Source of the DNA: Geoglobus ahangari
GTDB lineage: Archaea; Halobacteriota; Archaeoglobi; Archaeoglobales; Archaeoglobaceae
Direction of reading: 5' to 3'
NCBI RefSeq assembly: GCF_001006045.1
Contig: NZ_CP011267.1
Span: 992,001-1,056,000 of the forward strand
DNA length: 64,000 nt
Part shown: in pieces, positions 1-64,000 of the stretch
Position numbering within the stretch: position 1 is the first letter of the stretch
Layout: the number at the start of each line of letters is the position of its first letter
Translations under genes and position numbers: made by a program
Notes under the pieces: generated by a model
Database searches by the model: none
What the model was told of the DNA's origin: nothing
The model's input: the letters and a program-made list of their open reading frames with translations, nothing else

Positions 1-484
1 GGTTGAGGCATACACTGACAGGGTCGCTGAGGTCGTGTCGGGTGTTGATTCGGATCTCATAATAGGCACAGGTTATCTCGCGAGGTACCTGATTCCCAAG
101 ATTGCTGAGAAGTCCGGAAAGAGGTATGTTATTCCAATGCACCACGAGTCAGCGAACGCTGTGGGGGTTGCGGTGTCGAGGGTCAGCCTCACGCTCTACG
201 CGAGGTTTGACACCGAGAGGAGGGTGGCCATATTCAACGGAGAGCTCGATTCTGAGCAGATCGAGAGAATCTCCGGCCATCCAGATGACGAGGAGCTGAT
301 ATCGATGGCGGTTGAAAGGGCGAGGGAGCTTGCTGTTGAGTATGGCGCCCACGAGAGGGATGTGAGGGATGTTGACGTGGTCTACTTCAACTCCTTCTCA
401 ATAGTGAGGGGGGGCATAAAGAGGGGCAAGATCGCCGATGTTGTGGTGCAGATAAGGCCGGGGCTGTGTTGTGATGCGGTATGA
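1..484 (+). CDS. Hydantoinase/oxoprolinase family protein, 3' part
   Basis: The reading frame is open from the first bases of the window, so only the C-terminal 160 or so residues of a larger protein are present. The stretch VIPMHHESANAVGVAVSRVS resembles the 'VVPEHAxVANAIGAA' segment of the HyuA (hydantoinase/oxoprolinase A) family, ATP-dependent enzymes with an actin-like fold that open or carboxylate small ring or ketone substrates. A GTG at 35 is an internal codon, not the start. The stop overlaps the ATG of the next gene by four bases (ATGA), so the two are probably co-transcribed. The substrate cannot be read from this fragment. Confidence 0.72.
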   Translation, partial: VEAYTDRVAEVVSGVDSDLIIGTGYLARYLIPKIAEKSGKRYVIPMHHESANAVGVAVSRVSLTLYARFDTERRVAIFNGELDSEQIERISGHPDDEELISMAVERARELAVEYGAHERDVRDVDVVYFNSFSIVRGGIKRGKIADVVVQIRPGLCCDAV

Positions 485-1569
485 GGACAGGTATAGTCTA
501 TCACCGAAAGTATCTGGAGCATGAGCAGAGCCCAACTCATCCTGAGAGGAGGGAGAGGCTCGCCTACACCCTCGACCAGCTAATGGAGGAGGGAATTTTC
601 GACATGGACAACATTGTGATGCTCGAGCCATTCGAGGCGAGCCTTGAGGACGTGCTCGAGGTTCACACTCCTGAATATGTTGAGTTTTTGAGAAGGGAAA
701 GCGAGAAGGGAGGGTTCATAGACTTCGACACAAACATCCCCATCGGGCTGTTTGACGTGGCTATGCTTGCGGCCGGTGGGGCAATAAGGGCGGCCAAGGC
801 GGTTGCTGATGGCGAGGTGGACAACGCTTTTGCGATGATCAGGCCTCCGGGACACCACGCGAAGCCCTATACTGGAGCGGGCTTCTGCTACCTGAACAAT
901 ATGGCGATAATGGTCAGGTGGCTCCAGAAAAACGGATTTGAGAGGGTGGCGATCCTCGACTGGGACGCCCACCACGGCGACGGAACTCAGGAGATATTCT
1001 ACGAGGACGACTCGGCGCTCTTCATCTCAACACACCAGATGCCCCTCTACCCCGGGACGGGCTACCCCTACGAGGTCGGGAGGGGGAAGGGGGAAGGATA
1101 TACGATCAACATCCCCCTGCCGCCGGGAACTTCGGATGAGGGCTACATGTACGTGCTGGACAATGTGATTGAGCCCGTGGTGAGAGAATTCGAGCCCGAC
1201 TTCATCGCCATCTCTGCAGGTCAGGACAACCACTTCACCGACCCGATAACCGGGCTTGCCCTGACTGCGAGGGGATATGGAGAGATAATGAAGAGGGCTG
1301 TTGGCCTGGCCGAGGAGCTGTGTGATGGCAGGCTGGTGGCGGTTCTGGAGGGAGGGTACAGCGTTGAGCAGGCCCTGCCTTACACGAACCTCGCCATAAT
1401 CTCCGCGATGGCAGGACTTGACATCTCTCACATCAGGGAGCCCGAGGAGTATCTGGCCGAGCTGAAGTGGAGGAAGAAGAGCTACGCGATGCAGAAGGTC
1501 AGGGACAATGTGATGGAGGTCAGAAAGATACACTCCAAGTACTGGGACTCCCTCAGGCTCGACCTCTGA
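481..1569 (+). CDS. Histone deacetylase family (AcuC-like) zinc deacylase
   Basis: A 362-residue member of the arginase/deacetylase fold that removes acyl groups from lysine or small amines. The active site looks complete: tandem histidines at 125-126 (GHH), zinc ligands Asp162 and His164 in DWDAHHGD, and the third ligand Asp249 in SAGQDNHFTDP. The glycine-tyrosine loop LEGGYS, which carries the catalytic tyrosine, is also present. Length matches single-domain prokaryotic HDAC-like proteins. The start ATG overlaps the stop of the upstream hydantoinase-type gene. The substrate could be acetylated protein (Alba-like) or an acetylated polyamine or acetoin-pathway compound; sequence alone does not decide. 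Confidence 0.88.
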   Translation: MRTGIVYHRKYLEHEQSPTHPERRERLAYTLDQLMEEGIFDMDNIVMLEPFEASLEDVLEVHTPEYVEFLRRESEKGGFIDFDTNIPIGLFDVAMLAAGGAIRAAKAVADGEVDNAFAMIRPPGHHAKPYTGAGFCYLNNMAIMVRWLQKNGFERVAILDWDAHHGDGTQEIFYEDDSALFISTHQMPLYPGTGYPYEVGRGKGEGYTINIPLPPGTSDEGYMYVLDNVIEPVVREFEPDFIAISAGQDNHFTDPITGLALTARGYGEIMKRAVGLAEELCDGRLVAVLEGGYSVEQALPYTNLAIISAMAGLDISHIREPEEYLAELKWRKKSYAMQKVRDNVMEVRKIHSKYWDSLRLDL

Positions 1570-1645
1570 ACTTCTGACGATTTTTCTTTCTGCAATTGAC
1601 GATTTTAATTATAAATTATTATGCGGCTAATTTGTATTTATTTGT

Positions 1646-1680
1646 TTGCAATTTTATGCAATACCGCAACTATTAAATAA
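1646..1680 (+). promoter_or_regulatory. Promoter of the polyferredoxin gene with an inverted repeat
   Basis: In the AT-rich 132-base gap after the HDAC gene, the arms TTGCA (1646-1650) and TGCAA (1657-1661) form an inverted repeat with a 6-base spacer. A TATA-like box TATTAAATAA lies at 1671-1680, centred about 25 bases before the ATG at 1702, so the transcript is probably leaderless. The repeat lies just upstream of the TATA box, where an archaeal activator or repressor could bind. The regulator is unknown. Confidence 0.5.
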
Positions 1681-1701
1681 CATAGATCTCCCTGAAGAAT
1701 C

Positions 1702-2760
1702 ATGACAGTCTCGTTTAGGGCCGAGAACTGCGTCGGATGCGGATTATGTGAGATAACGTGCCCCAAATCGGCAATTAACGTTTACAAAATCGAGTCAGGC
1801 TATCATGCGGAGATAGAAGGGTGTATTGACTGTGGAGTTTGCACCGTTTACTGCCAGTATGGTGCCCTCCACCTCGACTCCTCCCCCTACCAGAAGATAC
1901 TCGACAGGATGCACTACTCGAAGGTCGAGGTCGAGGGGTGCGTTTACTGCGGCATATGTGCGGAAAACTGTCCGAGGGATGCCATAGACGTTGAGAAGAG
2001 GCTTGAGAAGGAGAAGGTCAGGAACGGCTTTATCAGAATTGGAGAGGGTTGCATCCAGTGCAGGAACTGTGTCATCTTCTGCCCCACCGATGCCGTCAGG
2101 CTCATTAGAGGAAAGCCGGTCATAGACGAGTCGAAGTGCATATACTGCCAGATATGTCAGGCATCCTGTCCGAAAGACGTGATAGAAATACACTGCGACT
2201 CCTGCAAGCTCAGCATGGAGTACGCGATAAGCGGGGACATCCAGATCTCGGACTCGTGCTCCCTCTGCCTGACGTGTGAGAAGGTCTGCCAGTTCGACGC
2301 CATTCATGTCAACAGGCTCTTCGAGGGGGAGCAGAGGTTTATTGCAGAGAGGTGCCTTGGGGAGGAGTGCAGCATCTGCATGAACATCTGCCCCAACTCG
2401 GCGATAGGCTACGAGTACGGTGAGGGGAAGGTTGTCGTCTTCAGCGATGCCTGCAACTACTGCGGGAAGTGCGAGAAGTACTGCCCCGGAGACGCGATAG
2501 AGATCGTCAGACACGTCTCAGATCGCTACACCGAGATACACCTGCCAGAGAAGAGGAGGGACTACCACGAGATCAGGGCTCTGGTCAGCGTTGACGACTC
2601 GTGCATAGGCTGCCACTTCTGCGAGGCGGTCTGCAAGATAGCCAAGGACGCGGAGATGTCCGCGATACGGGGTGAGGTCGAGCTCGAGGGGTGCACAACC
2701 TGCGGCCTCTGTGAGAGCGTCTGCCCGATGGGCTCGATAAAGATCGTGGAGAGATACTGA
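1702..2760 (+). CDS. Polyferredoxin with about ten [4Fe-4S] sites
   Basis: A 352-residue iron-sulfur protein built of tandem ferredoxin repeats. Nine or ten CxxCxxC-type motifs, each normally closed by a distal CP or C, can be counted from CVGCGLCEITC near the N-terminus to CTTCGLCESVC near the C-terminus. The seventh is irregular (CLGEECSICMNIC) and the ninth has a wider last gap. It resembles FwdF/VhuB-type polyferredoxins, which act as electron wires in hydrogenase, heterodisulfide reductase or formylmethanofuran dehydrogenase complexes. No such catalytic subunit is adjacent here, so its partner is unknown. There is no signal peptide, so it should be cytoplasmic. The start fits the TATA box 25 bases upstream. 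Confidence 0.88.
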   Translation: MTVSFRAENCVGCGLCEITCPKSAINVYKIESGYHAEIEGCIDCGVCTVYCQYGALHLDSSPYQKILDRMHYSKVEVEGCVYCGICAENCPRDAIDVEKRLEKEKVRNGFIRIGEGCIQCRNCVIFCPTDAVRLIRGKPVIDESKCIYCQICQASCPKDVIEIHCDSCKLSMEYAISGDIQISDSCSLCLTCEKVCQFDAIHVNRLFEGEQRFIAERCLGEECSICMNICPNSAIGYEYGEGKVVVFSDACNYCGKCEKYCPGDAIEIVRHVSDRYTEIHLPEKRRDYHEIRALVSVDDSCIGCHFCEAVCKIAKDAEMSAIRGEVELEGCTTCGLCESVCPMGSIKIVERY

Positions 2761-2789
2761 TAAATAGCTCCCAAACCCTTTTTTTGTAC

Positions 2790-3056
2790 ATGGTGGTAAT
2801 CGAGCTCTTCGCAACCCTCAGGGAGAGGTACGGAAAGAGGGCTGAGGTTGACGCGAGAACGCTCGAAGAGGCCGTGAGAAAGGCCTGTGAGGTGTTCGGG
2901 GAGGAGTTCTACCGCGAGGTCTACGAGGAGGACGGCACCCTGAGGGACGACAGGATCATCCTGATCAACGGAAGAAATGTGAAGGACATGGAGAAAATCC
3001 CCGAGCTCAGAGAAGGGGACAGGATTGCGATATTCCCCCCGATTGCCGGCGGTTAG
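2790..3056 (+). CDS. MoaD/ThiS family sulfur carrier (ubiquitin-like)
   Basis: An 88-residue beta-grasp protein ending in Gly-Gly, the C-terminus that is adenylated and thiocarboxylated by E1-like enzymes. The N-terminal IELFATLRERYGK and C-terminal DRIAIFPPIAGG are typical of MoaD, the small subunit of molybdopterin synthase, and of archaeal SAMPs, which are attached to proteins. ATG 2790 is chosen over an upstream TTG because a TATA-like sequence around 2760-2767 is about 25 bases away and family members start there. It follows the polyferredoxin gene. It converges with the GTPase gene, whose 3' end it overlaps by four bases. Confidence 0.85.
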   Translation: MVVIELFATLRERYGKRAEVDARTLEEAVRKACEVFGEEFYREVYEEDGTLRDDRIILINGRNVKDMEKIPELREGDRIAIFPPIAGG

Positions 3057-3817
3057 AACCTCATGCTCTCGAGATCCTCTCCACCGTAGTATATCTCCTG
3101 AACTATGTCGTAGACATCGTCCATACCCTCTCCGGTTTTGGCCGACACGGGTATGAGGGGCCTTATGAGCCCCGCCTCCCTCAGCAGGTGGAACAGATCC
3201 CTCGAGAGTCCCTTCTCCTTGGAGACATCATCGTAAAGGGCATCCGTGTCCCTGCTCCACGTGAGTATCCTCTTCACGTCGTGCTCTGGCAGCAGATCTG
3301 CCTTGCTCAGCACCGGGATCTGGGGGATGTTCAGCCTCATAACTGCAGAGGAGTACATGAACACCATCGAGGTGAAGCCCGAGGCCCTCTGGGATATAAC
3401 GGGATCGAAAAGGAACACGGAAACGCAGTTCTGCCTTCCGAACGTCTGAATTATTATCTCGCTGCTGCTCCTCAGCGTGAACAGCTCCATCTGGCCGGGA
3501 GTGTCGACGAGCACGTAGTCTGCGCTGTAGAGGTCGAGCTCGTCCAAGATGTCCTCAGCCTTGGTGGCTATGAGGTCTGCCGAGACGATCTGCGCCCCGT
3601 TGGGGCCCACGTTGTACTTCTCCATCACGTCATCGACGGTTATCCACTCCCTAACATCAACATCCGGCTCGTAGGGCAGGAAATCAGCCCCGGGGTCGAG
3701 GTTGACTATCGCGTGGTCTATCTTCTTGAAGTCAAGGTAGTCTGAGAAAGAGGAGGTGAAGTATGACTTTCCGCTCCCGGCTGTTCCGATTGTGAAAACG
3801 AACACCTTATCCTCCAT
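3053..3817 (-). CDS. GPN-loop GTPase
   Basis: 254 residues. A P-loop GTAGSGKS lies near the N-terminus, and the diagnostic GPN tripeptide (VGPNGAQ) is in the first third. A DTPGQMELF Walker B/switch II motif and a C-terminal SAKTGEG are present. GPN-loop GTPases dimerise through the GPN segment; in eukaryotes they assist assembly and nuclear import of RNA polymerase II. The archaeal single copy probably has an assembly role that has not been settled. A TATA-like GTTAAATAG near 3843, read on the minus strand, lies about 26 bases before the ATG. That gives a leaderless start. Confidence 0.92.
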   Translation of the reverse strand: MEDKVFVFTIGTAGSGKSYFTSSFSDYLDFKKIDHAIVNLDPGADFLPYEPDVDVREWITVDDVMEKYNVGPNGAQIVSADLIATKAEDILDELDLYSADYVLVDTPGQMELFTLRSSSEIIIQTFGRQNCVSVFLFDPVISQRASGFTSMVFMYSSAVMRLNIPQIPVLSKADLLPEHDVKRILTWSRDTDALYDDVSKEKGLSRDLFHLLREAGLIRPLIPVSAKTGEGMDDVYDIVQEIYYGGEDLESMRF

Positions 3818-3888
3818 GGTTTTTTATTGCCAGCACCGGCTATTTAACTTGCGCTTCAACTCGCTGGTTCATACCGATTAATCATATG

Positions 3889-3927
3889 TTTTGAACAGGT
3901 TTTCAAAAACCGGGAACATTTATATGG
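3889..3927 (+). promoter_or_regulatory. Promoter and inverted repeat ahead of the sulfur cassette
   Basis: TTTTGAA (3889-3895) and TTCAAAA (3902-3908) form a perfect 7-base inverted repeat with a 6-base spacer. A TATA box (ATTTATATG, 3918-3926) follows, and then a ribosome-binding sequence GAGGTGA at 3947-3953 before the ATG at 3958. The repeat sits directly upstream of the TATA/BRE region. The same half-site motif occurs around the TATA box of the respiratory operon near 59.48 kb, but in the opposite arrangement, so one regulator family could serve both. Confidence 0.5.
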
Positions 3928-3957
3928 TTATAATCATAATTTGATTGAGGTGAGAGA

Positions 3958-4350
3958 ATGGGTAAGCTGGCAATAGTTCTGGCAAGCGGAGAGCTTGAGA
4001 AGATACAGGCCGCGAGCATAATCGCGAGCGTGGCGTCAACTCTTGGCACGGAAGTAATTGTTTTCGCGACGATGGACGGACTGATGGCCTTCAAGAAGGA
4101 CGTTGTTGAGAATAAGGCCTGGAAGACCGCTGGAGAGCTCGGCAAGGGAATGATCGAGAGCGGAGCTCCGCTCTTCATCGACACCTTCAGGCAGGCGAAG
4201 GAGGTAGGGAACCTGAAGATGTACGCGTGCGGAATGATCATGGACATGCTGAAGCTGAAGATCGACGACTTCGTGGACATCTTCGACGACGTTGTTGGTG
4301 TCTCGGCGTTCCTTGGAATGGTCGAGGACGCGCAGGTGCTCTTCATCTAA
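3958..4350 (+). CDS. DsrE-like sulfur relay protein
   Basis: A 130-residue protein of the DsrE/DsrF-like fold (DsrE2/peroxiredoxin-related branch). Features are the N-terminal LAIVLASGELEKIQAA strand-helix, EVIVFATMDGLMAF, and a conserved cysteine within MYACGMIMDML, the position where these proteins hold persulfide sulfur. It is first in a cassette with TusA, an SQR-like flavoprotein and DUF1641, all on one strand with short gaps. That context suggests it takes sulfane sulfur from TusA or the flavoprotein. It has its own promoter with an inverted repeat. The direction of sulfur flow cannot be inferred. Confidence 0.85.
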   Translation: MGKLAIVLASGELEKIQAASIIASVASTLGTEVIVFATMDGLMAFKKDVVENKAWKTAGELGKGMIESGAPLFIDTFRQAKEVGNLKMYACGMIMDMLKLKIDDFVDIFDDVVGVSAFLGMVEDAQVLFI

Positions 4351-4377
4351 ATTTTTTGCTGAAAGGGGGTGATAGAA

Positions 4378-4617
4378 ATGGAGGATGTGAAGGCTGACAG
4401 GGTCATAGACGCGAGAGGCAGCTACTGCCCCGGGCCGCTCATGGAGCTCATAAAGGCGATAAAGGAGGAGGACGTCGGCAAGGTCATCGAGGTCTGGTCG
4501 AGCGACGAGAGCTCGGCCAAGGACATCCCGGAGTGGGTCAAGAAGGCCGGCCACGAGCTCATTGGCGTGTTCGAGGCTGACGGCTACTGGAGAATCGTGG
4601 TAAAGAAGACCAAGTAA
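4378..4617 (+). CDS. tusA: TusA family sulfurtransferase
   Basis: A 79-residue SirA/TusA-fold protein. The active Cys17 lies in YCPGP, the CPxP motif that carries the persulfide in this family. ATG 4378 is preferred over GTG 4369 because GGGGGTGAT lies 6 bases upstream of it. In bacteria TusA passes sulfur for tRNA thiolation, molybdopterin or sulfur oxidation. Between a DsrE-like gene and an SQR-like gene, a role in sulfur-compound metabolism is the best inference. It lies 27 bases from the preceding gene and 25 from the next. Confidence 0.9.
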
Positions 4618-4642
4618 TTTTTTCCTTTTTTGAGGTGATGCG

Positions 4643-5782
4643 ATGAAGAGGATAGTAATTCTCGGCGGAGGTGTAGCCGGAACCCTCACGGCGAACTACC
4701 TCGTCCCCAAGATCAGGGGAGAAATCAGAGACGGTAATGTTGAGGTTACGCTCATAACTGACAGGCCGTATCAGGTTTACGAGCCCGGTTTTCTGTACCT
4801 GATATTCAACAGGCTCGGAGAGGCCGAGCTCAAGAGGGACATCAGGGAGCTGCTCGATCCGGCTGTCAACATAGTGATAGACAGGGCTACAAAAATCGAG
4901 GCGGAGAACAACAGGGTCGTGACGGAGAACGGCGTTTACGACTACGACTACCTCGTGATCGCCACCGGAGCGAGGGTTGTGCCTGAAGAGATTCCGGGCC
5001 TTAAGGAGGGTGGACACTGGTTCTACAATTTTGAGGGTGCGGTGAGGCTCAGGGAGGCTCTCGCGAAGTTCACCGGAGGAAAGGTGGTCGTGAGCGTCAT
5101 GGGCGTTCCGCACAAGTGCCCCGTCGCGCCGATGGAGGTTAGCTTCATACTCCACGACTTCCTGAAGAGGAGAAACCTGAGGGACAAGAGCGAGATCCTC
5201 TACACCTACCCGATAAACAAGATCTTCACGATGGATCCGGTCGTGGAGATGATCCAGCCGATGTTCGACGAGAGGGGCATACAGTACAAGACGTTCTTCA
5301 ACCCGCTTGAAGTTGACGCCAAGAACAAGAAGATCATCACGCTCGAGGGTGAGGAGGAGAGCTACGATTTGCTGATAGCCATCCCGCCCCACAGGGGTGC
5401 GAAGGTGGTCGAGGACTCCGGTCTTGGAGACAAGGGAGGATGGGTCCCCACAGACAGGTACACGCTGAAGGTTGAGGGCTACGAGAACATGTACGCTCTT
5501 GGAGATGCCACGAACCTGCCGGTGAGCAAGGCAGGCAGCGTCGCGCACTTCCAGGCTGAGGTCGTTGCGGAGAACCTCGCAGCCGAGATTGAGGGCATAG
5601 AGCCAACTGCGATGTTCAACGGAAAGGCGTTCTGCTTCATAGAGACCGGATGGGAGGAGGCGACGTACATCTGGTTCGACTACTACACACCGCCCCAGCC
5701 CGTCATGCCGAGCAAGTTCGTGCACTTCGTCAAGATGGCCTACAACAAGGCGTACTGGCTCACCGCGAGAGGTCTGCTGTGA
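4643..5782 (+). CDS. Sulfide:quinone oxidoreductase-like FAD enzyme
   Basis: A 379-residue flavoprotein of the disulfide-reductase fold. It has an N-terminal FAD-binding GGGVAG, the VIATGAR segment, and YALGDATNLP for the second FAD contact. Two cysteines match the redox pair of SQR enzymes in position and context: Cys159 (HKCPVAPME) and Cys331 (AFCFIETGW). The third N-terminal cysteine found in some SQR types is absent. SQR oxidises sulfide to polysulfide and reduces membrane quinone. Linkage to TusA, DsrE and DUF1641 supports this over a plain NADH dehydrogenase. No transmembrane segment is present, so attachment would be peripheral. Confidence 0.82.
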   Translation: MKRIVILGGGVAGTLTANYLVPKIRGEIRDGNVEVTLITDRPYQVYEPGFLYLIFNRLGEAELKRDIRELLDPAVNIVIDRATKIEAENNRVVTENGVYDYDYLVIATGARVVPEEIPGLKEGGHWFYNFEGAVRLREALAKFTGGKVVVSVMGVPHKCPVAPMEVSFILHDFLKRRNLRDKSEILYTYPINKIFTMDPVVEMIQPMFDERGIQYKTFFNPLEVDAKNKKIITLEGEEESYDLLIAIPPHRGAKVVEDSGLGDKGGWVPTDRYTLKVEGYENMYALGDATNLPVSKAGSVAHFQAEVVAENLAAEIEGIEPTAMFNGKAFCFIETGWEEATYIWFDYYTPPQPVMPSKFVHFVKMAYNKAYWLTARGLL

Positions 5783-5788
5783 GGTGAT

Positions 5789-6202
5789 ATGATGGAGGAC
5801 AGGACGGAAAAGCTGGTTGAGAAGCTTGTGGAGAATCAGGATGCGATTGAGAGGCTCATAGACAAGATAATAATGCTCGAGAAGACCGGAGCGATAGACA
5901 CGCTCGCGGATCTTGCGTCGTTCGTCAAGGTCGCTGAGGACACGCTGAGCGATGAGATCATCAAGAAGAACGCCGAGCTCGTCGCGAACCTCGGGCTCAT
6001 CTCCGCGAAGTTCACAAGCGACAACGCCCTCAGGCTGATTGACGCGGTGGGAGATGCGATCTGCAGGTGCGACAAGGAGCCTGAGCCCGTTGGCGTAACC
6101 GGGCTTCTCAAAGCTCTGAACGATCCGGACGTCAAGTACGCTCTCGGATTTCTGATAAACGTCGCGAAGGCCCTCGGAAAGGCTCTGAGGGAGAGGGCGT
6201 AA
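5789..6202 (+). CDS. DUF1641 family protein
   Basis: A 137-residue helical protein. The C-terminal segment GLLKALNDPDVKYALGFLIN is the conserved core of DUF1641, a family commonly encoded next to SQR-type flavoproteins or formate dehydrogenases. No catalytic residues are recognisable. A CRC pair lies in the middle of the protein. It starts 6 bases after the SQR-like gene with GAGGTGAT directly ahead of the ATG; the second ATG three bases on is an alternative. It is probably an accessory or membrane-docking partner of the flavoprotein, by context only. Confidence 0.82.
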   Translation: MMEDRTEKLVEKLVENQDAIERLIDKIIMLEKTGAIDTLADLASFVKVAEDTLSDEIIKKNAELVANLGLISAKFTSDNALRLIDAVGDAICRCDKEPEPVGVTGLLKALNDPDVKYALGFLINVAKALGKALRERA

Positions 6203-6237
6203 CCTTTATTACCTCCCTTTTTCAACCAAATTTTTTG

Positions 6238-6669
6238 ATGTACCCGTACCCGAGAGAGGTTGTTGCGGACCTATACGTTTCAAAGCTGGGTGGATTCAGT
6301 GAGGAGATTGGCGAGAGGGAAGTGGGGATAAACGACAAGGCCCTCGAGATGAACACCTCCCTGATTGCCGAGGAGTCGAGGATAAAGCTGAGGTTTTTCG
6401 GCTCGAGGGAGAAGCCCTACTTTCTGAAGAAATCCTTCAGGGTCGTCGGGATCAGCCACGGCTCCTCAGCCTATCGCCTGTCGAGGATGGGAGAGGTCGT
6501 GCTCGGGAGAGAGCACAGGGACGTGCTCGGTGAGAGGGTTGGGGAGGCGGTGATGATCAACGCGGTCGAGTCGTTCAGGATTGACGGGGACTACTCGTCC
6601 ATGAAGAAGGCCGTCCAGTCGATGCGTGAGTGGATATGGAAGTCAGAGAGCTTAGGAAGAAGGAACTGA
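6238..6669 (+). CDS. Conserved hypothetical protein
   Basis: A 143-residue soluble protein with no family that I recognise. It is rich in Arg and Glu and has short beta-rich segments (IKLRFFGSREKPYFLKKSF, VVGISHGSSAYRLSRMG). No signal peptide, membrane segment or metal motif is seen. ATG 6238 is used; a TTG three bases earlier is less likely. It overlaps the start of the NIP7-like gene by 34 bases, which suggests translational coupling and perhaps a role in ribosome or RNA work. That last point is inference from context alone. Confidence 0.65.
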   Translation: MYPYPREVVADLYVSKLGGFSEEIGEREVGINDKALEMNTSLIAEESRIKLRFFGSREKPYFLKKSFRVVGISHGSSAYRLSRMGEVVLGREHRDVLGERVGEAVMINAVESFRIDGDYSSMKKAVQSMREWIWKSESLGRRN

Positions 6670-7163
6670 AGGTGCTCAGAAACGCCCTCAGGTTTTTCGG
6701 CCGCGATAATTTTCTGAGGACACACGTCTTCTTTGTGGTTGAAGGCGAGAGAAGGGAGCTGTTTGTGTGCACAAAAGATGCGTGGGAGCTGAGAGGCCTT
6801 GCCAACCTCAGGAGCCTCGGGGTGAAGGTTGGAGAGATCGGGAGCAGGAGGCTCAGGCTCACCTTAGAAGGGGCGAGCATGCTCGCTGGAAACAGAAAGC
6901 GCGTTTTTGTTGGAGAGAAGGGAGAGATGCTGTTCCTGTACGGCAGGGATGGGTTCGCATCCTCTGTCCTCGATGTTGACAGGGACGTCAGGCAGAACGA
7001 CGTCGTGTTCGTGGTGAACAAGTATGGAGACGTGCTTGGCCTTGGAAGGGCGAGGCTCGATGGCGTGAGGATGCTTGAGGCAGAGGAGGAGAGGGTTGTG
7101 GTAGAGAACCTCATTGACAGGGGCGAGTACCTGAGGAAAGAAAAGCTCTACAACGCCTACTAA
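6636..7163 (+). CDS. NIP7-like PUA domain protein
   Basis: About 175 residues: an N-terminal alpha/beta domain followed by a C-terminal PUA domain (about residues 95-170), with KRVFVGEKGEMLFLYGRDG and NDVVFVVNKYGDVLGLGRA as PUA strands. This is the architecture of NIP7, a 60S biogenesis factor, and of archaeal homologues that bind U-rich RNA. ATG 6636 is chosen; the GTG at 6630 is the alternative. The 3' end overlaps the convergent sua5 gene by four bases. Confidence 0.8.
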   Translation: MEVRELRKKELKVLRNALRFFGRDNFLRTHVFFVVEGERRELFVCTKDAWELRGLANLRSLGVKVGEIGSRRLRLTLEGASMLAGNRKRVFVGEKGEMLFLYGRDGFASSVLDVDRDVRQNDVVFVVNKYGDVLGLGRARLDGVRMLEAEEERVVVENLIDRGEYLRKEKLYNAY

Positions 7164-8158
7164 ACCCGGTACACTCTCCCGGCCTTGGAGAGCCTGTTCA
7201 TTATTGCCAGCCCTATTCCCTTCTGCTCCACCCCCTCGACGACTATGACGTCGCAAAACCTGTCGAGAGTTCTCAGGGCGTCGAAAAGCCTCTCCGCAAA
7301 CTCCTCGAGGCTGGCTCCGAGGTCGTAGACGTGTGGGGCAACGCTCTCGAACTCCTCCCCGTTCATCGCTGCCACTCCCACAGTCCTCCCCTCTCCGGCA
7401 AGCCTGTGTGCGAGCCTTTTGATCTCCTCCCTCCTTTTCTCCCCAACGATGACTATCGTGTCCGCCTCGGGGGAGTAGTGCCTGTACTTCATCCCCGGGC
7501 TCCTCGCCACATCGCTCTTCCCGGCCACCCTCACCTCAAATAGCTCCTCCAGCATCTCCCTCGTTATCGCCCCGGGCCTGAGGATCTCTATAGGGTAGAC
7601 GGTGGTGTCGACTACGGTGGACTCCAGTCCAACTTCAGTCCTGCCGGCATCGATGACACACTCAATCTCGCTCTCGAAGTCCTCCATCACATGCTCCGCT
7701 CTTGTTGGACTCGGCTTTCCGCTTTTGTTGGCCGATGGTGCGGCAATGGGTGTTCCGGACAGCTCTATCAGCTTCAGAGCTACTCTGTGCTTGGGCATTC
7801 TGACAGCCACGGTTCTCAGTCCTCCGGTCGTCACTTCCGGCACAGCTTCTCTCTTCTCCATTACGAGGGTCAGAGGCCCGGGGAAGAACTCCTCCATGAG
7901 TTTCTCCGCTACCCTGTTTGGCTTCGCGATTCTGTAGACCTCCTCGATGCTAGAGACGTGGACTATCAGCGGGTTGTCAGACGGTCTTCCCTTGGCCTCG
8001 AATATCCTCCTCACAACCCGTTCGTTCAGCGCATCTGCCCCAAGGCCGTAGACGGTTTCGGTTGGGAACGCTACAAGCCCTCCCTGCCTTATGATGTCTG
8101 CAGCCGGCTCGAGCTCCTCGTCCCGGAACCTCTCCGGGGCAACCCTGATTACCCTCAC
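7160..8158 (-). CDS. sua5: L-threonylcarbamoyladenylate synthase (Sua5 type)
   Basis: 332 residues: an N-terminal YrdC/Sua5 domain, with GLVAFPTETVYGLGADA and KGRPSDNPLIVH as substrate-binding segments, plus a C-terminal Sua5-specific Rossmann-like domain after a linker around residue 220. The enzyme makes the threonylcarbamoyl-AMP used for t6A37 of ANN-decoding tRNAs. The start is GTG at 8158 with AAGGAG about 9 bases upstream. It is the last gene of a minus-strand group with the PAC2, DUF473 and Mth938 genes. Confidence 0.93.
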   Translation of the reverse strand: MRVIRVAPERFRDEELEPAADIIRQGGLVAFPTETVYGLGADALNERVVRRIFEAKGRPSDNPLIVHVSSIEEVYRIAKPNRVAEKLMEEFFPGPLTLVMEKREAVPEVTTGGLRTVAVRMPKHRVALKLIELSGTPIAAPSANKSGKPSPTRAEHVMEDFESEIECVIDAGRTEVGLESTVVDTTVYPIEILRPGAITREMLEELFEVRVAGKSDVARSPGMKYRHYSPEADTIVIVGEKRREEIKRLAHRLAGEGRTVGVAAMNGEEFESVAPHVYDLGASLEEFAERLFDALRTLDRFCDVIVVEGVEQKGIGLAIMNRLSKAGRVYRV

Positions 8159-8191
8159 CGCTCCTTGTTGGCGAGCGGGGTTAAAAATAGT

Positions 8192-8539
8192 TTAGCAGGT
8201 GAGGTGTATGGCGAGGACAGCATTTCTGCCAGACCTGAGCAGACTCTCGAATATCCTGACCGCCGAGAAGCTCTCGTCCTCGATGACCTCCACACTCCTC
8301 TCGTTCAGAAACCTCCTGACCTCCTCGTCCACCCTCATTCTGCCGTATGCGCCCGTTCCGAAGACAACGACCTCGGGGTTGAGCTGCATGATCCTTTTGA
8401 TGTCGTCGAGGCTGACCCTGTGTCCCTCCTTTCTCCACCATCCCTCCTCGACTCCGTTTCTGTGGACTATCACGTCCTCCCTGTACTCCCTGCCGTTGAT
8501 GACTATCCTGCCGAACTCGTACTCCTCGACTATGGCCAT
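8192..8539 (-). CDS. Mth938-like (DUF498) domain protein
   Basis: 115 residues. The fold signature of the Mth938/NDUFAF3 family is visible: an N-terminal beta region (FGRIVINGREYREDVIV), then PEVVVFGTGAYGRMRV and a helix ending near the C-terminus. The human relative NDUFAF3 assists complex I assembly; the archaeal function is not established. GGTGAT, overlapping the stop of the DUF473 gene, serves as the ribosome-binding site. No metal or heme motif is present. Confidence 0.85.
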   Translation of the reverse strand: MAIVEEYEFGRIVINGREYREDVIVHRNGVEEGWWRKEGHRVSLDDIKRIMQLNPEVVVFGTGAYGRMRVDEEVRRFLNERSVEVIEDESFSAVRIFESLLRSGRNAVLAIHLTC

Positions 8540-8543
8540 CAGA

Positions 8544-8933
8544 TCACCTTGCGAGGAAATGGTCCACCTGTATGGCCTCTCCCTCCACCGGGCTCAGCAG
8601 ATCCTTTCTGAAGACCTGCACGAGCCTGCCGAGCGCCTTCGGCCTGACCCTGAGCCTGACAACCGTCATCTCGCACTCCTCGAAGTAGTCGTTCCTTGCG
8701 AAGAACGTGGAATGCGAAACGATCTCCTTCCCCTCAACCTCGGCAATTATTCCCGTGACCCCTCTTCCCAGATCGACGTTCTTGGCTGTGGTTATGAACA
8801 CGCAGTCGCCAAGCTTCGTATTGAGCGCGGTTGCGACGTTTATGACGTTCCTCAGCTCGAGAGTCCTGAGGTTTCCCCTCAGAATCTCCTCAATAACCTG
8901 CCTCGATATGCCGGAGATTATGTAGCACCTCAT
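8544..8933 (-). CDS. DUF473 family protein
   Basis: 129 residues. The sequence MRCYIISGISRQVIEEIL and the internal GDCVFITTAKNVDLGRGVTG match the archaeal DUF473 family, known mainly from methanogens and Archaeoglobi, with no assigned function. ATG 8933 is preferred over 8939 and 8942 because GGTGAT lies five bases before it and the family starts at MRC. The upstream PAC2 stop lies just before, so translation is coupled. Predicted soluble. Confidence 0.75.
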   Translation of the reverse strand: MRCYIISGISRQVIEEILRGNLRTLELRNVINVATALNTKLGDCVFITTAKNVDLGRGVTGIIAEVEGKEIVSHSTFFARNDYFEECEMTVVRLRVRPKALGRLVQVFRKDLLSPVEGEAIQVDHFLAR

Positions 8934-8938
8934 GGCCA

Positions 8939-9655
8939 TCACCCGTACATCGGGTGGTACTCCTCCCTTGTCTCCTGCATCTGGGTCTGTTCAGCAAGCT
9001 TCTGCATCTGCGCCTCTATGAACTCCGCCTCCTTTATCAGCTTCTCCACGCTTATGTCCCAGCTGTATATCTTGTTGAGGGTGTTTATCACCTCTGCAGC
9101 AGCTCTCGGGTCGGGGTTGAACCCACCAGTCTCTCCGAGCAGCGCGAATGCCGGGAACTTCCTTGCAAAGCACTCGTTAAGCAAACTTCCGGCTATACCG
9201 CTTATCGTCCCCGTCCTGAATATTTCCACGTGCTCCCTTATCTCGTCGAGCACCTCTTTTGACGTCGCGGCCCCAAACACCCTCTTCTTGTCCTCGAACG
9301 TGGTGAGGCCTGCGAGGGAGACGATCCTCTTTGCGTTTATCGTGGTTGCCCAGTCTATTATTGCCGAGCTCAGCTCGTAGGCTATGCTCGGATGTATGGG
9401 GACGTCAGAGTGGATCAGCACGAAGTTCTTCTCGGAGCACTGGTAGATCCTTATGGGAGGCTGGATTATCCCCTCGTTGAGGGTCGCTATGGGCGGAAGG
9501 AGCTTCGACTCAACCACTCCAACAGGCTCAAGGTTGAGCTCCACGATGAAGTGACCAGTGGCTATCGTGCCGACGAGTCCTATGCCGGGAAAGCTCGTGA
9601 GAATGACTGGGTTCTCAACATCTATCTTCTCAGCGTAGATTCTCGTTTCATCCAT
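8939..9655 (-). CDS. PAC2 family proteasome assembly chaperone
   Basis: 238 residues. The N-terminal PVILTSFPGIGLVGTIAT and the internal RIVSLAGLTTFEDK are hallmarks of the PAC2 family, with a C-terminal coiled segment around residues 200-225 rich in Glu, Gln and Met. In archaea the PbaA/PbaB members assist or cap the proteasome 20S core. It heads a minus-strand group with DUF473, Mth938 and Sua5 genes. Confidence 0.87.
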   Translation of the reverse strand: MDETRIYAEKIDVENPVILTSFPGIGLVGTIATGHFIVELNLEPVGVVESKLLPPIATLNEGIIQPPIRIYQCSEKNFVLIHSDVPIHPSIAYELSSAIIDWATTINAKRIVSLAGLTTFEDKKRVFGAATSKEVLDEIREHVEIFRTGTISGIAGSLLNECFARKFPAFALLGETGGFNPDPRAAAEVINTLNKIYSWDISVEKLIKEAEFIEAQMQKLAEQTQMQETREEYHPMYG

Positions 9656-9705
9656 GATGACGTTTCTGGAAAAAACTATATTATACTTTTTGCCGTGTCT
9701 TGGGC

Positions 9706-10011
9706 ATGCGCGAGTACAGGTTCAAGAGGGGTTACAAGCCCACTCCTGAAAGGCTTGAGGAGCTCATAGTCAAGTACTTCGGCAGCTTTGAGAAGGACGG
9801 AGACGTTTATGTGGTGAGGTACAAGGCCATCGAGGAGCTCAGACTCTGGCTCGATGGAAAGAGGCTCAAGGCCGAGAGCAGAACGAACCCAAACGTTGAC
9901 AGCGAGACGGCGATGGAGACCCTGAGAACGTACAACAGGTTTCTGGACGAGCTCACGGGCTACACGGCAAAGGAAAGAAAGAAGCACATGATGAAGGAGG
10001 TTGAGGACTAA
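9706..10011 (+). CDS. Small archaeal protein, possibly DUF5611
   Basis: 101 residues, basic at the N-terminus (MREYRFKRGYKPTPERL), with mixed strands and helices and a charged C-terminal helix (KERKKHMMKEVED). It resembles the small archaeal family DUF5611, of unknown function; my recognition is moderate. ATG 9706 is chosen because a TATA-like TATATTATAC at 9677-9686 lies 25 bases upstream, which predicts a leaderless transcript. A TTG at 9700 is rejected on that ground. It converges with the YIP1 gene with a four-base overlap. Confidence 0.7.
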   Translation: MREYRFKRGYKPTPERLEELIVKYFGSFEKDGDVYVVRYKAIEELRLWLDGKRLKAESRTNPNVDSETAMETLRTYNRFLDELTGYTAKERKKHMMKEVED

Positions 10012-10652
10012 ATCCCTCCCATGCTTCCCACGTTCGGCAGGCTGTAGAGCGTGTAGATTGTGTAGGCGAGGTAGAGCAGCGCTGGTATTGCGGAGGAAAT
10101 CAGAGCCTTCCTGAACTCTATTTTTCTCACTATGGCTATCCCATGGCTCCATATCGCTATGCTCCACACGATTCCAGCGGCTGAGATTATGGCCGAGGAG
10201 GCGATCCTGTTCCAGTCGGTCATGTAGGCTATGAACTCCTGAATGCTCGCGAACTCACCCGCCTGACTCAGGCTGTAGATCGAGATCGCCATCTGGATGT
10301 ACGAGACTATTGCGTAGGGTATCAGCCCGTATCCAACGACCGTGGCGGTCTTCCTGAACTCACCCTCTCCTCCGAAGGCCCCGGAGATCAGGTGGATTAC
10401 CCCCGAGATTATGAGGAAGAGTATCAGCATGATTATGTATGTCGGTATTATCGAGAAAATGCCTATCAGCGGCAGGACATCTCCAAGCTGGGACATCTCC
10501 GGCGGGAGGAGAGGCTTTATTGCCTTGAGAACCTCGTACTGTATGACCGCTGAGGGTATTGCCATAACGAATATCACGAGCAGGGGCACCTTCATCCCAA
10601 AACTGTCGAGGTTTTCGAAGAATTTCTTTGGATTTGACAGCACCTCTATCAT
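10008..10652 (-). CDS. YIP1 family integral membrane protein
   Basis: 214 residues with about five hydrophobic segments (roughly 22-45, 62-90, 108-130, 150-170 and 188-205). The PxxFFENL start and SGVIHLISGAFGGEGEFRKT are typical of the Yip1 domain, in which a Gly-Gly-Glu/Gly-rich loop joins helices 2 and 3. Bacterial and archaeal members are uncharacterised; eukaryotic relatives act in membrane traffic. A TATA-like ACTTATATC at about 10672-10682, read on the minus strand, lies about 25 bases before the ATG. Confidence 0.85.
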   Translation of the reverse strand: MIEVLSNPKKFFENLDSFGMKVPLLVIFVMAIPSAVIQYEVLKAIKPLLPPEMSQLGDVLPLIGIFSIIPTYIIMLILFLIISGVIHLISGAFGGEGEFRKTATVVGYGLIPYAIVSYIQMAISIYSLSQAGEFASIQEFIAYMTDWNRIASSAIISAAGIVWSIAIWSHGIAIVRKIEFRKALISSAIPALLYLAYTIYTLYSLPNVGSMGGI

Positions 10653-10691
10653 ACATCAAACTCAGGTTTTCGTGATATAAGTCTTTCTAAC

Positions 10692-10757
10692 AGATGTGGG
10701 CCCACTGAGCCACGGGACCTCATGCTTCTCAGTCCCGTCGGGTTCCCGGGGCCCATC
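10692..10757 (-). ncRNA. Candidate H/ACA-type guide RNA
   Basis: This is a GC-rich island inside an AT-rich gap. Read on the minus strand it folds as a lower stem TGGGCCC/GGGCCCA, a left internal strand of 10 bases, an upper stem ACGGGAC/GTCCCGT, a 13-base apical loop containing CTGA and ATGA (a possible kink-loop for L7Ae), a right internal strand of 8 bases, then the lower stem and ACA. From the top of the pocket to ACA is 14 bases, matching the 14-16 base rule for archaeal H/ACA RNAs. A TATA-like AAAAGTTATT lies about 25 bases upstream on the same strand. No target was assigned. Confidence 0.5.
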
Positions 10758-10781
10758 CATTCTCTGTCGTGCCAGTTGAAT

Positions 10782-10804
10782 AACTTTTCCGACGGAAAAG
10801 TTTA
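10782..10804. promoter_or_regulatory. Palindromic divergent promoter core
   Basis: AACTTTTCCG (10782-10791) and CGGAAAAGTT (10793-10802) form a perfect 10-base inverted repeat around one base. On the plus strand CGGAAAAGTTTAATAG reads as BRE plus TATA for the pilus operon, whose ATG is at 10837. On the minus strand CGGAAAAGTTATTC reads as BRE plus TATA pointing at the H/ACA-like RNA. The palindrome can therefore be explained as two back-to-back basal promoter elements. It could also bind a dimeric regulator. Confidence 0.55.
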
Positions 10805-10836
10805 ATAGTGTTGATGATAATAATCATTCGATTGAC

Positions 10837-12393
10837 ATGAAGCTCAAGCTCAGCCTCGGGCTAAGGAGGAAGAAGGAGGAAGAGCCTCAGGAGCCGCAGG
10901 AAGGTGATGAAGAGGCTGTGGAAACTCGGGATGAGGTTGAAGCTGCCGGGGAAAGTAGGTTTGAGGTTGTGGAGGAGTACTGGATAGAGGAGCCGCACTC
11001 CAAGATTCAAATCGTCTTCGACCCTGAGAGCGGGGAGTATGAGTACCACGTCATCGAGCCGGTGCTGAACGACTACCTCTACTCCGTCTTTTACGTTGTG
11101 AAGCACTCCATCGTCGAGTACTTCCAGCCCGAGGTTGAGGACAGGGTCTCGCACCTCGAGGAGAACGCGAGGAAGCTTGTGAAGGAGATGGGGCTTGATC
11201 TCAGCGAGGAGGAGTTTGACACCGTCTTTTACCATCTGAAGAACGACTTCGTCGAGTACGGCCCCATCACCCCCCTCATGAAGGACCGCCTGATAGAAGA
11301 CATCTCCTGCAACGGCTACAACAAGCCCATCTACATCTTCCACCGCAACTACCAGAACCTGAGAACGAACATCACCTTCAGTGAGGATGAGCTGGACAAC
11401 TTCGTCATCAAGCTCGCCCAGATGTCTGGAAAGCACATAAGCATAGCCGAGCCCATGCTCGACGCAGCACTTCCAGACGGCTCCAGAATCCAGATGACCT
11501 TGGCAAGAGAAGTAACAGACCACGGATCCACCTTCACCATAAGAAAGTTCAGAGATGAACCTGTAACACCAATAGACCTTATCGCCTGGGGAACGTTCAG
11601 CGTCGAGCAGATGGCCTACCTCTGGCTCTGCATAGAGAACAAAAAGTCTCTGATCTTCGCCGGAGGAACTGCGAGCGGAAAAACCACCTCCATGAACGCC
11701 GTCTCCCTCTTCATCCCCAAGAACTCCAAGATAGTCACCATAGAGGACACGAGGGAGGTCATGCTCCCCCACGAGAACTGGATTCCCGCAGTGACGAGAG
11801 AGGGCGGGAAGACCATAGACATGTACGACCTGCTCAGAGCGGCTTTGAGACAGAGGCCCGAGTACATAATAGTCGGTGAGGTCAGAGGTAAGGAAGCACT
11901 GACACTCTTCCAGGCAATGAGCACGGGCCACACCACCTACTCAACTCTCCACGCCGACAGCGTTAATGGAGTCATCCACAGGCTGGAAAACCCACCCATA
12001 AACGTCCCCAGAGCAATGATAGAAGCCTTAGACATAGTCAGCATCCAGGCCCAGGTCTTCCTGGGCAGGAAGAGGGTGAGGAGGAACATGGAGATCGCAG
12101 AGATAATAGGCGTCGACCCCCACACCAAGATCATGAGAACAACAACCGTCTTCGCCTGGGACTCGACCAAGGACGAACACGTGATGGTCGGCAGCTCAAA
12201 GGCCCTCGAGGAGATAAGAACCCTGAGAAGCTGGACGAGAAAGGAGCTCGAACAGGAGCTCAAAACCCGCGAAAAAGTCCTCCAGTACATGCTCGACAAC
12301 AACATCCGCGAGTTCAGAGAGGTAGCGAGAATAATCCAGACCTACCAGATTGATCCCGAGAAGGTGGTGAGGAGCCTTGGTATTCAGGAATGA
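10837..12393 (+). CDS. Type IV pilus / type II secretion assembly ATPase
   Basis: A 518-residue hexameric secretion ATPase of the GspE/TadA/archaellar FlaI superfamily. An acidic N-terminal tail of about 50 residues (RRKKEEEPQEPQEGDEE) precedes the N-domain. The Walker A GGTASGKTT is near residue 277, then an Asp box (IEDTREVML), a Walker B (IIVGEVRGKE) and a His box (STGHTTYSTLHADS). The next gene encodes the membrane platform and starts inside this one's 3' end. No archaellin or accessory fla genes are present, so a pilus or adhesin machine is more likely than an archaellum. Confidence 0.93.
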   Translation: MKLKLSLGLRRKKEEEPQEPQEGDEEAVETRDEVEAAGESRFEVVEEYWIEEPHSKIQIVFDPESGEYEYHVIEPVLNDYLYSVFYVVKHSIVEYFQPEVEDRVSHLEENARKLVKEMGLDLSEEEFDTVFYHLKNDFVEYGPITPLMKDRLIEDISCNGYNKPIYIFHRNYQNLRTNITFSEDELDNFVIKLAQMSGKHISIAEPMLDAALPDGSRIQMTLAREVTDHGSTFTIRKFRDEPVTPIDLIAWGTFSVEQMAYLWLCIENKKSLIFAGGTASGKTTSMNAVSLFIPKNSKIVTIEDTREVMLPHENWIPAVTREGGKTIDMYDLLRAALRQRPEYIIVGEVRGKEALTLFQAMSTGHTTYSTLHADSVNGVIHRLENPPINVPRAMIEALDIVSIQAQVFLGRKRVRRNMEIAEIIGVDPHTKIMRTTTVFAWDSTKDEHVMVGSSKALEEIRTLRSWTRKELEQELKTREKVLQYMLDNNIREFREVARIIQTYQIDPEKVVRSLGIQE

Positions 12394-14281
12394 GAACACC
12401 CTCACGAAGCTCGCCTACAGGTGGTTTGGAGACAGGGCGAGGAGGAATCTCACGAACTACTACGAGCTGGGGCAGAAGCTCCAGCAGGCGATGATCAACA
12501 TACCTCCGGATGTTTACATAGCCACCCAGATGCTTTTCTCAGTCATAATGGCCGTCATCGGCCTGATAATCGGCGCCATCATAGCCCTGATGGTCTACCT
12601 CTTTGCCGAGATTCCGAGATTCGACATATACTTCCCGGAGCCTTTCCTGAGCTTCTGGCTCCAGTACAGGAAGATATTCATAAGCGCCTTCCTCGCGGTT
12701 CTGATCGCGGTGCTGTTCTACATGCTCGGCCAGTTCATGTTCAAGATATATCCGGGGTACATTGTGAGCGACAGGAAGAGCAAGATAGACAAGCTTCTCC
12801 CGAATGCTGTGACGTTCATGTACTCCCTCAGCCTCGGAGGGATGCCCCTCATCCAGATCTTCAAGTCCATAGCGAGCTACGAGGATGTTTACAACGAGCT
12901 TGCGAAGGAGTTCGGCAGGATAATTATGGACATTGAGGAGCTGGGAGAGGATCTGAGGTCTGCGCTGACCAAGGCGATGGAGCTCACACCTTCCAAGAAC
13001 TTGGCCGACCTGATACAGGGGCTCATAACGATCATAGACAGCGGTGGAGACGTGACGGGCTACTTCAGGGACAGGGCAGACTACTACCTCGAGATGGCGA
13101 GGCAGGATCAGAAGAACTTCCTCGAGTTCCTGAGCTTAATGGCTGAAAGCTACATAACTGCATTCGTTGCAGGGCCGCTGTTTCTGATTATAATCCAGAC
13201 GGTCATGGCCGTGATGGGAGAGGGAGACACGAACCTCCTCTACGCGGTCGTCTACATGATAATCCCTGTTGGTGCGTTCTTCTTTGCTGTAGTGATAAAG
13301 CTGATCAGTCCGATTGAGTCCGGAAAGGCCCCGCTCATCGAGGAGAAGGATGTGATCAGGAGGGAGATCGACGAGAACGTCATGAAGAAGTGGAAGTCGT
13401 GGATGACGCGCAGGAAGATGTCCCCGAAGTACCTCCTCATGAACTACCCCTATTCGGTCTTCGCGGTCTCAGTCCCCCTCGCGATCGCCTTCATGATATA
13501 CGGGTTCATGCTCTACCCGTTCACCCCGACCATAAACTGGCTCTTCAACGTTGACGACTACATCTTCATAGCCATAGTGATCGCCCTCCTCCCCTACGCG
13601 ATAGTCTACCAGATCTCCAAGAGGAGAGTCAACATGGTTCTGAAGCTCACTCCGGTGTTCCTCAACAGGCTCGCCTCGATGAACGAGAGCGGCATGACTG
13701 TCTCGAGGGCCATCAGAACCCTCGCGAGAACTGACACAAGCCCGCTCAAGAAGGAGATCGAGCAGATCGAGAAGGATCTTGAGTGGAACGTCAGCCTCGT
13801 CGACGCGCTCATAAGGTTCGCCAACAGGCTCAGGACGTTCGAGCTGACCAGAACGATAGTTCTGCTCGTTGAATCGCTCAGAAGCACGCCCAACGTCACT
13901 GAGGTTCTGAGAATCTCCGCGAAGGACGCGAGCAACGCTGAGCTGCTGCGGAGGGAGAGGATAAAGAACATGTCGATGTACGTGATGATCATCTACATCT
14001 CCTTCTTCGTCTTCATAGGTATCGTCTACATAATCTCCTCCACCTTCCTCTCAGTCCTCGCTGAGAGCACCGCGAAGATGGCAGGGGGTGGGGGGTTCAT
14101 GGGAATGGCGTCGATAGACGAGGAGTTCTACAAGGCGATATTCATGCATGCTGCGGTCTTTCAGGGGCTGTTCGCGGGGCTTGTTGCTGGAGTGATGGGG
14201 GAGGGGGACTTCTCGTCAGGCGTCAAGCACTCCCTGATCATGGTCATCTTCGCCTACGTCCTGTTCACGATGTTCATCTAA
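12377..14281 (+). CDS. Pilus assembly membrane platform (TadC/GspF family)
   Basis: 634 residues with two T2SSF-type domains. Each domain ends in paired membrane helices: about residues 50-75, 92-115, 260-310 in the first half, and 360-400, 530-560 and 590-630 in the second. The soluble parts contain the FMYSLSLGGMPLIQIFKSI and RLASMNESGMTVSRAIRTL helices that contact the ATPase. TTG 12377 is chosen as start because GGTGAGG lies about 8 bases before it; it overlaps the ATPase gene by 17 bases. The two genes form one machine, and the pilin at 17.9 kb is a possible substrate. Confidence 0.88.
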   Translation: MVFRNENTLTKLAYRWFGDRARRNLTNYYELGQKLQQAMINIPPDVYIATQMLFSVIMAVIGLIIGAIIALMVYLFAEIPRFDIYFPEPFLSFWLQYRKIFISAFLAVLIAVLFYMLGQFMFKIYPGYIVSDRKSKIDKLLPNAVTFMYSLSLGGMPLIQIFKSIASYEDVYNELAKEFGRIIMDIEELGEDLRSALTKAMELTPSKNLADLIQGLITIIDSGGDVTGYFRDRADYYLEMARQDQKNFLEFLSLMAESYITAFVAGPLFLIIIQTVMAVMGEGDTNLLYAVVYMIIPVGAFFFAVVIKLISPIESGKAPLIEEKDVIRREIDENVMKKWKSWMTRRKMSPKYLLMNYPYSVFAVSVPLAIAFMIYGFMLYPFTPTINWLFNVDDYIFIAIVIALLPYAIVYQISKRRVNMVLKLTPVFLNRLASMNESGMTVSRAIRTLARTDTSPLKKEIEQIEKDLEWNVSLVDALIRFANRLRTFELTRTIVLLVESLRSTPNVTEVLRISAKDASNAELLRRERIKNMSMYVMIIYISFFVFIGIVYIISSTFLSVLAESTAKMAGGGGFMGMASIDEEFYKAIFMHAAVFQGLFAGLVAGVMGEGDFSSGVKHSLIMVIFAYVLFTMFI

Positions 14282-15072
14282 CTTCCCTCTCTGAGGGAGA
14301 GAAACACCGCACACAAAACGAGCAGAGCTCCGAAGAGCTGCACCCCGCTCAGAACCTCGTGGAACGCGAGAAATCCGACCGTACCGGCGGTGACCGGCTC
14401 TATCAGCGCGATGACCGGCCCCTTCTCAACCCTAACTCTCCCCATCCCGTAGCTCAGGAGGATGAAGGGAATGGCCGTCGGTATCAGGCCGAGGCCGAGG
14501 GTGAGGATAGGATCTCCGAACTCAAACCTGAAGAGGGGTGCGAGCAGAATAACGCCTATGAGAAGGTTCGAGAACGTTATCTGAATGGGGCTGTAAACCT
14601 TCCCGAGCCTGTTGAGCATGATGAACGCTCCCGCATAGACGAGCCCGGAGATGAATCCAGAGATTATTCCAACGTTTAGCTCCTTCTCAGGGCTGAGGAG
14701 CAGGTACAGACCTGTTATCCCCAGAACGAGGGACAGAATGGAGGTTCTCGTGACCCCTCCTTTCACCATCGCGAAGACCATCACGTAGACGGGAGCCATG
14801 TAGAGGAGGAGCGCTGCCGTGGCTGCGCTGAGGTGGGTTATTGCGGTTATGTAGAAGAACACGACTCCCGTGTTCAGCACTCCGAGCAATGCGAGCTCCT
14901 TCCCGAACACCGGCCTCTCTCTCCTGATGAGCATGAACAGGGCGACGAACATTAACCCCACGCTCACCCTGTAGAACGTGGCGGAAAATGGGGAGAGCTG
15001 GAGCGACTTTATGAAGTACGGAAGGGTCCCCATCAGTATCGCTGACAGCAGTACCGCTAATTCTCCCCTCAT
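14278..15072 (-). CDS. EamA/DMT superfamily transporter
   Basis: 264 residues with ten predicted membrane helices arranged as two five-helix EamA repeats. The end of repeat two carries the typical GPVIALIEPVTAGTVGFLAFHE segment. These proteins export or import amino acids, sugars or metabolites; no substrate can be assigned. The 3' end overlaps the pilus platform gene by four bases on the opposite strand. Confidence 0.88.
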   Translation of the reverse strand: MRGELAVLLSAILMGTLPYFIKSLQLSPFSATFYRVSVGLMFVALFMLIRRERPVFGKELALLGVLNTGVVFFYITAITHLSAATAALLLYMAPVYVMVFAMVKGGVTRTSILSLVLGITGLYLLLSPEKELNVGIISGFISGLVYAGAFIMLNRLGKVYSPIQITFSNLLIGVILLAPLFRFEFGDPILTLGLGLIPTAIPFILLSYGMGRVRVEKGPVIALIEPVTAGTVGFLAFHEVLSGVQLFGALLVLCAVFLSLREGS

Positions 15073-15129
15073 TCAGGAGGACTTCACGCAACCCGTATTT
15101 ATTATTTCTGAGCCATAAAATGACAAGGA

Positions 15130-15442
15130 GTGGTGGGCGCGCCTCCGGTCGACCCTTCGGACGGGAGGTTATCTCCCCCGGCCCCATCCTCTCCGCACCC
15201 CCGGAAGCGCCGAACGTCCGGGGTTAGCCTGCTCCCTTCCGGGCCTGGGCCGGTTCCCCCGGCAAACACGGCGGACATCCCCTCCGGGAAGCCCGGCCGT
15301 GACCGCCGGCCCTCCGGGACGGAGATTCTACGAGGCCGGGGGCTTTCGCCTCCCGCCCTCCGGGCCTTCCTTCGGCTTCGGCCCCCGCATGACGACGGTT
15401 TCGGGTCACAGGGGACGCCGAGCCCCCCGGCCTAGCCCACCG
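15130..15442 (-). ncRNA. ffs: Signal recognition particle RNA (7S)
   Basis: A GC-rich block of about 313 bases without coding sense. On the minus strand the 5' GGTGGGC pairs with GCCCACC at the 3' end (helix 1 of archaeal SRP RNA). The Alu domain shows TGTGACCCGAAACC (15410-15397). The S domain shows the helix 8 core GGCCCGGAAGGGAGCAGG (within 15252-15222), the SRP54-binding site, and a helix 6 hairpin at about 15199-15223 for SRP19. A BRE/TATA element lies 25 bases before the 5' end. The boundaries are accurate to a few bases. Translations of this region are spurious. Confidence 0.95.
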
Positions 15443-15461
15443 TATGTTAATCTGTGCAAGT

Positions 15462-15474
15462 GGTATAAAACTTT
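15462..15474 (-). promoter_or_regulatory. SRP RNA promoter
   Basis: Read on the minus strand the sequence is AAAGTTTTATACC, a BRE-like stretch followed by TATA. Its centre is 25 bases before the inferred RNA 5' end at 15442. Confidence 0.75.
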
Positions 15475-15480
15475 AATTGC

Positions 15481-15771
15481 CTACATCTTCTCCCTCACCA
15501 GCTTTGCAAGAACCCTGCCCTCCTCAGTCAGCTCAACTCTGTCTCCAGCATACCTTATGCATGACCCCTTTTCGAGCGTGTCGAGGTGGTACTTCAGGAC
15601 CTTCTCCCCAACGTTCAGTTTTGAGAGGAGCTCGTCAACGCTTTTGCTTCCCTCATCGAGCTCGAGGAGGATCTTCCTTCTTATCGAGTTGGCTATGGCC
15701 ATCTTGAATCTCCTTCTGTACTCCTCGGCCTTTTCGGGTGAGTCTGCCGAGATCCATTCATCGAACTTCAT
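15481..15771 (-). CDS. Winged helix-turn-helix regulator (ArsR-like)
   Basis: 96 residues. After a charged N-terminal helix comes a winged-helix domain: RRKILLELDEGSKSVDELL is helices 1-2, VGEKVLKYHLDTLEKG is the recognition helix, and YAGDRVELTEEGRVLA is the wing. No metal-binding cysteines are present. A TATA-like CATTTAACC near 15799, on the minus strand, lies about 25 bases from the ATG. It faces away from the KaiC-like gene at 15864 across a 92-base gap. Targets are unknown. Confidence 0.85.
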   Translation of the reverse strand: MKFDEWISADSPEKAEEYRRRFKMAIANSIRRKILLELDEGSKSVDELLSKLNVGEKVLKYHLDTLEKGSCIRYAGDRVELTEEGRVLAKLVREKM

Positions 15772-15863
15772 ATGATTGAGTTGGCTGAAACGGGGTTAAA
15801 TGTTTGCCCCTAAGCTTTTCAGGTTGCGATGGTTTTTTATATTCTTGAGGCGTATAATATAAT

Positions 15864-16715
15864 ATGTCACGATACTATGAGCTAAGGGAACTCGAGTCCA
15901 AAGCTCCAAAGCTTTTCGGAATTCCGACCGGCACGAAGCTTGACGAGATGTTCTACAGGGTCGAGAGGGAGGGGGACAAGTACGTGAAAAAACCGCTTGG
16001 AGGAATCCCTCACCTCGCGGTGATGAACATAACCGGAGTCCCTGATACCGGCAAGAGCGTGTTTGCGGAACAGTTCGCCGTCACTCAGGCATCTCACGGG
16101 TATAAGGTTCTGTTTGTGACCGTTGAAAGTCCAGCGAACTTTCTCTACACCGCGTTGAAGCAGAAGGCCGAGGCGATGGGTGCTGACTTCTCGAAGGTTG
16201 AGGAGAATGTGGTCGTGATAGATGCTGCCGAGAGCGACGAGCTCAGGGAGAATGTGAAAGCATTACTCGACACGATGGCTTACGCCATAAAGGAGAAGAA
16301 GTGCACCAACGTAATCATAGACAGCATCACCGGCCTTTACGAGCACAAGGAGGTCATGGCGAGGCAGATCGTCAGGCAGGTGTTCAACTTCCTGAAGAAG
16401 TTCAGGCAGACCGGCATACTGATCTCCCAGAAGAGGTCAGCTCAAGCTTCCGAGTCTGCGGAGGCTGCCGGCGGACTGGCTGTGGCGCACATTGTGGATG
16501 GCACGATAGTTCTGGACAAGAAGCTGATAGAGTCGAGATGGGACGCGAACCTCTACGGACTCCCGCTCGGCGAGGTTCTCAGGACGATAAGAATCGACGG
16601 CTGCAGGATGACGGCCCACGACAGCAGGACGTGGGTGTTTGAGATAACCGATGCTGGCTTGATAGAGATTGTGGCACCTCTGAGTGAGTACATCAAGATG
16701 AGGTCAAGGGGGTGA
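15864..16715 (+). CDS. KaiC-like RecA-superfamily ATPase (AF_0795 type)
   Basis: 283 residues with one RecA/KaiC domain. The Walker A GVPDTGKS is at residues 58-65 and a Walker B strand, NVIIDSITGL, is near 155. A C-terminal beta region follows (VWVFEITDAGLIEIV). It resembles the thermophile KaiC-domain family typified by AF_0795. The next gene encodes the partner protein commonly found beside this family, 6 bases downstream. The role is probably ATP-dependent signalling or control of surface machinery; this is inferred from the family and from pilus genes on both sides. Confidence 0.83.
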   Translation: MSRYYELRELESKAPKLFGIPTGTKLDEMFYRVEREGDKYVKKPLGGIPHLAVMNITGVPDTGKSVFAEQFAVTQASHGYKVLFVTVESPANFLYTALKQKAEAMGADFSKVEENVVVIDAAESDELRENVKALLDTMAYAIKEKKCTNVIIDSITGLYEHKEVMARQIVRQVFNFLKKFRQTGILISQKRSAQASESAEAAGGLAVAHIVDGTIVLDKKLIESRWDANLYGLPLGEVLRTIRIDGCRMTAHDSRTWVFEITDAGLIEIVAPLSEYIKMRSRG

Positions 16716-16721
16716 TGGAGG

Positions 16722-17336
16722 ATGGAGGTTATCGCGAAGCCGAAGGGTGGAGATGTGGATAGGATGGCGGAGAAGGTGTTCATGAAGAGCATCGAGCTCC
16801 TCGGCGGGTTGAGGAGGCTCGTCGAGTACAGGAATCTAACGTGGCTTCCGTCGCTTGCTGAAGCAGCATACGTTGTGGTTCTGAAGAACGAGGCTCTCAA
16901 GACTTACTCCGAGATCGCGAGAGAGCTTGGCATAACTGAGAACACAGTGAAGAGCATAGCCACCGCAGACGAGGAGAAGGTTCTCGAGTACATAAGGGGC
17001 GAGCTGGAGGACAGACCGAAGGAGCACATTGCCGGCGGGATAGCCAAGCTCGCGTACAGGAAGCTCAAGGAGAGCGGAGCCCTCGACGAGGAAGAGGTTG
17101 AGATGGATCAGGACGTCATCGAGACTCTGGAGATCGCATGGGCAGTGCTTGTGCTCTCAAGGCTGAGGGGCATGCACTTCCCGGCCGGAAAGGATGAGCT
17201 GATGGAGAGGCTGAAGGGCATAGTGGTGAAGGAGAAGGGCAGGGAGTACAGGATCGAGGAGCTGCTGGAAAGGATAGAGTATCCGGTTAAAAGTCCGGCG
17301 GAGTTGCTTAGTGCGATAAAGCGGGCTGCGGCGTAA
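16722..17336 (+). CDS. KaiC-neighbour regulatory protein with HTH
   Basis: 204 residues, helical. A helix-turn-helix is visible at about 63-85 (TYSEIARELGITENTVKSIA), of the sigma-70-region-4-like/NarL type. A C-terminal domain (KDELMERLKGIVVKEKG and following) comes after it. It matches the archaeal regulatory domain described as occurring near KaiC-domain genes. It starts 6 bases after the KaiC-like gene, so the two are co-transcribed. It probably binds DNA and is controlled by the ATPase, which is inference. Confidence 0.78.
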   Translation: MEVIAKPKGGDVDRMAEKVFMKSIELLGGLRRLVEYRNLTWLPSLAEAAYVVVLKNEALKTYSEIARELGITENTVKSIATADEEKVLEYIRGELEDRPKEHIAGGIAKLAYRKLKESGALDEEEVEMDQDVIETLEIAWAVLVLSRLRGMHFPAGKDELMERLKGIVVKEKGREYRIEELLERIEYPVKSPAELLSAIKRAAA

Positions 17337-17458
17337 CGGGTTTAGCAGCCTGCCTTGTCTTATTTTTCCATCGTATTTCATAATTTTTAAAGTTTCAAAA
17401 CGCAAGCAGAAATGAATAACTAAAAATTCAGAAAATATTTAAAAATGGATATTTTGGT

Positions 17459-17956
17459 TTAGTTCACAGTCACTTGCGCGTCGAGTATGAAGTTGTTGCT
17501 CAGGGTGTGGAGAACTTTGACTCTGTATGTTCCTGGGTCAAAGTCACCAGTACCGTCTTCTTTGAAGACAATTATCTCTCCTGGAGCGAATACGACGTCA
17601 ACTGCAGTAGAATTCGTTAAAACTCCCTGTGAGTCTGTGAACCCACTGCTCGAATACGTGAGTTCGCTGACCAAGTTATCTGAAGTGTCATAGACAAATA
17701 TCTTGATCTCATCGAGTCTGATTTCCTCTCCTCCGTTGTGCACGATCTTAAACACGGTCTGGTTCTGATCTGTGGTGTCGAGTGTGTCTGAAGCGTCGCT
17801 AAGTGTCAGCTGTGCCTGTGGAGCACTCTTTGGCGCCTTGCTTCCGAGCCCGAAGACGAAGCTCGCAATCACTGCCGCCAGTATAACGGTTATGGCCACC
17901 ATCAGGATCACGCCTATCACAGGCGATACACCTTTCTCGTCTCTAAACCACCTCAT
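17459..17956 (-). CDS. Type IV pilin-like protein
   Basis: 165 residues. The N-terminus MRWFRDEKGVSPVIGVILMV is an archaeal class III (prepilin) signal; cleavage is expected after Gly9, leaving a hydrophobic helix of about 25 residues as assembly core. The rest is a Thr/Asp-rich beta domain. ATG 17956 is chosen because GAGGTGAT lies five bases upstream; an ATG six bases and a GTG nine bases upstream are alternatives. TATA (AACTTAAATAC) is near 18002. It is probably the subunit moved by the ATPase/platform pair at 10.8-14.3 kb. Confidence 0.88.
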   Translation of the reverse strand: MRWFRDEKGVSPVIGVILMVAITVILAAVIASFVFGLGSKAPKSAPQAQLTLSDASDTLDTTDQNQTVFKIVHNGGEEIRLDEIKIFVYDTSDNLVSELTYSSSGFTDSQGVLTNSTAVDVVFAPGEIIVFKEDGTGDFDPGTYRVKVLHTLSNNFILDAQVTVN

Positions 17957-18092
17957 TCTCATCACCTCTTCTGCAAGTCATTATTACAACTAACATGTAT
18001 TTAAGTTTTTCCCATTATTATGATTATCGTGTGACTCATGATGGGGTGTCAAAAAAGGTAAAATTATAAACTTTCATGAGAACCCTGTCCCA

Positions 18093-19019
18093 ATGCTACC
18101 GGACGTTCAGCTCGCAAAGCCCGATGTGGAGATAGGTCTCAGCAGGGTCGGGGCCAAGGGCATAAGAAAGCTCGTTCAGGTTAAAAGAGAAGGGAAAAGG
18201 CCCGTCATACTCATCTCCACCTTCGACGTTTTTGTTGACCTCCCCTCGACAAGGAAGGGCGTGAACCTGAGCAGGAACTTCGAGGCGGTGGATGAGGTCA
18301 TAGAGAACCTCACCCAGAACCCGGTGGAGAACATAGAGGACCTGAACATCAGGATAGTCAACGAGCTTCTTGACAGGCATGAGTACGCGACCAAGGCGGA
18401 GGTTCTGATGGAGGCCGAGTACATCCTGAAGAAGAAAACCCCTTTCTCAAAGCAGAAGACTCAGGAGGTCGTCAAGATATTCAGCGAGGCCAAAAAGTGG
18501 AGGGATGGCAGGCAGAAGGTGTTCGTCGGAGCGGAGGTTTACGGCATAACCGTGTGCCCGTGCGCTCAGGAGCTCATACGCGCCTATTCAGCGGAGCAGC
18601 TTGAAAAGGCCGGCTTCACCCCAGATCAGATATCCGAGATCATGCGCATCATCCCGTTCGCCTCCCACAACCAGCGCGGCAGGGGGTTCGTGAAGGTTGA
18701 GGTGAGGGAGGACTTCAAGCCGAGGATTGAGGATGTTATAGAGATCGCAAAGGCGGGGATGAGCTACGAGATCTACGAAATCCTCAAGAGGGGGGACGAG
18801 CTGGAGGTCGTCAAGAACGCTCACTTCAACCCCCGCTTTGTGGAAGACGCAGTGAGACTCATGGCGAAGTCGGCGGTTGAGAAATTCTCCGATGCTCCAG
18901 ATGATGTGCTCATATACTTCAGGCAGACGAACGAAGAGAGCATACACCAGCACGATGTTGTTGCGGAGAGGAAAGCCACCATAGGTGAGCTCAGGGATGA
19001 GCTTGCCTCGAACGGCTAA
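18093..19019 (+). CDS. mptA: GTP cyclohydrolase MptA
   Basis: 308 residues of the FolE2/MptA family. The cysteine motif [10 protein letters not shown] and the His of [10 protein letters not shown] are metal-site residues. In archaea MptA converts GTP to 7,8-dihydroneopterin 2',3'-cyclic phosphate, the first step toward tetrahydromethanopterin, the C1 carrier of Archaeoglobales and methanogens. An AAAATTATAAAC box at about 18060-18070 is 25 bases upstream, so translation is probably leaderless. The 3' end overlaps the start of the PLD-like gene. Confidence 0.93.
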
Positions 19020-20370
19020 GCTTCTCCTCCTCGCCACTCTCCTCATTCACCCCACCATCGCATGCCAGATTCTTGAGGTTCTGCCCAATCCCTACGGAGA
19101 TGACGGCAGGGAGTACGTGAAGGTGTCCTGCGAAACGAACTGCACGCTGACGGATAGTGAGGACGAGTTCTCATTTGGCCCGGGCGTTCACTATGTGGCC
19201 AGAAATGCCACTGCCTTTGTGGACCACTACGGCTTTCCTCCGGATGCAGAGGGCATCAGGCTGTCCAACAGCGGTGAGGAGATAACCCTGAAGTGTGAAG
19301 ATGGAGCAGACGTTTTCGACTACAGCTTTTTCACCGATGACGGCCTGATTTATTACCGAGAGGGTGGAAAGTGGGACTTCAGGTACGAGGACTGGTCATC
19401 CTTCCCGCCCGTCTCGGACAACGTGAGTGGCAGGATTGTGGTCACCCCTACAAGCTACGTGCTGAGGGGCGAGGGAATCGTAGCCTCCTACACAGTCACA
19501 AAGGACAACTTCGACGGGAGCTTCGAGTTTGCTGTTGACGCGAGCCCTGTTGGAGGGATCCCAGCTGAGGAGATGGTGCTGGCCAAGAAATACCGCTTTC
19601 ACTTCCTCGAGGGCTCCTACAGGAACTTCCACTACAAGTTCGCGGTTCTTGGCAGTAACGTGGTGATAACAACCGAGAACTGGAAGTGGGACAACCGGGG
19701 GATAATCGTCGAATTCGAGAGCGAAAAGGTTGCTGAGCTGCTTAAAGAGGTCTTCGAACACGATCTGAAGTACGAGAGCAGTCCGGGGAAGGTGTCGGAC
19801 GTAAAGGGTAGCTACAGGGAGGGGAGGGGCAGAGAGCTCGAGTTCTCTGGAAGGGTTGAGGTTCACGTTCTGCCTGACTCAAACCCCGTGTTCGGGTTCA
19901 TCGAGAACTCCACGGACTTCCTCTACATCGCAGTTCCGTACATCAGCCTCGAGTGGTTCGACGACAGCTCTCCGCTCCTGAGCGCGATTCTGAACGCATC
20001 GAGGGGAGGTGTGGAGGTCAGGGTGATGCTGGCAGACTACGAGAGGAACAGAGATGCTGTCGAGTTCCTCAGCTCTCTTCCGGGAGTGGAGGCAAAGATG
20101 GTCAGGTCTCCGGAGTTCGACAAGCTGCATGCGAAGTACCTTGTGACGGACGGAAAGGTTCTGATCACCTCTGCCAACTTCAACAAGTACGGGCTGAAGC
20201 TGAACAGGGAAATAGCGGTGGTGATCGAGAGCGACGAGGTGAGCGGGTTCCTTAAGGACGTGTTTGAAGGGGACTGGGAGGGGAGGAGCGAGATCAGCCC
20301 GGCAATTTCCCTCACCCTCCTTGGAATTGCCCTCCTCGCTGGCTTCTACCTGCTGAGGCGCCTGAGCTGA
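18997..20370 (+). CDS. Secreted phospholipase D-like protein with lamin-tail domain
   Basis: About 457 residues. An N-terminal signal peptide ([17 protein letters not shown]) is followed by a lamin-tail-like domain ([17 protein letters not shown]). Two PLD-fold halves come next: the first HKD is degenerate ([11 protein letters not shown], Gly for Asp) and the second is intact ([20 protein letters not shown]). A C-terminal membrane helix ([16 protein letters not shown]) ends with basic residues. It is probably anchored outside the cell, as a phosphodiesterase or nuclease. ATG 18997 is chosen for the GGTGA eight bases upstream. The 3' end overlaps moeA by 25 bases. Confidence 0.82.
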
Positions 20371-21953
20371 TCCCCTATCACTCCCTCAAGCTCCGGCGTT
20401 GATCTGAATCCTATGCCCACCTCTCCGACCTCTTCTCCGTCAATTCCGAACCTCTCCGCAAACGGCCTCAGCAGGTAAATTCCGTCCAGCCTCCCGAGCC
20501 TGAAGAGGTTCACGAGCTGAGCGTGGTTTTTGGCTAAGAAGTCCGCACTCACCCCGTATCCCGAGACGGCTCCGGTCTTGCCTTTTTTGCCCGCGAACAC
20601 GAGCCCGAACTCGAACTCCCCGTCAGGGTAGAACACTCCATCTACGCTCTGCCTCGAGAACTCCAGAAGGGCAAGCTCCGGCGACATGTACATCCCCTTC
20701 ACCTCTGCGTCGAGCTCAAGGAGGTCGAACACGTCTATGCCGGCAAAGGCGTAGTCGTAAACCTTGCCGAACAGCCTCACCTCCCTCTCGCTCCCCCTCT
20801 CTATGATCTCCTCTCCCTCCTCGATCTCCATGTAGCCCGAGGCCTCGCTCAGGCTCGTTATAGCTCCGGATCCCTTTTCTACGGGGTAAATCCTGTTCCC
20901 AACCACGAACACAGGCATCAGCTCCCTCCTGCCCTCCGAGTATATCCTCTTGGCCAGCCTGCCCCTCACGACTCTCCTCCTTATCCTGTAGCCGAGGCTC
21001 CTTGCTACTGCAGGGGCGACGAACTCGAGGAATATGGTGAGGCAGGACGTTGGAAATCCCGGCAGCCCGAAAACGGGCTTTTCATCAACTCTGGCGAAAA
21101 AGAACGGCTTGCCTGGCTTCACCCTGACGCCATGGAACACCATCTCCCCCTTCTCCTCAACAATTCTGTAAAGGATGTCCCCCTTTCCCGCCGAGGTCGA
21201 GCCAGAGGTGATGACTGCATCACACTCGCTTAAAGCCTTCTCCAGAATATCCTCCATCTCTTCTCTGTCATCCCTCGCGATTCCGTAAATAACCGGGGTT
21301 GCTCCAAGCTTTTTCAGCTCGGCATAGATTGTGTAGGTATTCACGTCGTAAATCTTCCCGGCCTCAAGCTCCTCTCCCGGCATGGTGAGCTCGTTTCCGG
21401 TGGAGATTATTCCGACCCTCATCTCCCTGACCTTCACCCTCCCGTATCCGGCCCCTGCGAGGAGCCCGAGCTTCAGCGTGTCTATTACCTCTCCAGCCCT
21501 AACCAGCACCTCACCCTCCTGCACATCCGAGCCGGCGCTCATCACGTTCTCCTTGGGCGAGACTCCCTTCTTCACCCACACAACGTTGCCCTCAACCCTC
21601 GCGTTCTCAACCATGACTACAGCATCAGCGTTCTCCGGCATCACCGCTCCGGTTGAAATCTCAACGGCCTGTCCACGCCCGATTTTCAGGGACGTGCCTT
21701 CTCCGGCATCAACCTTCCCAACAACCTCAAGCTTCACAGGGCTGGATTCACTTGCCAGCGACACATCCTCGCTGATCACAGCAAAGCCGTCTCTCGTGCT
21801 CCTCCTGAAGGGCGGGATGTTTATGGGGCTGAAAACGTCCTCCGCGCTAACCCTTCCAAGAGCTTCGGTGATCGCAACCTCCTTCACCGAGTAGCCAATT
21901 CTGACCTGCGAGAGAATCTCCTTGGCTGTCTCAGCCTCAATGAGCCTGCGCAT
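20346..21953 (-). CDS. moeA: Molybdopterin molybdotransferase MoeA with C-terminal extension
   Basis: 535 residues. MoeA domains I-IV occupy the first 400 or so (PPFRRSTRDGFAVIS, STGAVMPENADAVVMVE, ITSGSTSAGKGD, GLPGFPTSC). The last 130 residues form an extension that looks like a shortened form of the periplasmic-binding-type domain fused to many archaeal MoeA proteins. MoeA inserts Mo or W into molybdopterin. ATG 21953 is chosen over 21974 because a TTTAAA box at about 21979-21984 would place transcription start right at it. Confidence 0.88.
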   Translation of the reverse strand: MRRLIEAETAKEILSQVRIGYSVKEVAITEALGRVSAEDVFSPINIPPFRRSTRDGFAVISEDVSLASESSPVKLEVVGKVDAGEGTSLKIGRGQAVEISTGAVMPENADAVVMVENARVEGNVVWVKKGVSPKENVMSAGSDVQEGEVLVRAGEVIDTLKLGLLAGAGYGRVKVREMRVGIISTGNELTMPGEELEAGKIYDVNTYTIYAELKKLGATPVIYGIARDDREEMEDILEKALSECDAVITSGSTSAGKGDILYRIVEEKGEMVFHGVRVKPGKPFFFARVDEKPVFGLPGFPTSCLTIFLEFVAPAVARSLGYRIRRRVVRGRLAKRIYSEGRRELMPVFVVGNRIYPVEKGSGAITSLSEASGYMEIEEGEEIIERGSEREVRLFGKVYDYAFAGIDVFDLLELDAEVKGMYMSPELALLEFSRQSVDGVFYPDGEFEFGLVFAGKKGKTGAVSGYGVSADFLAKNHAQLVNLFRLGRLDGIYLLRPFAERFGIDGEEVGEVGIGFRSTPELEGVIGDQLRRLSR

Positions 21954-22127
21954 GTTCTCATTTTGGCAGCACATTCTTTAAAGTGTCTTCGATAGTGCAC
22001 CGGTTATGAAAGGCGCCCTGCAACTTCTCGAAACCGCGTCATATGATGGCGAGTCGAAAACGTGCTACAGTCCGGTTCGGATTTAATCGTTGTGGTGGGA
22101 TGAAGAAAAGCAGGTTAATATCCGTGA

Positions 22128-22955
22128 TCACCAGCTGAACTTTCCGAGCACCCTCCCGAGGAAGTTCCTGCTGTAGTCCACCCTGAGCTCATCGGGATCA
22201 TCGCCCCGGACCTCTATGTTTTCCAGATCCACTCCGAACTCCTCGCTGGCCTTCCTTATGTATCCGATCTTCTCCGGCTCGAACCCCATGAGGTAGGAGG
22301 AGACGGCATCGACCTCTATGACGTTGTCCCCCGCCACCATCACGCCGTGATGCACAGGTGTGGTGCTGGACTCACTTCCCGCACCGCCAATGACCCCGTC
22401 AACAATCGTCAGGGCTGGGTTCAGGATGTGCAGCAAATCTACAAGCTTCTGGTGGATCTTGAGGTGCATGTACATCGCCGGCTTCTTCAGGAACCCCATG
22501 TTGTTCTTTATGCCGAGGGTCGTGACTGCGAGGGTGTGAACCTTCATCTTCGGGAGGCTGATGAAGGGGCTGTTCATCGCCTTCAAAATGTTTTTTCCGG
22601 CCTCGACCTCTTTCAGCGCCTTTCCGTTCACCTCCACCCTGACAAGCTCCTCGGTGTTGATGTTCACGCATTCCGCTAATTCCCTCAGCCCAAACTCGTC
22701 GAAGCATTTGTCAGCGCTGTCCCTGTAGAACCCGCCCTCGGCGACCACCACCTCATGCCCTCTTTCCCTGAGCACGTCAATGACTGCCTTAACAACCTCC
22801 GGGTGGGTTATGCAGCCACTCTCCGGGCTTTCGAACTGGAGGAAGTTGGGCTTCACCAGCACCTCGCTCTCGAGTTTAGGACTGAACAGCTCGAATGCCT
22901 CTCTCACGAACTCTCCGACCTTCTCGTAGCTCTCCACCCTTCTGAGCAGTATCAT
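22128..22955 (-). CDS. DUF362 domain protein
   Basis: 275 residues. The DUF362 hallmarks are present: ESEVLVKPNFL near the N-terminus, KVHTLAVTTLGIKNNMGFL in the middle, and TIVDGVIGGAGSE with VHHGVMVAGDNVIEVDAV toward the end. The ferredoxin domain seen in longer members is missing. Function is unknown. It starts three bases after the purQ stop and is therefore likely to be the last gene of the purine operon. Confidence 0.85.
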   Translation of the reverse strand: MILLRRVESYEKVGEFVREAFELFSPKLESEVLVKPNFLQFESPESGCITHPEVVKAVIDVLRERGHEVVVAEGGFYRDSADKCFDEFGLRELAECVNINTEELVRVEVNGKALKEVEAGKNILKAMNSPFISLPKMKVHTLAVTTLGIKNNMGFLKKPAMYMHLKIHQKLVDLLHILNPALTIVDGVIGGAGSESSTTPVHHGVMVAGDNVIEVDAVSSYLMGFEPEKIGYIRKASEEFGVDLENIEVRGDDPDELRVDYSRNFLGRVLGKFSW

Positions 22956-22958
22956 CGC

Positions 22959-23792
22959 TCAGAACCTCTCTAAATACTCCAGAACGCTTTCGAAGACCCT
23001 CAGTCCGTCACCCTCCTTCCTCTCCACCCTCGTCCAGTCCGCATGCTGCCACGGATGCACGACCCTCTCGGGGTGGGGCATGAGTCCGAAGACGTTTCCT
23101 TTTACATTGCATATCCCGGCTATGTTGGAGTAGCTGCCGTTGGGGTTCCACGGATAGCCGGAGTAATTCCCATCCGGATCCACGTACCTGAAGACTATCT
23201 GGTCGTTCTCCTCGAGCGTGTTCAGGTACTCCTCCTCCCTGCCAATGGGGAAGACCACCTTGCCCTCGGCGTGGGCGACGGGGAAGACCACAATCTCCTC
23301 TCTGCCATACTTCCTCGTGAAAACGCACTTGCCCGAGTTCTCATGCTTCAGGTAGCTGTGCCTGCACTCGAACCTGTTGGAGTTGTTTATCGCCAGAACC
23401 ATCTCGGGCTTCTCAGCTATCGGCCTGTCCTCGTCGAAGCCGGGCAGAGCGCCAAGCTCGACAAGAACCTGAAAGCCGTTGCAGATGCCGAGAACTGGAT
23501 ATCCCTCCCTTATGAACATCTCGAGGTCGTGCCTGAGGAGGCTCTTAACCCTCGCCGAGAAAATCGCTCCGGCCCTCACGTAATCTCCAGCTGAAAAACC
23601 ACCGGGGAAGACTATGCAGGAGTAGTCCCATATCGTCCTCGCCTCGCTGTCCTTTATCATGTCGCTGTAGAACTGCTTCAGGTGAACCGCCTCAGCATCA
23701 ACGCCAAGCATCCTGAAGGCCTTCACAGTCTCGTCCTCGCAGTTCGTCCCCTCGATCCTCAGAACCGCAACCCTAATCTCGTCCCTGTCCAT
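22959..23792 (-). CDS. purQ: FGAM synthase glutaminase subunit PurQ
   Basis: 277 residues, class I glutamine amidotransferase. The nucleophile Cys is in GICNGFQVL, and the His-Glu partners lie in the LMPHPERV segment. It provides ammonia to PurL for conversion of FGAR to FGAM. ATG 23792 is used; GGGGTGAT, at the purL stop, lies about five bases upstream, and family members begin near RDEIRVAVLRIEG. A small insertion (DPDGNYSGYPWNPNGSYSN) is normal for the family. Confidence 0.95.
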   Translation of the reverse strand: MDRDEIRVAVLRIEGTNCEDETVKAFRMLGVDAEAVHLKQFYSDMIKDSEARTIWDYSCIVFPGGFSAGDYVRAGAIFSARVKSLLRHDLEMFIREGYPVLGICNGFQVLVELGALPGFDEDRPIAEKPEMVLAINNSNRFECRHSYLKHENSGKCVFTRKYGREEIVVFPVAHAEGKVVFPIGREEEYLNTLEENDQIVFRYVDPDGNYSGYPWNPNGSYSNIAGICNVKGNVFGLMPHPERVVHPWQHADWTRVERKEGDGLRVFESVLEYLERF

Positions 23793-23797
23793 CCACA

Positions 23798-26092
23798 TCA
23801 CCCCACGTACCTGCTCATCCCGGTTCTCCACGCATTCTCGGCCCTCTCAAAATCGAGCCTCACGATGCCGAAGTTCAGCTCGTCACCACCCGTGCTTCCG
23901 ATTACCCTCGCTTTGAGTCCGAGAGCGGTGATGAACTCTACGAAGCTCTCAGCCTGACTCTCCGCAACCTCGACCACCCACCTCGTGTTGCTCTCGCTGA
24001 ACAGCTCCACGTAGTCGCTCAGCCCAACCTCAAAGCCCACCCTGCCCGCAAACGCCATTTCAGCCAGAGCCACGGCAACTCCGCCGGTTGAGACATCGTG
24101 GCATGCCAGCACCCTGAACCTCTCGAAAGCCTGAAGCATCGCGTCGCTGTACTTTTTGAGCCTCTCAGGATCGGTCCTCGGAACCCTGCTGCTCTCAAGC
24201 CCTGTAACCTTCGAGTAGATGCTTCCTCCAAACTCCGGCCGGGTTTCTCCAACGAGGACGATTGCAGAGCCGGATCTCTTGAAGTCCGCGGTGATCGCCT
24301 TCCTGACATCCTCCACTATCCCAACTCCTATGAGGGATGGTGTGGGGGCGATGCTTCCGTACGGCGTTTCGTTGTAGAGGCTCACGTTTCCGCTCACCAC
24401 GGGAATCCCAAAGCCCTTGGACATCCAGCCCAGCGCCCTCACGCTTTCGACAAACTCACCCATCCTCTCGGGCTTTTCGGGGTTTCCGAAGTTGAGGCAG
24501 TCCACGAAGCTGTGGGGTCTGCTGTTCACCGCCACCAGATTCCTCACCATCTCGTCGAATGAGCTTGCGCTGCCCCAGTACGGGTCTATCCTCGTCATCC
24601 ACGGGTTGACATCTGCAGTTATGGCCAGCCCCCTCCACGACTCCGTTGGCTTTATGACCGCGGCATCACCATGCCCCTCGTAGCCGGTAACACCCTGAAG
24701 GGGCTTCAGGATCGTGTTCGCCCTCACCTCATGATCGTACTGTCTTATCACCCACTCCTTGCTCGCCACGTTTGGATGGGAGAGCATCTTCAGGATCAGA
24801 TCTTCATAATTGCCCACATCCCTGATCTCGTCCCTGTAAGTCTCTTCAGGCTTTCTGACCGTGTAGTTCCTGCAGTACTCCACCCCTCCCGATACAAACT
24901 CGATGTCCATGTCGTAAATGAGCCTGTCTCCGTAATACACCCTGAGCCTCTTGTCCCCGGTCGTGACACCTATGACTCTCGCGGTCACATCCCACTTGGA
25001 GAATATGTAGAGCACGTCGTCAACATGCTGGGGCTTGACTGAGAGGAGCATCCTCTCCTGACTCTCGCTCACCCAGATCTCCCAGGGCTTCATCCCCTCT
25101 TCCTTCAGGTGAACTTTATCGAGCCACACAACAGCACCGCAGTTTCCTGCCAGACTCATCTCTCCCACTGCGCCGCTCAGCCCTCCTCCGCCCAGATCCT
25201 TCATCCCTGAAACGAGCCCCTTCTCCACCGCCTCGAGGCACGCATGCATCAGCGGCTCCTTGGTTATCGGGTTGCCCAGCTGCACAGCGCTCCTCGACTC
25301 CTCCTCGCTGCTCTCGTCAAGCTCTGCAGAGGCGAATGTCACGCCGTGAATGCCGTCTCTTCCAGTTGCCCCTCCGGCGAGGATGATTATCTCTCCCTCT
25401 CCACCAACCCTGCTGGGAATTATCCTGTCCTTCCTCGCTATTCCCACACATCCCACGTTGACCAGACAGTTCGTGAGGTAGCTGTCGTCGAAGAAGACCA
25501 TCCCTCCTACGGTCGGAATGCCCACCCTGTTGCCGTAGTCTCTTATGCCCGCAACAACTCCCGAGAGCAGGTAGAGCGGGTGCTTCGTCCCCCTCGGCAG
25601 CTCCTCGTGTTTTATGTCCGGATTCCCGAAGAACAGCGGGTCGATGAGTGCGAGCGGCTGAGCGCCCATGCACACCACGTCTCTCAAAATCCCCCCAATG
25701 CCCGTTGCGGCACCGCCGTACGGCTCTATGGCCGAGGGGTGGTTGTGGCTCTCGAACGCGATGACGTATGCGTGCTCATCATCAAATTCAACAACTCCTG
25801 CATCATCTGACGTGGAGATTACGTAGTCGGTTCTGAACCCCAGAAGGTACTTCTTCAGGTAGTACTTGGAGCTCTTGTAGCAGCAGTGCTCGCTCCACGC
25901 CTGCCCGAGAGACTGAAGCTCTATGTCTGTGGGGTTTCTGCCAGCCCTCCTGAAGTAGTCCTGTATCCTCTTCATCTCGTCGAGGTTGAGGGCGAGCCCC
26001 ATCTCCTCGCTTATCCTGAGGAGATCCTCATCACCAGCGTTCAGAATGTCAACCTCGTAGACCTCCGGATTCGAGTAGAGAAGGCGGAACAT
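23798..26092 (-). CDS. purL: FGAM synthase synthetase subunit PurL
   Basis: 764 residues, the small-type PurL that works with PurS and PurQ. Landmarks are [39 protein letters not shown] for ATP binding, and [14 protein letters not shown]. The second AIRS-like half contains [10 protein letters not shown] and [18 protein letters not shown] 26092 is preferred over TTG 26101. The purS stop overlaps the region just upstream, so the two genes are translationally coupled. Confidence 0.97.
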
Positions 26093-26093
26093 C

Positions 26094-26342
26094 TCAATCA
26101 ACCCACCTTATGGAATAATCCTGAATGACCGGATTTGCGAGCAGCTTCTCGCACATCTCCTCGATCATCTTCTCGGCATCCTCCCTGCTCTTGGCCTCGA
26201 GCTCTATCCTGAAGACCTTCACAGAAGAGACGCTCTTCACGTTCCTGAATCCGAGCAGGTTCAGTGCCTTCTTGGTCGCCTCACCCTCAGGATCCACAAC
26301 ACCCTTCTTAAGGCTTATGTAGACATCGGCGGTGAAGTTCAT
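26094..26342 (-). CDS. purS: FGAM synthase subunit PurS
   Basis: 82 residues, with a beta-alpha-beta fold and the typical start [20 protein letters not shown] followed by [19 protein letters not shown]. PurS dimers bridge PurL and PurQ. It is first in the purS-purL-purQ-DUF362 run. Confidence 0.95.
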
Positions 26343-26372
26343 GGGCTTAGCTTGGGAGGAAAATATAAAAAA

Positions 26373-27491
26373 TTAGCCTTTTGCCCTCTCCTCCATGAAC
26401 TCCTCAATCCTCTCAACAGCTTTTTTCAGGTTCTCCATTGACGTGGCGTAGGAGAGTCTGAAGTAATCGTCAAATCCCGAGCCGAACGGCGTTCCGGGCG
26501 TTAGTGCAACACCCTTCTCCATCAGCAGCTCCTCCACGAAGCCCTCATACGCTTTCGCGAACACGTAAAACGCCCCCTCGGGGACAGCAAGATCAAAGTA
26601 TTTTCCAAGTCTTCTGACAACAAAGTCCCTCCTTCTCCTGAACTCGTCCACCATGTCCCTGACAAACTCCCTGTCCTTTCCGTCTGCGAGGTACTCAGCA
26701 ACAGCCTTCTGGGCAAAGGCAGGAGCGCAAACGCCGTTCACCTGATGAACCTTTAGCATCTGGTCGAGCAGGCCCTTCTCAGCGATGACGAAGCCTATCC
26801 TCCATCCGGTCATTGCAAGTGTCTTTGAGAACGCGTTTATCACCACGGCGTTCTCCTTTCCTGCAAGCGTTCCCGGCTTCTTGTCGTAGTAGATCCTGTC
26901 GTAGACCTCGTCGCTGATCACCACCGCACTGTGATCCTCAGCGATCTCGTAGACCTCGTCAATCTCCCTCTGCCCCATCACCGCACCGCTCGGGTTTGTT
27001 GGAAAGTTCAGGATGAGCGCTGAAACGCTGCTGTCCATTACCCCCTCAACAGCCTCGCTCTGAAGCAGGAAATTACTGTCAGAGGTGTTTACCTCCACCG
27101 GCCTTGCGGAGCAGAGCTTCACGTAGGTGAAGTAGGAGAGGAATGAGGGTGTGTGCAGCACAACTTTCGAGTTCTCCTCCATGAAGGCGAGGGAGGCGTT
27201 CAGCAGTGCCTCGCTTGCTCCAACAGTTATCATCACCTCACCGCTTTCAACCCCATACCTCTCGGCGATGACTTCTCTGAGCTCCTCGAGGCCCATGTTG
27301 GAGGTGTAGTGGGTGTAACCCTTGTTCATGTACTCGTATGCCAGCTCGATTATCTCCGGCGGGGTGTCGAAGTCGGGTTCTCCGATGCTCAGGTTGATTA
27401 CCTCCCTGCCCTCCTTCTTGGCCCTCTCAACGATCTCGAACATCCTTCTGATCATTGACGTGGAGATCTCAGAGACCCTCCTCGCCGGCAT
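26373..27491 (-). CDS. Class I/II aminotransferase (PLP)
   Basis: 372 residues. PLP lysine lies in NAFSKTLAMTGWRIGF. The phosphate/pyridine contacts are in NFPTNPSGAV and VISDEVYDRIYYD, and a C-terminal FRLSYATSMENL supplies the substrate arginine. It resembles the aspartate/aromatic aminotransferase subgroup Ig; the amino-acid preference is uncertain. It starts just after the RPA-associated gene and lies 30 bases before purS. Confidence 0.9.
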   Translation of the reverse strand: MPARRVSEISTSMIRRMFEIVERAKKEGREVINLSIGEPDFDTPPEIIELAYEYMNKGYTHYTSNMGLEELREVIAERYGVESGEVMITVGASEALLNASLAFMEENSKVVLHTPSFLSYFTYVKLCSARPVEVNTSDSNFLLQSEAVEGVMDSSVSALILNFPTNPSGAVMGQREIDEVYEIAEDHSAVVISDEVYDRIYYDKKPGTLAGKENAVVINAFSKTLAMTGWRIGFVIAEKGLLDQMLKVHQVNGVCAPAFAQKAVAEYLADGKDREFVRDMVDEFRRRRDFVVRRLGKYFDLAVPEGAFYVFAKAYEGFVEELLMEKGVALTPGTPFGSGFDDYFRLSYATSMENLKKAVERIEEFMEERAKG

Positions 27492-27492
27492 G

Positions 27493-28164
27493 CTAATCCT
27501 CCAGCAGGTCTGTCAGATCAAACTCCTCCTCCTCGAACTCAAACTCCGTGAAGTCAAACTCCTCCTCTTCCTCGCCCTCCTCCTCAGCCTTCTCAATCTT
27601 CTCCATGACCTCCACGTCCTCCTTGACCGTCAGAAGCGCCTTCTTCACCATCTCCCTGTACTCGTTAAGATCCGGGTTGTAGATCTGCCACGCCAGCTCC
27701 ACGTCCTCGCCCTCTCTTTTCTCCATTGCCTCTATTCTCTCAAGCGTCCTTTTCGCGGTCTCGAGAACCCAGTAGTCCCTCACGGCCAGATCCACCACAG
27801 CTATGCTCTCAGGCCTCAGGGAGACGAGCTTCCTGCTCGTGCCCTCGAAAACCCTCGTCTTTCCAACAACCGCAACGAGCTCCGGCACGTTTATCTCGCT
27901 GACGACCTCCAGTGCCTCAGGCTGAAACCTGCCGACGGTGGCGTAGAACGTTCCTGTCGGATCTGTGAGCCTTAGCCTCCAGAAGTTCGTGTCAGCGCCA
28001 ATTTCCTCCTTGTCGAGCAGCACGGCCACGCTGAAGATCCTGTTGGCTCTCTCGCCTGTTGGAGTGAGAATGTACTTGGGCGAGTCCTCCTCCTGAATCT
28101 GGTACGTTGATCTGACGAGCTCGTATGCGAAAACCCTCTTCGCCACCTCTCTCTTCCGCATCAT
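27493..28164 (-). CDS. RPA-associated OB-fold protein
   Basis: 223 residues. An N-terminal OB-fold (residues about 35-120, with RIFSVAVLLDKEEIG and FWRLRLTDPTGTFYATVG) is followed by a helical part and a very acidic C-terminal tail (about 195-223, almost only Glu, Asp and Phe). It matches the archaeal RPA-family partner proteins encoded with RPA41-type genes. The acidic tail may contact DNA-binding proteins or other replisome parts. The start overlaps the RPA stop by four bases. Confidence 0.85.
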   Translation of the reverse strand: MMRKREVAKRVFAYELVRSTYQIQEEDSPKYILTPTGERANRIFSVAVLLDKEEIGADTNFWRLRLTDPTGTFYATVGRFQPEALEVVSEINVPELVAVVGKTRVFEGTSRKLVSLRPESIAVVDLAVRDYWVLETAKRTLERIEAMEKREGEDVELAWQIYNPDLNEYREMVKKALLTVKEDVEVMEKIEKAEEEGEEEEEFDFTEFEFEEEEFDLTDLLED

Positions 28165-29084
28165 GACAATGCCTCCAGAATCTCCTCAAAATCCTCAACT
28201 TCCGGCCTGTGGAGGGAGATCTCCTTTACGAGCAGGTACCTTCCTCCCCTTATCCCCTTTACCCTGAAGTATCTCCCGAGCAGCTGTGACTTCAGCTCGG
28301 AAAGAACCGCGTTTCTGTCGAGGTTCTCCTGAGCGATCCTTATCGCCTCATCCAGCCCTATCCCCGTGAGCTCCCTTATGTTGTCCTCGTTCAGTATCAC
28401 CTCGTAGACGTTCTCGCCGTCATCAAGAACCGCCTTTATCCTGAGGTCATCGTAGCCCTCAACCTTCCCGTGCTGCTGGCACACTCCCTTCACCAGAACC
28501 CTGTGGCACATGGGGCATCGCTTTATCAGGCCGCTGTTCTGCTGTATCGCGATGAGCGCGCCTATCACCTCGATCTCCCTCGGCGGGAGGGGGATGTCCT
28601 CGTCAACCTCCACTATCCTGCTCGTCCTCGTCACGTTGACTTGCATTCTCCCCTGAAAGCTGTCGGTTACGACGTTCTTGAACAGGTAGCTCTTCCCCTC
28701 CTCTACCTCAGGCATCTCGGCCTTTGCCCAGATCACGAACTTTATTATCCCGGTCTCGTCGCCAATAAGCCCAACCTGAGAGACGTTGGGCGAGTTCGAG
28801 TCCCAGAGCTGAACCACCTTTGCCTTCAGGCTCACCCACTGGTTGGGCTTCGTTATCTCCGAGATCTTTATGAGCGGGGACTCCCTCTCGAAGAGCTCCT
28901 CCCTCGAGACACCATACTCCCTGACGAGGTAATTCATTATCGTTCTGACAGCCTCACTCTCGGGAACCTTGAACTCCTCAACAAGGAGCTTCATCCTCTT
29001 GAGAATGTCTTCTCTCTTCACCTTGACGTTGCTGCCCTTTAACCTCTCCAGAATCTGGTCTGTAAGCTTTTCGGCTCGGCTCAT
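28161..29084 (-). CDS. rpa: Replication protein A (single-strand DNA binding)
   Basis: 307 residues. An N-terminal helical region is followed by an OB-fold (about 75-175, with WVSLKAKVVQLWDSNSPN and GIIKFVIWA), a zinc-finger-like CPMCHRVLVKGVCQQHG and a C-terminal OB-like region. It binds single-stranded DNA in replication and repair. ATG 29084 is chosen over an upstream TTG or ATG because a TATA-like AAGCTTATC near 29110-29118 is 25-30 bases before it. Confidence 0.92.
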   Translation of the reverse strand: MSRAEKLTDQILERLKGSNVKVKREDILKRMKLLVEEFKVPESEAVRTIMNYLVREYGVSREELFERESPLIKISEITKPNQWVSLKAKVVQLWDSNSPNVSQVGLIGDETGIIKFVIWAKAEMPEVEEGKSYLFKNVVTDSFQGRMQVNVTRTSRIVEVDEDIPLPPREIEVIGALIAIQQNSGLIKRCPMCHRVLVKGVCQQHGKVEGYDDLRIKAVLDDGENVYEVILNEDNIRELTGIGLDEAIRIAQENLDRNAVLSELKSQLLGRYFRVKGIRGGRYLLVKEISLHRPEVEDFEEILEALS

Positions 29085-29135
29085 TGAGAGTAGATTCCAG
29101 CACAACATGATAAGCTTTTCTCAAGTGAGGTGTTT

Positions 29136-29248
29136 ATGTTGGATAAACAGGACGCGATCGACAACATTCCTGAAATCCTCTTCTGAAATTGAAAAAGCAG
29201 GTGGGAAAAAGTTAAAGAAGTTCTTGATTCATTAAGCTATGAGCTGAG
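29136..29248 (+). other. Possible gene remnants ahead of the MNT gene
   Basis: A GAGGTG followed by ATG 29136 opens a 16-codon frame (MLDKQDAIDNIPEILF) that stops. In another frame the end of the region reads RWEKVKEVLDSLSYELRWL, with its stop at the MNT start. Both pieces look protein-like and neither is a complete gene. They may be decay products of a gene that once belonged to this toxin-antitoxin locus. No family was recognised. Confidence 0.3.
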
Positions 29249-29545
29249 ATGGTTATGAAGCTCGATGATGTAGTTCAGAAAATCAGGGATAATGAAGGCA
29301 TACTGAAAGAGAGGTTCAAGATCAAGAGTATTGGTCTTTTTGGCTCTCTCGCAAGAGGGGAAGAGGTAATCCACGACGTGGACATAATAGTGGAGTTCAG
29401 CGAGCCAATAGGGTGGGAAATTGTGGATTTGAAGGAGTTTCTTGAAGATCTGCTCGGAGTGAAAGTAGACATCCTCACAAAGAAAGCGGTTATGAGCAAA
29501 CCCTTGCTCTGGAAGTCAATTGAAAAGGGGATAGTGTATGTCTGA
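29249..29545 (+). CDS. MNT-type nucleotidyltransferase (MntA-like antitoxin)
   Basis: 98 residues, a minimal nucleotidyltransferase with GSLARGEEVIHDVDIIVEF, the GSx9DxD active-site motif, and a further acidic residue in KVDILT. MntA proteins AMPylate and so silence HEPN RNase toxins. The HEPN partner follows immediately, overlapping by 8 bases, but is broken, so this may be an orphan antitoxin. ATG 29255 is an alternative start. Base composition is lower in G+C than the neighbours, as is usual for mobile toxin-antitoxin pairs. Confidence 0.85.
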   Translation: MVMKLDDVVQKIRDNEGILKERFKIKSIGLFGSLARGEEVIHDVDIIVEFSEPIGWEIVDLKEFLEDLLGVKVDILTKKAVMSKPLLWKSIEKGIVYV

Positions 29546-29704
29546 GAGAAGCCCGAAGCTCTTCATTCAAGATATGCTCGAAGCAATTGAGAAGATGATC
29601 TCGATATTGTCTGGGTCATAATAAGGGAGCAGTTGCCAGAACTTAAGGATGTGCTTTTCAGGATGCTTGAAGAAATAGAGGATGACACACCCGATTCTGG
29701 TTAA
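29538..29704 (+). pseudogene. HEPN (DUF86) toxin gene with internal deletion
   Basis: The start reads SERSPKLFIQDMLEAIEKM, the usual N-terminus of DUF86 HEPN toxins. It then shifts frame at about 29594-29600 and stops after 27 codons. In the next frame the text continues DLDIVWVIIREQLPELKDV, the usual HEPN C-terminus, and runs to a stop at 29702. About 60-70 central residues are absent, including the catalytic RxxxxH. The junction lies within GATGATCTCGAT. The gene cannot make an active RNase. The upstream MNT gene is intact. Confidence 0.78.
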
Positions 29705-29796
29705 CAGATTTTGAAAAATCCGATTTTTGGGATGAGTTCCCTTGAAAGATGCAGTCCGGTCAAACATGTTATAAGCCCTTGCAGAAAACTTCTGGC

Positions 29797-31728
29797 ATGC
29801 GCTCAATGTCATCTCTCGACATATCCATCGTTCTGCGAGAGATTGAGGAAGACGTTATCGGGGCGAGGGTGGACAAGGTTTACCACCACGTCCCGAACGA
29901 GATCAGGATAAAGCTCAGAGGGAAGGGCAGGATAGACCTCGTCATAGAGGCGGGAACGCGGTTTCACCCAACTCAGTTTCCAAAGGAGGCGCCCCGCTTC
30001 CCCTCCTCCTTTGCCATGCTGCTCAGAAAGCACCTCGAGAACGCGAGGTTAACGGCTGTGGAGCAGCACGACTTCGACAGGGTCGTGATCCTGACGTTCG
30101 AAAGGGAGGAGAGGAAGAGGGTTGTGGCCGAGCTGTTCTCAAAGGGGAACGTTATCCTCACAGACGAGAACTACAGAGTAATAATGCCGCTGAAGCATAC
30201 AGTGAGGGTTGGCGAGACGTACAGGTTTCCGGAGAAGAGAGTCACGCCCCTCGACATTGAGAGCGCTGAAGACCTCAGAGGGATTCTGGACGACAGGGAG
30301 ATTGTTAGGGTAATAGCGTCAAAGCTCGGAACCGGGGGGCTTTACGCCGAGGAGATCCTCCAGAGAGCCGGGGTTGACAAGAGCAAAAAAGCTGGTGAGC
30401 TTGAGGATGAGGAGCTCGAGAGAATCGTGAGAGAGATGAGGAGGCTATTCCAGCCTGAAGAGATAAGGCCGCACATAGTCCTCGAGAACGGGAAGTATCT
30501 GGACTACCAGCCCGTCGAGCTCCTGAAGTACTCTGGCTATGAGAAAAAGTACTTCGAGAAGTACTGGATGGCGATTGACAGCTTCTTTTCAGCAAAAACC
30601 GTCGAGAGGGTTGAGGAGAGAGAGAAGAAGAGTGAGGTTCTGGAGAGGTTGAACGCAAGGCTGAAGAGCCAGATAGAGGCAAAGGAGAGGTTTGAAAGGG
30701 AGATGGAGCTGAACAGGAGGATAGGTGACCTCATCTACGAGAACTACACAAAGATCGAGGCAATACACTCGGCCTTTCTGAAAGCGAGGGAGAGCAGGGG
30801 ATGGGATGAAATTGAGAAGATCATCAGAGAGCAGCAGAGAGCCGGAAAGCTGAAAGAAGTTAAGGGCGTGGTTCCGAGGGAGAACGCTGTGGATGTGGAG
30901 GTGGACGGACACGTGATCAGGCTATGGCTGAACAGGTCAATCCCGGAGATTGCCGAAGAATACTACAGCAGGGCCAAGAGGTTCAGGGAGAAGCTTGAGG
31001 GAGTTCTTAAGGCCATTGAGAAGACCAAGGAGGAGCTGAAGAGGGCGGAAGAGGTGGAAGAGAGGAAGATGCTGTCCAGCATAAGGGTCGCGAGGAAGAG
31101 GGAGTGGTACGAGAGATACAGGTGGTACGTAACCTCGGAGGGATTTCTGGTAATAGGTGGCAGAAACGCGGAGATGAATGAAGAGGTCGTTTCGAAGCAC
31201 ATGGAGCGCAGAGATCTCTTCTTCCACACGGAGATGCCGGGGGGAAGCGCAACCATACTGAAGAACGGTCAGGAGGCGGGAGAGAGAAGCATCAGGGAGG
31301 CCGCGGAGTTTGCGGGCATATACTCCGCCCTCTGGAAGGAGGGCAAGCACAGCGGGGATGTATACTACGTCAAGCCCGAGCAGGTGAAGAGAGCCGCAAG
31401 GCCGGGAGAGTACCTGCCGAAGGGGAGCTTCTTCATAGAGGGTAAGAGAAACTACGTGACTGTCGAGATGAAAGCTGCAATCGGCGTGGATATATCCAAC
31501 CTCAGGCTTCTGGGCGGGCCGGTTGAGGGTGTGAGGAAGCACTGCGACCACTACGTGGTGATAGAGATCGGAGATGTGGACTTCAACCAGTTCAGCATTC
31601 AGGTTGCGAAGAAGCTGGTTGAGGTTGCAGGGGATGAGGAGAAGCACATAGTCAGGAGCATAGCCACTCCAGACGAGGTTGCCAAGTTCCTGCCTCCGGG
31701 AAGGTCGAGGATCGTGGAGGCTAAATAG
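29797..31728 (+). CDS. rqcH: RqcH/Rqc2 homologue (NFACT family)
   Basis: 643 residues. The N-terminal NFACT-N domain (SLDISIVLREIEEDVIGARV) is followed by a helix-hairpin-helix region near 190, a long coiled coil (about 270-420), and the C-terminal NFACT-R domain (RDLFFHTEMPGGSATILKNG). It binds stalled large ribosomal subunits carrying peptidyl-tRNA and, in bacteria and archaea, directs C-terminal alanine tailing. ATG 29797 is chosen because a TTATAAG box at 29769-29775 is 25 bases upstream; ATG 29806 is an alternative. Confidence 0.92.
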   Translation: MRSMSSLDISIVLREIEEDVIGARVDKVYHHVPNEIRIKLRGKGRIDLVIEAGTRFHPTQFPKEAPRFPSSFAMLLRKHLENARLTAVEQHDFDRVVILTFEREERKRVVAELFSKGNVILTDENYRVIMPLKHTVRVGETYRFPEKRVTPLDIESAEDLRGILDDREIVRVIASKLGTGGLYAEEILQRAGVDKSKKAGELEDEELERIVREMRRLFQPEEIRPHIVLENGKYLDYQPVELLKYSGYEKKYFEKYWMAIDSFFSAKTVERVEEREKKSEVLERLNARLKSQIEAKERFEREMELNRRIGDLIYENYTKIEAIHSAFLKARESRGWDEIEKIIREQQRAGKLKEVKGVVPRENAVDVEVDGHVIRLWLNRSIPEIAEEYYSRAKRFREKLEGVLKAIEKTKEELKRAEEVEERKMLSSIRVARKREWYERYRWYVTSEGFLVIGGRNAEMNEEVVSKHMERRDLFFHTEMPGGSATILKNGQEAGERSIREAAEFAGIYSALWKEGKHSGDVYYVKPEQVKRAARPGEYLPKGSFFIEGKRNYVTVEMKAAIGVDISNLRLLGGPVEGVRKHCDHYVVIEIGDVDFNQFSIQVAKKLVEVAGDEEKHIVRSIATPDEVAKFLPPGRSRIVEAK

Positions 31729-31769
31729 TTCGGGAAAATGATAATAATGTTTTCACGCAGATTTTCACT

Positions 31770-32660
31770 ATGGAACCGGAACAGCCCAAGTTCAAGTCTG
31801 ATTTGAAGCTCACGGTATTCTACCACGGTGAGTTCGGTGAGAGGTTCATCGCGAACCTCATGAACTACAGGAACTCCTGTCCATCCTTCGGCGCGTGCAG
31901 CATTGATGGCTGTGTGCAGTGCAAGGAGAATGTTTACAGCTTCTCGAAGAACATCGTCGCCACGTTCGGAATGATTGACCCGATGAACATGCCCGACTTT
32001 ATTGAGGATGCAGACGAGTTCCTGCCCAAGGAGATTCCCAAGGCAGACATCGCGATAGCCATAAACCTCCACCCGGACATCCTCATCGCCCTTCCCGAAA
32101 AGCTTGCAGAGCTCGGCTACAAGGCATACATAGTACCCGTCGAGGAGCCGAGGTGGTGCAGCGCAGGACTTGCCAAGCAGATAAAGGAGAAATGCAACGA
32201 GCTGGGCCTCGAGTTTGCCGCCCCGAAGCCCTTCTGCATTCTCAGGGAGAGCCCGGAGCATCCAACCATAAACCGCTTCATCAGGGAGATGGGGCAGGGA
32301 TATCCAAAGTTCGAGATTGAGGTCGAGGAGAACAACGGCAGGAAGAGGATAACGAGCGTCAGGATTATCAGAAGCCAGCCGTGCGGGTGTGCGTGGTATG
32401 TGGGAATAAAGCTCAGGGAGCTTGAATTCGAGACGATGAGAGAGCTATGGGACGTTGTGGCCGAAGCGCACCACAGCTACCCGTGCACGGGAAGTATGGA
32501 GAGGGACAACGAGTACAACGAGACGATCCTCCACATAGCTGGATATGCCGTGAGGCATGCGGTGAATCAGGCTCTCGGCTATGAAGGGGATGAGGACATC
32601 CCCGAGCACATCCACTGGATAATCTACGGGGATGGGAAGAAAAGTAAGGCAAACTATTAA
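31770..32660 (+). CDS. DUF166 family protein
   Basis: 296 residues, rich in cysteine. The family signature appears as LTVFYHGEFGERFIANLMN, PKADIAIAINLHPDIL, VPVEEPRWCSAGLAKQI and QPCGCAWYVG with CTGSMERD. DUF166 proteins occur in methanogens and Archaeoglobi; some annotations call them thymidylate-synthase-like, but no catalytic proof is known to me. The clustered cysteines (about residues 32-50, 130-160, 205-235) suggest an iron-sulfur or zinc centre. A TATA-like AATGATAATAATG lies 25 bases upstream of the ATG. Confidence 0.83.
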   Translation: MEPEQPKFKSDLKLTVFYHGEFGERFIANLMNYRNSCPSFGACSIDGCVQCKENVYSFSKNIVATFGMIDPMNMPDFIEDADEFLPKEIPKADIAIAINLHPDILIALPEKLAELGYKAYIVPVEEPRWCSAGLAKQIKEKCNELGLEFAAPKPFCILRESPEHPTINRFIREMGQGYPKFEIEVEENNGRKRITSVRIIRSQPCGCAWYVGIKLRELEFETMRELWDVVAEAHHSYPCTGSMERDNEYNETILHIAGYAVRHAVNQALGYEGDEDIPEHIHWIIYGDGKKSKANY

Positions 32661-32683
32661 TCCTTTAAAATTTCACTCTTTTC

Positions 32684-33427
32684 ATGCACGTGAACGTTGG
32701 CGGGGTTGAGGTTTACGTAGAGGGTGAGGGGGAGATTCTCTTCATCCACGGCGCTGGAATGAGCTCTGAGGTCTGGGAGAGGCAGCTTTCTGCCCTGAAC
32801 GCGATGGCCGTTGACCTGCCAAACCACGGCAGGAGCGGGAAGATGAGCGTTGAGAGTGTGGGCGATTACGCTGAAGTCCTAATCGACCTCGTTGACGAGC
32901 TTGGCATCAACCCGGTGATAGCGGGACACTCGATGGGCGGGGCAATAGCTCAGGAGTACGTGCTGAAAGGTGGAAAGGCGAGAGGTTTGATCCTCATAGG
33001 CACCGGCCCGAAGCTGCCAGTAAATCCGAAGCTGCTGCAGGGGCTTGAGGAGAACTTCGAGGGGATGGTTGAGAAGCTCACCAAATGGCTTTTTGCCAAG
33101 GACTTTGAGGGCAAGAAGGCGAGAGAGAAGGCGAGGCAGATGATGCTCTCGGCCGGAAAGGAGCTGCTCATTCAGGATTTCAGACTGTGCGATGCCTTCA
33201 ACATCGAAGACAAGTACAGGAAGGGAGAGGTGAGGATTGACGTACCTACGCTGATCGTGTGCGGGAACGCGGACGTAATGACCCCTCTCGAGTACTCGGA
33301 GTTTTTGCGGGAGCACATCCCCGGGTCGAAACTTGCAATCATCCACAACGCAGGCCACATGGTCATGGTGGAGAAGCCCGCGGAGTTCAACAAAATAGTA
33401 AAAGAGTTTTCAGACGGAATTGAGTGA
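32684..33427 (+). CDS. Alpha/beta hydrolase
   Basis: 247 residues. The oxyanion strand ILFIHGAG, nucleophile elbow GHSMGG (Ser near 85), acid loop NADVMTP and catalytic His in HNAGHMVMVE give a complete triad. The cap domain lies at about 120-180. It is an esterase, lipase or C-C hydrolase; the substrate is unknown. The 3' end overlaps the convergent lonB by 18 bases. Confidence 0.88.
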   Translation: MHVNVGGVEVYVEGEGEILFIHGAGMSSEVWERQLSALNAMAVDLPNHGRSGKMSVESVGDYAEVLIDLVDELGINPVIAGHSMGGAIAQEYVLKGGKARGLILIGTGPKLPVNPKLLQGLEENFEGMVEKLTKWLFAKDFEGKKAREKARQMMLSAGKELLIQDFRLCDAFNIEDKYRKGEVRIDVPTLIVCGNADVMTPLEYSEFLREHIPGSKLAIIHNAGHMVMVEKPAEFNKIVKEFSDGIE

Positions 33428-35263
33428 CCTGAGTTTCTCAAGCAGCTTTTTCTTTTTCTCGCAGTCAACAAGGCTGTGCTCGAGCACCTCGTCTATTCTC
33501 GAGACCGCGATTATCTCAATCCTGTTCTCGTGCTCGGAGTCGAGCAGGACGTCATCTATGTTGTCCTTGGGGATTATAACCTTCTTGAGACCGGCCTGAA
33601 TCGCTGCCTCTATCTTCTGGGTCACACCTCCGACCGGGAGCACGTCTCCCTTTACCGACAGGCTGCCGGTCATGGCAACGCTCTGGTCGACCTCGATTCC
33701 CTCGAGAGCCGAGATGACCGCGGTTGCGATGCTTATGCTTGCCGAGTCTCCCTCTACGCCCTCGTAGGTTCCGACGAACTGTATGTGGACGTCGTAGTTG
33801 GACATGTCCTTTCCGATTATCTTCTTGACTATGGCGGAGACGTTTATCACCGCCTCCCTCGCGATCTCCTGCAGCCTTCCGGTGGCGATTATCCTGCCCT
33901 CCTCCTTGCTCATCGCCGGCGTTATCTCGGCAATTATCGGCAGAACTATTCCCGCAGACTCACCAATCACCGCGAGCCCGTTGACCCTGCCAACCGTCAT
34001 GCCCTCGGTTATGAATAGCCTGTAGTCCTTTCTTCTCTCGATGTACTTGTCGGCCAGCTGCTCTTCAATGCTCTTCGCGATCTTCTTGGCCTTGAGCACG
34101 TGATCGACCGTAACGTACTCGCTGCCCTCGGAAATCGCTATGTCCCCTGCCGTTCTGATAATTCCGCCGAGCTCCCTCAGCCTGAGCGTCAGGTGTCCCC
34201 TCCTGCCAGCCCTCTTCTTCGCCTCCTTTATTATCTCCGCAACGGCATCTCTCGTGAAGTGGGGTATCTTGCCATCCCTCACGATCTCCTGAGCAACGAA
34301 CCTGACGAGTTTCCTCCTGTTCTCCTCTGTGTCCTCCATCGTGTCGTTCATGTAGATCTCGTATCCGTAGCCCCTTATCCTGCTTCTCAGCGCAGGATGC
34401 ATTCCGTAGAGGGCGTCGAGGTTTCCTGCCGCGACGAGTATGAAGTCACACGGCACGGGTTCAGTCCTGACCATCGCACCGCTGCTCCTCTCACTCTGGC
34501 CTGTGATCGGGAACCTCTTCTCCTGCAGCGCGGTCAGGAGCTTCTGCTGGGACTCTATCGTGAGCGTGTTTATCTCGTCGATGTACAGCACACCCTTGTG
34601 GGCCCTGTGGATGGCCCCAGCCTCGACTCTTTCATGGGCAGGGGTCTCAAGCCCGCCAGACTGGAAGGGGTCGTGCCTGACGTCTCCAAAGAGCGCACCG
34701 GCATGAGCACCGGTTGCATCCTCAAATGGGGCAGTCTCCCGGCCAGCGTTGTTGACGAGCAGCTTGGGGACGTTCTTCTCCTCCCTCGGCAGCATGTAGC
34801 GGGCCAGCATGAATATCATCACTGCAGCAATGATGCCCCAGAGGATCTGGTTCTGGAGGAATGAGTAGGCGATGATGAAGAACACGAGGGTGAAGAGGAA
34901 CATGTTTCTTGCCTGTTCCTTCTTCATTGCCTCCTGCTTGTAAGCGTCCACGATCTCCTTTCCCTTCCCGGCTGGAACTGTCCTGATTCTGGGCTGGTTT
35001 GGATCCTCCGGGTTCGGGTACACAAGGATGTCCTCGAGCTCCTCCTTTGGCAGGAGTTCTGCCATCGCCTTGGCGAGCATCGACTTTCCGGTACCGGGTG
35101 AACCGATGAGCATCACGTGCCTTTTCTGCACGGCGGCCTTCCTGATAGCCTCTACAGCGTGATCCTGCCCTATGATCTGATCGATAAGGCGCTCCGGGAC
35201 CTTTATCTCCTTGGTCGTCTCGAATTTCAGGTTGCCGACAAGCTCATCAACGCTTTCCACCAT
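33410..35263 (-). CDS. lonB: Archaeal Lon protease (LonB), membrane-bound
   Basis: 617 residues. The AAA+ domain has Walker A GSPGTGKS near residue 58. Two membrane helices (about 128-165) are inserted between Walker A and Walker B (VLYIDEIN), which is the LonB hallmark. The C-terminal protease domain has the Ser in EGDSASISIATAV and the Lys in GGVTQKIEAAIQ. Start 35263 replaces a 44-codon upstream extension because ATTTAAATACC near 35288 is the promoter and ATG lies 25 bases after it. Confidence 0.95.
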   Translation of the reverse strand: MVESVDELVGNLKFETTKEIKVPERLIDQIIGQDHAVEAIRKAAVQKRHVMLIGSPGTGKSMLAKAMAELLPKEELEDILVYPNPEDPNQPRIRTVPAGKGKEIVDAYKQEAMKKEQARNMFLFTLVFFIIAYSFLQNQILWGIIAAVMIFMLARYMLPREEKNVPKLLVNNAGRETAPFEDATGAHAGALFGDVRHDPFQSGGLETPAHERVEAGAIHRAHKGVLYIDEINTLTIESQQKLLTALQEKRFPITGQSERSSGAMVRTEPVPCDFILVAAGNLDALYGMHPALRSRIRGYGYEIYMNDTMEDTEENRRKLVRFVAQEIVRDGKIPHFTRDAVAEIIKEAKKRAGRRGHLTLRLRELGGIIRTAGDIAISEGSEYVTVDHVLKAKKIAKSIEEQLADKYIERRKDYRLFITEGMTVGRVNGLAVIGESAGIVLPIIAEITPAMSKEEGRIIATGRLQEIAREAVINVSAIVKKIIGKDMSNYDVHIQFVGTYEGVEGDSASISIATAVISALEGIEVDQSVAMTGSLSVKGDVLPVGGVTQKIEAAIQAGLKKVIIPKDNIDDVLLDSEHENRIEIIAVSRIDEVLEHSLVDCEKKKKLLEKLRSLNSV

Positions 35264-35309
35264 TTGCTTCAAAGTAGTCGGGAGGGTATTTAAATAATTA
35301 ACCAAGTTT

Positions 35310-35834
35310 TTAGATATCACGTATGTCTTCCAATCGAAGCTCGGTTTTGATTCTCCTGTAAAACTCCTCGAGAAACCTGTGCCTCTCCGCGGCAATTTTC
35401 CTTCCCGTTTCTGTGTGCATCATGCTCTGGAGCCTCAGCAGCTTCTCTTCAAAGTGCCTGAGCGTGTCCTCTATGCTTCTGCCCCTCTCCCCTGAATACA
35501 TGAAAACCCTCGCAACACCTATCGCCCCCATTGCGTCGAGCTTGTCCGCGTCGCTCAAAATCTTCGCCTCAAGTGTTCTGGGCTCTATTCCAGACGAGAA
35601 CGAGTGGGCTTCGATGCAGTGACATACCTCTTCGATGAACTTCTCGTCATGCCCCTTTTCCATCAGGATTTTCCTTGCCACCTCCGCTCCCCTGATCGCG
35701 TGATTGTCCTCGTCTCTCGCAACATCGTGAAGCTCCGCTGCAGTCCTTATGACCTCCAGATCCCCACCCTCTCGCTCGGCTATGAAAAGGGCGAGTCTTT
35801 TGACCCTCTCGACGTGATCGCTGTCGTGGGGCAT
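35310..35834 (-). CDS. HD domain phosphohydrolase
   Basis: 174 residues. The metal ligands of the HD fold are visible: His in DSDHVERVKRLA, the HD pair in AAELHDVARDEDN, histidines in CHCIEAHSF, and the last Asp in KILSDADKLDAMGAIG. It resembles small archaeal HD proteins that act as nucleotidases or phosphodiesterases. ATG 35834 is chosen because GGTGAT lies four bases ahead; the longer frame to 35885 is less likely. It is followed on the same strand by lonB. Confidence 0.85.
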   Translation of the reverse strand: MPHDSDHVERVKRLALFIAEREGGDLEVIRTAAELHDVARDEDNHAIRGAEVARKILMEKGHDEKFIEEVCHCIEAHSFSSGIEPRTLEAKILSDADKLDAMGAIGVARVFMYSGERGRSIEDTLRHFEEKLLRLQSMMHTETGRKIAAERHRFLEEFYRRIKTELRLEDIRDI

Positions 35835-35961
35835 CCGATCACCGCAGAGATGTGTGACAGTCGCCCTAAAAACTTTGCCACCCACATCTCCTCTCCATTA
35901 AACCACACCCAACCCTCCCACAAGATTTTTAAACAGAATTTTTGTCTGAGGTGATTGAAAT

Positions 35962-36064
35962 CCCGCCTTAGCTCAGTGGTAGAGCGCGGGACTGTAGTCT
36001 GCCCTGCCCCTGCAGGGGGGCAGTGATCCCGTGGTCCCCGGTTCAAATCCGGGAGGCGGGACCA
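35962..36064 (+). tRNA. tRNA-Tyr (GTA) with intron, CCA encoded
   Basis: Acceptor CCCGCCT pairs with AGGCGGG, the discriminator A is at 36061, and CCA follows at 36062-36064. The anticodon stem is CGGGA/TCCCG and the anticodon GTA is at 35994-35996. An intron of about 28 bases (35998-36025) lies one base after the anticodon; it can pair internally (GCCCTGCCCC with GGGGGGC), giving a bulge-helix-bulge for the archaeal splicing endonuclease. A TATA box ATTTTTAAAC lies at about 35925-35934. Confidence 0.93.
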
Positions 36065-36181
36065 TTTACTTTTGGTTCCCTCCTCTCCCCTCTTTTTGCT
36101 CACTCGTGTTGGTTGCTCTGTTACCACAAAACTTAATATCCTCTCAGATTCACCTCAGTTGGAGAGACGTGCGGGCTGGAA

Positions 36182-36264
36182 GCGGGGGTTGCCGAGCGGT
36201 CAAAGGCGCGGGATTTAGGGTCCCGTGGCGCAGGCCTTCGTGGGTTCGAATCCCACCCCCCGCA
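36182..36264 (+). tRNA. tRNA-Leu (TAG)
   Basis: Acceptor GCGGGGG/CCCCCGC, anticodon stem CGGGA/TCCCG with loop TTTAGGG giving anticodon TAG, a long type II variable arm, and T arm GTGGGTTCGAATCCCAC. CCA is not encoded. A TATA-like ACTTAATATCC lies near 36127-36138, so there is a short 5' leader. Confidence 0.94.
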
Positions 36265-36313
36265 TGCTCAACATTCCGGAACCTTAATTTAAAGGTGGAG
36301 CATAAAACATCAT

Positions 36314-36496
36314 GTGACATCCAGTGACAGGAAAAAAGTTGATGGGAAACTCGTCCCGGATGATGCGGACGAGCTGCTCGACAAACTTGCCGAGGCTCAG
36401 CTGAGGGCAGATTACAGGAGAAGCCTTGGAAGGGAGTACGCGAGGAGGAGTTGGGACATAGAGATCAAGAAAATTTTCAGGAAAAAGGAGGACTAA
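36314..36496 (+). CDS. Small charged hypothetical protein
   Basis: 60 residues, helical and highly charged (DELLDKLAEAQLRADYRRSL, then a Lys/Arg-rich end EIKKIFRKKED). No family recognised. The start is GTG 36314. A TATA-like TTAATTTAAAGG centred near 36289 is 25 bases upstream, which supports a leaderless transcript and a real gene. The 3' end overlaps the permease-fusion gene by four bases on the other strand. Confidence 0.6.
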   Translation: MTSSDRKKVDGKLVPDDADELLDKLAEAQLRADYRRSLGREYARRSWDIEIKKIFRKKED

Positions 36497-38034
36497 TCCT
36501 CTCTCTTTCTGAGCACCCTGTACTGCCTGGCCTTTCTGAGTGCCATGTCCCTGTCCCTGCTGTGGACGAAGTGGATGTGAACGGGATGCTGCTTTGTGAG
36601 ACCCTCTTTCAGCTCCGCAACAACCCTGTCTTTCTCCTCACGGCTCGGCAGGTTCTCGGTCAGCACCAGCAGATCCACGTCGCTGGCCTTGTGAATCTCG
36701 TTCCTTGCGACGCTCCCGACGAGGTAAACTTCAGCATCCTCAAACTTCTCCGCCACCCTGTCCACAACCCTCCCGATCCAGCTCTCCCAGTTTCTGATGT
36801 TTTCCTCCCTCTCTCTGAGGCGGTCGTCCACGTACTTCTCAATCTTCCTGCCCGTCAGCGATCTGTACGCGAACTCAACGGCAAAGGATGCGGCTATCAG
36901 TGTCGCAAGCACCTCTAGGTTTCTCGGGGAGAGCTCAATCATTCTGTAAAGCAGAATCAGCAGGGCCGCGAGGTTCACGGCCAGAAAGACGATCAGAAAG
37001 CCGCCACTTCCTGCTGTGGATATCGACTCGAGGCTTGCAGTGTTGGCGAGGATTGCCGAAAACACGCCTATCAGTATCAGCCCCTCGAAAGCCTCCTTCC
37101 ACACCCTCTTCTCCACAACCTTTGGAAGCTGACCGTACTTCGCAACCATGTAGCTCGCTCTCGCGGTTCCGTATAGTGTCGCGTTTATCGCGGAGCTCGT
37201 TGAGGCGAGGGCGGCGAGGGTGACGAGCCAGAATCCGAGGTTTCCGAGAGTCGGCTTGGCAACCGCAGAGAGCGCGTAGTCCCTCTCCCTGATTATCACG
37301 TCGAATGGCAGCGTTCCAACGGTTACCAGAGCGATCATGACGTAGACTGCTATCACGACAATTACGGCAGAAAAGAAGACTTTCGGTAGCATTGACGGGT
37401 TTTCAACGTCCTGTGCCGTGTTCGCTATAAGCTCAAAGCCCTCATATGCGAGAAAGATTATCATGCCTCCCGCGACAATCGTGATTCCGTCCGGCCAAGT
37501 CGCGGGAGACAGCCTGCTCCAGTCGATGAACATCATTCCAGAGCCGGCTACGAGAAGGAGAACCGCAAGCTTAAACCCCACGAGCGCGTCCTCGGTTTTC
37601 CCGCTGACAACCGCGCCATATGCGTTGACTATTATGAACGCGAGTATCACGGCAGTGATTAGGGCGTGCTTAACCACCGGGCTGGATGAGATGACGCTCG
37701 CAGCGTAGCTCCCAAAAGCGTAGGCGTAGAGGGCTATCATGACTATGTAGCTCGCGAGCAGCAGGACGTTCAGGCCTCCCGACAGCACGCTCGAGCCGTA
37801 CGCCCTGACGAGGTACTCGATTGTTCCCCCCTCGCTCGGATACCTCACCGACAGCCTTGCGTATGAATATGCCGTCGTAAGAGCCACGAGGCCTGCGAGA
37901 AGAAACGCTACCGGAGCAGCACCCTTGGAAAGTTCTATGCTCAGTCCGAGAACAGCAAAAATCCCTCCTCCAATCATCCCCCCAACGCCTATGCTGAATG
38001 CCTCCCAGAAGCTTATCCTCTCACGCTTTGCCAT
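36493..38034 (-). CDS. Amino-acid permease fused to a nucleotidyltransferase domain
   Basis: 513 residues. Residues 1-400 or so form an APC-superfamily permease with 11-12 membrane helices, including the substrate-loop GVGGMIGGGIFAVLG. A linker helix follows (about 410-435, DRLREREENIRNWESWIGRV). The C-terminal 80 residues are an MNT-like nucleotidyltransferase: YLVGSVARNE then SDVDLLVL, the GSx10DxD motif, and a later HIHFVHSRD. ATG 38034 is placed by a TATA-like AATAAACT about 25 bases upstream. The NTase may modify or sense something linked to transport. The downstream frame is continuous, with no sign of a frameshift. Confidence 0.85.
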   Translation of the reverse strand: MAKRERISFWEAFSIGVGGMIGGGIFAVLGLSIELSKGAAPVAFLLAGLVALTTAYSYARLSVRYPSEGGTIEYLVRAYGSSVLSGGLNVLLLASYIVMIALYAYAFGSYAASVISSSPVVKHALITAVILAFIIVNAYGAVVSGKTEDALVGFKLAVLLLVAGSGMMFIDWSRLSPATWPDGITIVAGGMIIFLAYEGFELIANTAQDVENPSMLPKVFFSAVIVVIAVYVMIALVTVGTLPFDVIIRERDYALSAVAKPTLGNLGFWLVTLAALASTSSAINATLYGTARASYMVAKYGQLPKVVEKRVWKEAFEGLILIGVFSAILANTASLESISTAGSGGFLIVFLAVNLAALLILLYRMIELSPRNLEVLATLIAASFAVEFAYRSLTGRKIEKYVDDRLREREENIRNWESWIGRVVDRVAEKFEDAEVYLVGSVARNEIHKASDVDLLVLTENLPSREEKDRVVAELKEGLTKQHPVHIHFVHSRDRDMALRKARQYRVLRKRED

Positions 38035-38075
38035 CCAGCTTAGGCTGCCAGAATAGTTTATTAGTTTTTCCGGAG

Positions 38076-38160
38076 TGCGGGGGGTGGGATTCGAACCCAC
38101 GAACCCCTACGGGAGTGGATCTTGAGTCCACCGCCTTTGGCCTGGCTCGGCAACCCCCGC
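38076..38160 (-). tRNA. tRNA-Leu (CAA)
   Basis: On the minus strand: acceptor GCGGGGG/CCCCCGC, anticodon stem GTGGA/TCCAC with loop CTCAAGA giving CAA, a long variable arm, and T arm GTGGGTTCGAATCCCAC. The discriminator A is at 38076 and CCA is not encoded. No intron. It lies 41 bases before the permease-fusion gene on the same strand. Confidence 0.94.
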
Positions 38161-38229
38161 GTTACAATTATCAGGTCTTAAATCTGGTTTATGAAGTTTG
38201 TGGTGTGAAAATGGAGGTCTCAGGGCTCT

Positions 38230-39516
38230 TCATTTTGCCCTGCCTTCGAAAACCTCGTTTATCGTCTTTATGGCACACAGGTCGCCGCACATGGAGCAAG
38301 TCTCTCCCTTGGACTCCCTTCTCGCGTGGATCTCCATAGCCCTTTCTGGATTGACCGAGAGCCTGAACTGCGTCTCCCAGTCCAGCCTCTTCCGTGCGAG
38401 GCTCATCTCGTAGTCCACCTTCCTCGCTCTCTCCCGCTGCCCCTCCTTTACGAGGTCTATTGCATGGGCTGCAATCTTGGACGCTATCAACCCTTCAATC
38501 ACGTCTTCGACAGTTGGTAGCGCAAGGTGCTCAGCGGGAGTGACATAGCATATGAAGTCAGCCCCGTGCATCCCCGCAATAGCCGCGCCTATCGCCCCGG
38601 CTATGTGGTCGTATCCAGCAGCAATGTCTGTGACGAGAGGGCCGAGCAGGTAGAGCGGAGCCTCGTTTGTGGCATACTTCATGGCCTTAACGCTCGTCTC
38701 TATCTCGTCTATCGGCACGTGTCCGGGCCCCTCGACCATCGCCTGAACCCCTGCCTTTCTGCACTCCTCGACGAGCTCTCCGAGAATTATGAACTCGGTG
38801 AACTTCACCCTGTCGCTCGCGTCGTGGATGCACCCGGGCCTGAAGGCGTCGCCTAAGCTGACAGTCACGTCATACTCCCTCAGTATTTCGAGGAGGTAGT
38901 CGAAGTCCCTGTAGTATGGGTTCTCAGCGTCATTGTGCTTCATCCACGCGATGGTGAGAGATCCACCCCTGCTCACAACACCGAGGAGTCTGTCGCTTTT
39001 CTCCAACCTCTCAACAGTCACTCGATTGACCCCGGCGTGTATGGTCATGAAGTCCACTCCGTCCTTCGCATGCTTCTCCACAACCCTGAAGAAGTCGTCC
39101 TCGTCGGCATCGTATATGCTCTTCTCCCTCGCCAGCTGGTAGATCGGCACGGTGCCGAACGGAACCTCAACGACCTCCATCATCCTCTTCCTTATGTAGT
39201 CCAGATCTCCACCGCTGCTCAGATCCATTATCGCATCCGCACCGTACTTCTGCGCGACCCTCGCCTTCTCCAGCTCCTCCTCAAGGTTGACGTAGTCTGC
39301 GGACGTGCCAACGTTGGCGTTTATCTTTGTGGACATCATCTTGCCTATGGCCCTCGGTCTGAATGAGTCGTCTTTCAAAATGTTCCGGGGAACCACAACC
39401 TTTCCATCAGCGATGAGCCTGAGGATTTTGCTTAACTCAACACCCTCGTATCTCTCAACTTCTTTCAACCATTCGGGATGGCTGCCCTTCCTTGCCATCT
39501 CGACGAGAGTTTCCAT
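38230..39516 (-). CDS. thiC: Phosphomethylpyrimidine synthase ThiC
   Basis: 428 residues, a radical-SAM enzyme converting AIR to HMP-P for thiamine. The barrel motifs (GADAIMDLSSGGDLD, DFMTIHAGVNR, VEGPGHVPIDEIE) and the C-terminal cluster motif CSMCGDLC are present. The cluster spacing is CX2CX3C rather than the bacterial CX2CX4C. It lacks the N-terminal domain of bacterial ThiC, as archaeal forms do. TATA-like CATTTTTATTC at about 39538-39548 lies 25 bases before the ATG. No TPP riboswitch is apparent. Confidence 0.95.
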   Translation of the reverse strand: METLVEMARKGSHPEWLKEVERYEGVELSKILRLIADGKVVVPRNILKDDSFRPRAIGKMMSTKINANVGTSADYVNLEEELEKARVAQKYGADAIMDLSSGGDLDYIRKRMMEVVEVPFGTVPIYQLAREKSIYDADEDDFFRVVEKHAKDGVDFMTIHAGVNRVTVERLEKSDRLLGVVSRGGSLTIAWMKHNDAENPYYRDFDYLLEILREYDVTVSLGDAFRPGCIHDASDRVKFTEFIILGELVEECRKAGVQAMVEGPGHVPIDEIETSVKAMKYATNEAPLYLLGPLVTDIAAGYDHIAGAIGAAIAGMHGADFICYVTPAEHLALPTVEDVIEGLIASKIAAHAIDLVKEGQRERARKVDYEMSLARKRLDWETQFRLSVNPERAMEIHARRESKGETCSMCGDLCAIKTINEVFEGRAK

Positions 39517-39576
39517 AATTCAACGAAGTTTGAGGGAGAATAAAAATGCTTTGCAAAAATGAAGGCTGGAGAAAAG

Positions 39577-39753
39577 CTACCACTCCACGCTTATCGCGTT
39601 GTTTGGACAAGCCCTCACGCAGGCTCCGCACTCCATGCAAGCGTCCTCGTCAACAACAGCCACTCCACCGTTGAGCGAGATCGCGTCACCCTTACACGCC
39701 TCAATGCACGCTCCGCACCCATCACACTTCGAAGCATCAATTACCGCTGGCAT
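39577..39753 (-). CDS. Two-cluster [4Fe-4S] ferredoxin
   Basis: 58 residues, too short for usual length cut-offs. Two complete clusters: CDGCGACIEAC-K near residues 10-20 and CMECGACVRACP near 39-50. The partner prolines differ: the first cluster ends CKGD and the second CPNN. It is a small cytoplasmic electron carrier. TATA-like GATATTTAGC near 39772-39781, read on the minus strand, is 25 bases upstream. It lies directly upstream of thiC and may serve that radical enzyme, which is inference. Confidence 0.92.
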   Translation of the reverse strand: MPAVIDASKCDGCGACIEACKGDAISLNGGVAVVDEDACMECGACVRACPNNAISVEW

Positions 39754-39935
39754 AACAGTCGCTTTACAGCAGGCTAAATATCGGTTGAGGTATCTTGAGC
39801 GTTTGATTCAAATCCGCACTACCGGAGATCGGGCTGAGGTGGTGTAGCACAACTCTGAAACGTTTTCCCATTTTCCGGGATTTTTCTCGTGTGAAAGGAA
39901 AAAGCTTAAATAGTGTGGATCATTTCCGGTGAGGT

Positions 39936-41216
39936 ATGGAGAAGAAAATCATGCTCGACGAGAACGAGATGCCCGACAGATGGTACAACATTCTGCCCGA
40001 CCTTCCTGAACCCCTTCCCCCACCGCTCGATCCGGAAACCAACGAGCCGATGAAGCCGGAGAAGCTCGAGGCGATATTCCCGAAGGAGCTGATCAGGCAG
40101 GAGATGAGCGAGGAGAGGTACATTCCGATTCCAAAGGAGGTTCGCGACATCTACCTGCTCTGGAGGCCCACCCCGCTCATCAGGGCTACGAGGCTCGAGG
40201 AGTACCTGAAAACCCCGGCGAAGATCTTCTACAAGTATGAGGGCACAAGCCCGCCGGGAAGCCACAAGCCAAACACCGCCGTTGCTCAGGCGTACTACAA
40301 TGCTAAGGAGGGAATTGAGAGACTGACGACCGAGACGGGGGCTGGACAGTGGGGATCGGCCCTCGCCTTCGCGACGAGGCTCTTCGACATGGAGTGCAGA
40401 GTTTACATGGTCAGGACGAGCTACCACCAGAAGCCGTACAGGAGGGTTCTGATGGAGCTGTGGAACGCCGAGGTCATCCCGAGCCCGTCGAACCTGACAG
40501 AGAGCGGCAGAAGGATACTCGAGAAGGATCCTGACAGCCCCGGGAGCCTTGGAATAGCGATAAGCGAGGCGGTGGAGGATGCGGTTAAGAACGACAACAC
40601 CAACTACAGCCTCGGAAGCGTCCTGAACCACGTCCTCCTACATCAGACGGTGATCGGGCTCGAAGCTGAAAAGCAGCTCGAAATCGCGGGGGTTGAGCCC
40701 GACATCATGATCGGGTGCGTCGGAGGAGGGAGCAACTTCGCCGGGCTTGTGTACCCGTTCATAAGGAAGGACGGCGTAGAGTTCATAGCCGTGGAGCCGG
40801 AGTCATGCCCCACGCTTACCAAAGGAGAGTACAGGTACGACTTCGGAGACACCGCCGGACTGACGCCGCTATTGAAAATGTACACGCTCGGTAAGGACTT
40901 CGTCCCACCGCCAATCCACGCCGGAGGGTTGAGGTACCACGGAGACGCTCCAACGCTTAGCCTGCTCGTTAAGCACGGGATCGTGAAGGCGAGAGCTGTG
41001 GCTCAGCTGGACACGTTCAGGGCCGGCAAGATTTTCGCCGAGACTGAAGGTATAGTCCCCGCCCCCGAGTCAACTCACGCGATAAAGGTGGCGATAGACG
41101 AGGCGCTTAAGGCGAAGGAAAAGGGAGAGGAGAAGGTCATAGTCTTCAACCTCAGCGGCCACGGGCACTTCGATCTGAAGGCGTATCAGGACTTCATGGA
41201 GGGGAAGCTATCCTAA
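39936..41216 (+). CDS. trpB2: Tryptophan synthase beta chain-like TrpB2
   Basis: 426 residues. An N-terminal extension and [15 protein letters not shown] are typical of the TrpB2 branch. The PLP lysine is in [15 protein letters not shown], and the glycine loop [10 protein letters not shown] binds phosphate. TrpB2 enzymes work without, or with a different, alpha subunit; some act on O-phosphoserine or indole salvage. No trpA is adjacent. The promoter has AAGCTTAAATAG at 39902-39913 and a GGTGAGG just before the ATG. Confidence 0.93.
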
Positions 41217-41419
41217 TTTTTTCTCAATCTGTCCATAATGAAGAGCCCCGTGATCAGCAGTCCAAGGTTGAAGATCGCGCTCACGGCCATGGCCTTTCTG
41301 TAGTCGAGGTAGGTGTTTATCAGGGCAGTTATGTTGAAGTAGAGCCCTATCACCGCGACGAAGGTCAGCACTATTGCGAGCACGAGCATGGTCTTGTTTA
41401 CCGCCTCTTTCTCATCCAT
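41213..41419 (-). CDS. Small two-helix membrane protein
   Basis: 68 residues with two membrane segments (about 11-33 and 44-62) and positive residues at the C-terminus. No family recognised. ATG 41419 lies within the end of the preceding PGF-CTERM gene (22-base overlap), so it is the second gene of that operon and may be a partner of the surface protein. The 3' end overlaps trpB2 by four bases. Confidence 0.7.
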
Positions 41420-42321
41420 AGGGCAACACCACCTGCAATCCCGAGTGTGAGGAGCTCGAATCCCGGTGAGGCGAGCCTCTTTTCTTCATACGGGGTTGGA
41501 ACCGGCACCCTCGTCTCGGTTATGAAGTCCTCCACTCTAAACCCCTTCTCCTCCTCAACCTTGCTCTCCTGACTCTTCCCGGGATTCAGCCTGAGCTCGT
41601 GGCTCCAGGACTTCACGAGATATCCGGCATTCCAGAGCTCGAGCACGATCCTATAGTTGTACCCGTCTCTGAGCGTCAGCTCGAAAGACACGAGGTTCGT
41701 CCTGTCCTTCTGCAGCTCCCTTTTCACCCACTGATCATCTGCCATGACGTTCGACTCGAGCTGCACGGCCTTCAGGTGGAACTCCACGGTGCTGTTTCTG
41801 GGTGTGTCTATGTAATACGTGACCCTAACCCTCACGAACTCGTCCGTCTTGTTCAGAAGCCTGAAGTCCACATCCCTAACAGTCACATCCACCGACTTCT
41901 CCGCAGGTGGAAGCGACGAGAGCCCGTACATCCTCATCTCCCTCATTGACAGAGTCTCCCCGTCCTGCTCGAGCAGAACCCTGACCCTGTAGTTGTAACT
42001 CTTGCTCACCGAGCAGTTTAGAACCGCGGTGTAGTCGCTCTTCGTCCTTTCTGGAATGGGCTTCGAGAACTCGCTGACGAGCAGATTTGTCTGCATGTCT
42101 GTGAACTTCACGATGAGCGAGAGGTTCTCCAGCCTTTCCGGCTTGGATATCTTCACCTTAAACTGGAGAGTGACATGGCTGGAGTTGACGTCGAGCGCCC
42201 TCATCTCCACGTCCTCTATGTACGCTCGTGATGGCTGTGGCTTGCCTGACGGCATGAGGGAGACTGCGATGGCCAGTACGAGCAGCACGGAGATTGCTGC
42301 GAGGTACTGTTTGATGTTCAT
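41398..42321 (-). CDS. Secreted protein with PGF-CTERM-like anchor
   Basis: 307 residues. N-terminal signal (YLAAISVLLVLAIAVSLMP), then several beta-sandwich domains with alternating VTLQFKVKI-type strands and a large gap-free extracellular part. The C-terminus is [23 protein letters not shown] with the Pro-Gly-Phe/hydrophobic/basic pattern of archaeosortase A substrates, which are cleaved and lipid-anchored. ATG 42321 replaces an upstream extension because TTTTTATTTACC near 42345 is the TATA box. No archaeosortase is in the window. Confidence 0.78.
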   Translation of the reverse strand: MNIKQYLAAISVLLVLAIAVSLMPSGKPQPSRAYIEDVEMRALDVNSSHVTLQFKVKISKPERLENLSLIVKFTDMQTNLLVSEFSKPIPERTKSDYTAVLNCSVSKSYNYRVRVLLEQDGETLSMREMRMYGLSSLPPAEKSVDVTVRDVDFRLLNKTDEFVRVRVTYYIDTPRNSTVEFHLKAVQLESNVMADDQWVKRELQKDRTNLVSFELTLRDGYNYRIVLELWNAGYLVKSWSHELRLNPGKSQESKVEEEKGFRVEDFITETRVPVPTPYEEKRLASPGFELLTLGIAGGVALWMRKRR

Positions 42322-42439
42322 GAAGTTAGCTGGTGTTAAGGTAAATAAAAATTCTTCGAAATAGTGATCTTTGTTATCTTTAATCGTCTGTTTTTGAACC
42401 CAGCAGATTTTTAAATACCTCGCCTGAACTCTGAACTGG

Positions 42440-43156
42440 ATGGGTGGCGAATCGCTGGTGCTGGCGTTTCCCTCTGGCAAGGGGGGTGTTGGTAAAACCA
42501 CCGTGGCCGTCAATCTGGCTGCAGCACTTGCTCTCAGAGAACTGCGGGTTGTGCTCATTGACACGAACTTTGCTCTGCCGAATCTCCACCTGTTTCTCGA
42601 CGTGGTTCCGGAGAGAACCCTGACTCACTACATGTCCGGAGATGCGGGCATCGATGATATTGTGGGAGAGGTCTGGGTGAGAGATGCGGCCTTCGACGTA
42701 ATTCCATCGGAGTCGCTAGTGGATCTCAAGGCGAAAATCGACCTGAACCTGCTTAGCGACGTGATTAACCGTCTTAAAGGCAGTTATGACATCTTGCTGC
42801 TTGACATGCCTCCGGGACTGTCGAAATATGTGGTCCTGCCGCTCAAGGCATCTGATGCTGTCGTTATTGTGACCTCGGATTTCAAGGCATCACACTCTGA
42901 CGCCCTCAGGGTCCTGAAACTCGTGCAGGGTGTTGGAAAACCCCATCTGGGCTTCATCGTCAACATGTGCAGATCCGGGGGGTCGAGGTACTTCGAAACA
43001 ACTGATGTTTTCAGCACTGTGCCGTACGATCCGTTTATCAGAAGGGCCTACACCTCCGGCAGGACGATTTTTCACACTCCAGTGCCGGGATGGCTGGCCA
43101 GGTCGAAGAGGTCTTTCGAGGGCATGGCTGAGAAGATCGCACAGCTAATGGTGTAA
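42440..43156 (+). CDS. MinD/ParA-like ATPase
   Basis: 238 residues. Deviant Walker A SGKGGVGKTTVAVN at about 12-24, switch I LIDTNFALPN, and Walker B LLLDMPPG. The C-terminus is helical and basic, compatible with membrane targeting. MinD/ParA proteins place macromolecular assemblies by ATP-dependent dimerisation on membrane or DNA. It is followed by a convergent tRNA gene and then by a KaiC-like quartet; whether they act together is unknown. Confidence 0.9.
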   Translation: MGGESLVLAFPSGKGGVGKTTVAVNLAAALALRELRVVLIDTNFALPNLHLFLDVVPERTLTHYMSGDAGIDDIVGEVWVRDAAFDVIPSESLVDLKAKIDLNLLSDVINRLKGSYDILLLDMPPGLSKYVVLPLKASDAVVIVTSDFKASHSDALRVLKLVQGVGKPHLGFIVNMCRSGGSRYFETTDVFSTVPYDPFIRRAYTSGRTIFHTPVPGWLARSKRSFEGMAEKIAQLMV

Positions 43157-43166
43157 AAATTTCAGA

Positions 43167-43240
43167 TGGGGCCGCCGAGACTTGAACTCGGGTCTCCACC
43201 CCCCCAAGATGGAAGGATAACCAGGCTACCCCACGGCCCC
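43167..43240 (-). tRNA. tRNA-Pro (GGG)
   Basis: On the minus strand: acceptor GGGGCCG/CGGCCCC, anticodon stem CCATC/GGTGG with loop TTGGGGG giving GGG, and T arm with GTTCAAGTC. No intron. Discriminator A at 43167, CCA not encoded. A TATA-like ATATTTAAACC near 43270-43280 serves it. Confidence 0.93.
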
Positions 43241-43381
43241 GTGTTCTGGCACCCATTTGTTTGAACTGGGTTTAAATATTCTCCGATTGGAGAGCGCATT
43301 GATTCTGATGACTTCAATTAAACACCTGAAAATAATATTTTCTGGATAATTCTTAAATATGGGTTGATCGAAAGACAGAAC

Positions 43382-44101
43382 ATGTGTCCGGCTCTTGCGA
43401 AGTTTGGCATTGACAAGCTTGACGATATGCTCGGTGGCGGCCTCGATAGGGACACTGTCAATCTCGTGGTTGGCAGGAATGGTGTTGGCAAGACGATTCT
43501 CGCCTCTCAGTGGGCTGCTGAGGGTGTGAGGGAAGGGGAGAATGTGGCATACATTCTCACGACCATGTCCGAAAACAGCTGCAAGAGTTATCTCGGCAAC
43601 TTCAGTTTCATGAAGGACTGTTACGACAAGATTGACTGGATCTTTCTCGATATTGACGTTCGAGATCTGCTCCCTCTGACAAAGGAGAACTTCAACCGCG
43701 TCTTCTCCTCACTCTTCAGGGGAAAGCTCGATGACGTTGACAGGCTCGTCTTCGATTCGGTGACGAGCGTGGAGAAGGCTTTTGCCGATCCCGTGCTTTA
43801 CAGGAGAGCGCTGAAGTTCTTCTCTGACCTCTGCTACGACAGCGATGTGACTGCCCTCATCGTTGAGGAGGCACCCCTTTACGGCGAGTTCGGAGAGGCA
43901 AAGGCTCTCTCGGAGTGCGTCATACACCTCGACATACTCAGAGTCCCGAACGGGTATGCGAGGGCCATGAGGCTGATAAAGAAGTATAGAACTGGCCATC
44001 CCCTTGACTGGATCCCCTACGAGATAACTGACGACGGGATAGTGCTGAAGGAGGGCAGGTATGTCAGGGTCAGCTATGAGTTCCACTACGAGTCTGGGTA
44101 A
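43382..44101 (+). CDS. KaiC-like RecA-superfamily ATPase, member 1
   Basis: 239 residues. It opens with GIDKLDDMLGGGLDRD, the usual KaiC/RadA lead-in. The Walker A GRNGVGKT is at residues 31-38, and RLVFDSVTSVEK is the Walker B strand. ATG 43382 follows a TTAAATAT box (about 43351-43358), so the transcript is probably leaderless. It is the first of four overlapping paralogues, with the next gene starting 26 bases before its stop. Two paralogues retain a P-loop and two do not. The function is unknown. Confidence 0.85.
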   Translation: MCPALAKFGIDKLDDMLGGGLDRDTVNLVVGRNGVGKTILASQWAAEGVREGENVAYILTTMSENSCKSYLGNFSFMKDCYDKIDWIFLDIDVRDLLPLTKENFNRVFSSLFRGKLDDVDRLVFDSVTSVEKAFADPVLYRRALKFFSDLCYDSDVTALIVEEAPLYGEFGEAKALSECVIHLDILRVPNGYARAMRLIKKYRTGHPLDWIPYEITDDGIVLKEGRYVRVSYEFHYESG

Positions 44102-44636
44102 GCGCGTCTTTGAGGAGATAAGCAGGGGGAATGAGGTAATCCTAATAAAGACTCCCGTCAGGTCGTATTTTAACGTTGTTTATGACGTGCTCAGGTTCCT
44201 GACCTCGGTTTCCGAGGGGATCTACGTCTCCCTCAGCAAGCCGTGTTTCTCCATCAAGAAGCAGCTCGAGAGGGAGGGTGTCAACGTAAACAGGTTGATA
44301 TTCGTCGACTGTGCAACAAAGCCGTTTACGGGGACTGTGCCGAGTGAAGGAGCGTGCGTCTTCATCGAATCGCCCAACCCGGTGCAGATCGCCGTTTACG
44401 TGGAGAAGGCAATGAACATGGTGAACTCAGATCTCAGGTTCGTTTACATGGACTCCCTCTCGACAATATCCCTCTACAAGTCCCCTGAGACCCTGATCAA
44501 GTTCATGAGGCAGCTCACAGGCAGGATCCGGCTCAAGGGGTTCAAGGCCATCATCGTTGTGGTTGAGAACGAGATCGAGCCACCCTACCTTGCTCAGCTC
44601 TCCCTCATGTGCGACTCCGTCATCGAGGTGGAGTGA
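44076..44636 (+). CDS. KaiC-like paralogue, member 2, no P-loop
   Basis: 186 residues. The strand-helix pattern of the RecA fold is present (YVSLSKPCFSIKKQLE, RLIFVDCATKP, then RFVYMDSLSTISLY in the Walker B position). In place of Walker A the sequence reads VILIKTPVRSYFNV, which has no GxxxxGKT. It probably cannot hydrolyse ATP and may be a structural or regulatory partner of the active paralogues. It overlaps both neighbours. Confidence 0.75.
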   Translation: MSSTTSLGKRVFEEISRGNEVILIKTPVRSYFNVVYDVLRFLTSVSEGIYVSLSKPCFSIKKQLEREGVNVNRLIFVDCATKPFTGTVPSEGACVFIESPNPVQIAVYVEKAMNMVNSDLRFVYMDSLSTISLYKSPETLIKFMRQLTGRIRLKGFKAIIVVVENEIEPPYLAQLSLMCDSVIEVE

Positions 44637-45382
44637 TGAGGTTCCTCACCGGAATAGAGGTGGTTGACAGGCATGGAGGAGTGTATCCCGGTCTTGTTTA
44701 CGTGCTCGAGGCTCCGGGTGCTGGCGGGAGGGAATTTGCCTACAGCATGCTCCACAGGAATCGTGAGAGGGAGAGGCTCGTCATATCCATTACCGCCACG
44801 GAGGAGGATGTGAGGAGAGAAGTGCAGCTGATGTACCCGGAAATTGGGCAGAGCGTGCTTGAAGGTGTGAGAATCGTGAGTCTGGCTGAGCTGTACTTTC
44901 AGGACAGCATAATCCCCATGAAGTGGGTCTCCGGGAAAGCTTCAGCAGAGTCCCTGAGAAGGAGGGACGACATTCTCTCCGGGCTGATAAAGACCTTCGA
45001 CTCTCTGGAAGACGGGAGTGTCGTGGTTCTCGACTCAGTCACGGACCTCGTAAGGCTGTCTGGGAGAAGGCTTGAGTGGGAGGACATCGTTGACCTCCTG
45101 AACGGCCTGAGGAAGCTCGGTCTGAGAAAGGACTGCGTCATCCTCGCTCTCCTGACTTCCAGCGTCCTCGATCCGGGAAGGGAAAACGAGCTTCTGAGCT
45201 CCTCTGACGGCATAGCTGTCTTTGAGTGGGTTGAGGAGAAGGGAAGCCTGAGCAGGTGGATGCACTTCCGGAAGCTCCTCGGAATAATGCCGATGCTGGA
45301 GAGGGAAAAGGTCTCGAGGCTGCAGATCAGGACCGACCCGAGGGTGGGCTTTGCGGTCACCACATACGAGAGGGTGATATGA
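44636..45382 (+). CDS. KaiC-like paralogue, member 3, degenerate P-loop
   Basis: 248 residues. It begins RFLTGIEVVDRHGGVYPG and YVLEAPGAGGREFAYSM, where the P-loop lysine and serine/threonine have been lost (APGAGGREF). The later strand VVVLDSVTDLVRL sits in the Walker B place, and the C-terminus has FAVTTYERV. It starts on the last base of the preceding stop codon, so translation is coupled. Like member 2 it is probably an ATPase-dead partner. Confidence 0.78.
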   Translation: MRFLTGIEVVDRHGGVYPGLVYVLEAPGAGGREFAYSMLHRNRERERLVISITATEEDVRREVQLMYPEIGQSVLEGVRIVSLAELYFQDSIIPMKWVSGKASAESLRRRDDILSGLIKTFDSLEDGSVVVLDSVTDLVRLSGRRLEWEDIVDLLNGLRKLGLRKDCVILALLTSSVLDPGRENELLSSSDGIAVFEWVEEKGSLSRWMHFRKLLGIMPMLEREKVSRLQIRTDPRVGFAVTTYERVI

Positions 45383-46068
45383 TGCACCTCCTCTCCACGG
45401 GAATAAGGGGACTGGACGTGATGCTGGGCGGCGGGATACCGAGGGGACACATGGTTGCGGTCGTTGGCCAGTACGGGACTGGGAAGACAACGCTTGGCCT
45501 CCACTTCATCTACGAGGGGCTGAAGAACGGGGAGAGGGGTGTGATAATCAGCTTCGACGAGGACGAGGAGAGTGTGATTCAGACGGCGGAGAGCTTCGGC
45601 ATGCACTTCTCCGATTTTCAAGACCAGATCGTGGTCATGAGACTCGAGGCTGAGGACGTTAAGAGGAGCCTCGAGAGGGTTGAGAGCGAGGTCAAGATGC
45701 TTGTGGACGACATAATGCCATCAAGGATGCTCATCGACTCGATATCCGTCCTCGAGACGCTTTATGATGATGCCGGAAGGTACAGGATGCTCGCAAGGGT
45801 CAGGAGCCTCGTGAAGTCCTCGGGGGTCACGGCCATCCTGACGAGCGAGTGCGACAGGACAAACCCATTCAGCTCGAAATACGGAATAATCGAGTACGTC
45901 TCAGACGGGCTGATCTCCCTGAGGATCATCAGGGAGAGCGAGCTTGAGGAGGCCATACTCGCCATAGAGGTTGTGAAAATGAGACGGATGAACCACTCGA
46001 GGAGACCGAGGCCATACTCAATAACGAGTTCGGGCATCGAGGTTTTTGAAGAAGCCGAAATAATGTAG
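45379..46068 (+). CDS. KaiC-like RecA-superfamily ATPase, member 4
   Basis: 229 residues. STGIRGLDVMLGGGIPRG leads into Walker A GQYGTGKTTLG (about 30-40). A second conserved region is VIISFDEDEESVIQ, and MLIDSISVLETL is the Walker B strand. It is the most typical KaiC/GvpD-like member of the four. The ATG at 45379 overlaps the preceding stop; GGGTGAT lies upstream. A second ATG at 45382 is an alternative. Confidence 0.87.
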   Translation: MMHLLSTGIRGLDVMLGGGIPRGHMVAVVGQYGTGKTTLGLHFIYEGLKNGERGVIISFDEDEESVIQTAESFGMHFSDFQDQIVVMRLEAEDVKRSLERVESEVKMLVDDIMPSRMLIDSISVLETLYDDAGRYRMLARVRSLVKSSGVTAILTSECDRTNPFSSKYGIIEYVSDGLISLRIIRESELEEAILAIEVVKMRRMNHSRRPRPYSITSSGIEVFEEAEIM

Positions 46069-46168
46069 GTCTGTGCACAGGCTCCCTTGCTTCTGGAGGG
46101 GTCTTCTGGGGGTTCAGTTTGACCGCTAAATCGCAACATTAATATATTCTCCCCTTTACAGTCAGAGT

Positions 46169-46759
46169 ATGAAGAGGAGAATGGTTATTCTGCTGTCCCT
46201 TCTTGTTCTGGGGGCACTTATTCTTGGATGTGCTCAGGAGGAGAAAGCGAAGGCAACACCAACTCCGGTAAAGGAAGAGACCAAGGAGGAGAAGACCCCC
46301 ACACCGACCCCTGAGAAGACCTCAACGCCAAAACCGACACCGGAAAAGACCCCGACACCCACACCAACCGCAACGCCAAGCAAAACTGAGGCCTCAAAGT
46401 CACCGGTAGTCGAGTGCACCGTCTGCCACACGAAAGCCGCTGAGTACAAGCCGCACATCAACGGCGGTCAGTACTGCGCCAACTGCCACGGCAGCAACCC
46501 GCACACGATCCACGTCGGGCCGGGAACGATCAACCTCGACTGCAGCATCTGCCACGGGCCTCCGGACAACATCCAGATACCCAAGCCGATAGAGGAGGGC
46601 AGGAGCGTCTGTGAGAACTGCCACGCTTATCCAGATGCTACAAAGCCGAGCTACGGCAACCTCGTCAACATCCACCTGCCGAGAGGCAAGTACTGTACGG
46701 TCTGCCACGGAACCGACATACCCGGCCTCCACAAGGCTGCCGACTCGTTTGTAGAGTAA
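46169..46759 (+). CDS. Pentaheme c-type cytochrome lipoprotein A
   Basis: 196 residues. N-terminal signal with lipobox VLGALILGC (Cys21), then about 55 residues of Thr-Pro-rich linker, then a domain with five CxxCH heme motifs: CTVCH, CANCH, CSICH, CENCH and CTVCH. Many of the other histidines (HINGG, HTIHVG, NIHLPRG, LHK) can be axial ligands. It is exported and lipid-anchored, and probably carries electrons at the cell surface. TATA-like TTAATATATTC is near 46140, about 25 bases upstream. It precedes a second pentaheme gene by 7 bases. Confidence 0.9.
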   Translation: MKRRMVILLSLLVLGALILGCAQEEKAKATPTPVKEETKEEKTPTPTPEKTSTPKPTPEKTPTPTPTATPSKTEASKSPVVECTVCHTKAAEYKPHINGGQYCANCHGSNPHTIHVGPGTINLDCSICHGPPDNIQIPKPIEEGRSVCENCHAYPDATKPSYGNLVNIHLPRGKYCTVCHGTDIPGLHKAADSFVE

Positions 46760-46766
46760 GGAGATT

Positions 46767-47345
46767 ATGAAACCCAAAACCCTATTATTTTTTGTGATTT
46801 CGCTGATAGCAGTCACCTCGATGTGCGCACAGCCTTCTGAAAAGCCGCCTGAGAAAACCCCCACACCCCTTCCAACTCCAGTCACAACGCCAACGCCCAC
46901 ACCCACTCCCACAGCAACTCCAGCACAGGAGCAGGGCTCGGCATCTGAGGTTACGTCGGAGGCTGGCCCTGTCTGCGAGAACTGTCACCTCAACTCCAAG
47001 AGGCAGTACGTGCCTCAGGCCGACAAAATTCCCGGACATATTGATGGTGTGAAGTACTGCCAGTACTGCCACGCTCAGGGCAATGACGTGGTTAATGAGA
47101 TCGCAGACCTCCACCACTCAAAGTACTCAGACTGCCAGAGGTGCCACAAGGACTACGATCTGGAGAAGATGGACTGCGGATCGTGCCACGGCTACCCAGA
47201 CCCGTTCTCACCCAGCGGCGGAAACCTGCTGAAGATACACATGGACAGGGGCGTAGGCTGTCAGGACTGCCACGGATACGACTTCCTGAGAATCCATCAG
47301 GATAAGGTGATCTTTCCCGACAGGTTCAGGGTACCTGTCGGGTGA
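46767..47345 (+). CDS. Pentaheme c-type cytochrome lipoprotein B
   Basis: 192 residues. Signal peptide with a lipobox-like AVTSMC (Cys19), then a Pro/Thr-rich linker of about 35 residues, then five heme motifs: CENCH, CQYCH, CQRCH, CGSCH and CQDCH. Similar in layout to the previous gene but with different sequence, so an old duplication with divergence. GGAG ahead of the ATG and the 7-base gap suggest one transcript. Confidence 0.9.
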   Translation: MKPKTLLFFVISLIAVTSMCAQPSEKPPEKTPTPLPTPVTTPTPTPTPTATPAQEQGSASEVTSEAGPVCENCHLNSKRQYVPQADKIPGHIDGVKYCQYCHAQGNDVVNEIADLHHSKYSDCQRCHKDYDLEKMDCGSCHGYPDPFSPSGGNLLKIHMDRGVGCQDCHGYDFLRIHQDKVIFPDRFRVPVG

Positions 47346-47358
47346 TTCTTTTTAAATT

Positions 47359-47700
47359 TCAGAAGACGAGCGGAGTGTAGCCATCTGCTATGAGCTCCGA
47401 AACTATTTTCCCGACGTACTCGAGCCTGACGCTCTGCCCCATCCTGTCTTCGTAGCCCTTCATCTCCGCGATCCTCTTGCAGGCCAGCGGTGCCTCTCCC
47501 TTCTCCCTCGCGAACATCTCAAGCATCGTGAGGATGTCCGGATCGCCTTCGGCCACAAGCTCCTCGACAGGGCCAAACAGGATGAGCTTCACGTCCGCCC
47601 ACCCGTGCTTGGTGGCGTTTACAGCGTACATGAGCCCCGTCATGGCCTTCTCCTTCTCAGCCCTACCGCTTGAGACGATAACGAGAACCTTCGGCTTCAT
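47359..47700 (-). CDS. DsrE-like protein
   Basis: 113 residues with the DsrE/DsrF fold: KVLVIVSSGRAEKEKAMTGL and DVKLILFGPVEELVAEGDPD, then a C-terminal YVGKIVSELIADGYTPLVF. A cysteine in APLACKRIAEM is near the position of the active cysteine of some family members. The ATG overlaps the hef stop by four bases, so it is translated with hef. Any link between the two roles is unclear. Confidence 0.75.
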   Translation of the reverse strand: MKPKVLVIVSSGRAEKEKAMTGLMYAVNATKHGWADVKLILFGPVEELVAEGDPDILTMLEMFAREKGEAPLACKRIAEMKGYEDRMGQSVRLEYVGKIVSELIADGYTPLVF

Positions 47701-49955
47701 GTCTCTTCTCCCTCCTCCTCATGTATATAGCTTTCCTCGCTGTATGGGGTGTTGAAGAATCTCCAGATCCTCTCGGCCGTCTTCCTTCCAACCTTGGGCA
47801 CCCTCATCAGCTCCTCAACGCTCGCGTTGGCTATTGCCCTCACCGTTCTGAAGTGTTCGAGCAGGTTTCTCGCGATCACGGGCCCAACCTCCGGAATTGC
47901 AGAGACGACGTACTCGAGCTCCTCTCTTAAGCTGCGCTTGGTCTTGTCTGCATGCAGCGATACGTCCCTTTTCTTTATCTCCTGCTCCCTCCTCGCTATG
48001 GAGACGAGAAAGTCGGCCGTCTCGTCTTCGTTCCTCGTGAATATCACGGGAACGCCGAAGTCAATCGCTATCGTCGCTATTGCACCCCTCACGGATGACG
48101 GGTTAACCCTCCTCCTTCCGTATATGCTCTCCCCTTCTATTATCACCACCGGCCTCTGGTAACTCCTCTTCAGGTTCATGATCTGGGAGAACAGCCTCTC
48201 CCTGCCCACAAGGCTGTCGAGGAAGTCGTCCACGGTCTTCCTCTCAACGCCAACCCTCTCGCTCAGCACGTAGTCTGCGACCTCCAGATTCCTGACAATC
48301 ACATCCACACCTTTCTCTCTGAGCTTCCTCACAACCCCGCTCCTCATCTCCCTCGAGTCGGCGTAGATCACGAGCCTTGGAGTTTCTTCTTCGAGCTGAA
48401 TGAACCTCTTCAGGCTGTAGTCGCTCTCTCTCGCCCGTATCTCGTCCCTAAGCCTGTAGAGCATGTCGTACATCATCTTCTCCTTCCTCACGCTCGCCCA
48501 GTAGTATGCCTCGTCCCTCGTCCCCTTGGTTATGAGCACGACGATTCTTCCTTCCCTGCCCCTCCCGGTTCTCCCCTTCCTCTGGATCGCCCTTATCTCC
48601 GACGGAACGGCCTCGTAGAAGACAACGAGGTCTGTTGCAGGGATGTCGAGCCCCTCCTCACCAACGCTCGTCGAGACGAGCACGTTGACCTCACCGCTCC
48701 TAAACGCGTTGAGAACCTCCAGCTGCTCCCTCTGACTCATCCCCCTGTCCTCTTCCCTGTTTGCCTGACCGATGAACTTCTCCGCTTTGAAGCCGTGCCT
48801 TCTCAGCACCTCCACGAGCTTGTCTGCCGTGTCCCTGAAGTTTGCAAAAACAATCACCCTCGAGTCCGGCTTCCTTTCGAACTGCTCTCTGAGAATCTCG
48901 ATGAGCTTCCTCATCTTCGGATGCTCCACGCTGACCTTCAGTGCCCTGATCATGCTCTCTCTGAAAACCGGGTCTTCAAAGAGCGACTTCGAGGCCTTGC
49001 TGCCCCTTCCCTTAGCCTCCCTGAACAGCCTCTTCAGGTACCTCTTCAGGGCATCAACGCCCTGCGTCTCTATGAGTTCTATGGCGTGCTGGATCTTCAT
49101 TATCTCAGCGAGCACGGAGAGTGCCTCAAAATAAACCTGCTCCCCCGTCTCCCCTGCCTGAGTCTGCAGGGCCTCTTGAAGGGCGAGGAGCTCCTTTTTC
49201 GTTGCGTTCGAGATGTCTATGTCGAGTCCGAGCCTCTGGAATTTCCTGTAGCGCATCTCAAGCGACTTCTCGAACCCCTTTTTCACAGCCTGAAGTTCCT
49301 CTGGCATCTCCACCTTGACCCACTCTATCTCCTTCTGGGACACGTAGGGCCTCACGTCTGGGTCGTACTCCGTCTTGATCTCGAGGTTCTTTATGAACAG
49401 GTTGCCTATGACTTCTCTCACCCTCTCGATGTCGCTTCCCGGCGAGGCGGTTATCCCGAGTATGAGGGGGTTCCTTGCCCTCTGCATGTACTCCTTGGCT
49501 ATGAAGACGTAGGAGTAGTTCCCAACAGCCCTGTGAGCCTCGTCAAATATCACGAGCACGAAGTCGTCGAGCTTCAGCCTTCCGGTCAGGATGTCGTTTT
49601 CCACAACCTGAGGTGTGGAGACGATGACCCTCGCTTTCCCATAAATCTCCGGCCTCTTTTCAGGAGGAGTTTCCCCGCTTATCGCCACTATCTCGCTTTC
49701 GTCAATTCTCAGCGTCCTTCTCAGAAATTCCGCGTGCTGCTCAACGAGGGGCTTGGTCGGGGCGAGGAAGAGAACCTTCCCGTCGTGGTTCAGGAGGCGT
49801 GACGCTATGACGAGGAGCGCGACAACCGTCTTTCCGAGTCCCGTTGGCAGAACTATCAGCGTGTTGTCAAGGAGGGCTGAAGCGGCGAGTGAGAGCTGGT
49901 AGCCCCTTCTCTCCACGGTCTTTGGCTTAATCAGTGGGTGAGAGATGAACTCCAT
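47697..49955 (-). CDS. hef: Hef helicase/nuclease
   Basis: 752 residues. N-terminal superfamily 2 helicase with Walker A LPTGLGKTVVA, DEAH box (FDEAHRA), and motif VI in AIQRKGRTGRGR. The C-terminal XPF/Mus81-type nuclease has VERKTVDDFLDS, the ERKxxxD active site, followed by two helix-hairpin-helix motifs (IPEVGPVIARNLLEHF and VPKVGRKTAERI). Hef acts on stalled or forked DNA in euryarchaea. The C-terminal extension ends in an acidic tail (SYIHEEEGEE). Confidence 0.95.
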   Translation of the reverse strand: MEFISHPLIKPKTVERRGYQLSLAASALLDNTLIVLPTGLGKTVVALLVIASRLLNHDGKVLFLAPTKPLVEQHAEFLRRTLRIDESEIVAISGETPPEKRPEIYGKARVIVSTPQVVENDILTGRLKLDDFVLVIFDEAHRAVGNYSYVFIAKEYMQRARNPLILGITASPGSDIERVREVIGNLFIKNLEIKTEYDPDVRPYVSQKEIEWVKVEMPEELQAVKKGFEKSLEMRYRKFQRLGLDIDISNATKKELLALQEALQTQAGETGEQVYFEALSVLAEIMKIQHAIELIETQGVDALKRYLKRLFREAKGRGSKASKSLFEDPVFRESMIRALKVSVEHPKMRKLIEILREQFERKPDSRVIVFANFRDTADKLVEVLRRHGFKAEKFIGQANREEDRGMSQREQLEVLNAFRSGEVNVLVSTSVGEEGLDIPATDLVVFYEAVPSEIRAIQRKGRTGRGREGRIVVLITKGTRDEAYYWASVRKEKMMYDMLYRLRDEIRARESDYSLKRFIQLEEETPRLVIYADSREMRSGVVRKLREKGVDVIVRNLEVADYVLSERVGVERKTVDDFLDSLVGRERLFSQIMNLKRSYQRPVVIIEGESIYGRRRVNPSSVRGAIATIAIDFGVPVIFTRNEDETADFLVSIARREQEIKKRDVSLHADKTKRSLREELEYVVSAIPEVGPVIARNLLEHFRTVRAIANASVEELMRVPKVGRKTAERIWRFFNTPYSEESYIHEEEGEET

Positions 49956-49978
49956 CAGAAGAGAATGGGAGGGAGTAT

Positions 49979-50817
49979 TTAAAAGGATGGGGTCGGCCTC
50001 TCAGCCCTCACCTTGCTGGCGCTGTACCTTCTGTGGATCAGGAGGAGAGTGACAAGCAGGTATCCGAACTGGACGAAGACCCTGAGCCACTCCATGCTCG
50101 CAGAGTATCCGAACATCACTGCGAGTACGCTCCCAACCGCTCCCTTGTGGTGGAGGGGGTTGCTGGCGTCGATGCCGAGCGCGTATGCCTCTTCGAACAG
50201 CCACGACTTGTATCCCTTCTCCTCAGCGAACTCTATCAGCTCGTGTGTGCCGTAACCTGCGAGGCCAGAGGCTATGAACGCTAACAGAATTCCGGTCACG
50301 TAGAAGAACCTCCTCATGTCCATCCTGTACTCGAGCCTGAACACCGCAAGGCTCAGCAAAAGTGCCGCGGCAATTCCCGCTCCCGCTCCTGCAAGGGTTC
50401 CAGCGCATCTCTGGTGGCGTATGGCGTGAGGAACAGCACGGTCTCGAAGACCTCCCTGACCACGAACACGAAGGCTATGGCAGCAATGCCCCACCTGATT
50501 CTCGAGCTGGCCCTGGATTCGATCTCCTCCCTCACGTTCTTCCCCGACATCCAGACGATCATGTACGTCAGAACGGCCACGGCAAGATAGCTCGCAGCCC
50601 CCTCGAAAAGCACCTTCTGCTCCTCTCCCAGAGCACCGGCGGTGAGAACCAACCCGAGCGCGGCAATCAGGCCGAGAACGATTGCAATCAGCGCTCCTGT
50701 ATATGCATACCTCACTTCCGCTGTTTTTCCGCTCCTTCTCAGGTATGCCACGAGTATCGCCACCAGCAGCGCCGCCTCGAATCCCTCCCTCAGCGTTATC
50801 ACGAACTGCCCCATCAT
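49979..50817 (-). pseudogene. FTR1-type iron permease, interrupted by a frameshift
   Basis: Seven membrane helices are spread over two frames. The first frame (50817 down to about 50415) contains REGFEAALLVAI and the second REVFETVLFL, the two REXXE motifs. It reads FLTPYATRD and then out of frame ALEPLQERE. The next frame carries on GTLAGAGAGIAAALLLSLAVFRLE and the rest of the protein to 49979. One base missing (or two extra) near 50408-50412 restores a whole FTR1 protein. This is a real decay, a sequencing error or, less likely, a programmed shift. Both halves look otherwise undamaged. Confidence 0.85.
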
Positions 50818-50835
50818 CTTAAACACCGTTAAATT

Positions 50836-50858
50836 TTAGGTGAGCCTAATTATTTAAG
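50836..50858 (-). promoter_or_regulatory. Iron-regulated promoter, DtxR-type operator
   Basis: TTAGG (50836-50840) and CCTAA (50845-50849) frame TGAG and match the core of the DtxR/IdeR consensus. On the minus strand the TATA-like CTTAAATAATT (50848-50858) lies just upstream, about 30-35 bases before the FTR1 start. The operator overlaps the probable transcription start, which suits repression by an iron-loaded DtxR-type regulator. That regulator is not in the window. Confidence 0.7.
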
Positions 50859-50905
50859 TTTTTTGGCTGCCCTAAAATTACCTACAAAAAATGAAACGCC
50901 GAGAT

Positions 50906-51733
50906 TCACATCTCCAGCTCTATCCCGTACACCTTCTCGACGTTGTCCTTGCAGATCCTCATCACGAAGTCCTCGTCGAATCCCTTCTGCAGGAGCTCCC
51001 TCACCTTTCTCGGCACGGTCTTTGGCCCGAGAACGCTGCCTGGCCTGTCCCTGTCGTCTATGTAGTCCGTCTCCACCAGAAACCTGTCGCCCTGCTGCGC
51101 TGCCTTCAGCACGTTGTCACCCATCGCTATAACCGAGGGAAACATCCCGAGCTCCTCGAACTCGTCCACTCTGGCGGGGGAGAAGTGCTTGACAACCCTC
51201 TCTCTTTTCAAACCCGCCCTGTCTGCAAGCCTTGCGATCTCCTCCATCCCCTCTCTTGTGTAGCTCTCGGTGTGCAGCTGCACCGCACATCCGGCATCCC
51301 TTGCGACCTCAAAGGCGTGCATCATGACCTCGTTGCTCGTCTTCCAGATGTACTCGCTCACCTCGTAGTGGGGTCTGCCGGACTTTATCGCTATCGCCTT
51401 CCCCTCTGCCACGTACTCTCCGGCAATCTCCAGAGCCTCCTTCATTATCTCTGCCGCCCTGTCCACCCCCCACCTCTTGGCGAGGATCGTGATCTCAGCG
51501 GGGTGGACTGATAGGACAGCATACGCCCTGACTATCTCATTAGCCTTCCTCACGAGCTCGATGTGCTGGTCGAAGATCTCCCTGAAGTCCTCTCCGCTTT
51601 TCGGAAAAACGCCGTAGTGATGGCTCAGAAGGGAGACAAGCAGGACGTGAGTTCCTCCAGCGTTTTTGAACTGCTTCAGAGCCTTGAGCCTCAGGTGATT
51701 GTACAGGTGCATGTGGTTGTCCGTGACGATCAT
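50906..51733 (-). CDS. TatD-like metal-dependent hydrolase
   Basis: 275 residues, an amidohydrolase barrel. Metal ligands are visible as DNHMHL at the N-terminus, HTES in the middle (AVQLHTESYTREG), KHFSPARVDEFEE, and the late FLVETDY. Relatives are TatD DNases and radical-SAM-unrelated small phosphotriesterase-like enzymes. The substrate is unknown. TATA-like GTTTTAAAG near 51757 gives a leaderless start. Confidence 0.85.
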   Translation of the reverse strand: MIVTDNHMHLYNHLRLKALKQFKNAGGTHVLLVSLLSHHYGVFPKSGEDFREIFDQHIELVRKANEIVRAYAVLSVHPAEITILAKRWGVDRAAEIMKEALEIAGEYVAEGKAIAIKSGRPHYEVSEYIWKTSNEVMMHAFEVARDAGCAVQLHTESYTREGMEEIARLADRAGLKRERVVKHFSPARVDEFEELGMFPSVIAMGDNVLKAAQQGDRFLVETDYIDDRDRPGSVLGPKTVPRKVRELLQKGFDEDFVMRICKDNVEKVYGIELEM

Positions 51734-51755
51734 GGCAATCCGTGACCCTTGCGCT

Positions 51756-52328
51756 TTAAAACTTCAACCCAAGCCTGTCCCTCAGAACCTCCACGCACCC
51801 CTCAATGTGGCTGAACCTCCTCCCCTGCTCTTCACTTATCTCAACGACCTTTCTGAAGATCTCAAGAACCTCCTCCCCACCACTCACGACCGCAACCACC
51901 TCTGCGAACCTCGGATGCCTGCCGAGCCTGCCCCCGGCGAGCACCCTCAGCCTCACCTTTCCCGAAATCGCTCTGGAAGGACAGGCTCTCACGCAGTCCC
52001 CGCAGCCAATGCACCTCTCGTTGAAAACCGGAAACTCATCGAAGTCTATGGCATTTTCCCTGCAAGCCTCAGCACATCTTCCGCATGAGGTGCACAGCTC
52101 GGGGTTGAGCTCTGGAGTTATGAACGCTATAACGCCAAAATCCTTGATCTGGGGGGATGAGCATGAGTTGGGGCACGCTGAGAACCCGGCCTTTATCCTC
52201 TCGTGGCTCATTCTTGCCGTGTAACTGCTCTCCGACACAACTGCCATGATGTCTCCTTCGATTGATCTCAGGTCTGAGAGGGCGTTCCTGCACTGCCTGC
52301 AGAACACAATCTCAAAGCCAGATTCCAT
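51756..52328 (-). CDS. Sulfite-reductase-like [4Fe-4S] ferredoxin protein
   Basis: 190 residues. It pairs an N-terminal CxxC (FCRQCRNAL) with SACPNSCSSPQIKDFG, which resembles the cysteine motif of nitrite/sulfite reductases. A two-cluster ferredoxin insert follows (CTSCGRCAEACREN and CIGCGDCVRACPSRA), then RLRVLAGGRLGRHPRFAE. This layout is that of small Dsr-like proteins, far shorter than the DsrA/B reductases. A siroheme-dependent role is not proved. TATA-like GTTAAACCCC near 52353 is 25 bases before the ATG. Confidence 0.75.
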   Translation of the reverse strand: MESGFEIVFCRQCRNALSDLRSIEGDIMAVVSESSYTARMSHERIKAGFSACPNSCSSPQIKDFGVIAFITPELNPELCTSCGRCAEACRENAIDFDEFPVFNERCIGCGDCVRACPSRAISGKVRLRVLAGGRLGRHPRFAEVVAVVSGGEEVLEIFRKVVEISEEQGRRFSHIEGCVEVLRDRLGLKF

Positions 52329-52378
52329 GGTTCCATTTTCCCCTTCCGGGGTTTAACTCTGCTCCCTAAGTTCTTCGG

Positions 52379-52783
52379 TCAGATTATCCTTTTCCTCTCG
52401 TTTCCGGGTTTGAGAGAGTACACCTCCTCGGGCTCTATAACAAGCGCCCCAACGGGGGTTCGCTTGCCCCCGCTCGCGCTCTCGACGAACTCCTTGATCT
52501 CCCTGTAGTACTCTCCCTCGTAGTCCATCCACGCTCTCCCCTTGACCATGTATCCGAAGAATCCCTCCTCACCCCTCTCGGCAAATCCTATGGCAGCCTT
52601 TCCAGTTCTTTCCACGTTTCTGGACGTCTTTTTTATGAAGTTGTATGCCACGACTATCTTCCCGTCCATCACCCTTACGAAGCAAACGGGGGCGAGGTGG
52701 GGCTTTCCATCCCACGTGGAGATCCAGAACAGTCTGGATGAGCAGTCGCCCTCGAACATCCTGAGAATGTCCTCAAGCCTCAT
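52379..52783 (-). CDS. Pyridoxamine 5'-phosphate oxidase-like protein
   Basis: 134 residues with the split-barrel flavin-binding fold (LFWISTWDGKPHLAPVCFV, KTSRNVERTGKAAIGF, GFFGYMVKGRAWMDYEGE). Such proteins bind FMN, F420 or heme. The start at 52783 (MRLEDILRMF) is preferred because TTTTTATAATTTC at about 52803-52812 lies 25 bases upstream. It follows the DUF2193 gene on the same strand. Confidence 0.82.
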   Translation of the reverse strand: MRLEDILRMFEGDCSSRLFWISTWDGKPHLAPVCFVRVMDGKIVVAYNFIKKTSRNVERTGKAAIGFAERGEEGFFGYMVKGRAWMDYEGEYYREIKEFVESASGGKRTPVGALVIEPEEVYSLKPGNERKRII

Positions 52784-52815
52784 GAACATCAGCCTGCGGG
52801 AAATTATAAAAATTT

Positions 52816-54276
52816 TCAGATCACGCTCTGAGCTTTGCAGAGCAGGCACCTGTTGGGCTGGATCTCTGCCGTCGCACACCCCTTGCAGAGGTTCACCGGT
52901 GCAAATGCTTTCTCAGGGTTCATGGCTATGGCGTTGACCATCACGGTTATGCTCGGCGGCTCCGGGGCGAGGAGGCACGGCATGTCTATGAACTTCATGA
53001 GCGAGGCGAACTTCGTCGAGGTGACGCAGAACGGGAAGGCGTACATCTCTCCCGAGTTCAGCATCCTCGAGTTCGCGAGAGGTGTGAAGTCTATCTCGTA
53101 GCCCTTCACCTTCCATCCGGCCCTTCCGATCTTCTCACCTCTCGAGGCGAAGTCAAGGAAGTCGTTCACATGCAGCTCGTTCACCATGTACCTCTCGAAC
53201 TGCCTCGCCATTATGGAGTGGTAGAACCGCTCGGTGAAGAGTCTGGTGAGCATGTTTGCCGTGAAGCCCTCGTCGCTCAGCAGCCTGTAGATGTACGCGG
53301 CCGATATTCCGGTGAAGAGGGTCGAGAGGTCGAAGATGCTCTTCACATGCCCACCTTCAATTGCCCTCCTGATGTTATTCTCGAGGAGGGAGTAGTGCAC
53401 CCTCAGCACCTCCATGTTCATCTCGTCCCTGCAGATGCTGTAGTACTGCCACCCTATGTGGTGTCCAACGTCTCCTACATGGGTTGGCAGCACCACAATG
53501 TTGGCCGGGTGCACGCCCTCTCTGAAAGCGGAGTCTATGAAGGGAGTGAACTTCTCCGTGTACCTCCTGTAGTACTCCACCGGGTCGAAGGAGCTGAATC
53601 CGAAGCTCCTCATTATGTTGACCTGCGTTTCTACGGGCTGGAGAAGCATCTCCTTCATCGCCCTCTTTTCAGCGCTTACCGCCCTGTTTATGTCTCCCGT
53701 CTCCTTGAAGATCCTGAGAAACGTGTCCCCAAAGACGTAGGAGGTGAGCAGACCCCATGATTTTGCTGCGAGGATCGTCTTCGCGTGCTCCCTGTCTATC
53801 CCCGCCCACTCCACAACCTTGGCGAGGACGCTGAGGGTTGAGCCGGGAATTGCTGCGAAGTCCTTGGCAGATGTGACTCCGTAGAATCCGTTTGCAAGTC
53901 TCATCGCCTCAAGCGAGATTATTTCGTCGTTCTCATCTACGGTTTTTGCAAGAATCTCGACGCTCTCTTTAAATGAGCTGTCAAGCTCCATGAGTCTCTG
54001 AAATGCGACGGGAGTCTGCATCCACTCGAGGAACGCGCTTTCAAAAGGCTGGATCGTTGGAGTTAGGGATGTGAGGGTGTCGTAGTGGATCAGCAGCGAG
54101 CTCCTGTAAAGCTGGAAGGCCTCATCGCTCTGCCCTTCCAATGCCTTCATCTCTCTGACTGCATTGACAAAGCCCTCCGCATGGCTGAACTCGAACCTGT
54201 CGAACCTGTGCCGCTCTATTGCTTTAACGGCCTCCCTCTGAAGCCTCAGGGCACTCTCGGCAACCTCCTCAATCAT
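52816..54276 (-). CDS. DUF2193 family protein
   Basis: 486 residues, mostly helical, with a C-terminal cysteine group (CKGCATAEIQPNRCLLC) that could bind zinc or a cluster. I assign DUF2193, an archaeal family of unknown function, on overall resemblance. It overlaps the mtrH-like gene by eight bases, with a GGTGG-rich ribosome-binding site, so the two are made together. It contains DVGHHIGWQYYS, a striking His-rich segment, and PTHVGDVG. The partnership suggests a corrinoid- or pterin-linked methyl transfer, which is inference. Confidence 0.65.
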   Translation of the reverse strand: MIEEVAESALRLQREAVKAIERHRFDRFEFSHAEGFVNAVREMKALEGQSDEAFQLYRSSLLIHYDTLTSLTPTIQPFESAFLEWMQTPVAFQRLMELDSSFKESVEILAKTVDENDEIISLEAMRLANGFYGVTSAKDFAAIPGSTLSVLAKVVEWAGIDREHAKTILAAKSWGLLTSYVFGDTFLRIFKETGDINRAVSAEKRAMKEMLLQPVETQVNIMRSFGFSSFDPVEYYRRYTEKFTPFIDSAFREGVHPANIVVLPTHVGDVGHHIGWQYYSICRDEMNMEVLRVHYSLLENNIRRAIEGGHVKSIFDLSTLFTGISAAYIYRLLSDEGFTANMLTRLFTERFYHSIMARQFERYMVNELHVNDFLDFASRGEKIGRAGWKVKGYEIDFTPLANSRMLNSGEMYAFPFCVTSTKFASLMKFIDMPCLLAPEPPSITVMVNAIAMNPEKAFAPVNLCKGCATAEIQPNRCLLCKAQSVI

Positions 54277-55105
54277 GGCCACCACCCAGAAGCTCGTGTA
54301 TTCTCATCCCCATACCCTCCTTGATCTCCTCCACGATGTATGCGCTCTGGAAGGCGATCTCAGCCCTCTCTATTGGGCCGTAGAGCAGAAAGTCGCTGAA
54401 GAGCTGGGCGGCGCTGTCAACGCTGCTCACGAGCACCTGTGTGTCGAGCTCCTCCTTCAGGTAGTCAGCCATGTAGTAGCTGACGTTTGCCGGGCCACAG
54501 CCGGCTGGGTAGGGATAAGTGGACTTCACGAGGAGCAGGGTTTCGATGACCTCGCCGAGGCTCTTTATGTCTGTTGGCACCACGTCTATGAGCATGTTCT
54601 CTATTCCGAGCTTTTTGGCCCTCGATATCAGGCCCTCCTTCCTTCCGTCTCCAGACAGGAGGAGTATCCTTCTGCTTGGGGATGTGTAGGAAGGGTCGTA
54701 GTCGAATATGACCGCGCTTCTCACCTTCGCCTCCTTTATCAGCTCGAGCTCGTCCTTGGTGTTTATCGGGTTGATGGAGTTGTAGATGACCCTGTCAACC
54801 AGCCCAACCTCCATGGCATACCTCAACCCGGCAGTCCTCGCCTCAACATACCCGTCGAGGATGAAGGGTCTGTCAGAAACGTCGGCCACGAACTCGAGGT
54901 ACTTCACAATTGCTTCTCCAGTCTCGGCGACAACATCCAGTATTCCGTCTATCCCGTAGTGATCCGAGAGCTCCTCCTGCCTCTTTACGAGCTCCTCAGC
55001 CCTTTCCCTGTCGAATATGCCCCTGTTGTGGTCCTCAACAATCCTGTGGCGTGAGTAGAATATGCTGCCGATGAGAACTGTTCTGCTGAAATCGAGACCG
55101 AGCAT
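54269..55105 (-). CDS. MtrH-family methyltransferase
   Basis: 278 residues of the MtrH family, the pterin-binding methyltransferase subunit that moves a methyl group between tetrahydromethanopterin and a corrinoid. Typical segments are GIDGILDVVAETGEAIVKY, DRVIYNSINPINTKDE and YPYPAGCGPANVSYYMADY. No mtrA-G genes are in the window. Archaeoglobales lack methane formation, so this lone MtrH may serve a dedicated methyl-donor. It is divergent from the HAD phosphatase across 45 bases. Confidence 0.85.
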   Translation of the reverse strand: MLGLDFSRTVLIGSIFYSRHRIVEDHNRGIFDRERAEELVKRQEELSDHYGIDGILDVVAETGEAIVKYLEFVADVSDRPFILDGYVEARTAGLRYAMEVGLVDRVIYNSINPINTKDELELIKEAKVRSAVIFDYDPSYTSPSRRILLLSGDGRKEGLISRAKKLGIENMLIDVVPTDIKSLGEVIETLLLVKSTYPYPAGCGPANVSYYMADYLKEELDTQVLVSSVDSAAQLFSDFLLYGPIERAEIAFQSAYIVEEIKEGMGMRIHELLGGGHD

Positions 55106-55150
55106 GGAAAAAGCGGAAAATTAAAATTATTAATACGTTTCGTTTTTTCC

Positions 55151-55816
55151 ATGGAGATCGAAGGCGTGGCAGTGGACATTGACGGCACGATTACCGATAA
55201 AAAGAGGAGCCTGAACTGCAGGGCCGTAGAGGCTCTGAGAAGGCTGAAAGTTCCCGTGGTGCTCGCAACCGGAAACATGCCGTGCTTCGCGAGGACGGCT
55301 GCGAAGCTCATAGGCGTCTCGGACACGGTCATATGCGAGAACGGTGGGGTTGTGAGGTTCGAGTATGACGGGGATGATGTGGTGCTTGGGGACAAGGAGA
55401 AGTGCTACAGGGCACTGGAGGTGATCAGGAGCAGGTATGAGGTTGAGCTCTTAGATGATGCCTTCAGGAAGTCCGAAATCTGCCTTCGAAGAACGTTTCC
55501 GAGGGAAGAGGCGGAGAGGATGGTGGAGGGCATGGGCGTCAGGATCCTCGACTCCGGATTCGCCTACCACATCGTTGATGCAGAGGTCAGCAAGGGTAAG
55601 GCGCTGAGGTATGTGGCAGACCACCTCGGCTTGGATGTGGGGAAGTTCGTTGCGATCGGCGATTCCCACAACGACATAGACATGCTCGAGGTTGCAGGGA
55701 TAGGTGTTGCCGTGGCGAATGCAGATGTGGAGCTAAAGAGGGTAGCGGACATAGTCACGTCGAAGCCCAATGGGGATGGGGTTGTTGAGGCCCTCGAGTT
55801 TCTGGGGCTGATATGA
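55151..55816 (+). CDS. Archaeal phosphoglycolate phosphatase (HAD)
   Basis: 221 residues. HAD motif I VDIDGTITD (Asp nucleophile), motif II LATGN, motif III VSKGKALR, and motif IV GDSHNDIDML. The C2b cap lies between motifs II and III. It hydrolyses 2-phosphoglycolate in studied archaeal relatives. The start ATG is 45 bases from the divergent mtrH-like gene and shares the promoter gap. Confidence 0.92.
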   Translation: MEIEGVAVDIDGTITDKKRSLNCRAVEALRRLKVPVVLATGNMPCFARTAAKLIGVSDTVICENGGVVRFEYDGDDVVLGDKEKCYRALEVIRSRYEVELLDDAFRKSEICLRRTFPREEAERMVEGMGVRILDSGFAYHIVDAEVSKGKALRYVADHLGLDVGKFVAIGDSHNDIDMLEVAGIGVAVANADVELKRVADIVTSKPNGDGVVEALEFLGLI

Positions 55817-55852
55817 GCAGAACGTTTTTCTTCAGAGCCTCCAAAACTCTTC

Positions 55853-55910
55853 AGCCGATGATGAAATTTGAACATTCTGAAGGGTGATGAGCCTCCACGG
55901 CTCTGAGGCT
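55853..55910 (+). ncRNA. C/D box guide sRNA
   Basis: The element pattern is complete: C box ATGATGA (55858-55864), 12-base guide AATTTGAACATT, D' box CTGA (55877-55880), 3-base spacer, C' box GTGATGA (55884-55890), 12-base guide GCCTCCACGGCT, D box CTGA (55903-55906). AGCC and GGCT flank it and can form the terminal stem. Both guide lengths are typical of archaeal C/D RNAs. By the fifth-base rule it predicts 2'-O-methylation of a U (D' guide) and a G (D guide). I could not match the targets with certainty. It lies between convergent genes. Confidence 0.9.
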
Positions 55911-56380
55911 CACTCCCTCTTGAAGAAGAACCTCCAGATCTTGTCGTTCAGGTGGTGTATGTTCTCAACAGCCTTTCCCCTGTCTCCAACCATGTCCTCG
56001 CCGCTTGTGAGAGCGATTCCAACTGCGAGGGGCGTCAGCTTCTTCTCAACGACAACGTAGCAGAAATCGCCTTCCTGAATGCTGCTGTCAGCCTCTACAA
56101 TCCCGGGCCTCATGATGTCCGCTCCGTTCATCACGAACTTCACCGCTCCCTCGTCCACGACCACCATTCCCCTCTCCGGCCTGAACTTCATTATGCCGTA
56201 GACCGTGAAGTAGTGCCTGCCGTCATGCTCAAGCAGCACCGGCTCCTCATTCAGCAGGAGCACGACCCTGCCGGCAACCTCCACTCTCTCGAGTTCTCCC
56301 TCGATCTTTACCCCGGTTCTCTCCTCAACCTCCTTCAGCACCCTCTTGGTCTCCTTCTTCCTGAGCTTCTGCCTCTTCAT
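55910..56380 (-). CDS. MCT-1-like PUA domain RNA-binding protein
   Basis: 156 residues. A basic N-terminal helix (MKRQKLRKKETKRVLKE) is followed by an alpha/beta domain and a C-terminal PUA domain (VKFVMNGADIMRPGIVEA, GDFCYVVVEKKLTPLAVGIA). Eukaryotic relatives (MCT-1, Tma20, eIF2D) act in translation re-initiation and ribosome recycling. The shorter start at 56380 is chosen because TGTATAAAAAAAT is about 25 bases upstream. Confidence 0.88.
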   Translation of the reverse strand: MKRQKLRKKETKRVLKEVEERTGVKIEGELERVEVAGRVVLLLNEEPVLLEHDGRHYFTVYGIMKFRPERGMVVVDEGAVKFVMNGADIMRPGIVEADSSIQEGDFCYVVVEKKLTPLAVGIALTSGEDMVGDRGKAVENIHHLNDKIWRFFFKRE

Positions 56381-56447
56381 GGCACCATCCGATATTTTTT
56401 TATACACACGAACCAATGGGGAATAAAAAGTTCACGGAGGATTAAAA

Positions 56448-56669
56448 ATGGCAAGGCCTCTTGATGTGCTGAACAAGTCGCTGAACACGTCTGTGCTGGT
56501 AAGGCTTAAGGGTGGAAGGGAGTTCAGGGGGATACTGGACGGTTACGACATTCACATGAACCTCGTGCTGATCAATGCTGAGGAGATTCAGGACGGTGAG
56601 GTAATCAAGAAGCTCGGGAGTGTGGTTATTAGGGGAGATACCGTCGTTTTCGTTTCTCCATCGCAGTGA
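56448..56669 (+). CDS. Sm-like archaeal protein (LSm)
   Basis: 73 residues. Sm1 and Sm2 motifs: [21 protein letters not shown] and [15 protein letters not shown]. The ring-forming protein binds U-rich RNA. GGAGGAT stands ahead of the ATG. It is followed in 9 bases by rpl37e, an archaeal pairing that is widely conserved. Confidence 0.95.
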
Positions 56670-56678
56670 GGTGGTGCA

Positions 56679-56858
56679 ATGTCTGACGGAACGGCTGCAA
56701 TGGGTAAGAGGGGCAGGAAGATCGTTCACATAAAGTGCAGAAGGTGTGGACGGGTCTCGTTCCACAGGAGGAAGGGCTACTGCGCTGCATGCGGATTTGG
56801 CAGGAGCAAGAGGATTAGGAGCTACAACTGGGTCAGGAAGAAGAAGGACAGGTACTGA
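56679..56858 (+). CDS. rpl37e: 50S ribosomal protein L37e
   Basis: 59 residues, basic. Two CxxC pairs hold a zinc: CRRCG and CAACG. The sequence [20 protein letters not shown] is characteristic. The ATG is preceded by GAGGTGGTG. It is co-transcribed with LSm upstream and with purF downstream, seven bases away. Confidence 0.96.
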
Positions 56859-56865
56859 GATTGAG

Positions 56866-58236
56866 ATGTGTGGTGTTGTTGGGGTATTCTGCAGGGATGA
56901 GAACCTAACCTCCCGCCTCGCCTTCTTTTCCCTCTATTCTCTCCAGCATCGCGGTCAGGAGTCTGCTGGCATTGCCGTTTTTGGTGACTACATCCACATC
57001 CACAAGGGGATGGGGCTTGTAAGCGAGGTGTTTGACGAGAAGAAGCTCAATGAGATGAGGGGAAACATAGCTGTGGGCCACGTCAGGTACTCGACCACCG
57101 GGGAGAGCAGGATAGAGAACGCCCAGCCCCTTCTGGTGAAGACGAAAAGTGGCGCGCTTGCAATAGCCCACAACGGAAACCTCGTCAACTACCAGTCGCT
57201 CAGGGAGGAGCTCGAGAATGGAGGAGCGGTGTTCATCACAGACTCTGACACTGAGGTCATTGCAAAGCTGATATCCAAGCAGCTGCTCAACGGCGACGTC
57301 GTCTCCGCTCTCAAGTCTGTTTCCCAGATGCTCAGCGGCAGCTACACCCTCGTAATGGCAATAAACGACACGCTGATTGGGTACCGCGACCCTCTCGGCT
57401 TCAAGCCCCTCATCGTCGGAGAGGGGGATTTTGGCTACGTAATCGCCAGCGAGAGCTGTGCGATTGATGCTGTTGGTGCGAGGGTTCTCAGGGACGTTGA
57501 GCCAGGAGAAGCTGTGGTTATCAGGGAGGGGGAGATGGAGTTCGTTAGAGTTGAGCGATCTGACAGGAAAGCGCTGTGCGTTTTCGAGTACATCTACTTC
57601 GCCCGTCCCGACTCGATAATTGACGGGATAAGCGTTTATGATGTCAGGCAGAAGATAGGCAGGATACTCGCGAGGGAGAGCCCAGTTGAGGCGGACATGG
57701 TGTCTCCAGTCCCGGACAGCGGGACGACATCTGCCATAGGTTTTTCCAAGGAGTCGGGCATAGAGTACCTCGAGGCCCTCATAAAGAACAGGTACGTTGG
57801 TAGGACTTTCATTCTCCCAAACCAGAGTGTCAGAGAGCTCTCAGTGAAGATCAAGATGAACGCGGTCAAGAGCAACGTTGATGGGAAGAGGGTGGTGCTG
57901 ATTGACGACAGCATAGTCAGGGGGACGACCAGCAGGAAGATTGTTGACATGGTGAGAAACGCTGGAGCGAAAGAGGTGCACTTCAGGGTCGGGAGCCCGC
58001 CGATAATCTCCCCATGCTACTTCGGCATAGACATGTCCACGAGAGAGGAGCTCATAGCCTCAAGCAAGAGCGTGGAGGAGATAAGGGAGGAGATAAACGC
58101 GGACAGCCTCGCATACCTGAGCCTTGACGGGCTCGTCGAGGCGGTGGGAATGAAAAAAGAGGATCTCTGCCTTGCATGCCTCACCGCAGACTACCCCGTG
58201 GATGTCAGCGAGGCTGCTGGTTGCAGGAGGTGCTGA
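56866..58236 (+). CDS. purF: Amidophosphoribosyltransferase PurF
   Basis: 456 residues. The start is MCGVVGVF, so the catalytic Cys2 follows Met directly, with no propeptide. Glutaminase motifs (LQHRGQESAGI, GHVRYSTTG) and the PRPP-binding loop (VLIDDSIVRGTTS) are present. Four cysteines (in CVFEYIYF, SPCYFG and CLACL) match the iron-sulfur cluster ligands of the Bacillus-type enzyme. It catalyses the first step of purine synthesis. Confidence 0.96.
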   Translation: MCGVVGVFCRDENLTSRLAFFSLYSLQHRGQESAGIAVFGDYIHIHKGMGLVSEVFDEKKLNEMRGNIAVGHVRYSTTGESRIENAQPLLVKTKSGALAIAHNGNLVNYQSLREELENGGAVFITDSDTEVIAKLISKQLLNGDVVSALKSVSQMLSGSYTLVMAINDTLIGYRDPLGFKPLIVGEGDFGYVIASESCAIDAVGARVLRDVEPGEAVVIREGEMEFVRVERSDRKALCVFEYIYFARPDSIIDGISVYDVRQKIGRILARESPVEADMVSPVPDSGTTSAIGFSKESGIEYLEALIKNRYVGRTFILPNQSVRELSVKIKMNAVKSNVDGKRVVLIDDSIVRGTTSRKIVDMVRNAGAKEVHFRVGSPPIISPCYFGIDMSTREELIASSKSVEEIREEINADSLAYLSLDGLVEAVGMKKEDLCLACLTADYPVDVSEAAGCRRC

Positions 58237-59271
58237 TCACAGCCTCAGAATTTCTGGGACACTTTTCTCATATGGAGGGTAGATTATCCCGTACTCGGTC
58301 ACTATGGCCGTCACGTTCTCGAGGGGGGTGGCGTCGAATGCCGGATTGAAGACCTTCACGTCCCTCGGTGCTATCAGGCTGTTTCTACACTTTATGTGAC
58401 AGTACACGAGCTCCTCCCTGCTCCTCTCCTCTATTGTCACGTCCTTCGCCTCCTTACCCCAGTCAAATGTCGTCTTCGGGGCAGCCACGTAGAACGGAAT
58501 CCCGTGAGCCTTTGCGAGCACGGAGAGGGTGTAGGTTCCGATTTTGTTGAACACCGCATCTCTAACAATCCTGTCCGCCCCGACTATCACCTTGTCCACC
58601 ATGCCCCTCTGCATAACCATCCCTGCCATGCTGTCGGTGATTAGGGTGACGTCAATGCCGTCCTGCATGAGCTCCCATGTTGTAAGCCTCGATCCCTGAT
58701 TCAGAGGCCTCGTCTCACAGGCGATAACCCTGATGTTTTTCCCCTGCTTAACAGCGCTCCTTATCACACCTAGCGCGGTACCCCAGTCAACCGTCGCGAG
58801 CCTGCCAGTGTTGCAGATCGTCATGACGACGTCTCCATCCTCAAGCAATTCCGCACCAATCTCGCCCATCTTCATGTTCCTCTCGACGTCCTCATCCGCA
58901 ATCCTGTTTGCCTCCCTGACCGCTATCTCCCTTATCTCCTCAATGCTCTCTCCTTCGAGGGCCTTTTTCAGAACCCTCTCTATGCCGACGAAGAGGTTCA
59001 CCGCGGTGGGCCTTGTTGATGCGAGGTATTCTGCCCTTTTCCTGATGTGCTCCTTCAGCTCGTCAGTGCTGGAGAAACTCCTCTCGTGAACGGCAAGGGC
59101 TACACCGTAACCGCCCGCGGCCTCTAAAGCTGGAGCTCCCCTGACGGATAGCCTCTTTATAGCCTCTCCAAGCTCCTCAACGGTTTTGCAGGTGAGAATC
59201 TCGAAGCTGTCCGGGAGCTTGGTCTGGTCTATCATCTTTACCGCGTTCTCCTCCCAGAATATCGTTCTCAT
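58237..59271 (-). CDS. mtnA: Methylthioribose-1-phosphate isomerase MtnA
   Basis: 344 residues of the MtnA/eIF2B-alpha family. Motifs are LSVRGAPALEAAGGYG, MTICNTGRLATVDWGTALG (catalytic Cys) and VGADRIVRDAVFNKIGTY (catalytic Asp), with FYVAAPKTTFD later. It isomerises 5-methylthioribose-1-phosphate in methionine salvage; ribose-1,5-bisphosphate isomerase is a paralogue with weaker match. A TATA-like GTAATATACCC near 59295-59305 lies 25 bases upstream. Confidence 0.93.
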   Translation of the reverse strand: MRTIFWEENAVKMIDQTKLPDSFEILTCKTVEELGEAIKRLSVRGAPALEAAGGYGVALAVHERSFSSTDELKEHIRKRAEYLASTRPTAVNLFVGIERVLKKALEGESIEEIREIAVREANRIADEDVERNMKMGEIGAELLEDGDVVMTICNTGRLATVDWGTALGVIRSAVKQGKNIRVIACETRPLNQGSRLTTWELMQDGIDVTLITDSMAGMVMQRGMVDKVIVGADRIVRDAVFNKIGTYTLSVLAKAHGIPFYVAAPKTTFDWGKEAKDVTIEERSREELVYCHIKCRNSLIAPRDVKVFNPAFDATPLENVTAIVTEYGIIYPPYEKSVPEILRL

Positions 59272-59472
59272 GTCTGGTGTGCGGGTTTTGCGGGTATATT
59301 ACGTTTGCTGACCTTGGTGGGGCAGCGGTGTTTCTTGTTAATACTCGGCAATACATTCAGTTATTTAACGTTGTTAATTATTTTCAACATATAATTTAAA
59401 TGAAAAATAGTGAAGATATTCCGCCTGATTTAAATTTTCGGTTTTTCATCAGCCTTATTTCCTGTATCAACA

Positions 59473-59498
59473 TTTCAAAACCTTTAAATATTTTGAAA
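59473..59498 (+). promoter_or_regulatory. Promoter of the respiratory operon, operator around TATA
   Basis: TTTCAAAA (59473-59480) and TTTTGAAA (59491-59498) are perfect inverted arms with a 10-base spacer that itself contains the TATA box (TTTAAATA, 59483-59490). A dimeric repressor bound here would block TBP. A GGAGGTGA ribosome-binding site lies before the ATG at 59527. The upstream gap (59272-59472) is AT-rich with no other gene. Confidence 0.6.
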
Positions 59499-59526
59499 AC
59501 CAAGTATTAATTGGAGGTGAATGCAT

Positions 59527-59817
59527 ATGAATGAGGTAATGATCGTTGTGTTGGTCGGCGTGCTCGGAGGAATTGCTAACCTGCTACTGTCATACGTCAA
59601 GAAGTGGGAGCTCCTTGGGGTCTTCACACTTGCACTGCTGTTCCCAATAATCGGAGTGCTGCTCGTAGACGCGCTGTACGGCAACATGGGCTGGTTCGGT
59701 GCAATAGTGATGTTCGCTTCAATGATCGGCATCGTTGGACTGACAGCGATCTCAGTGGTCGCAGTGGCGGTACAGACCATCACTTCGACAACCGAGAAGG
59801 AAGAGACAACTTCTTAA
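59527..59817 (+). CDS. Small membrane protein of the respiratory operon
   Basis: 96 residues with three membrane helices (about 3-25, 30-50 and 55-83) and a polar C-terminal tail (TSTTEKEETTS). No family recognised. ATG 59527 is preferred over 59521 because GGAGGTGA is then six bases away. It precedes the tetraheme gene by 31 bases, so it may be an anchor or an accessory of the NrfD complex. Confidence 0.72.
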   Translation: MNEVMIVVLVGVLGGIANLLLSYVKKWELLGVFTLALLFPIIGVLLVDALYGNMGWFGAIVMFASMIGIVGLTAISVVAVAVQTITSTTEKEETTS

Positions 59818-59848
59818 ACTTTTTTAATTTTGTTTTTTGGTGATATGC

Positions 59849-60316
59849 ATGAAGCATTTGTTTAGAGCGCTATTCGTTCTTGTTAACATTCTTATCATCT
59901 TTGTTGCTGTTATTCTCGCCCTCCGCGCCATGGGAGAGGAGGTTTATCCCGGACTTGCTGACAAGCTGCTCGGCGTGGAGGGGATGTACGGGATAAGTGG
60001 TGAGCAGAAGGAGCTGGCAAAAAAGCCAGTGCACGCGGAGGGAAGGGAGTACTGCAGCAACTGCCATGCTGAGATCTACGAGAAGAGCAATCAGGGGAAG
60101 CACAACTTCGACTGCCAAACTTGCCACGGGCCTGCCGGAGATCACCCTGCAGCGAAGATGAAGGTTGACGACTCAAGGGAGTTCTGCCTTGGCTGTCACA
60201 AGCCAACGATCGGCAGGGATCCCAACACGATAAGGATACTGTACGACTGGGAGGAGCACGGGAAGGGAAGGCTGTGTGTCGCCTGCCACGACCCGCACCA
60301 CCCGTGGTTTATCTGA
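59849..60316 (+). CDS. Tetraheme c-type cytochrome, membrane-anchored
   Basis: 155 residues. One N-terminal helix (about 8-27) probably remains as an anchor. Four heme motifs follow: CSNCH, CQTCH, CLGCH and CVACH, with other His nearby as axial ligands (KHNF, DHPA, HDPHH). GGTGAT four bases before the ATG at 59849 sets the start. In NrfD-type modules such cytochromes pass electrons between the quinone pool and outer carriers. Confidence 0.9.
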   Translation: MKHLFRALFVLVNILIIFVAVILALRAMGEEVYPGLADKLLGVEGMYGISGEQKELAKKPVHAEGREYCSNCHAEIYEKSNQGKHNFDCQTCHGPAGDHPAAKMKVDDSREFCLGCHKPTIGRDPNTIRILYDWEEHGKGRLCVACHDPHHPWFI

Positions 60317-60325
60317 GGTGATCGC

Positions 60326-61030
60326 ATGAAGAGGAGAGAGTTCATCAAGAGAGTTGTTGCGGGTTCAGCAGTCATATTTTTCATGAAACCTGCCAAGAGT
60401 GAGGACGTTTTTGTTTATGTTGTTGATTCGGAGAAGTGCATAGGCTGCGGTAGCTGTGTTAGGGCCTGCAGGGCTGAGAACCACGTCCCGGAGGAAAAGT
60501 ACAGGACGTGGGTCGAGAGGTATGTCGTGACGTCTGATGGTGAGCTCGAAAACGTCTTCGTCGAGTCACCGCATGGCGGTGAGTTCGGGTTTGAAGAGCT
60601 CGACATAGACAAGGACAAGATTCTGAGGGCATACTTCGTCCCGAAGCTCTGCATGCACTGTGACAAGCCTCCGTGCGTCAAGGTCTGTCCGGTAAACGCG
60701 ACCTGGATAACCGAGGAGGGCGTGGTGCTGATCGACAAGAGCCACTGCATAGGGTGTAAGTACTGCATTCAGGCCTGCCCCTATGGAGCGAGGTACTTCA
60801 ACCACCACGAAAGGGTTGTGGACAAGTGCACGTGGTGCTACCACAGGATCATGAGGGGGATGAAGCCCGCTTGCGTGACGGTGTGTCCAACAGGAGCGAG
60901 AATATTCGGAAAGATCTCCGACGAGCACATCCAGAAAGTTCTGAGGGAGAGGAACGTCAGGATACTGAAGCCCGAGCTCAACACGAGGCCCAAGGTGTTT
61001 TATGAAAACATCGGATGGGAGGTGTGGTAA
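60326..61030 (+). CDS. Four-cluster ferredoxin subunit (NrfC/DmsB-like)
   Basis: 234 residues. An N-terminal twin-arginine-like signal (MKRREFIKRVVAGSAVIFF) points outward. Four [4Fe-4S] motifs occur: CIGCGSCVRAC, CMHCDKPPCVKVC, CIGCKYCIQAC, and a last split set, CTWCYHRI with CVTVC. The protein links the NrfD membrane subunit to the cytochromes. It lies 9 bases after the tetraheme gene. Confidence 0.92.
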   Translation: MKRREFIKRVVAGSAVIFFMKPAKSEDVFVYVVDSEKCIGCGSCVRACRAENHVPEEKYRTWVERYVVTSDGELENVFVESPHGGEFGFEELDIDKDKILRAYFVPKLCMHCDKPPCVKVCPVNATWITEEGVVLIDKSHCIGCKYCIQACPYGARYFNHHERVVDKCTWCYHRIMRGMKPACVTVCPTGARIFGKISDEHIQKVLRERNVRILKPELNTRPKVFYENIGWEVW

Positions 61031-62185
61031 GTGAGCACCACTGTAGTTGAGGGATTCGTTTACCCCAACCACGAGGTCTTCTGGGGAATTCTCATAGTTG
61101 TCTATCCGTACATTGTCAGCATCATCACGGGGATGGTCACGGTATATGCCATAGCTGAGTTCTGGAGGAAGGAGCTGAAGGATCTTGAAAAGCTTGTTGT
61201 GATGTCGAGTTTGCCCTTCGTTCTCTCTGCTCTCCTGCCTCTGCTCCTCGACCTCGGTCAGCCACAGAGGGCATTCGAGATCTATGTGACTCCAAACTAC
61301 AGCTCCGTCATGGCAGTTTTCGGTATAGTCTATCTCACAGAGCTATTCACTTTGCTCGGGGAAATGTGGTTCCTTTTTAGGGTGGATATAGTCAAGAGAG
61401 CGATGAGTGAGGAGAATCCGGTAATTAGACTGCTCTTCAAGATCCTTACGTTAGGCGTTTACGACATCAGCGACGAGGCAAGGAGGGTCGACAAGAAGGT
61501 GATAAAGATCTTGACTGGGGTTGAGCTCATTGCGGCGTGGTGTCTGAGCTACGTCTCGTTCCTCTTCGGTGTTGTGAAGTCCAACCCGTGGTGGAACACC
61601 ACGATTCTGCCGGTGAGCTTTGTCTTCGGTGGACTTGCTGCTGGAGGTGCGATGGTTCTCTTGCTATACCTCGTCTTCACGAGAGTCTACGGGGTGGAGA
61701 GGAAGCCCGAGGTCATCTCGACCGTGGCCAACTACGTCTTCTACTTCATGCTCGCGGCCTTTGCTCTGGAAACGATAAACACAATACTCTACGCATACAA
61801 GGAGGACATAGCCTGGGCGGTCATCAAGCTCGCGTCAACTCAGCTCGCCATTCCACTCGCGATTCAGGTGATCGGCTCCCTCGAGGCCCTCCTGTTCCTC
61901 AAGTATGTCTGCTACAAGTGTAACGTTGGCAAGATAAACACGGCGTTCATAGCCATAGCCTCGATTACCATACTCGTCGTCGTCTTCGCGATGAGATGGA
62001 ACATGGTCATAGGCGCGCAGCTGATAGACTACAGCCTGAGAGGCTTCGTCTCCTACACTCCACCGCTGTGGGGAAGGGAGGGACTGTTCGCAGCACTTGC
62101 AGTACTGATGGCACCACTGGCCATGCTGCCAATCGTAGCATACTTATTCCCACCGTACGAAAAGAAGTTCAGGGCTGAGTTATGA
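61031..62185 (+). CDS. NrfD/PsrC-type membrane subunit
   Basis: 384 residues with about ten membrane helices. LPFVLSALLPLLLDLGQPQRAF is the usual quinone-side segment. NrfD/PsrC subunits exchange electrons with menaquinone and associate with ferredoxin subunits. The start is GTG 61031 one base after the preceding stop (TAA), with GGAGGTG about 7 bases upstream. It overlaps the decaheme gene by four bases. Confidence 0.9.
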   Translation: MSTTVVEGFVYPNHEVFWGILIVVYPYIVSIITGMVTVYAIAEFWRKELKDLEKLVVMSSLPFVLSALLPLLLDLGQPQRAFEIYVTPNYSSVMAVFGIVYLTELFTLLGEMWFLFRVDIVKRAMSEENPVIRLLFKILTLGVYDISDEARRVDKKVIKILTGVELIAAWCLSYVSFLFGVVKSNPWWNTTILPVSFVFGGLAAGGAMVLLLYLVFTRVYGVERKPEVISTVANYVFYFMLAAFALETINTILYAYKEDIAWAVIKLASTQLAIPLAIQVIGSLEALLFLKYVCYKCNVGKINTAFIAIASITILVVVFAMRWNMVIGAQLIDYSLRGFVSYTPPLWGREGLFAALAVLMAPLAMLPIVAYLFPPYEKKFRAEL

Positions 62186-63144
62186 AATGGGTATGTCCGT
62201 TCTGTCAGACGGAAAACGACACGAAGGAGTATAAGTGCGAGGTGTGTGGAAAGGAGTTCAAGAAGTCAGGAGACCGGCTGGTGGAGGTCAAGAAGAGACC
62301 TCCGGAGTACCTGATCTCCCTTTTTTTGATAGGGGTCTTCATCCTCGGAAACGTGGTTTTGATAGCAATCGAATACGCCAGTGATCCTGAGCTGTGCACA
62401 ACCTGTCACCAGATGGAGTACTACTTCCACAGCTGGGAGGAGTCGACCCACAGGGGGGTGAAGTGCTACCTCTGTCACTACGGCAGCAATCCTGTGGACT
62501 TTTTGAAAGGGGCGTATCATTCTCTCTCGGTTCTGACGGCAAAGCAGCCGCCGTATGTGAACCTGCCCGCCAACATCTCTTCGGAGAACTGCCTTCACTG
62601 CCACAAGGACATAACCGAGATCGGTGCGCTCAGGTACAAGAACCTGTCCTTCAGCCACAACAAGCACCTTGACGGCTACAAGAGAGGGTTCCTCAAGCTC
62701 GAGTGCGTGAGCTGCCACAGGGAGATCGTCATCGGGAGCCACATAGCCGTGAAGGACACCACCTGCTTCGTCTGCCACTTCTACAAGACTCCCGAGGGCA
62801 TACCCATCACGGGGTGCCCGTCGTGCCACAAGAATCCGGCGGACAAGGTGTACTTCAAGGACGTTGTCTTCTACCACTCGCTCCACCTCAAGAGGGACAT
62901 CAAGTGCGAGTTCTGCCACAAGAACATCATAAGGTTCTACGGCAACATGAGCCTGAACTGCAAGAAATGCCATATAAGGGATGTGACCAACGTCTCGATA
63001 CCGGATCTGCAGATGCACTCAATCCATGTCAACGGCTTCAAGATAGACTGCGTCTCATGTCACGAAAAGCCGGAGCACAAGCCCGTGGTGGATGAGAAGA
63101 AGTGCAACCTATGTCACATCGGTCTCTTCCCCACCGGAAGCTGA
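62182..63144 (+). CDS. Decaheme c-type cytochrome with N-terminal zinc ribbon
   Basis: 320 residues. Residues 1-25 form a zinc ribbon with CPFC and CEVC pairs, predicted cytoplasmic. One membrane helix lies at about 45-67. Ten CxxCH motifs follow: CTTCH, CYLCH, CLHCH, CVSCH, CFVCH, CPSCH, CEFCH, CKKCH, CVSCH and CNLCH. The heme part resembles NapC/NirT-type chains and faces outward. A zinc ribbon ahead of a membrane cytochrome is unusual. The 3' end overlaps the ZPR1 gene by 36 bases. Confidence 0.9.
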   Translation: MKWVCPFCQTENDTKEYKCEVCGKEFKKSGDRLVEVKKRPPEYLISLFLIGVFILGNVVLIAIEYASDPELCTTCHQMEYYFHSWEESTHRGVKCYLCHYGSNPVDFLKGAYHSLSVLTAKQPPYVNLPANISSENCLHCHKDITEIGALRYKNLSFSHNKHLDGYKRGFLKLECVSCHREIVIGSHIAVKDTTCFVCHFYKTPEGIPITGCPSCHKNPADKVYFKDVVFYHSLHLKRDIKCEFCHKNIIRFYGNMSLNCKKCHIRDVTNVSIPDLQMHSIHVNGFKIDCVSCHEKPEHKPVVDEKKCNLCHIGLFPTGS

Positions 63145-63720
63145 GTCCACCACCCTCTTCAGGTAGTCCTCGCCGGTGATCTCCACCACCGTCAGGCCGG
63201 TCTTGAGCGATCTGGCCTCAACTTCACTCATTTTTTCCATAAACGCCTCGTCGCTGATTATCATGCTGTTCCCGTGCGGATCCTCGAGGACTATCGTGAG
63301 CCTCTCCTTTCCATCTCTGGCGAGTCTGAGCTTCTCGAGTATGAAGTTGCACCTCTCGACAGCATCCGCATCGTCGGAGTTCCACCTCTTGGCCATCTCA
63401 ACAACGTCCTCGAACCTCATCAGCACTCCCTCGACGTTGGTTATGAACCCCTGACTCGCCGGCCCGGGCTCCATCGCGAGTCCGAGCTCCGGGATTCTTA
63501 TTGTGCCGGAGGTTGACCTCACTACCTTGGAGAACAGCGTCTTCTTGTTGACCTCGATCGTAAACCTGACCGGATCCTTTATCTCGGCGACAAAAGAGTC
63601 TGAATGCTTAAATCCGCACCGGCAGCTTATTGAGGTTATCAGCAGCTTTCCAAAATATGGTGTGTCGTAGGTTGCGGTTACAACGTTAAGCTCCTCTCCG
63701 CAAACCGGGCAGGGTATCAT
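63109..63720 (-). CDS. ZPR1 zinc-finger protein
   Basis: 203 residues with the archaeal single-module ZPR1 layout: CPVCGEEL and SCRCGFKHSD make the zinc finger, and the beta domain after it contains RIPELGLAMEPGPASQGFITN. ZPR1 in eukaryotes binds eEF1A. The ATG overlaps the SepF stop by four bases. The 3' end runs into the convergent decaheme gene. Confidence 0.9.
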   Translation of the reverse strand: MIPCPVCGEELNVVTATYDTPYFGKLLITSISCRCGFKHSDSFVAEIKDPVRFTIEVNKKTLFSKVVRSTSGTIRIPELGLAMEPGPASQGFITNVEGVLMRFEDVVEMAKRWNSDDADAVERCNFILEKLRLARDGKERLTIVLEDPHGNSMIISDEAFMEKMSEVEARSLKTGLTVVEITGEDYLKRVVDSASGGEETDVT

Positions 63721-64000
63721 CTCCTAGTTCCTCTGATCTTGTTCCTGTCGATCTTTATCCCCATGGGGGTTATGATCACGTAGTCCTCACCAAGCCCCAC
63801 GATGTCGCCGTGAACATCCTCTGCGAGCTGCCTGAGATCCTTGAGAACTCTGTCGAGCGTGAGCTTGTCGTGCTTCAGAAACGCCACGTCGGCTATGACT
63901 ATGTTACCATCGTAAACCTGCCTCCTGACCTCGGGGATCTCGTTGAGGCTCGTGATCTCTGCCACCTTGATGTACGTTTCGCTGTCTCCCTCAAGCTCGG
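63717..64000 (-). CDS. sepF: SepF-like cell-division protein, 5' end missing
   Basis: About 94 residues of the C-terminal part are in the window; the frame is open to the right edge. YIKVAEITSLNEIPEVRRQVYDGNIVIADV and the later GDIVGLGEDYVIITPMGIKI match archaeal SepF, the FtsZ membrane anchor. Its stop overlaps the ZPR1 start. Confidence 0.88.
   Translation of the reverse strand, partial: ELEGDSETYIKVAEITSLNEIPEVRRQVYDGNIVIADVAFLKHDKLTLDRVLKDLRQLAEDVHGDIVGLGEDYVIITPMGIKIDRNKIRGTRR

Follow-up and report, generated by a model that had tools for sequence, protein, structure and literature searches.

The question raised by this locus is why four KaiC-like genes should form a single translational unit in Geoglobus ahangari when two of them carry no P-loop, and which process their products would serve. 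The genes, here called K1 to K4, are located in the window, by which we mean the whole 64,000-nt stretch of this genome that was analysed. As an earlier note on this DNA had described, they lie on the same strand and overlap one another, by 26 bases (K1/K2), 1 base (K2/K3, TGATG) and 4 bases (K3/K4, ATGA), with an alternative K2 start possible at an upstream ATG at 44061. The tight packing recurs in relatives: K1 and K2 overlap in 11 of 12 loci, and spacings of at most 20 bases separate K2 from K3 in 16 of 19 loci and K3 from K4 in 45 of 58. A TATA-like box, as read from the letters, probably marks the start of a leaderless K1-K4 mRNA (Table 1).

Table 1. Features of the K1-K4 locus, in window coordinates
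Feature	Position	Strand	Description
tRNA-Pro	43167-43240	-	between the MinD-like gene and K1
TATA-like box TTAAATA	43353..43359	+	about 26 bases 5' of the K1 ATG; read from sequence
K1	43382..44101	+	KaiC-domain protein, 239 aa
K2	44076..44636	+	truncated inactive KaiC-like domain, 186 aa
K3	44636..45382	+	inactive KaiC paralogue, 248 aa; core partner of K4
K4	45379..46068	+	single-domain KaiC ATPase, TIGR03880 (KaiC_arch_3), 229 aa

The kinship of all four proteins with KaiC/RecA ATPases, also proposed earlier, held up by different routes, namely, for K1 and K4 by their scores against the KaiC superfamily model PF06745 (88.3 and 191.3 bits; Pfam threshold 26.6), for K3 by two orthologues scoring above the same threshold (53.2 and 37.8 bits) together with its fold, and for K2 mainly by fold. 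The reading of the P-loops was equally sound, as the Walker A motif is intact in K1 (GRNGVGKT) and K4 (GQYGTGKT) and missing from K2 and K3. That K1 and K4 are both active, as the earlier note had it, is not borne out, since the KaiC catalytic Glu pair is replaced in K1 by Thr plus Met, Leu, Ile or Phe in 12 of 12 sequences (Thr-Met in the window). K1 keeps an intact Walker B motif as well, and the ArlH protein of the same genome likewise has no Glu at the catalytic position replaced in K1; we predict that K1 probably binds ATP without hydrolysing it, in the manner of ArlH. K4 is a member of TIGR03880 (288.7 bits; cutoff 249.45), a model that spans K4 alone and is a hypothetical equivalog with no function given, and to which K1 scores 80.2 bits, below the cutoff. 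Its Walker A Lys and K-M-R finger (KMR) are present in 59 of 59 sequences, its catalytic pair reads D or E, and E, in 58 of 59 each, and its Walker B motif is intact. Among the four proteins the full ATPase site (Walker A Lys, catalytic Glu and Walker B Asp) occurs in K4 only, which looks to be the sole catalytic member. K4 belongs to the same ATPase superfamily as cyanobacterial KaiC, with which it shares Walker A, the catalytic pair and a K-x-R finger, but it has one domain rather than two and scores 92.8 bits against TIGR02655 (cutoff 546.25), and an identity as a circadian KaiC was rejected on these two grounds.

K3 reads PGAGGREF at the P-loop site. The P-loop Lys is gone in 69 of 70 K3 sequences and the first catalytic Glu in all 70, and the Walker B Asp is retained in 68; the finger Lys is present in 57 of 58 copies from outside the haloarchaea and absent from all 12 haloarchaeal copies, which are not linked to K4. 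The window K3 matched none of the family profiles; its model has a RecA/KaiC fold (pLDDT 91), with FlaH structures 4yds and 4wia as the top solved matches. K2 shows nothing resembling a P-loop at the place of Walker A, and stops short of the C-terminal strands that bear the finger residues. It scores 18.1 bits against PF06745, under the threshold, and gives weak, sub-threshold Pfam matches to DUF7504 and DUF835 (22.4 bits against DUF7504, PF24336, cutoff 27, which the orthologue in locus L039 passes with 32.9 bits). The K2 model (pLDDT 88) matches KaiC and PH0284 folds, and profile comparison with K3 and K4 returned a weak signal. Judging from this modelled fold and the family matches, K2 is probably kin to the DUF7504/DUF835 group of inactivated KaiC domains. 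Such domains have already been published (iKaiC: DUF835, DUF7504 and MEDS; PMC5847659), and K2 resembles them in its weak matches and missing P-loop, but differs in standing alone, with no fusion, and in being translationally coupled to other KaiC paralogues.

The distribution of the four genes identifies the core of the locus as K3-K4. Both genes occur in 182 of 393 genomes, neither in 205, and one alone in 6 (4 and 2), and they have been lost jointly in several Archaeoglobaceae genera. They are adjacent and co-oriented in all 33 fetched loci outside Archaeoglobi and haloarchaea, and in genomes that appear to be haloarchaeal both are present yet unlinked. K1, on the other hand, is found in 22 of the 393 genomes, only in Archaeoglobales and every time within the K locus; the comparison of gene order that had been proposed for this order (25 loci) showed K3-K4 to be kept while K1 is absent from several genera and K1 plus K2 from others. 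K1-K2 is an Archaeoglobales add-on to the core. It is well supported that K3 and K4, an inactive and an active paralogue, share a function, and this part of the earlier proposal is backed by their co-inheritance and adjacency; a hetero-oligomer of the two is predicted. An obligate complex of four subunits is not supported, since K1 or K1 plus K2 is missing in some genera and the haloarchaeal K3 and K4 are unlinked. The latter, together with the loss of the K3 finger Lys there, also weakens the notion of a universal shared active site. Cyanobacterial KaiC and ArlH exemplify the KaiC-type assemblies described so far, which to our knowledge are homo-oligomers. K3, a KaiC pseudo-ATPase whose gains and losses across a phylum follow those of one particular KaiC ATPase, is a concrete candidate component of a mixed ring.

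A likely function comes from the neighbours. In 28 of the 33 K3-K4 loci outside Archaeoglobi and haloarchaea, the pair is divergent from genes for a T2SSE ATPase and a T2SSF TadC protein, mostly at a distance of 300 bases or less, and this pilus motor pair is the sole neighbour conserved over many families. Co-inheritance in about 180 archaeal genomes, many with K3-K4 beside pilus motor genes, argues that the two proteins are therefore probably a shared regulator. In Archaeoglobales none of the 25 K loci has a pilus gene in its retrieved flanks, and a pilus target there would be carried over by orthology for this reason. Pilus ATPases were found in 54 of 60 genomes, including those that lack K3-K4, so K3-K4 is not required for pili as such; in a tree the K-linked pilus ATPases form no single clean clade, and the Archaeoglobi copies, among them two of this genome, one of which is in the window, fall beside rather than inside the K-linked group. 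The impression that the locus resembles no nameable system has thus to be revised, since in addition to the inactivated KaiC domains, KaiC-like ATPases at type IV pilus motors have been published: the accessible portion of Makarova et al. 2016 (PMC4858521) treats arCOG01171-01175 and places KaiC families arCOG01172/01173 beside VirB11/TadC operons, with a VirB11-type ATPase, in Methanomicrobia. K3-K4 very likely overlaps these cases, whereas a strictly co-inherited dead partner, the divergent layout and the four-gene version of Archaeoglobales find no mention in that portion.

ArlH binds ATP and does not hydrolyse it. We propose that the K4 ATPase and the dead K3 act together on a type IV pilus motor as a regulator resembling ArlH, with K1-K2 as an input in Archaeoglobales, a reading to which we assign a probability of roughly 0.5. 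K3 and K4 would assemble into a mixed or stacked hetero-oligomeric ring of the KaiC type, in which ATP would be hydrolysed by K4 alone; K3, which has no ATP site and whose finger Lys, kept where K4 is adjacent, could reach into the neighbour's site, would set or sense the state of the ring. The ring may then gate the type IV pilus assembly ATPase/TadC motor, by analogy with the action of ArlH on the archaellum motor ArlI, of which it is a KaiC-like, ATP-binding regulator (PMC8978795). In Archaeoglobales, K1, the putative ATP binder, and K2, truncated and of a type met in signalling operons, would have been added in the same translational unit, and together they probably pass a signal into K3-K4. 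The likeness to ArlH/FlaH lies in the single KaiC/RecA domain, with the FlaH structures as the best solved matches of the K3 model, in the absence of the catalytic Glu pair from K1 as from ArlH, and in the homologous motor ATPase and platform protein that adjoin K3-K4 in other families; the differences are that K3, unlike the ATP-binding ArlH, lacks a P-loop, and that two to four paralogues occur together rather than one. None of the four is ArlH itself: against NF052589 (cutoff 215) K4 scores 42.8 and K1 32.5 bits, K2 and K3 have no match, and a separate true ArlH (265.7 bits) is encoded at G000:1708941-1709618, and archaellum motor genes of the arlI/arlJ operon type are absent from the fetched flanks in Archaeoglobi. 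A bolder form, possible though doubtful, would have an obligate K3/K4 hetero-hexamer of alternating live and dead protomers, the K3 finger Lys completing the K4 site, docked on a type IV pilus ATPase and serving pili specifically as a second ArlH, with the Archaeoglobales version as a four-component ring or stack of graded ATP use (a hydrolyser, a binder and two non-binders). The pairing with pilus motor genes supplies a testable function for K3-K4.

The same divergent layout would suit an autoregulated bidirectional promoter, and K3-K4, with or without K1-K2, might instead control transcription or mRNA levels of pilus or archaellum genes and leave the motor untouched. Models for such a role are CirA with CsmR in Haloferax and GvpD for gas vesicles. 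In H. volcanii, CirA is a KaiC homologue with an effect on archaellum transcription (PMC13286277), and a MarR/BlaI-type winged-helix gene lies directly 3' of K4 in three Archaeoglobi loci (L036, L051 and L052). However, this neighbour is limited to two genera, no transcription factor is conserved next to the unit across loci, and the folds nearest to K3 are those of ArlH, a motor component, so that we regard transcriptional control as unlikely. It is still less probable that K3-K4 is a general KaiC-type timer or energy sensor with several outputs, pili being just one. KaiC-like ATPases have been proposed as archaeal signal transduction hubs, as cited in PMC5847659; K4 of one presumed haloarchaeon is divergent from an ATP-NAD kinase gene, a setting reported for H. 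volcanii CirB (PMC3941300); and K2-like proteins occur in signalling operons, adjoining apparent RsbS/RsbT-type or receiver-domain genes, with some in Woesearchaeota/Aenigmatarchaeota divergent from an active KaiC. Against this, no neighbour other than the pilus motor pair is so widely conserved, and neither KaiA nor KaiB was recognised beside the K loci, whose neighbours are partially annotated.

Four proteins that act independently and share an operon because they arose as tandem duplicates, K2 and K3 being in decay, would fit the abundance of KaiC paralogues here (9 matches to the ArlH profile in this genome) and the clear paralogy of K1 and K4 (99.6% in profile comparison), but decaying copies would not persist in about 180 genomes, the pattern of residues lost and retained in K3 is fixed over many families, and K3 is distant from K4 in sequence and therefore no recent duplicate, which together with their joint loss makes this very improbable. 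A cell positioning complex with the ParA/MinD-type ATPase encoded 225 bases 5' of the unit, a guess of the earlier note, is scarcely credible and was dismissed on gene order, since a tRNA-Pro gene on the opposite strand intervenes, separate TATA-like boxes precede the MinD-like gene and K1, the two genes are neighbours at only 2 of the 25 Archaeoglobales loci (the window and L033), and the protein fails the archaeal MinD model TIGR01969 (113.1 bits; cutoff 201.75), with ParA/CbiA superfamily matches only. The MinD-like gene does not belong to the unit.

The ATP-NAD kinase neighbour suggests that this haloarchaeal K4 may be CirB, whose deletion in H. volcanii renders cir expression arrhythmic (PMC3941300); the published H. 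volcanii cir qPCR primers had no clean match in three haloarchaeal genomes, which are probably of other species. The putative haloarchaeal orthologues would make Haloferax volcanii, in which TIGR03880 likewise scores above its cutoff, a test system for K3 and K4.

K3 and K4, the last two of the four overlapping KaiC/RecA-like genes K1 to K4 (see table), are inherited together. When the same 393 genomes were searched for K3 (E below 1e-40) and for K4 (TIGR03880, E at most 1e-50), both were found in 182 and neither in 205, with K3 alone in four and K4 alone in two (Fisher p = 3e-105, a value that ignores the relatedness of the genomes). Since the two have been lost jointly several times within Archaeoglobaceae, the association does not reflect shared ancestry alone. 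Among 33 loci of non-Archaeoglobi, non-haloarchaeal families picked by K3 and blind to their neighbours, K4 adjoins K3 in all 33, and a divergent pilus ATPase gene (T2SSE) followed by a TadC gene (T2SSF) is present in 28, mostly less than 300 bases away; contig ends truncate two or more of the remaining five loci. K3 is solitary in the 12 haloarchaeal loci, K4 being located at another place in the genome. The labels 'haloarchaea' and 'methanogen-type families' were inferred from G+C content, gene content and a Haloferax control match. No pilus gene was found in the fetched flanks of the K locus in 25 Archaeoglobales loci. The window carries a type IV pilus locus (10837-17965) about 25 kb from K1-K4.

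Features of the K1-K4 region and of the type IV pilus locus in the window
Feature	Position	Strand	Assignment
PilB3-type ATPase	10837-12393		pilus locus
TadC	12377-14281		pilus locus
KaiC-family ATPase (another)	15864-16715		pilus locus
HTH-like protein	16722-17336		pilus locus
Archaeal type IV pilin	17459-17965	-	pilus locus
tRNA-Pro (GGG)	43167-43240	-	
K1	43382-44101	+	KaiC-domain protein, PF06745
K2	44076-44636	+	weak DUF7504/DUF835/FlaH matches only
K3	44636-45382	+	no family match for the window protein
K4	45379-46068	+	KaiC-domain protein, PF06745; passes TIGR03880 KaiC_arch_3
Two pentahaem c-type cytochrome lipoproteins	46169-47345		five CXXCH each

Residues were counted over 12 K1, 70 K3 and 59 K4 sequences. 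K4 keeps the Walker A Lys, the Walker B Asp and a K-M-R finger in 59/59, and its catalytic positions in 58/59 ([DE]) and 58/59 (E). K3 has lost the Walker A Lys in 69/70 and the first catalytic Glu in 70/70, and retains the Walker B Asp in 68 and the finger Lys in 57; the remainder are one copy with Arg and the 12 haloarchaeal copies that do not adjoin K4. The sole K3 with a P-loop Lys (GDIGSGKNEF; L125 5068-5904) is possibly an intermediate or a reversion. K1 retains the P-loop Lys and Thr, and its catalytic pair is Thr followed by Met, Leu, Ile or Phe (12/12). The Glu pair is likewise missing from ArlH/FlaH, the KaiC-like regulator of the archaellum motor ATPase ArlI, which has Thr-Gln-Phe at this place in the same genome and is reported to bind ATP without hydrolysing it (PMC8978795). 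Based on these counts and the ArlH comparison, we predict one hydrolyser (K4), one probable binder (K1) and two non-binders (K2 and K3). Thus, of the two active and two dead members proposed in the earlier note, K4 and the dead K2 and K3 stand, but an active K1 does not.

The K3 and K2 models are both confident (pLDDT 91.4 and 88.0). The closest solved structures to K3 are FlaH of Sulfolobus and Methanocaldococcus; K2 matches KaiC, PH0284 and FlaH, and stops ahead of the strands that bear the finger residues in K4. The likeliest reading is that K3 and K4 are an inactive/active KaiC pair; we infer that they would oligomerise and that the oligomer would do for a type IV pilus motor what ArlH does for ArlI, namely gate it. 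A CirA/GvpD-like role of the pair in transcriptional regulation is the less probable alternative, at perhaps one chance in four. As an inferred haloarchaeal K4 is divergent from an ATP-NAD kinase gene (L181 118-2187), an arrangement that PMC3941300 reports for H. volcanii cirB, K4 is suggested to belong to the CirB family.

On this 1.77 Mb Archaeoglobaceae chromosome, the same-strand overlaps noticed earlier were confirmed, measuring 26 (K1-K2), 1 (K2-K3) and 4 (K3-K4) bases as read from the sequence. The order K1-K2-K3-K4 occurs in many Archaeoglobales genera and a second family (G036, L054), K2-K3-K4 in other Geoglobus and a Ferroglobus-type genus, and K3-K4 by itself in two Archaeoglobales genera; because the flanking genes vary from genus to genus, the unit is self-contained. 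The upstream MinD-like gene, which the earlier note had remarked on as a neighbour, encodes a ParA/MinD-superfamily ATPase scoring under the archaeal MinD cutoff in a profile search. It was ruled out as a member, since the opposite-strand tRNA-Pro gene separates it from K1, TATA-like boxes lie about 26-27 bases ahead of both its own ATG and K1, and it adjoins the unit in only 2/25 Archaeoglobales loci.

K1 was found in 22/393 genomes, always at this locus, and the in-locus K2 copies form a tight group (30 genomes). K1-K2 would act as an Archaeoglobales add-on for signal input. Distant K2 relatives at other places fall in a wider inactive-KaiC group, some of them in operons with putative RsbS/RsbT-type or receiver-domain genes, as judged by first residues. 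In L167, L169 and L171 the K2-like protein is last, with putative RsbS (STAS) and RsbT-type kinases, and by the same evidence these look like stressosome-like signalling operons. In Woesearchaeota/Aenigmatarchaeota a K2-like gene is divergent from an active KaiC gene, and small membrane proteins follow K2-like genes in L161-L165 (positions for these two arrangements: L159 2-1261, L160 2200-3733, L161 4924-6525).

A 2016 paper (PMC4858521) noted KaiC families next to pilus motor operons, and one of 2018 (PMC5847659) inactivated KaiC domains. The searchable literature yielded no account of K3 and K4 being so strictly co-inherited, of the divergent arrangement, of the residue pattern or of the Archaeoglobales four-gene form; we thus regard K1-K4 as a variation on a known theme.

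BlaI/MarR-type winged-helix and M48-type (BlaR1-like) membrane peptidase genes follow K4 in two Archaeoglobaceae genera (L036 8266-9293, L051 1613-2610, L052 4197-5194), and a similar-looking pair is convergent to the K2-like gene in a distant family (L164 6196-7268, L165 6364-7412). The pentahaem cytochrome pair downstream of K4 has its own TATA-like box, and follows K4 in 6/6 Geoglobus loci and in no other genus examined.
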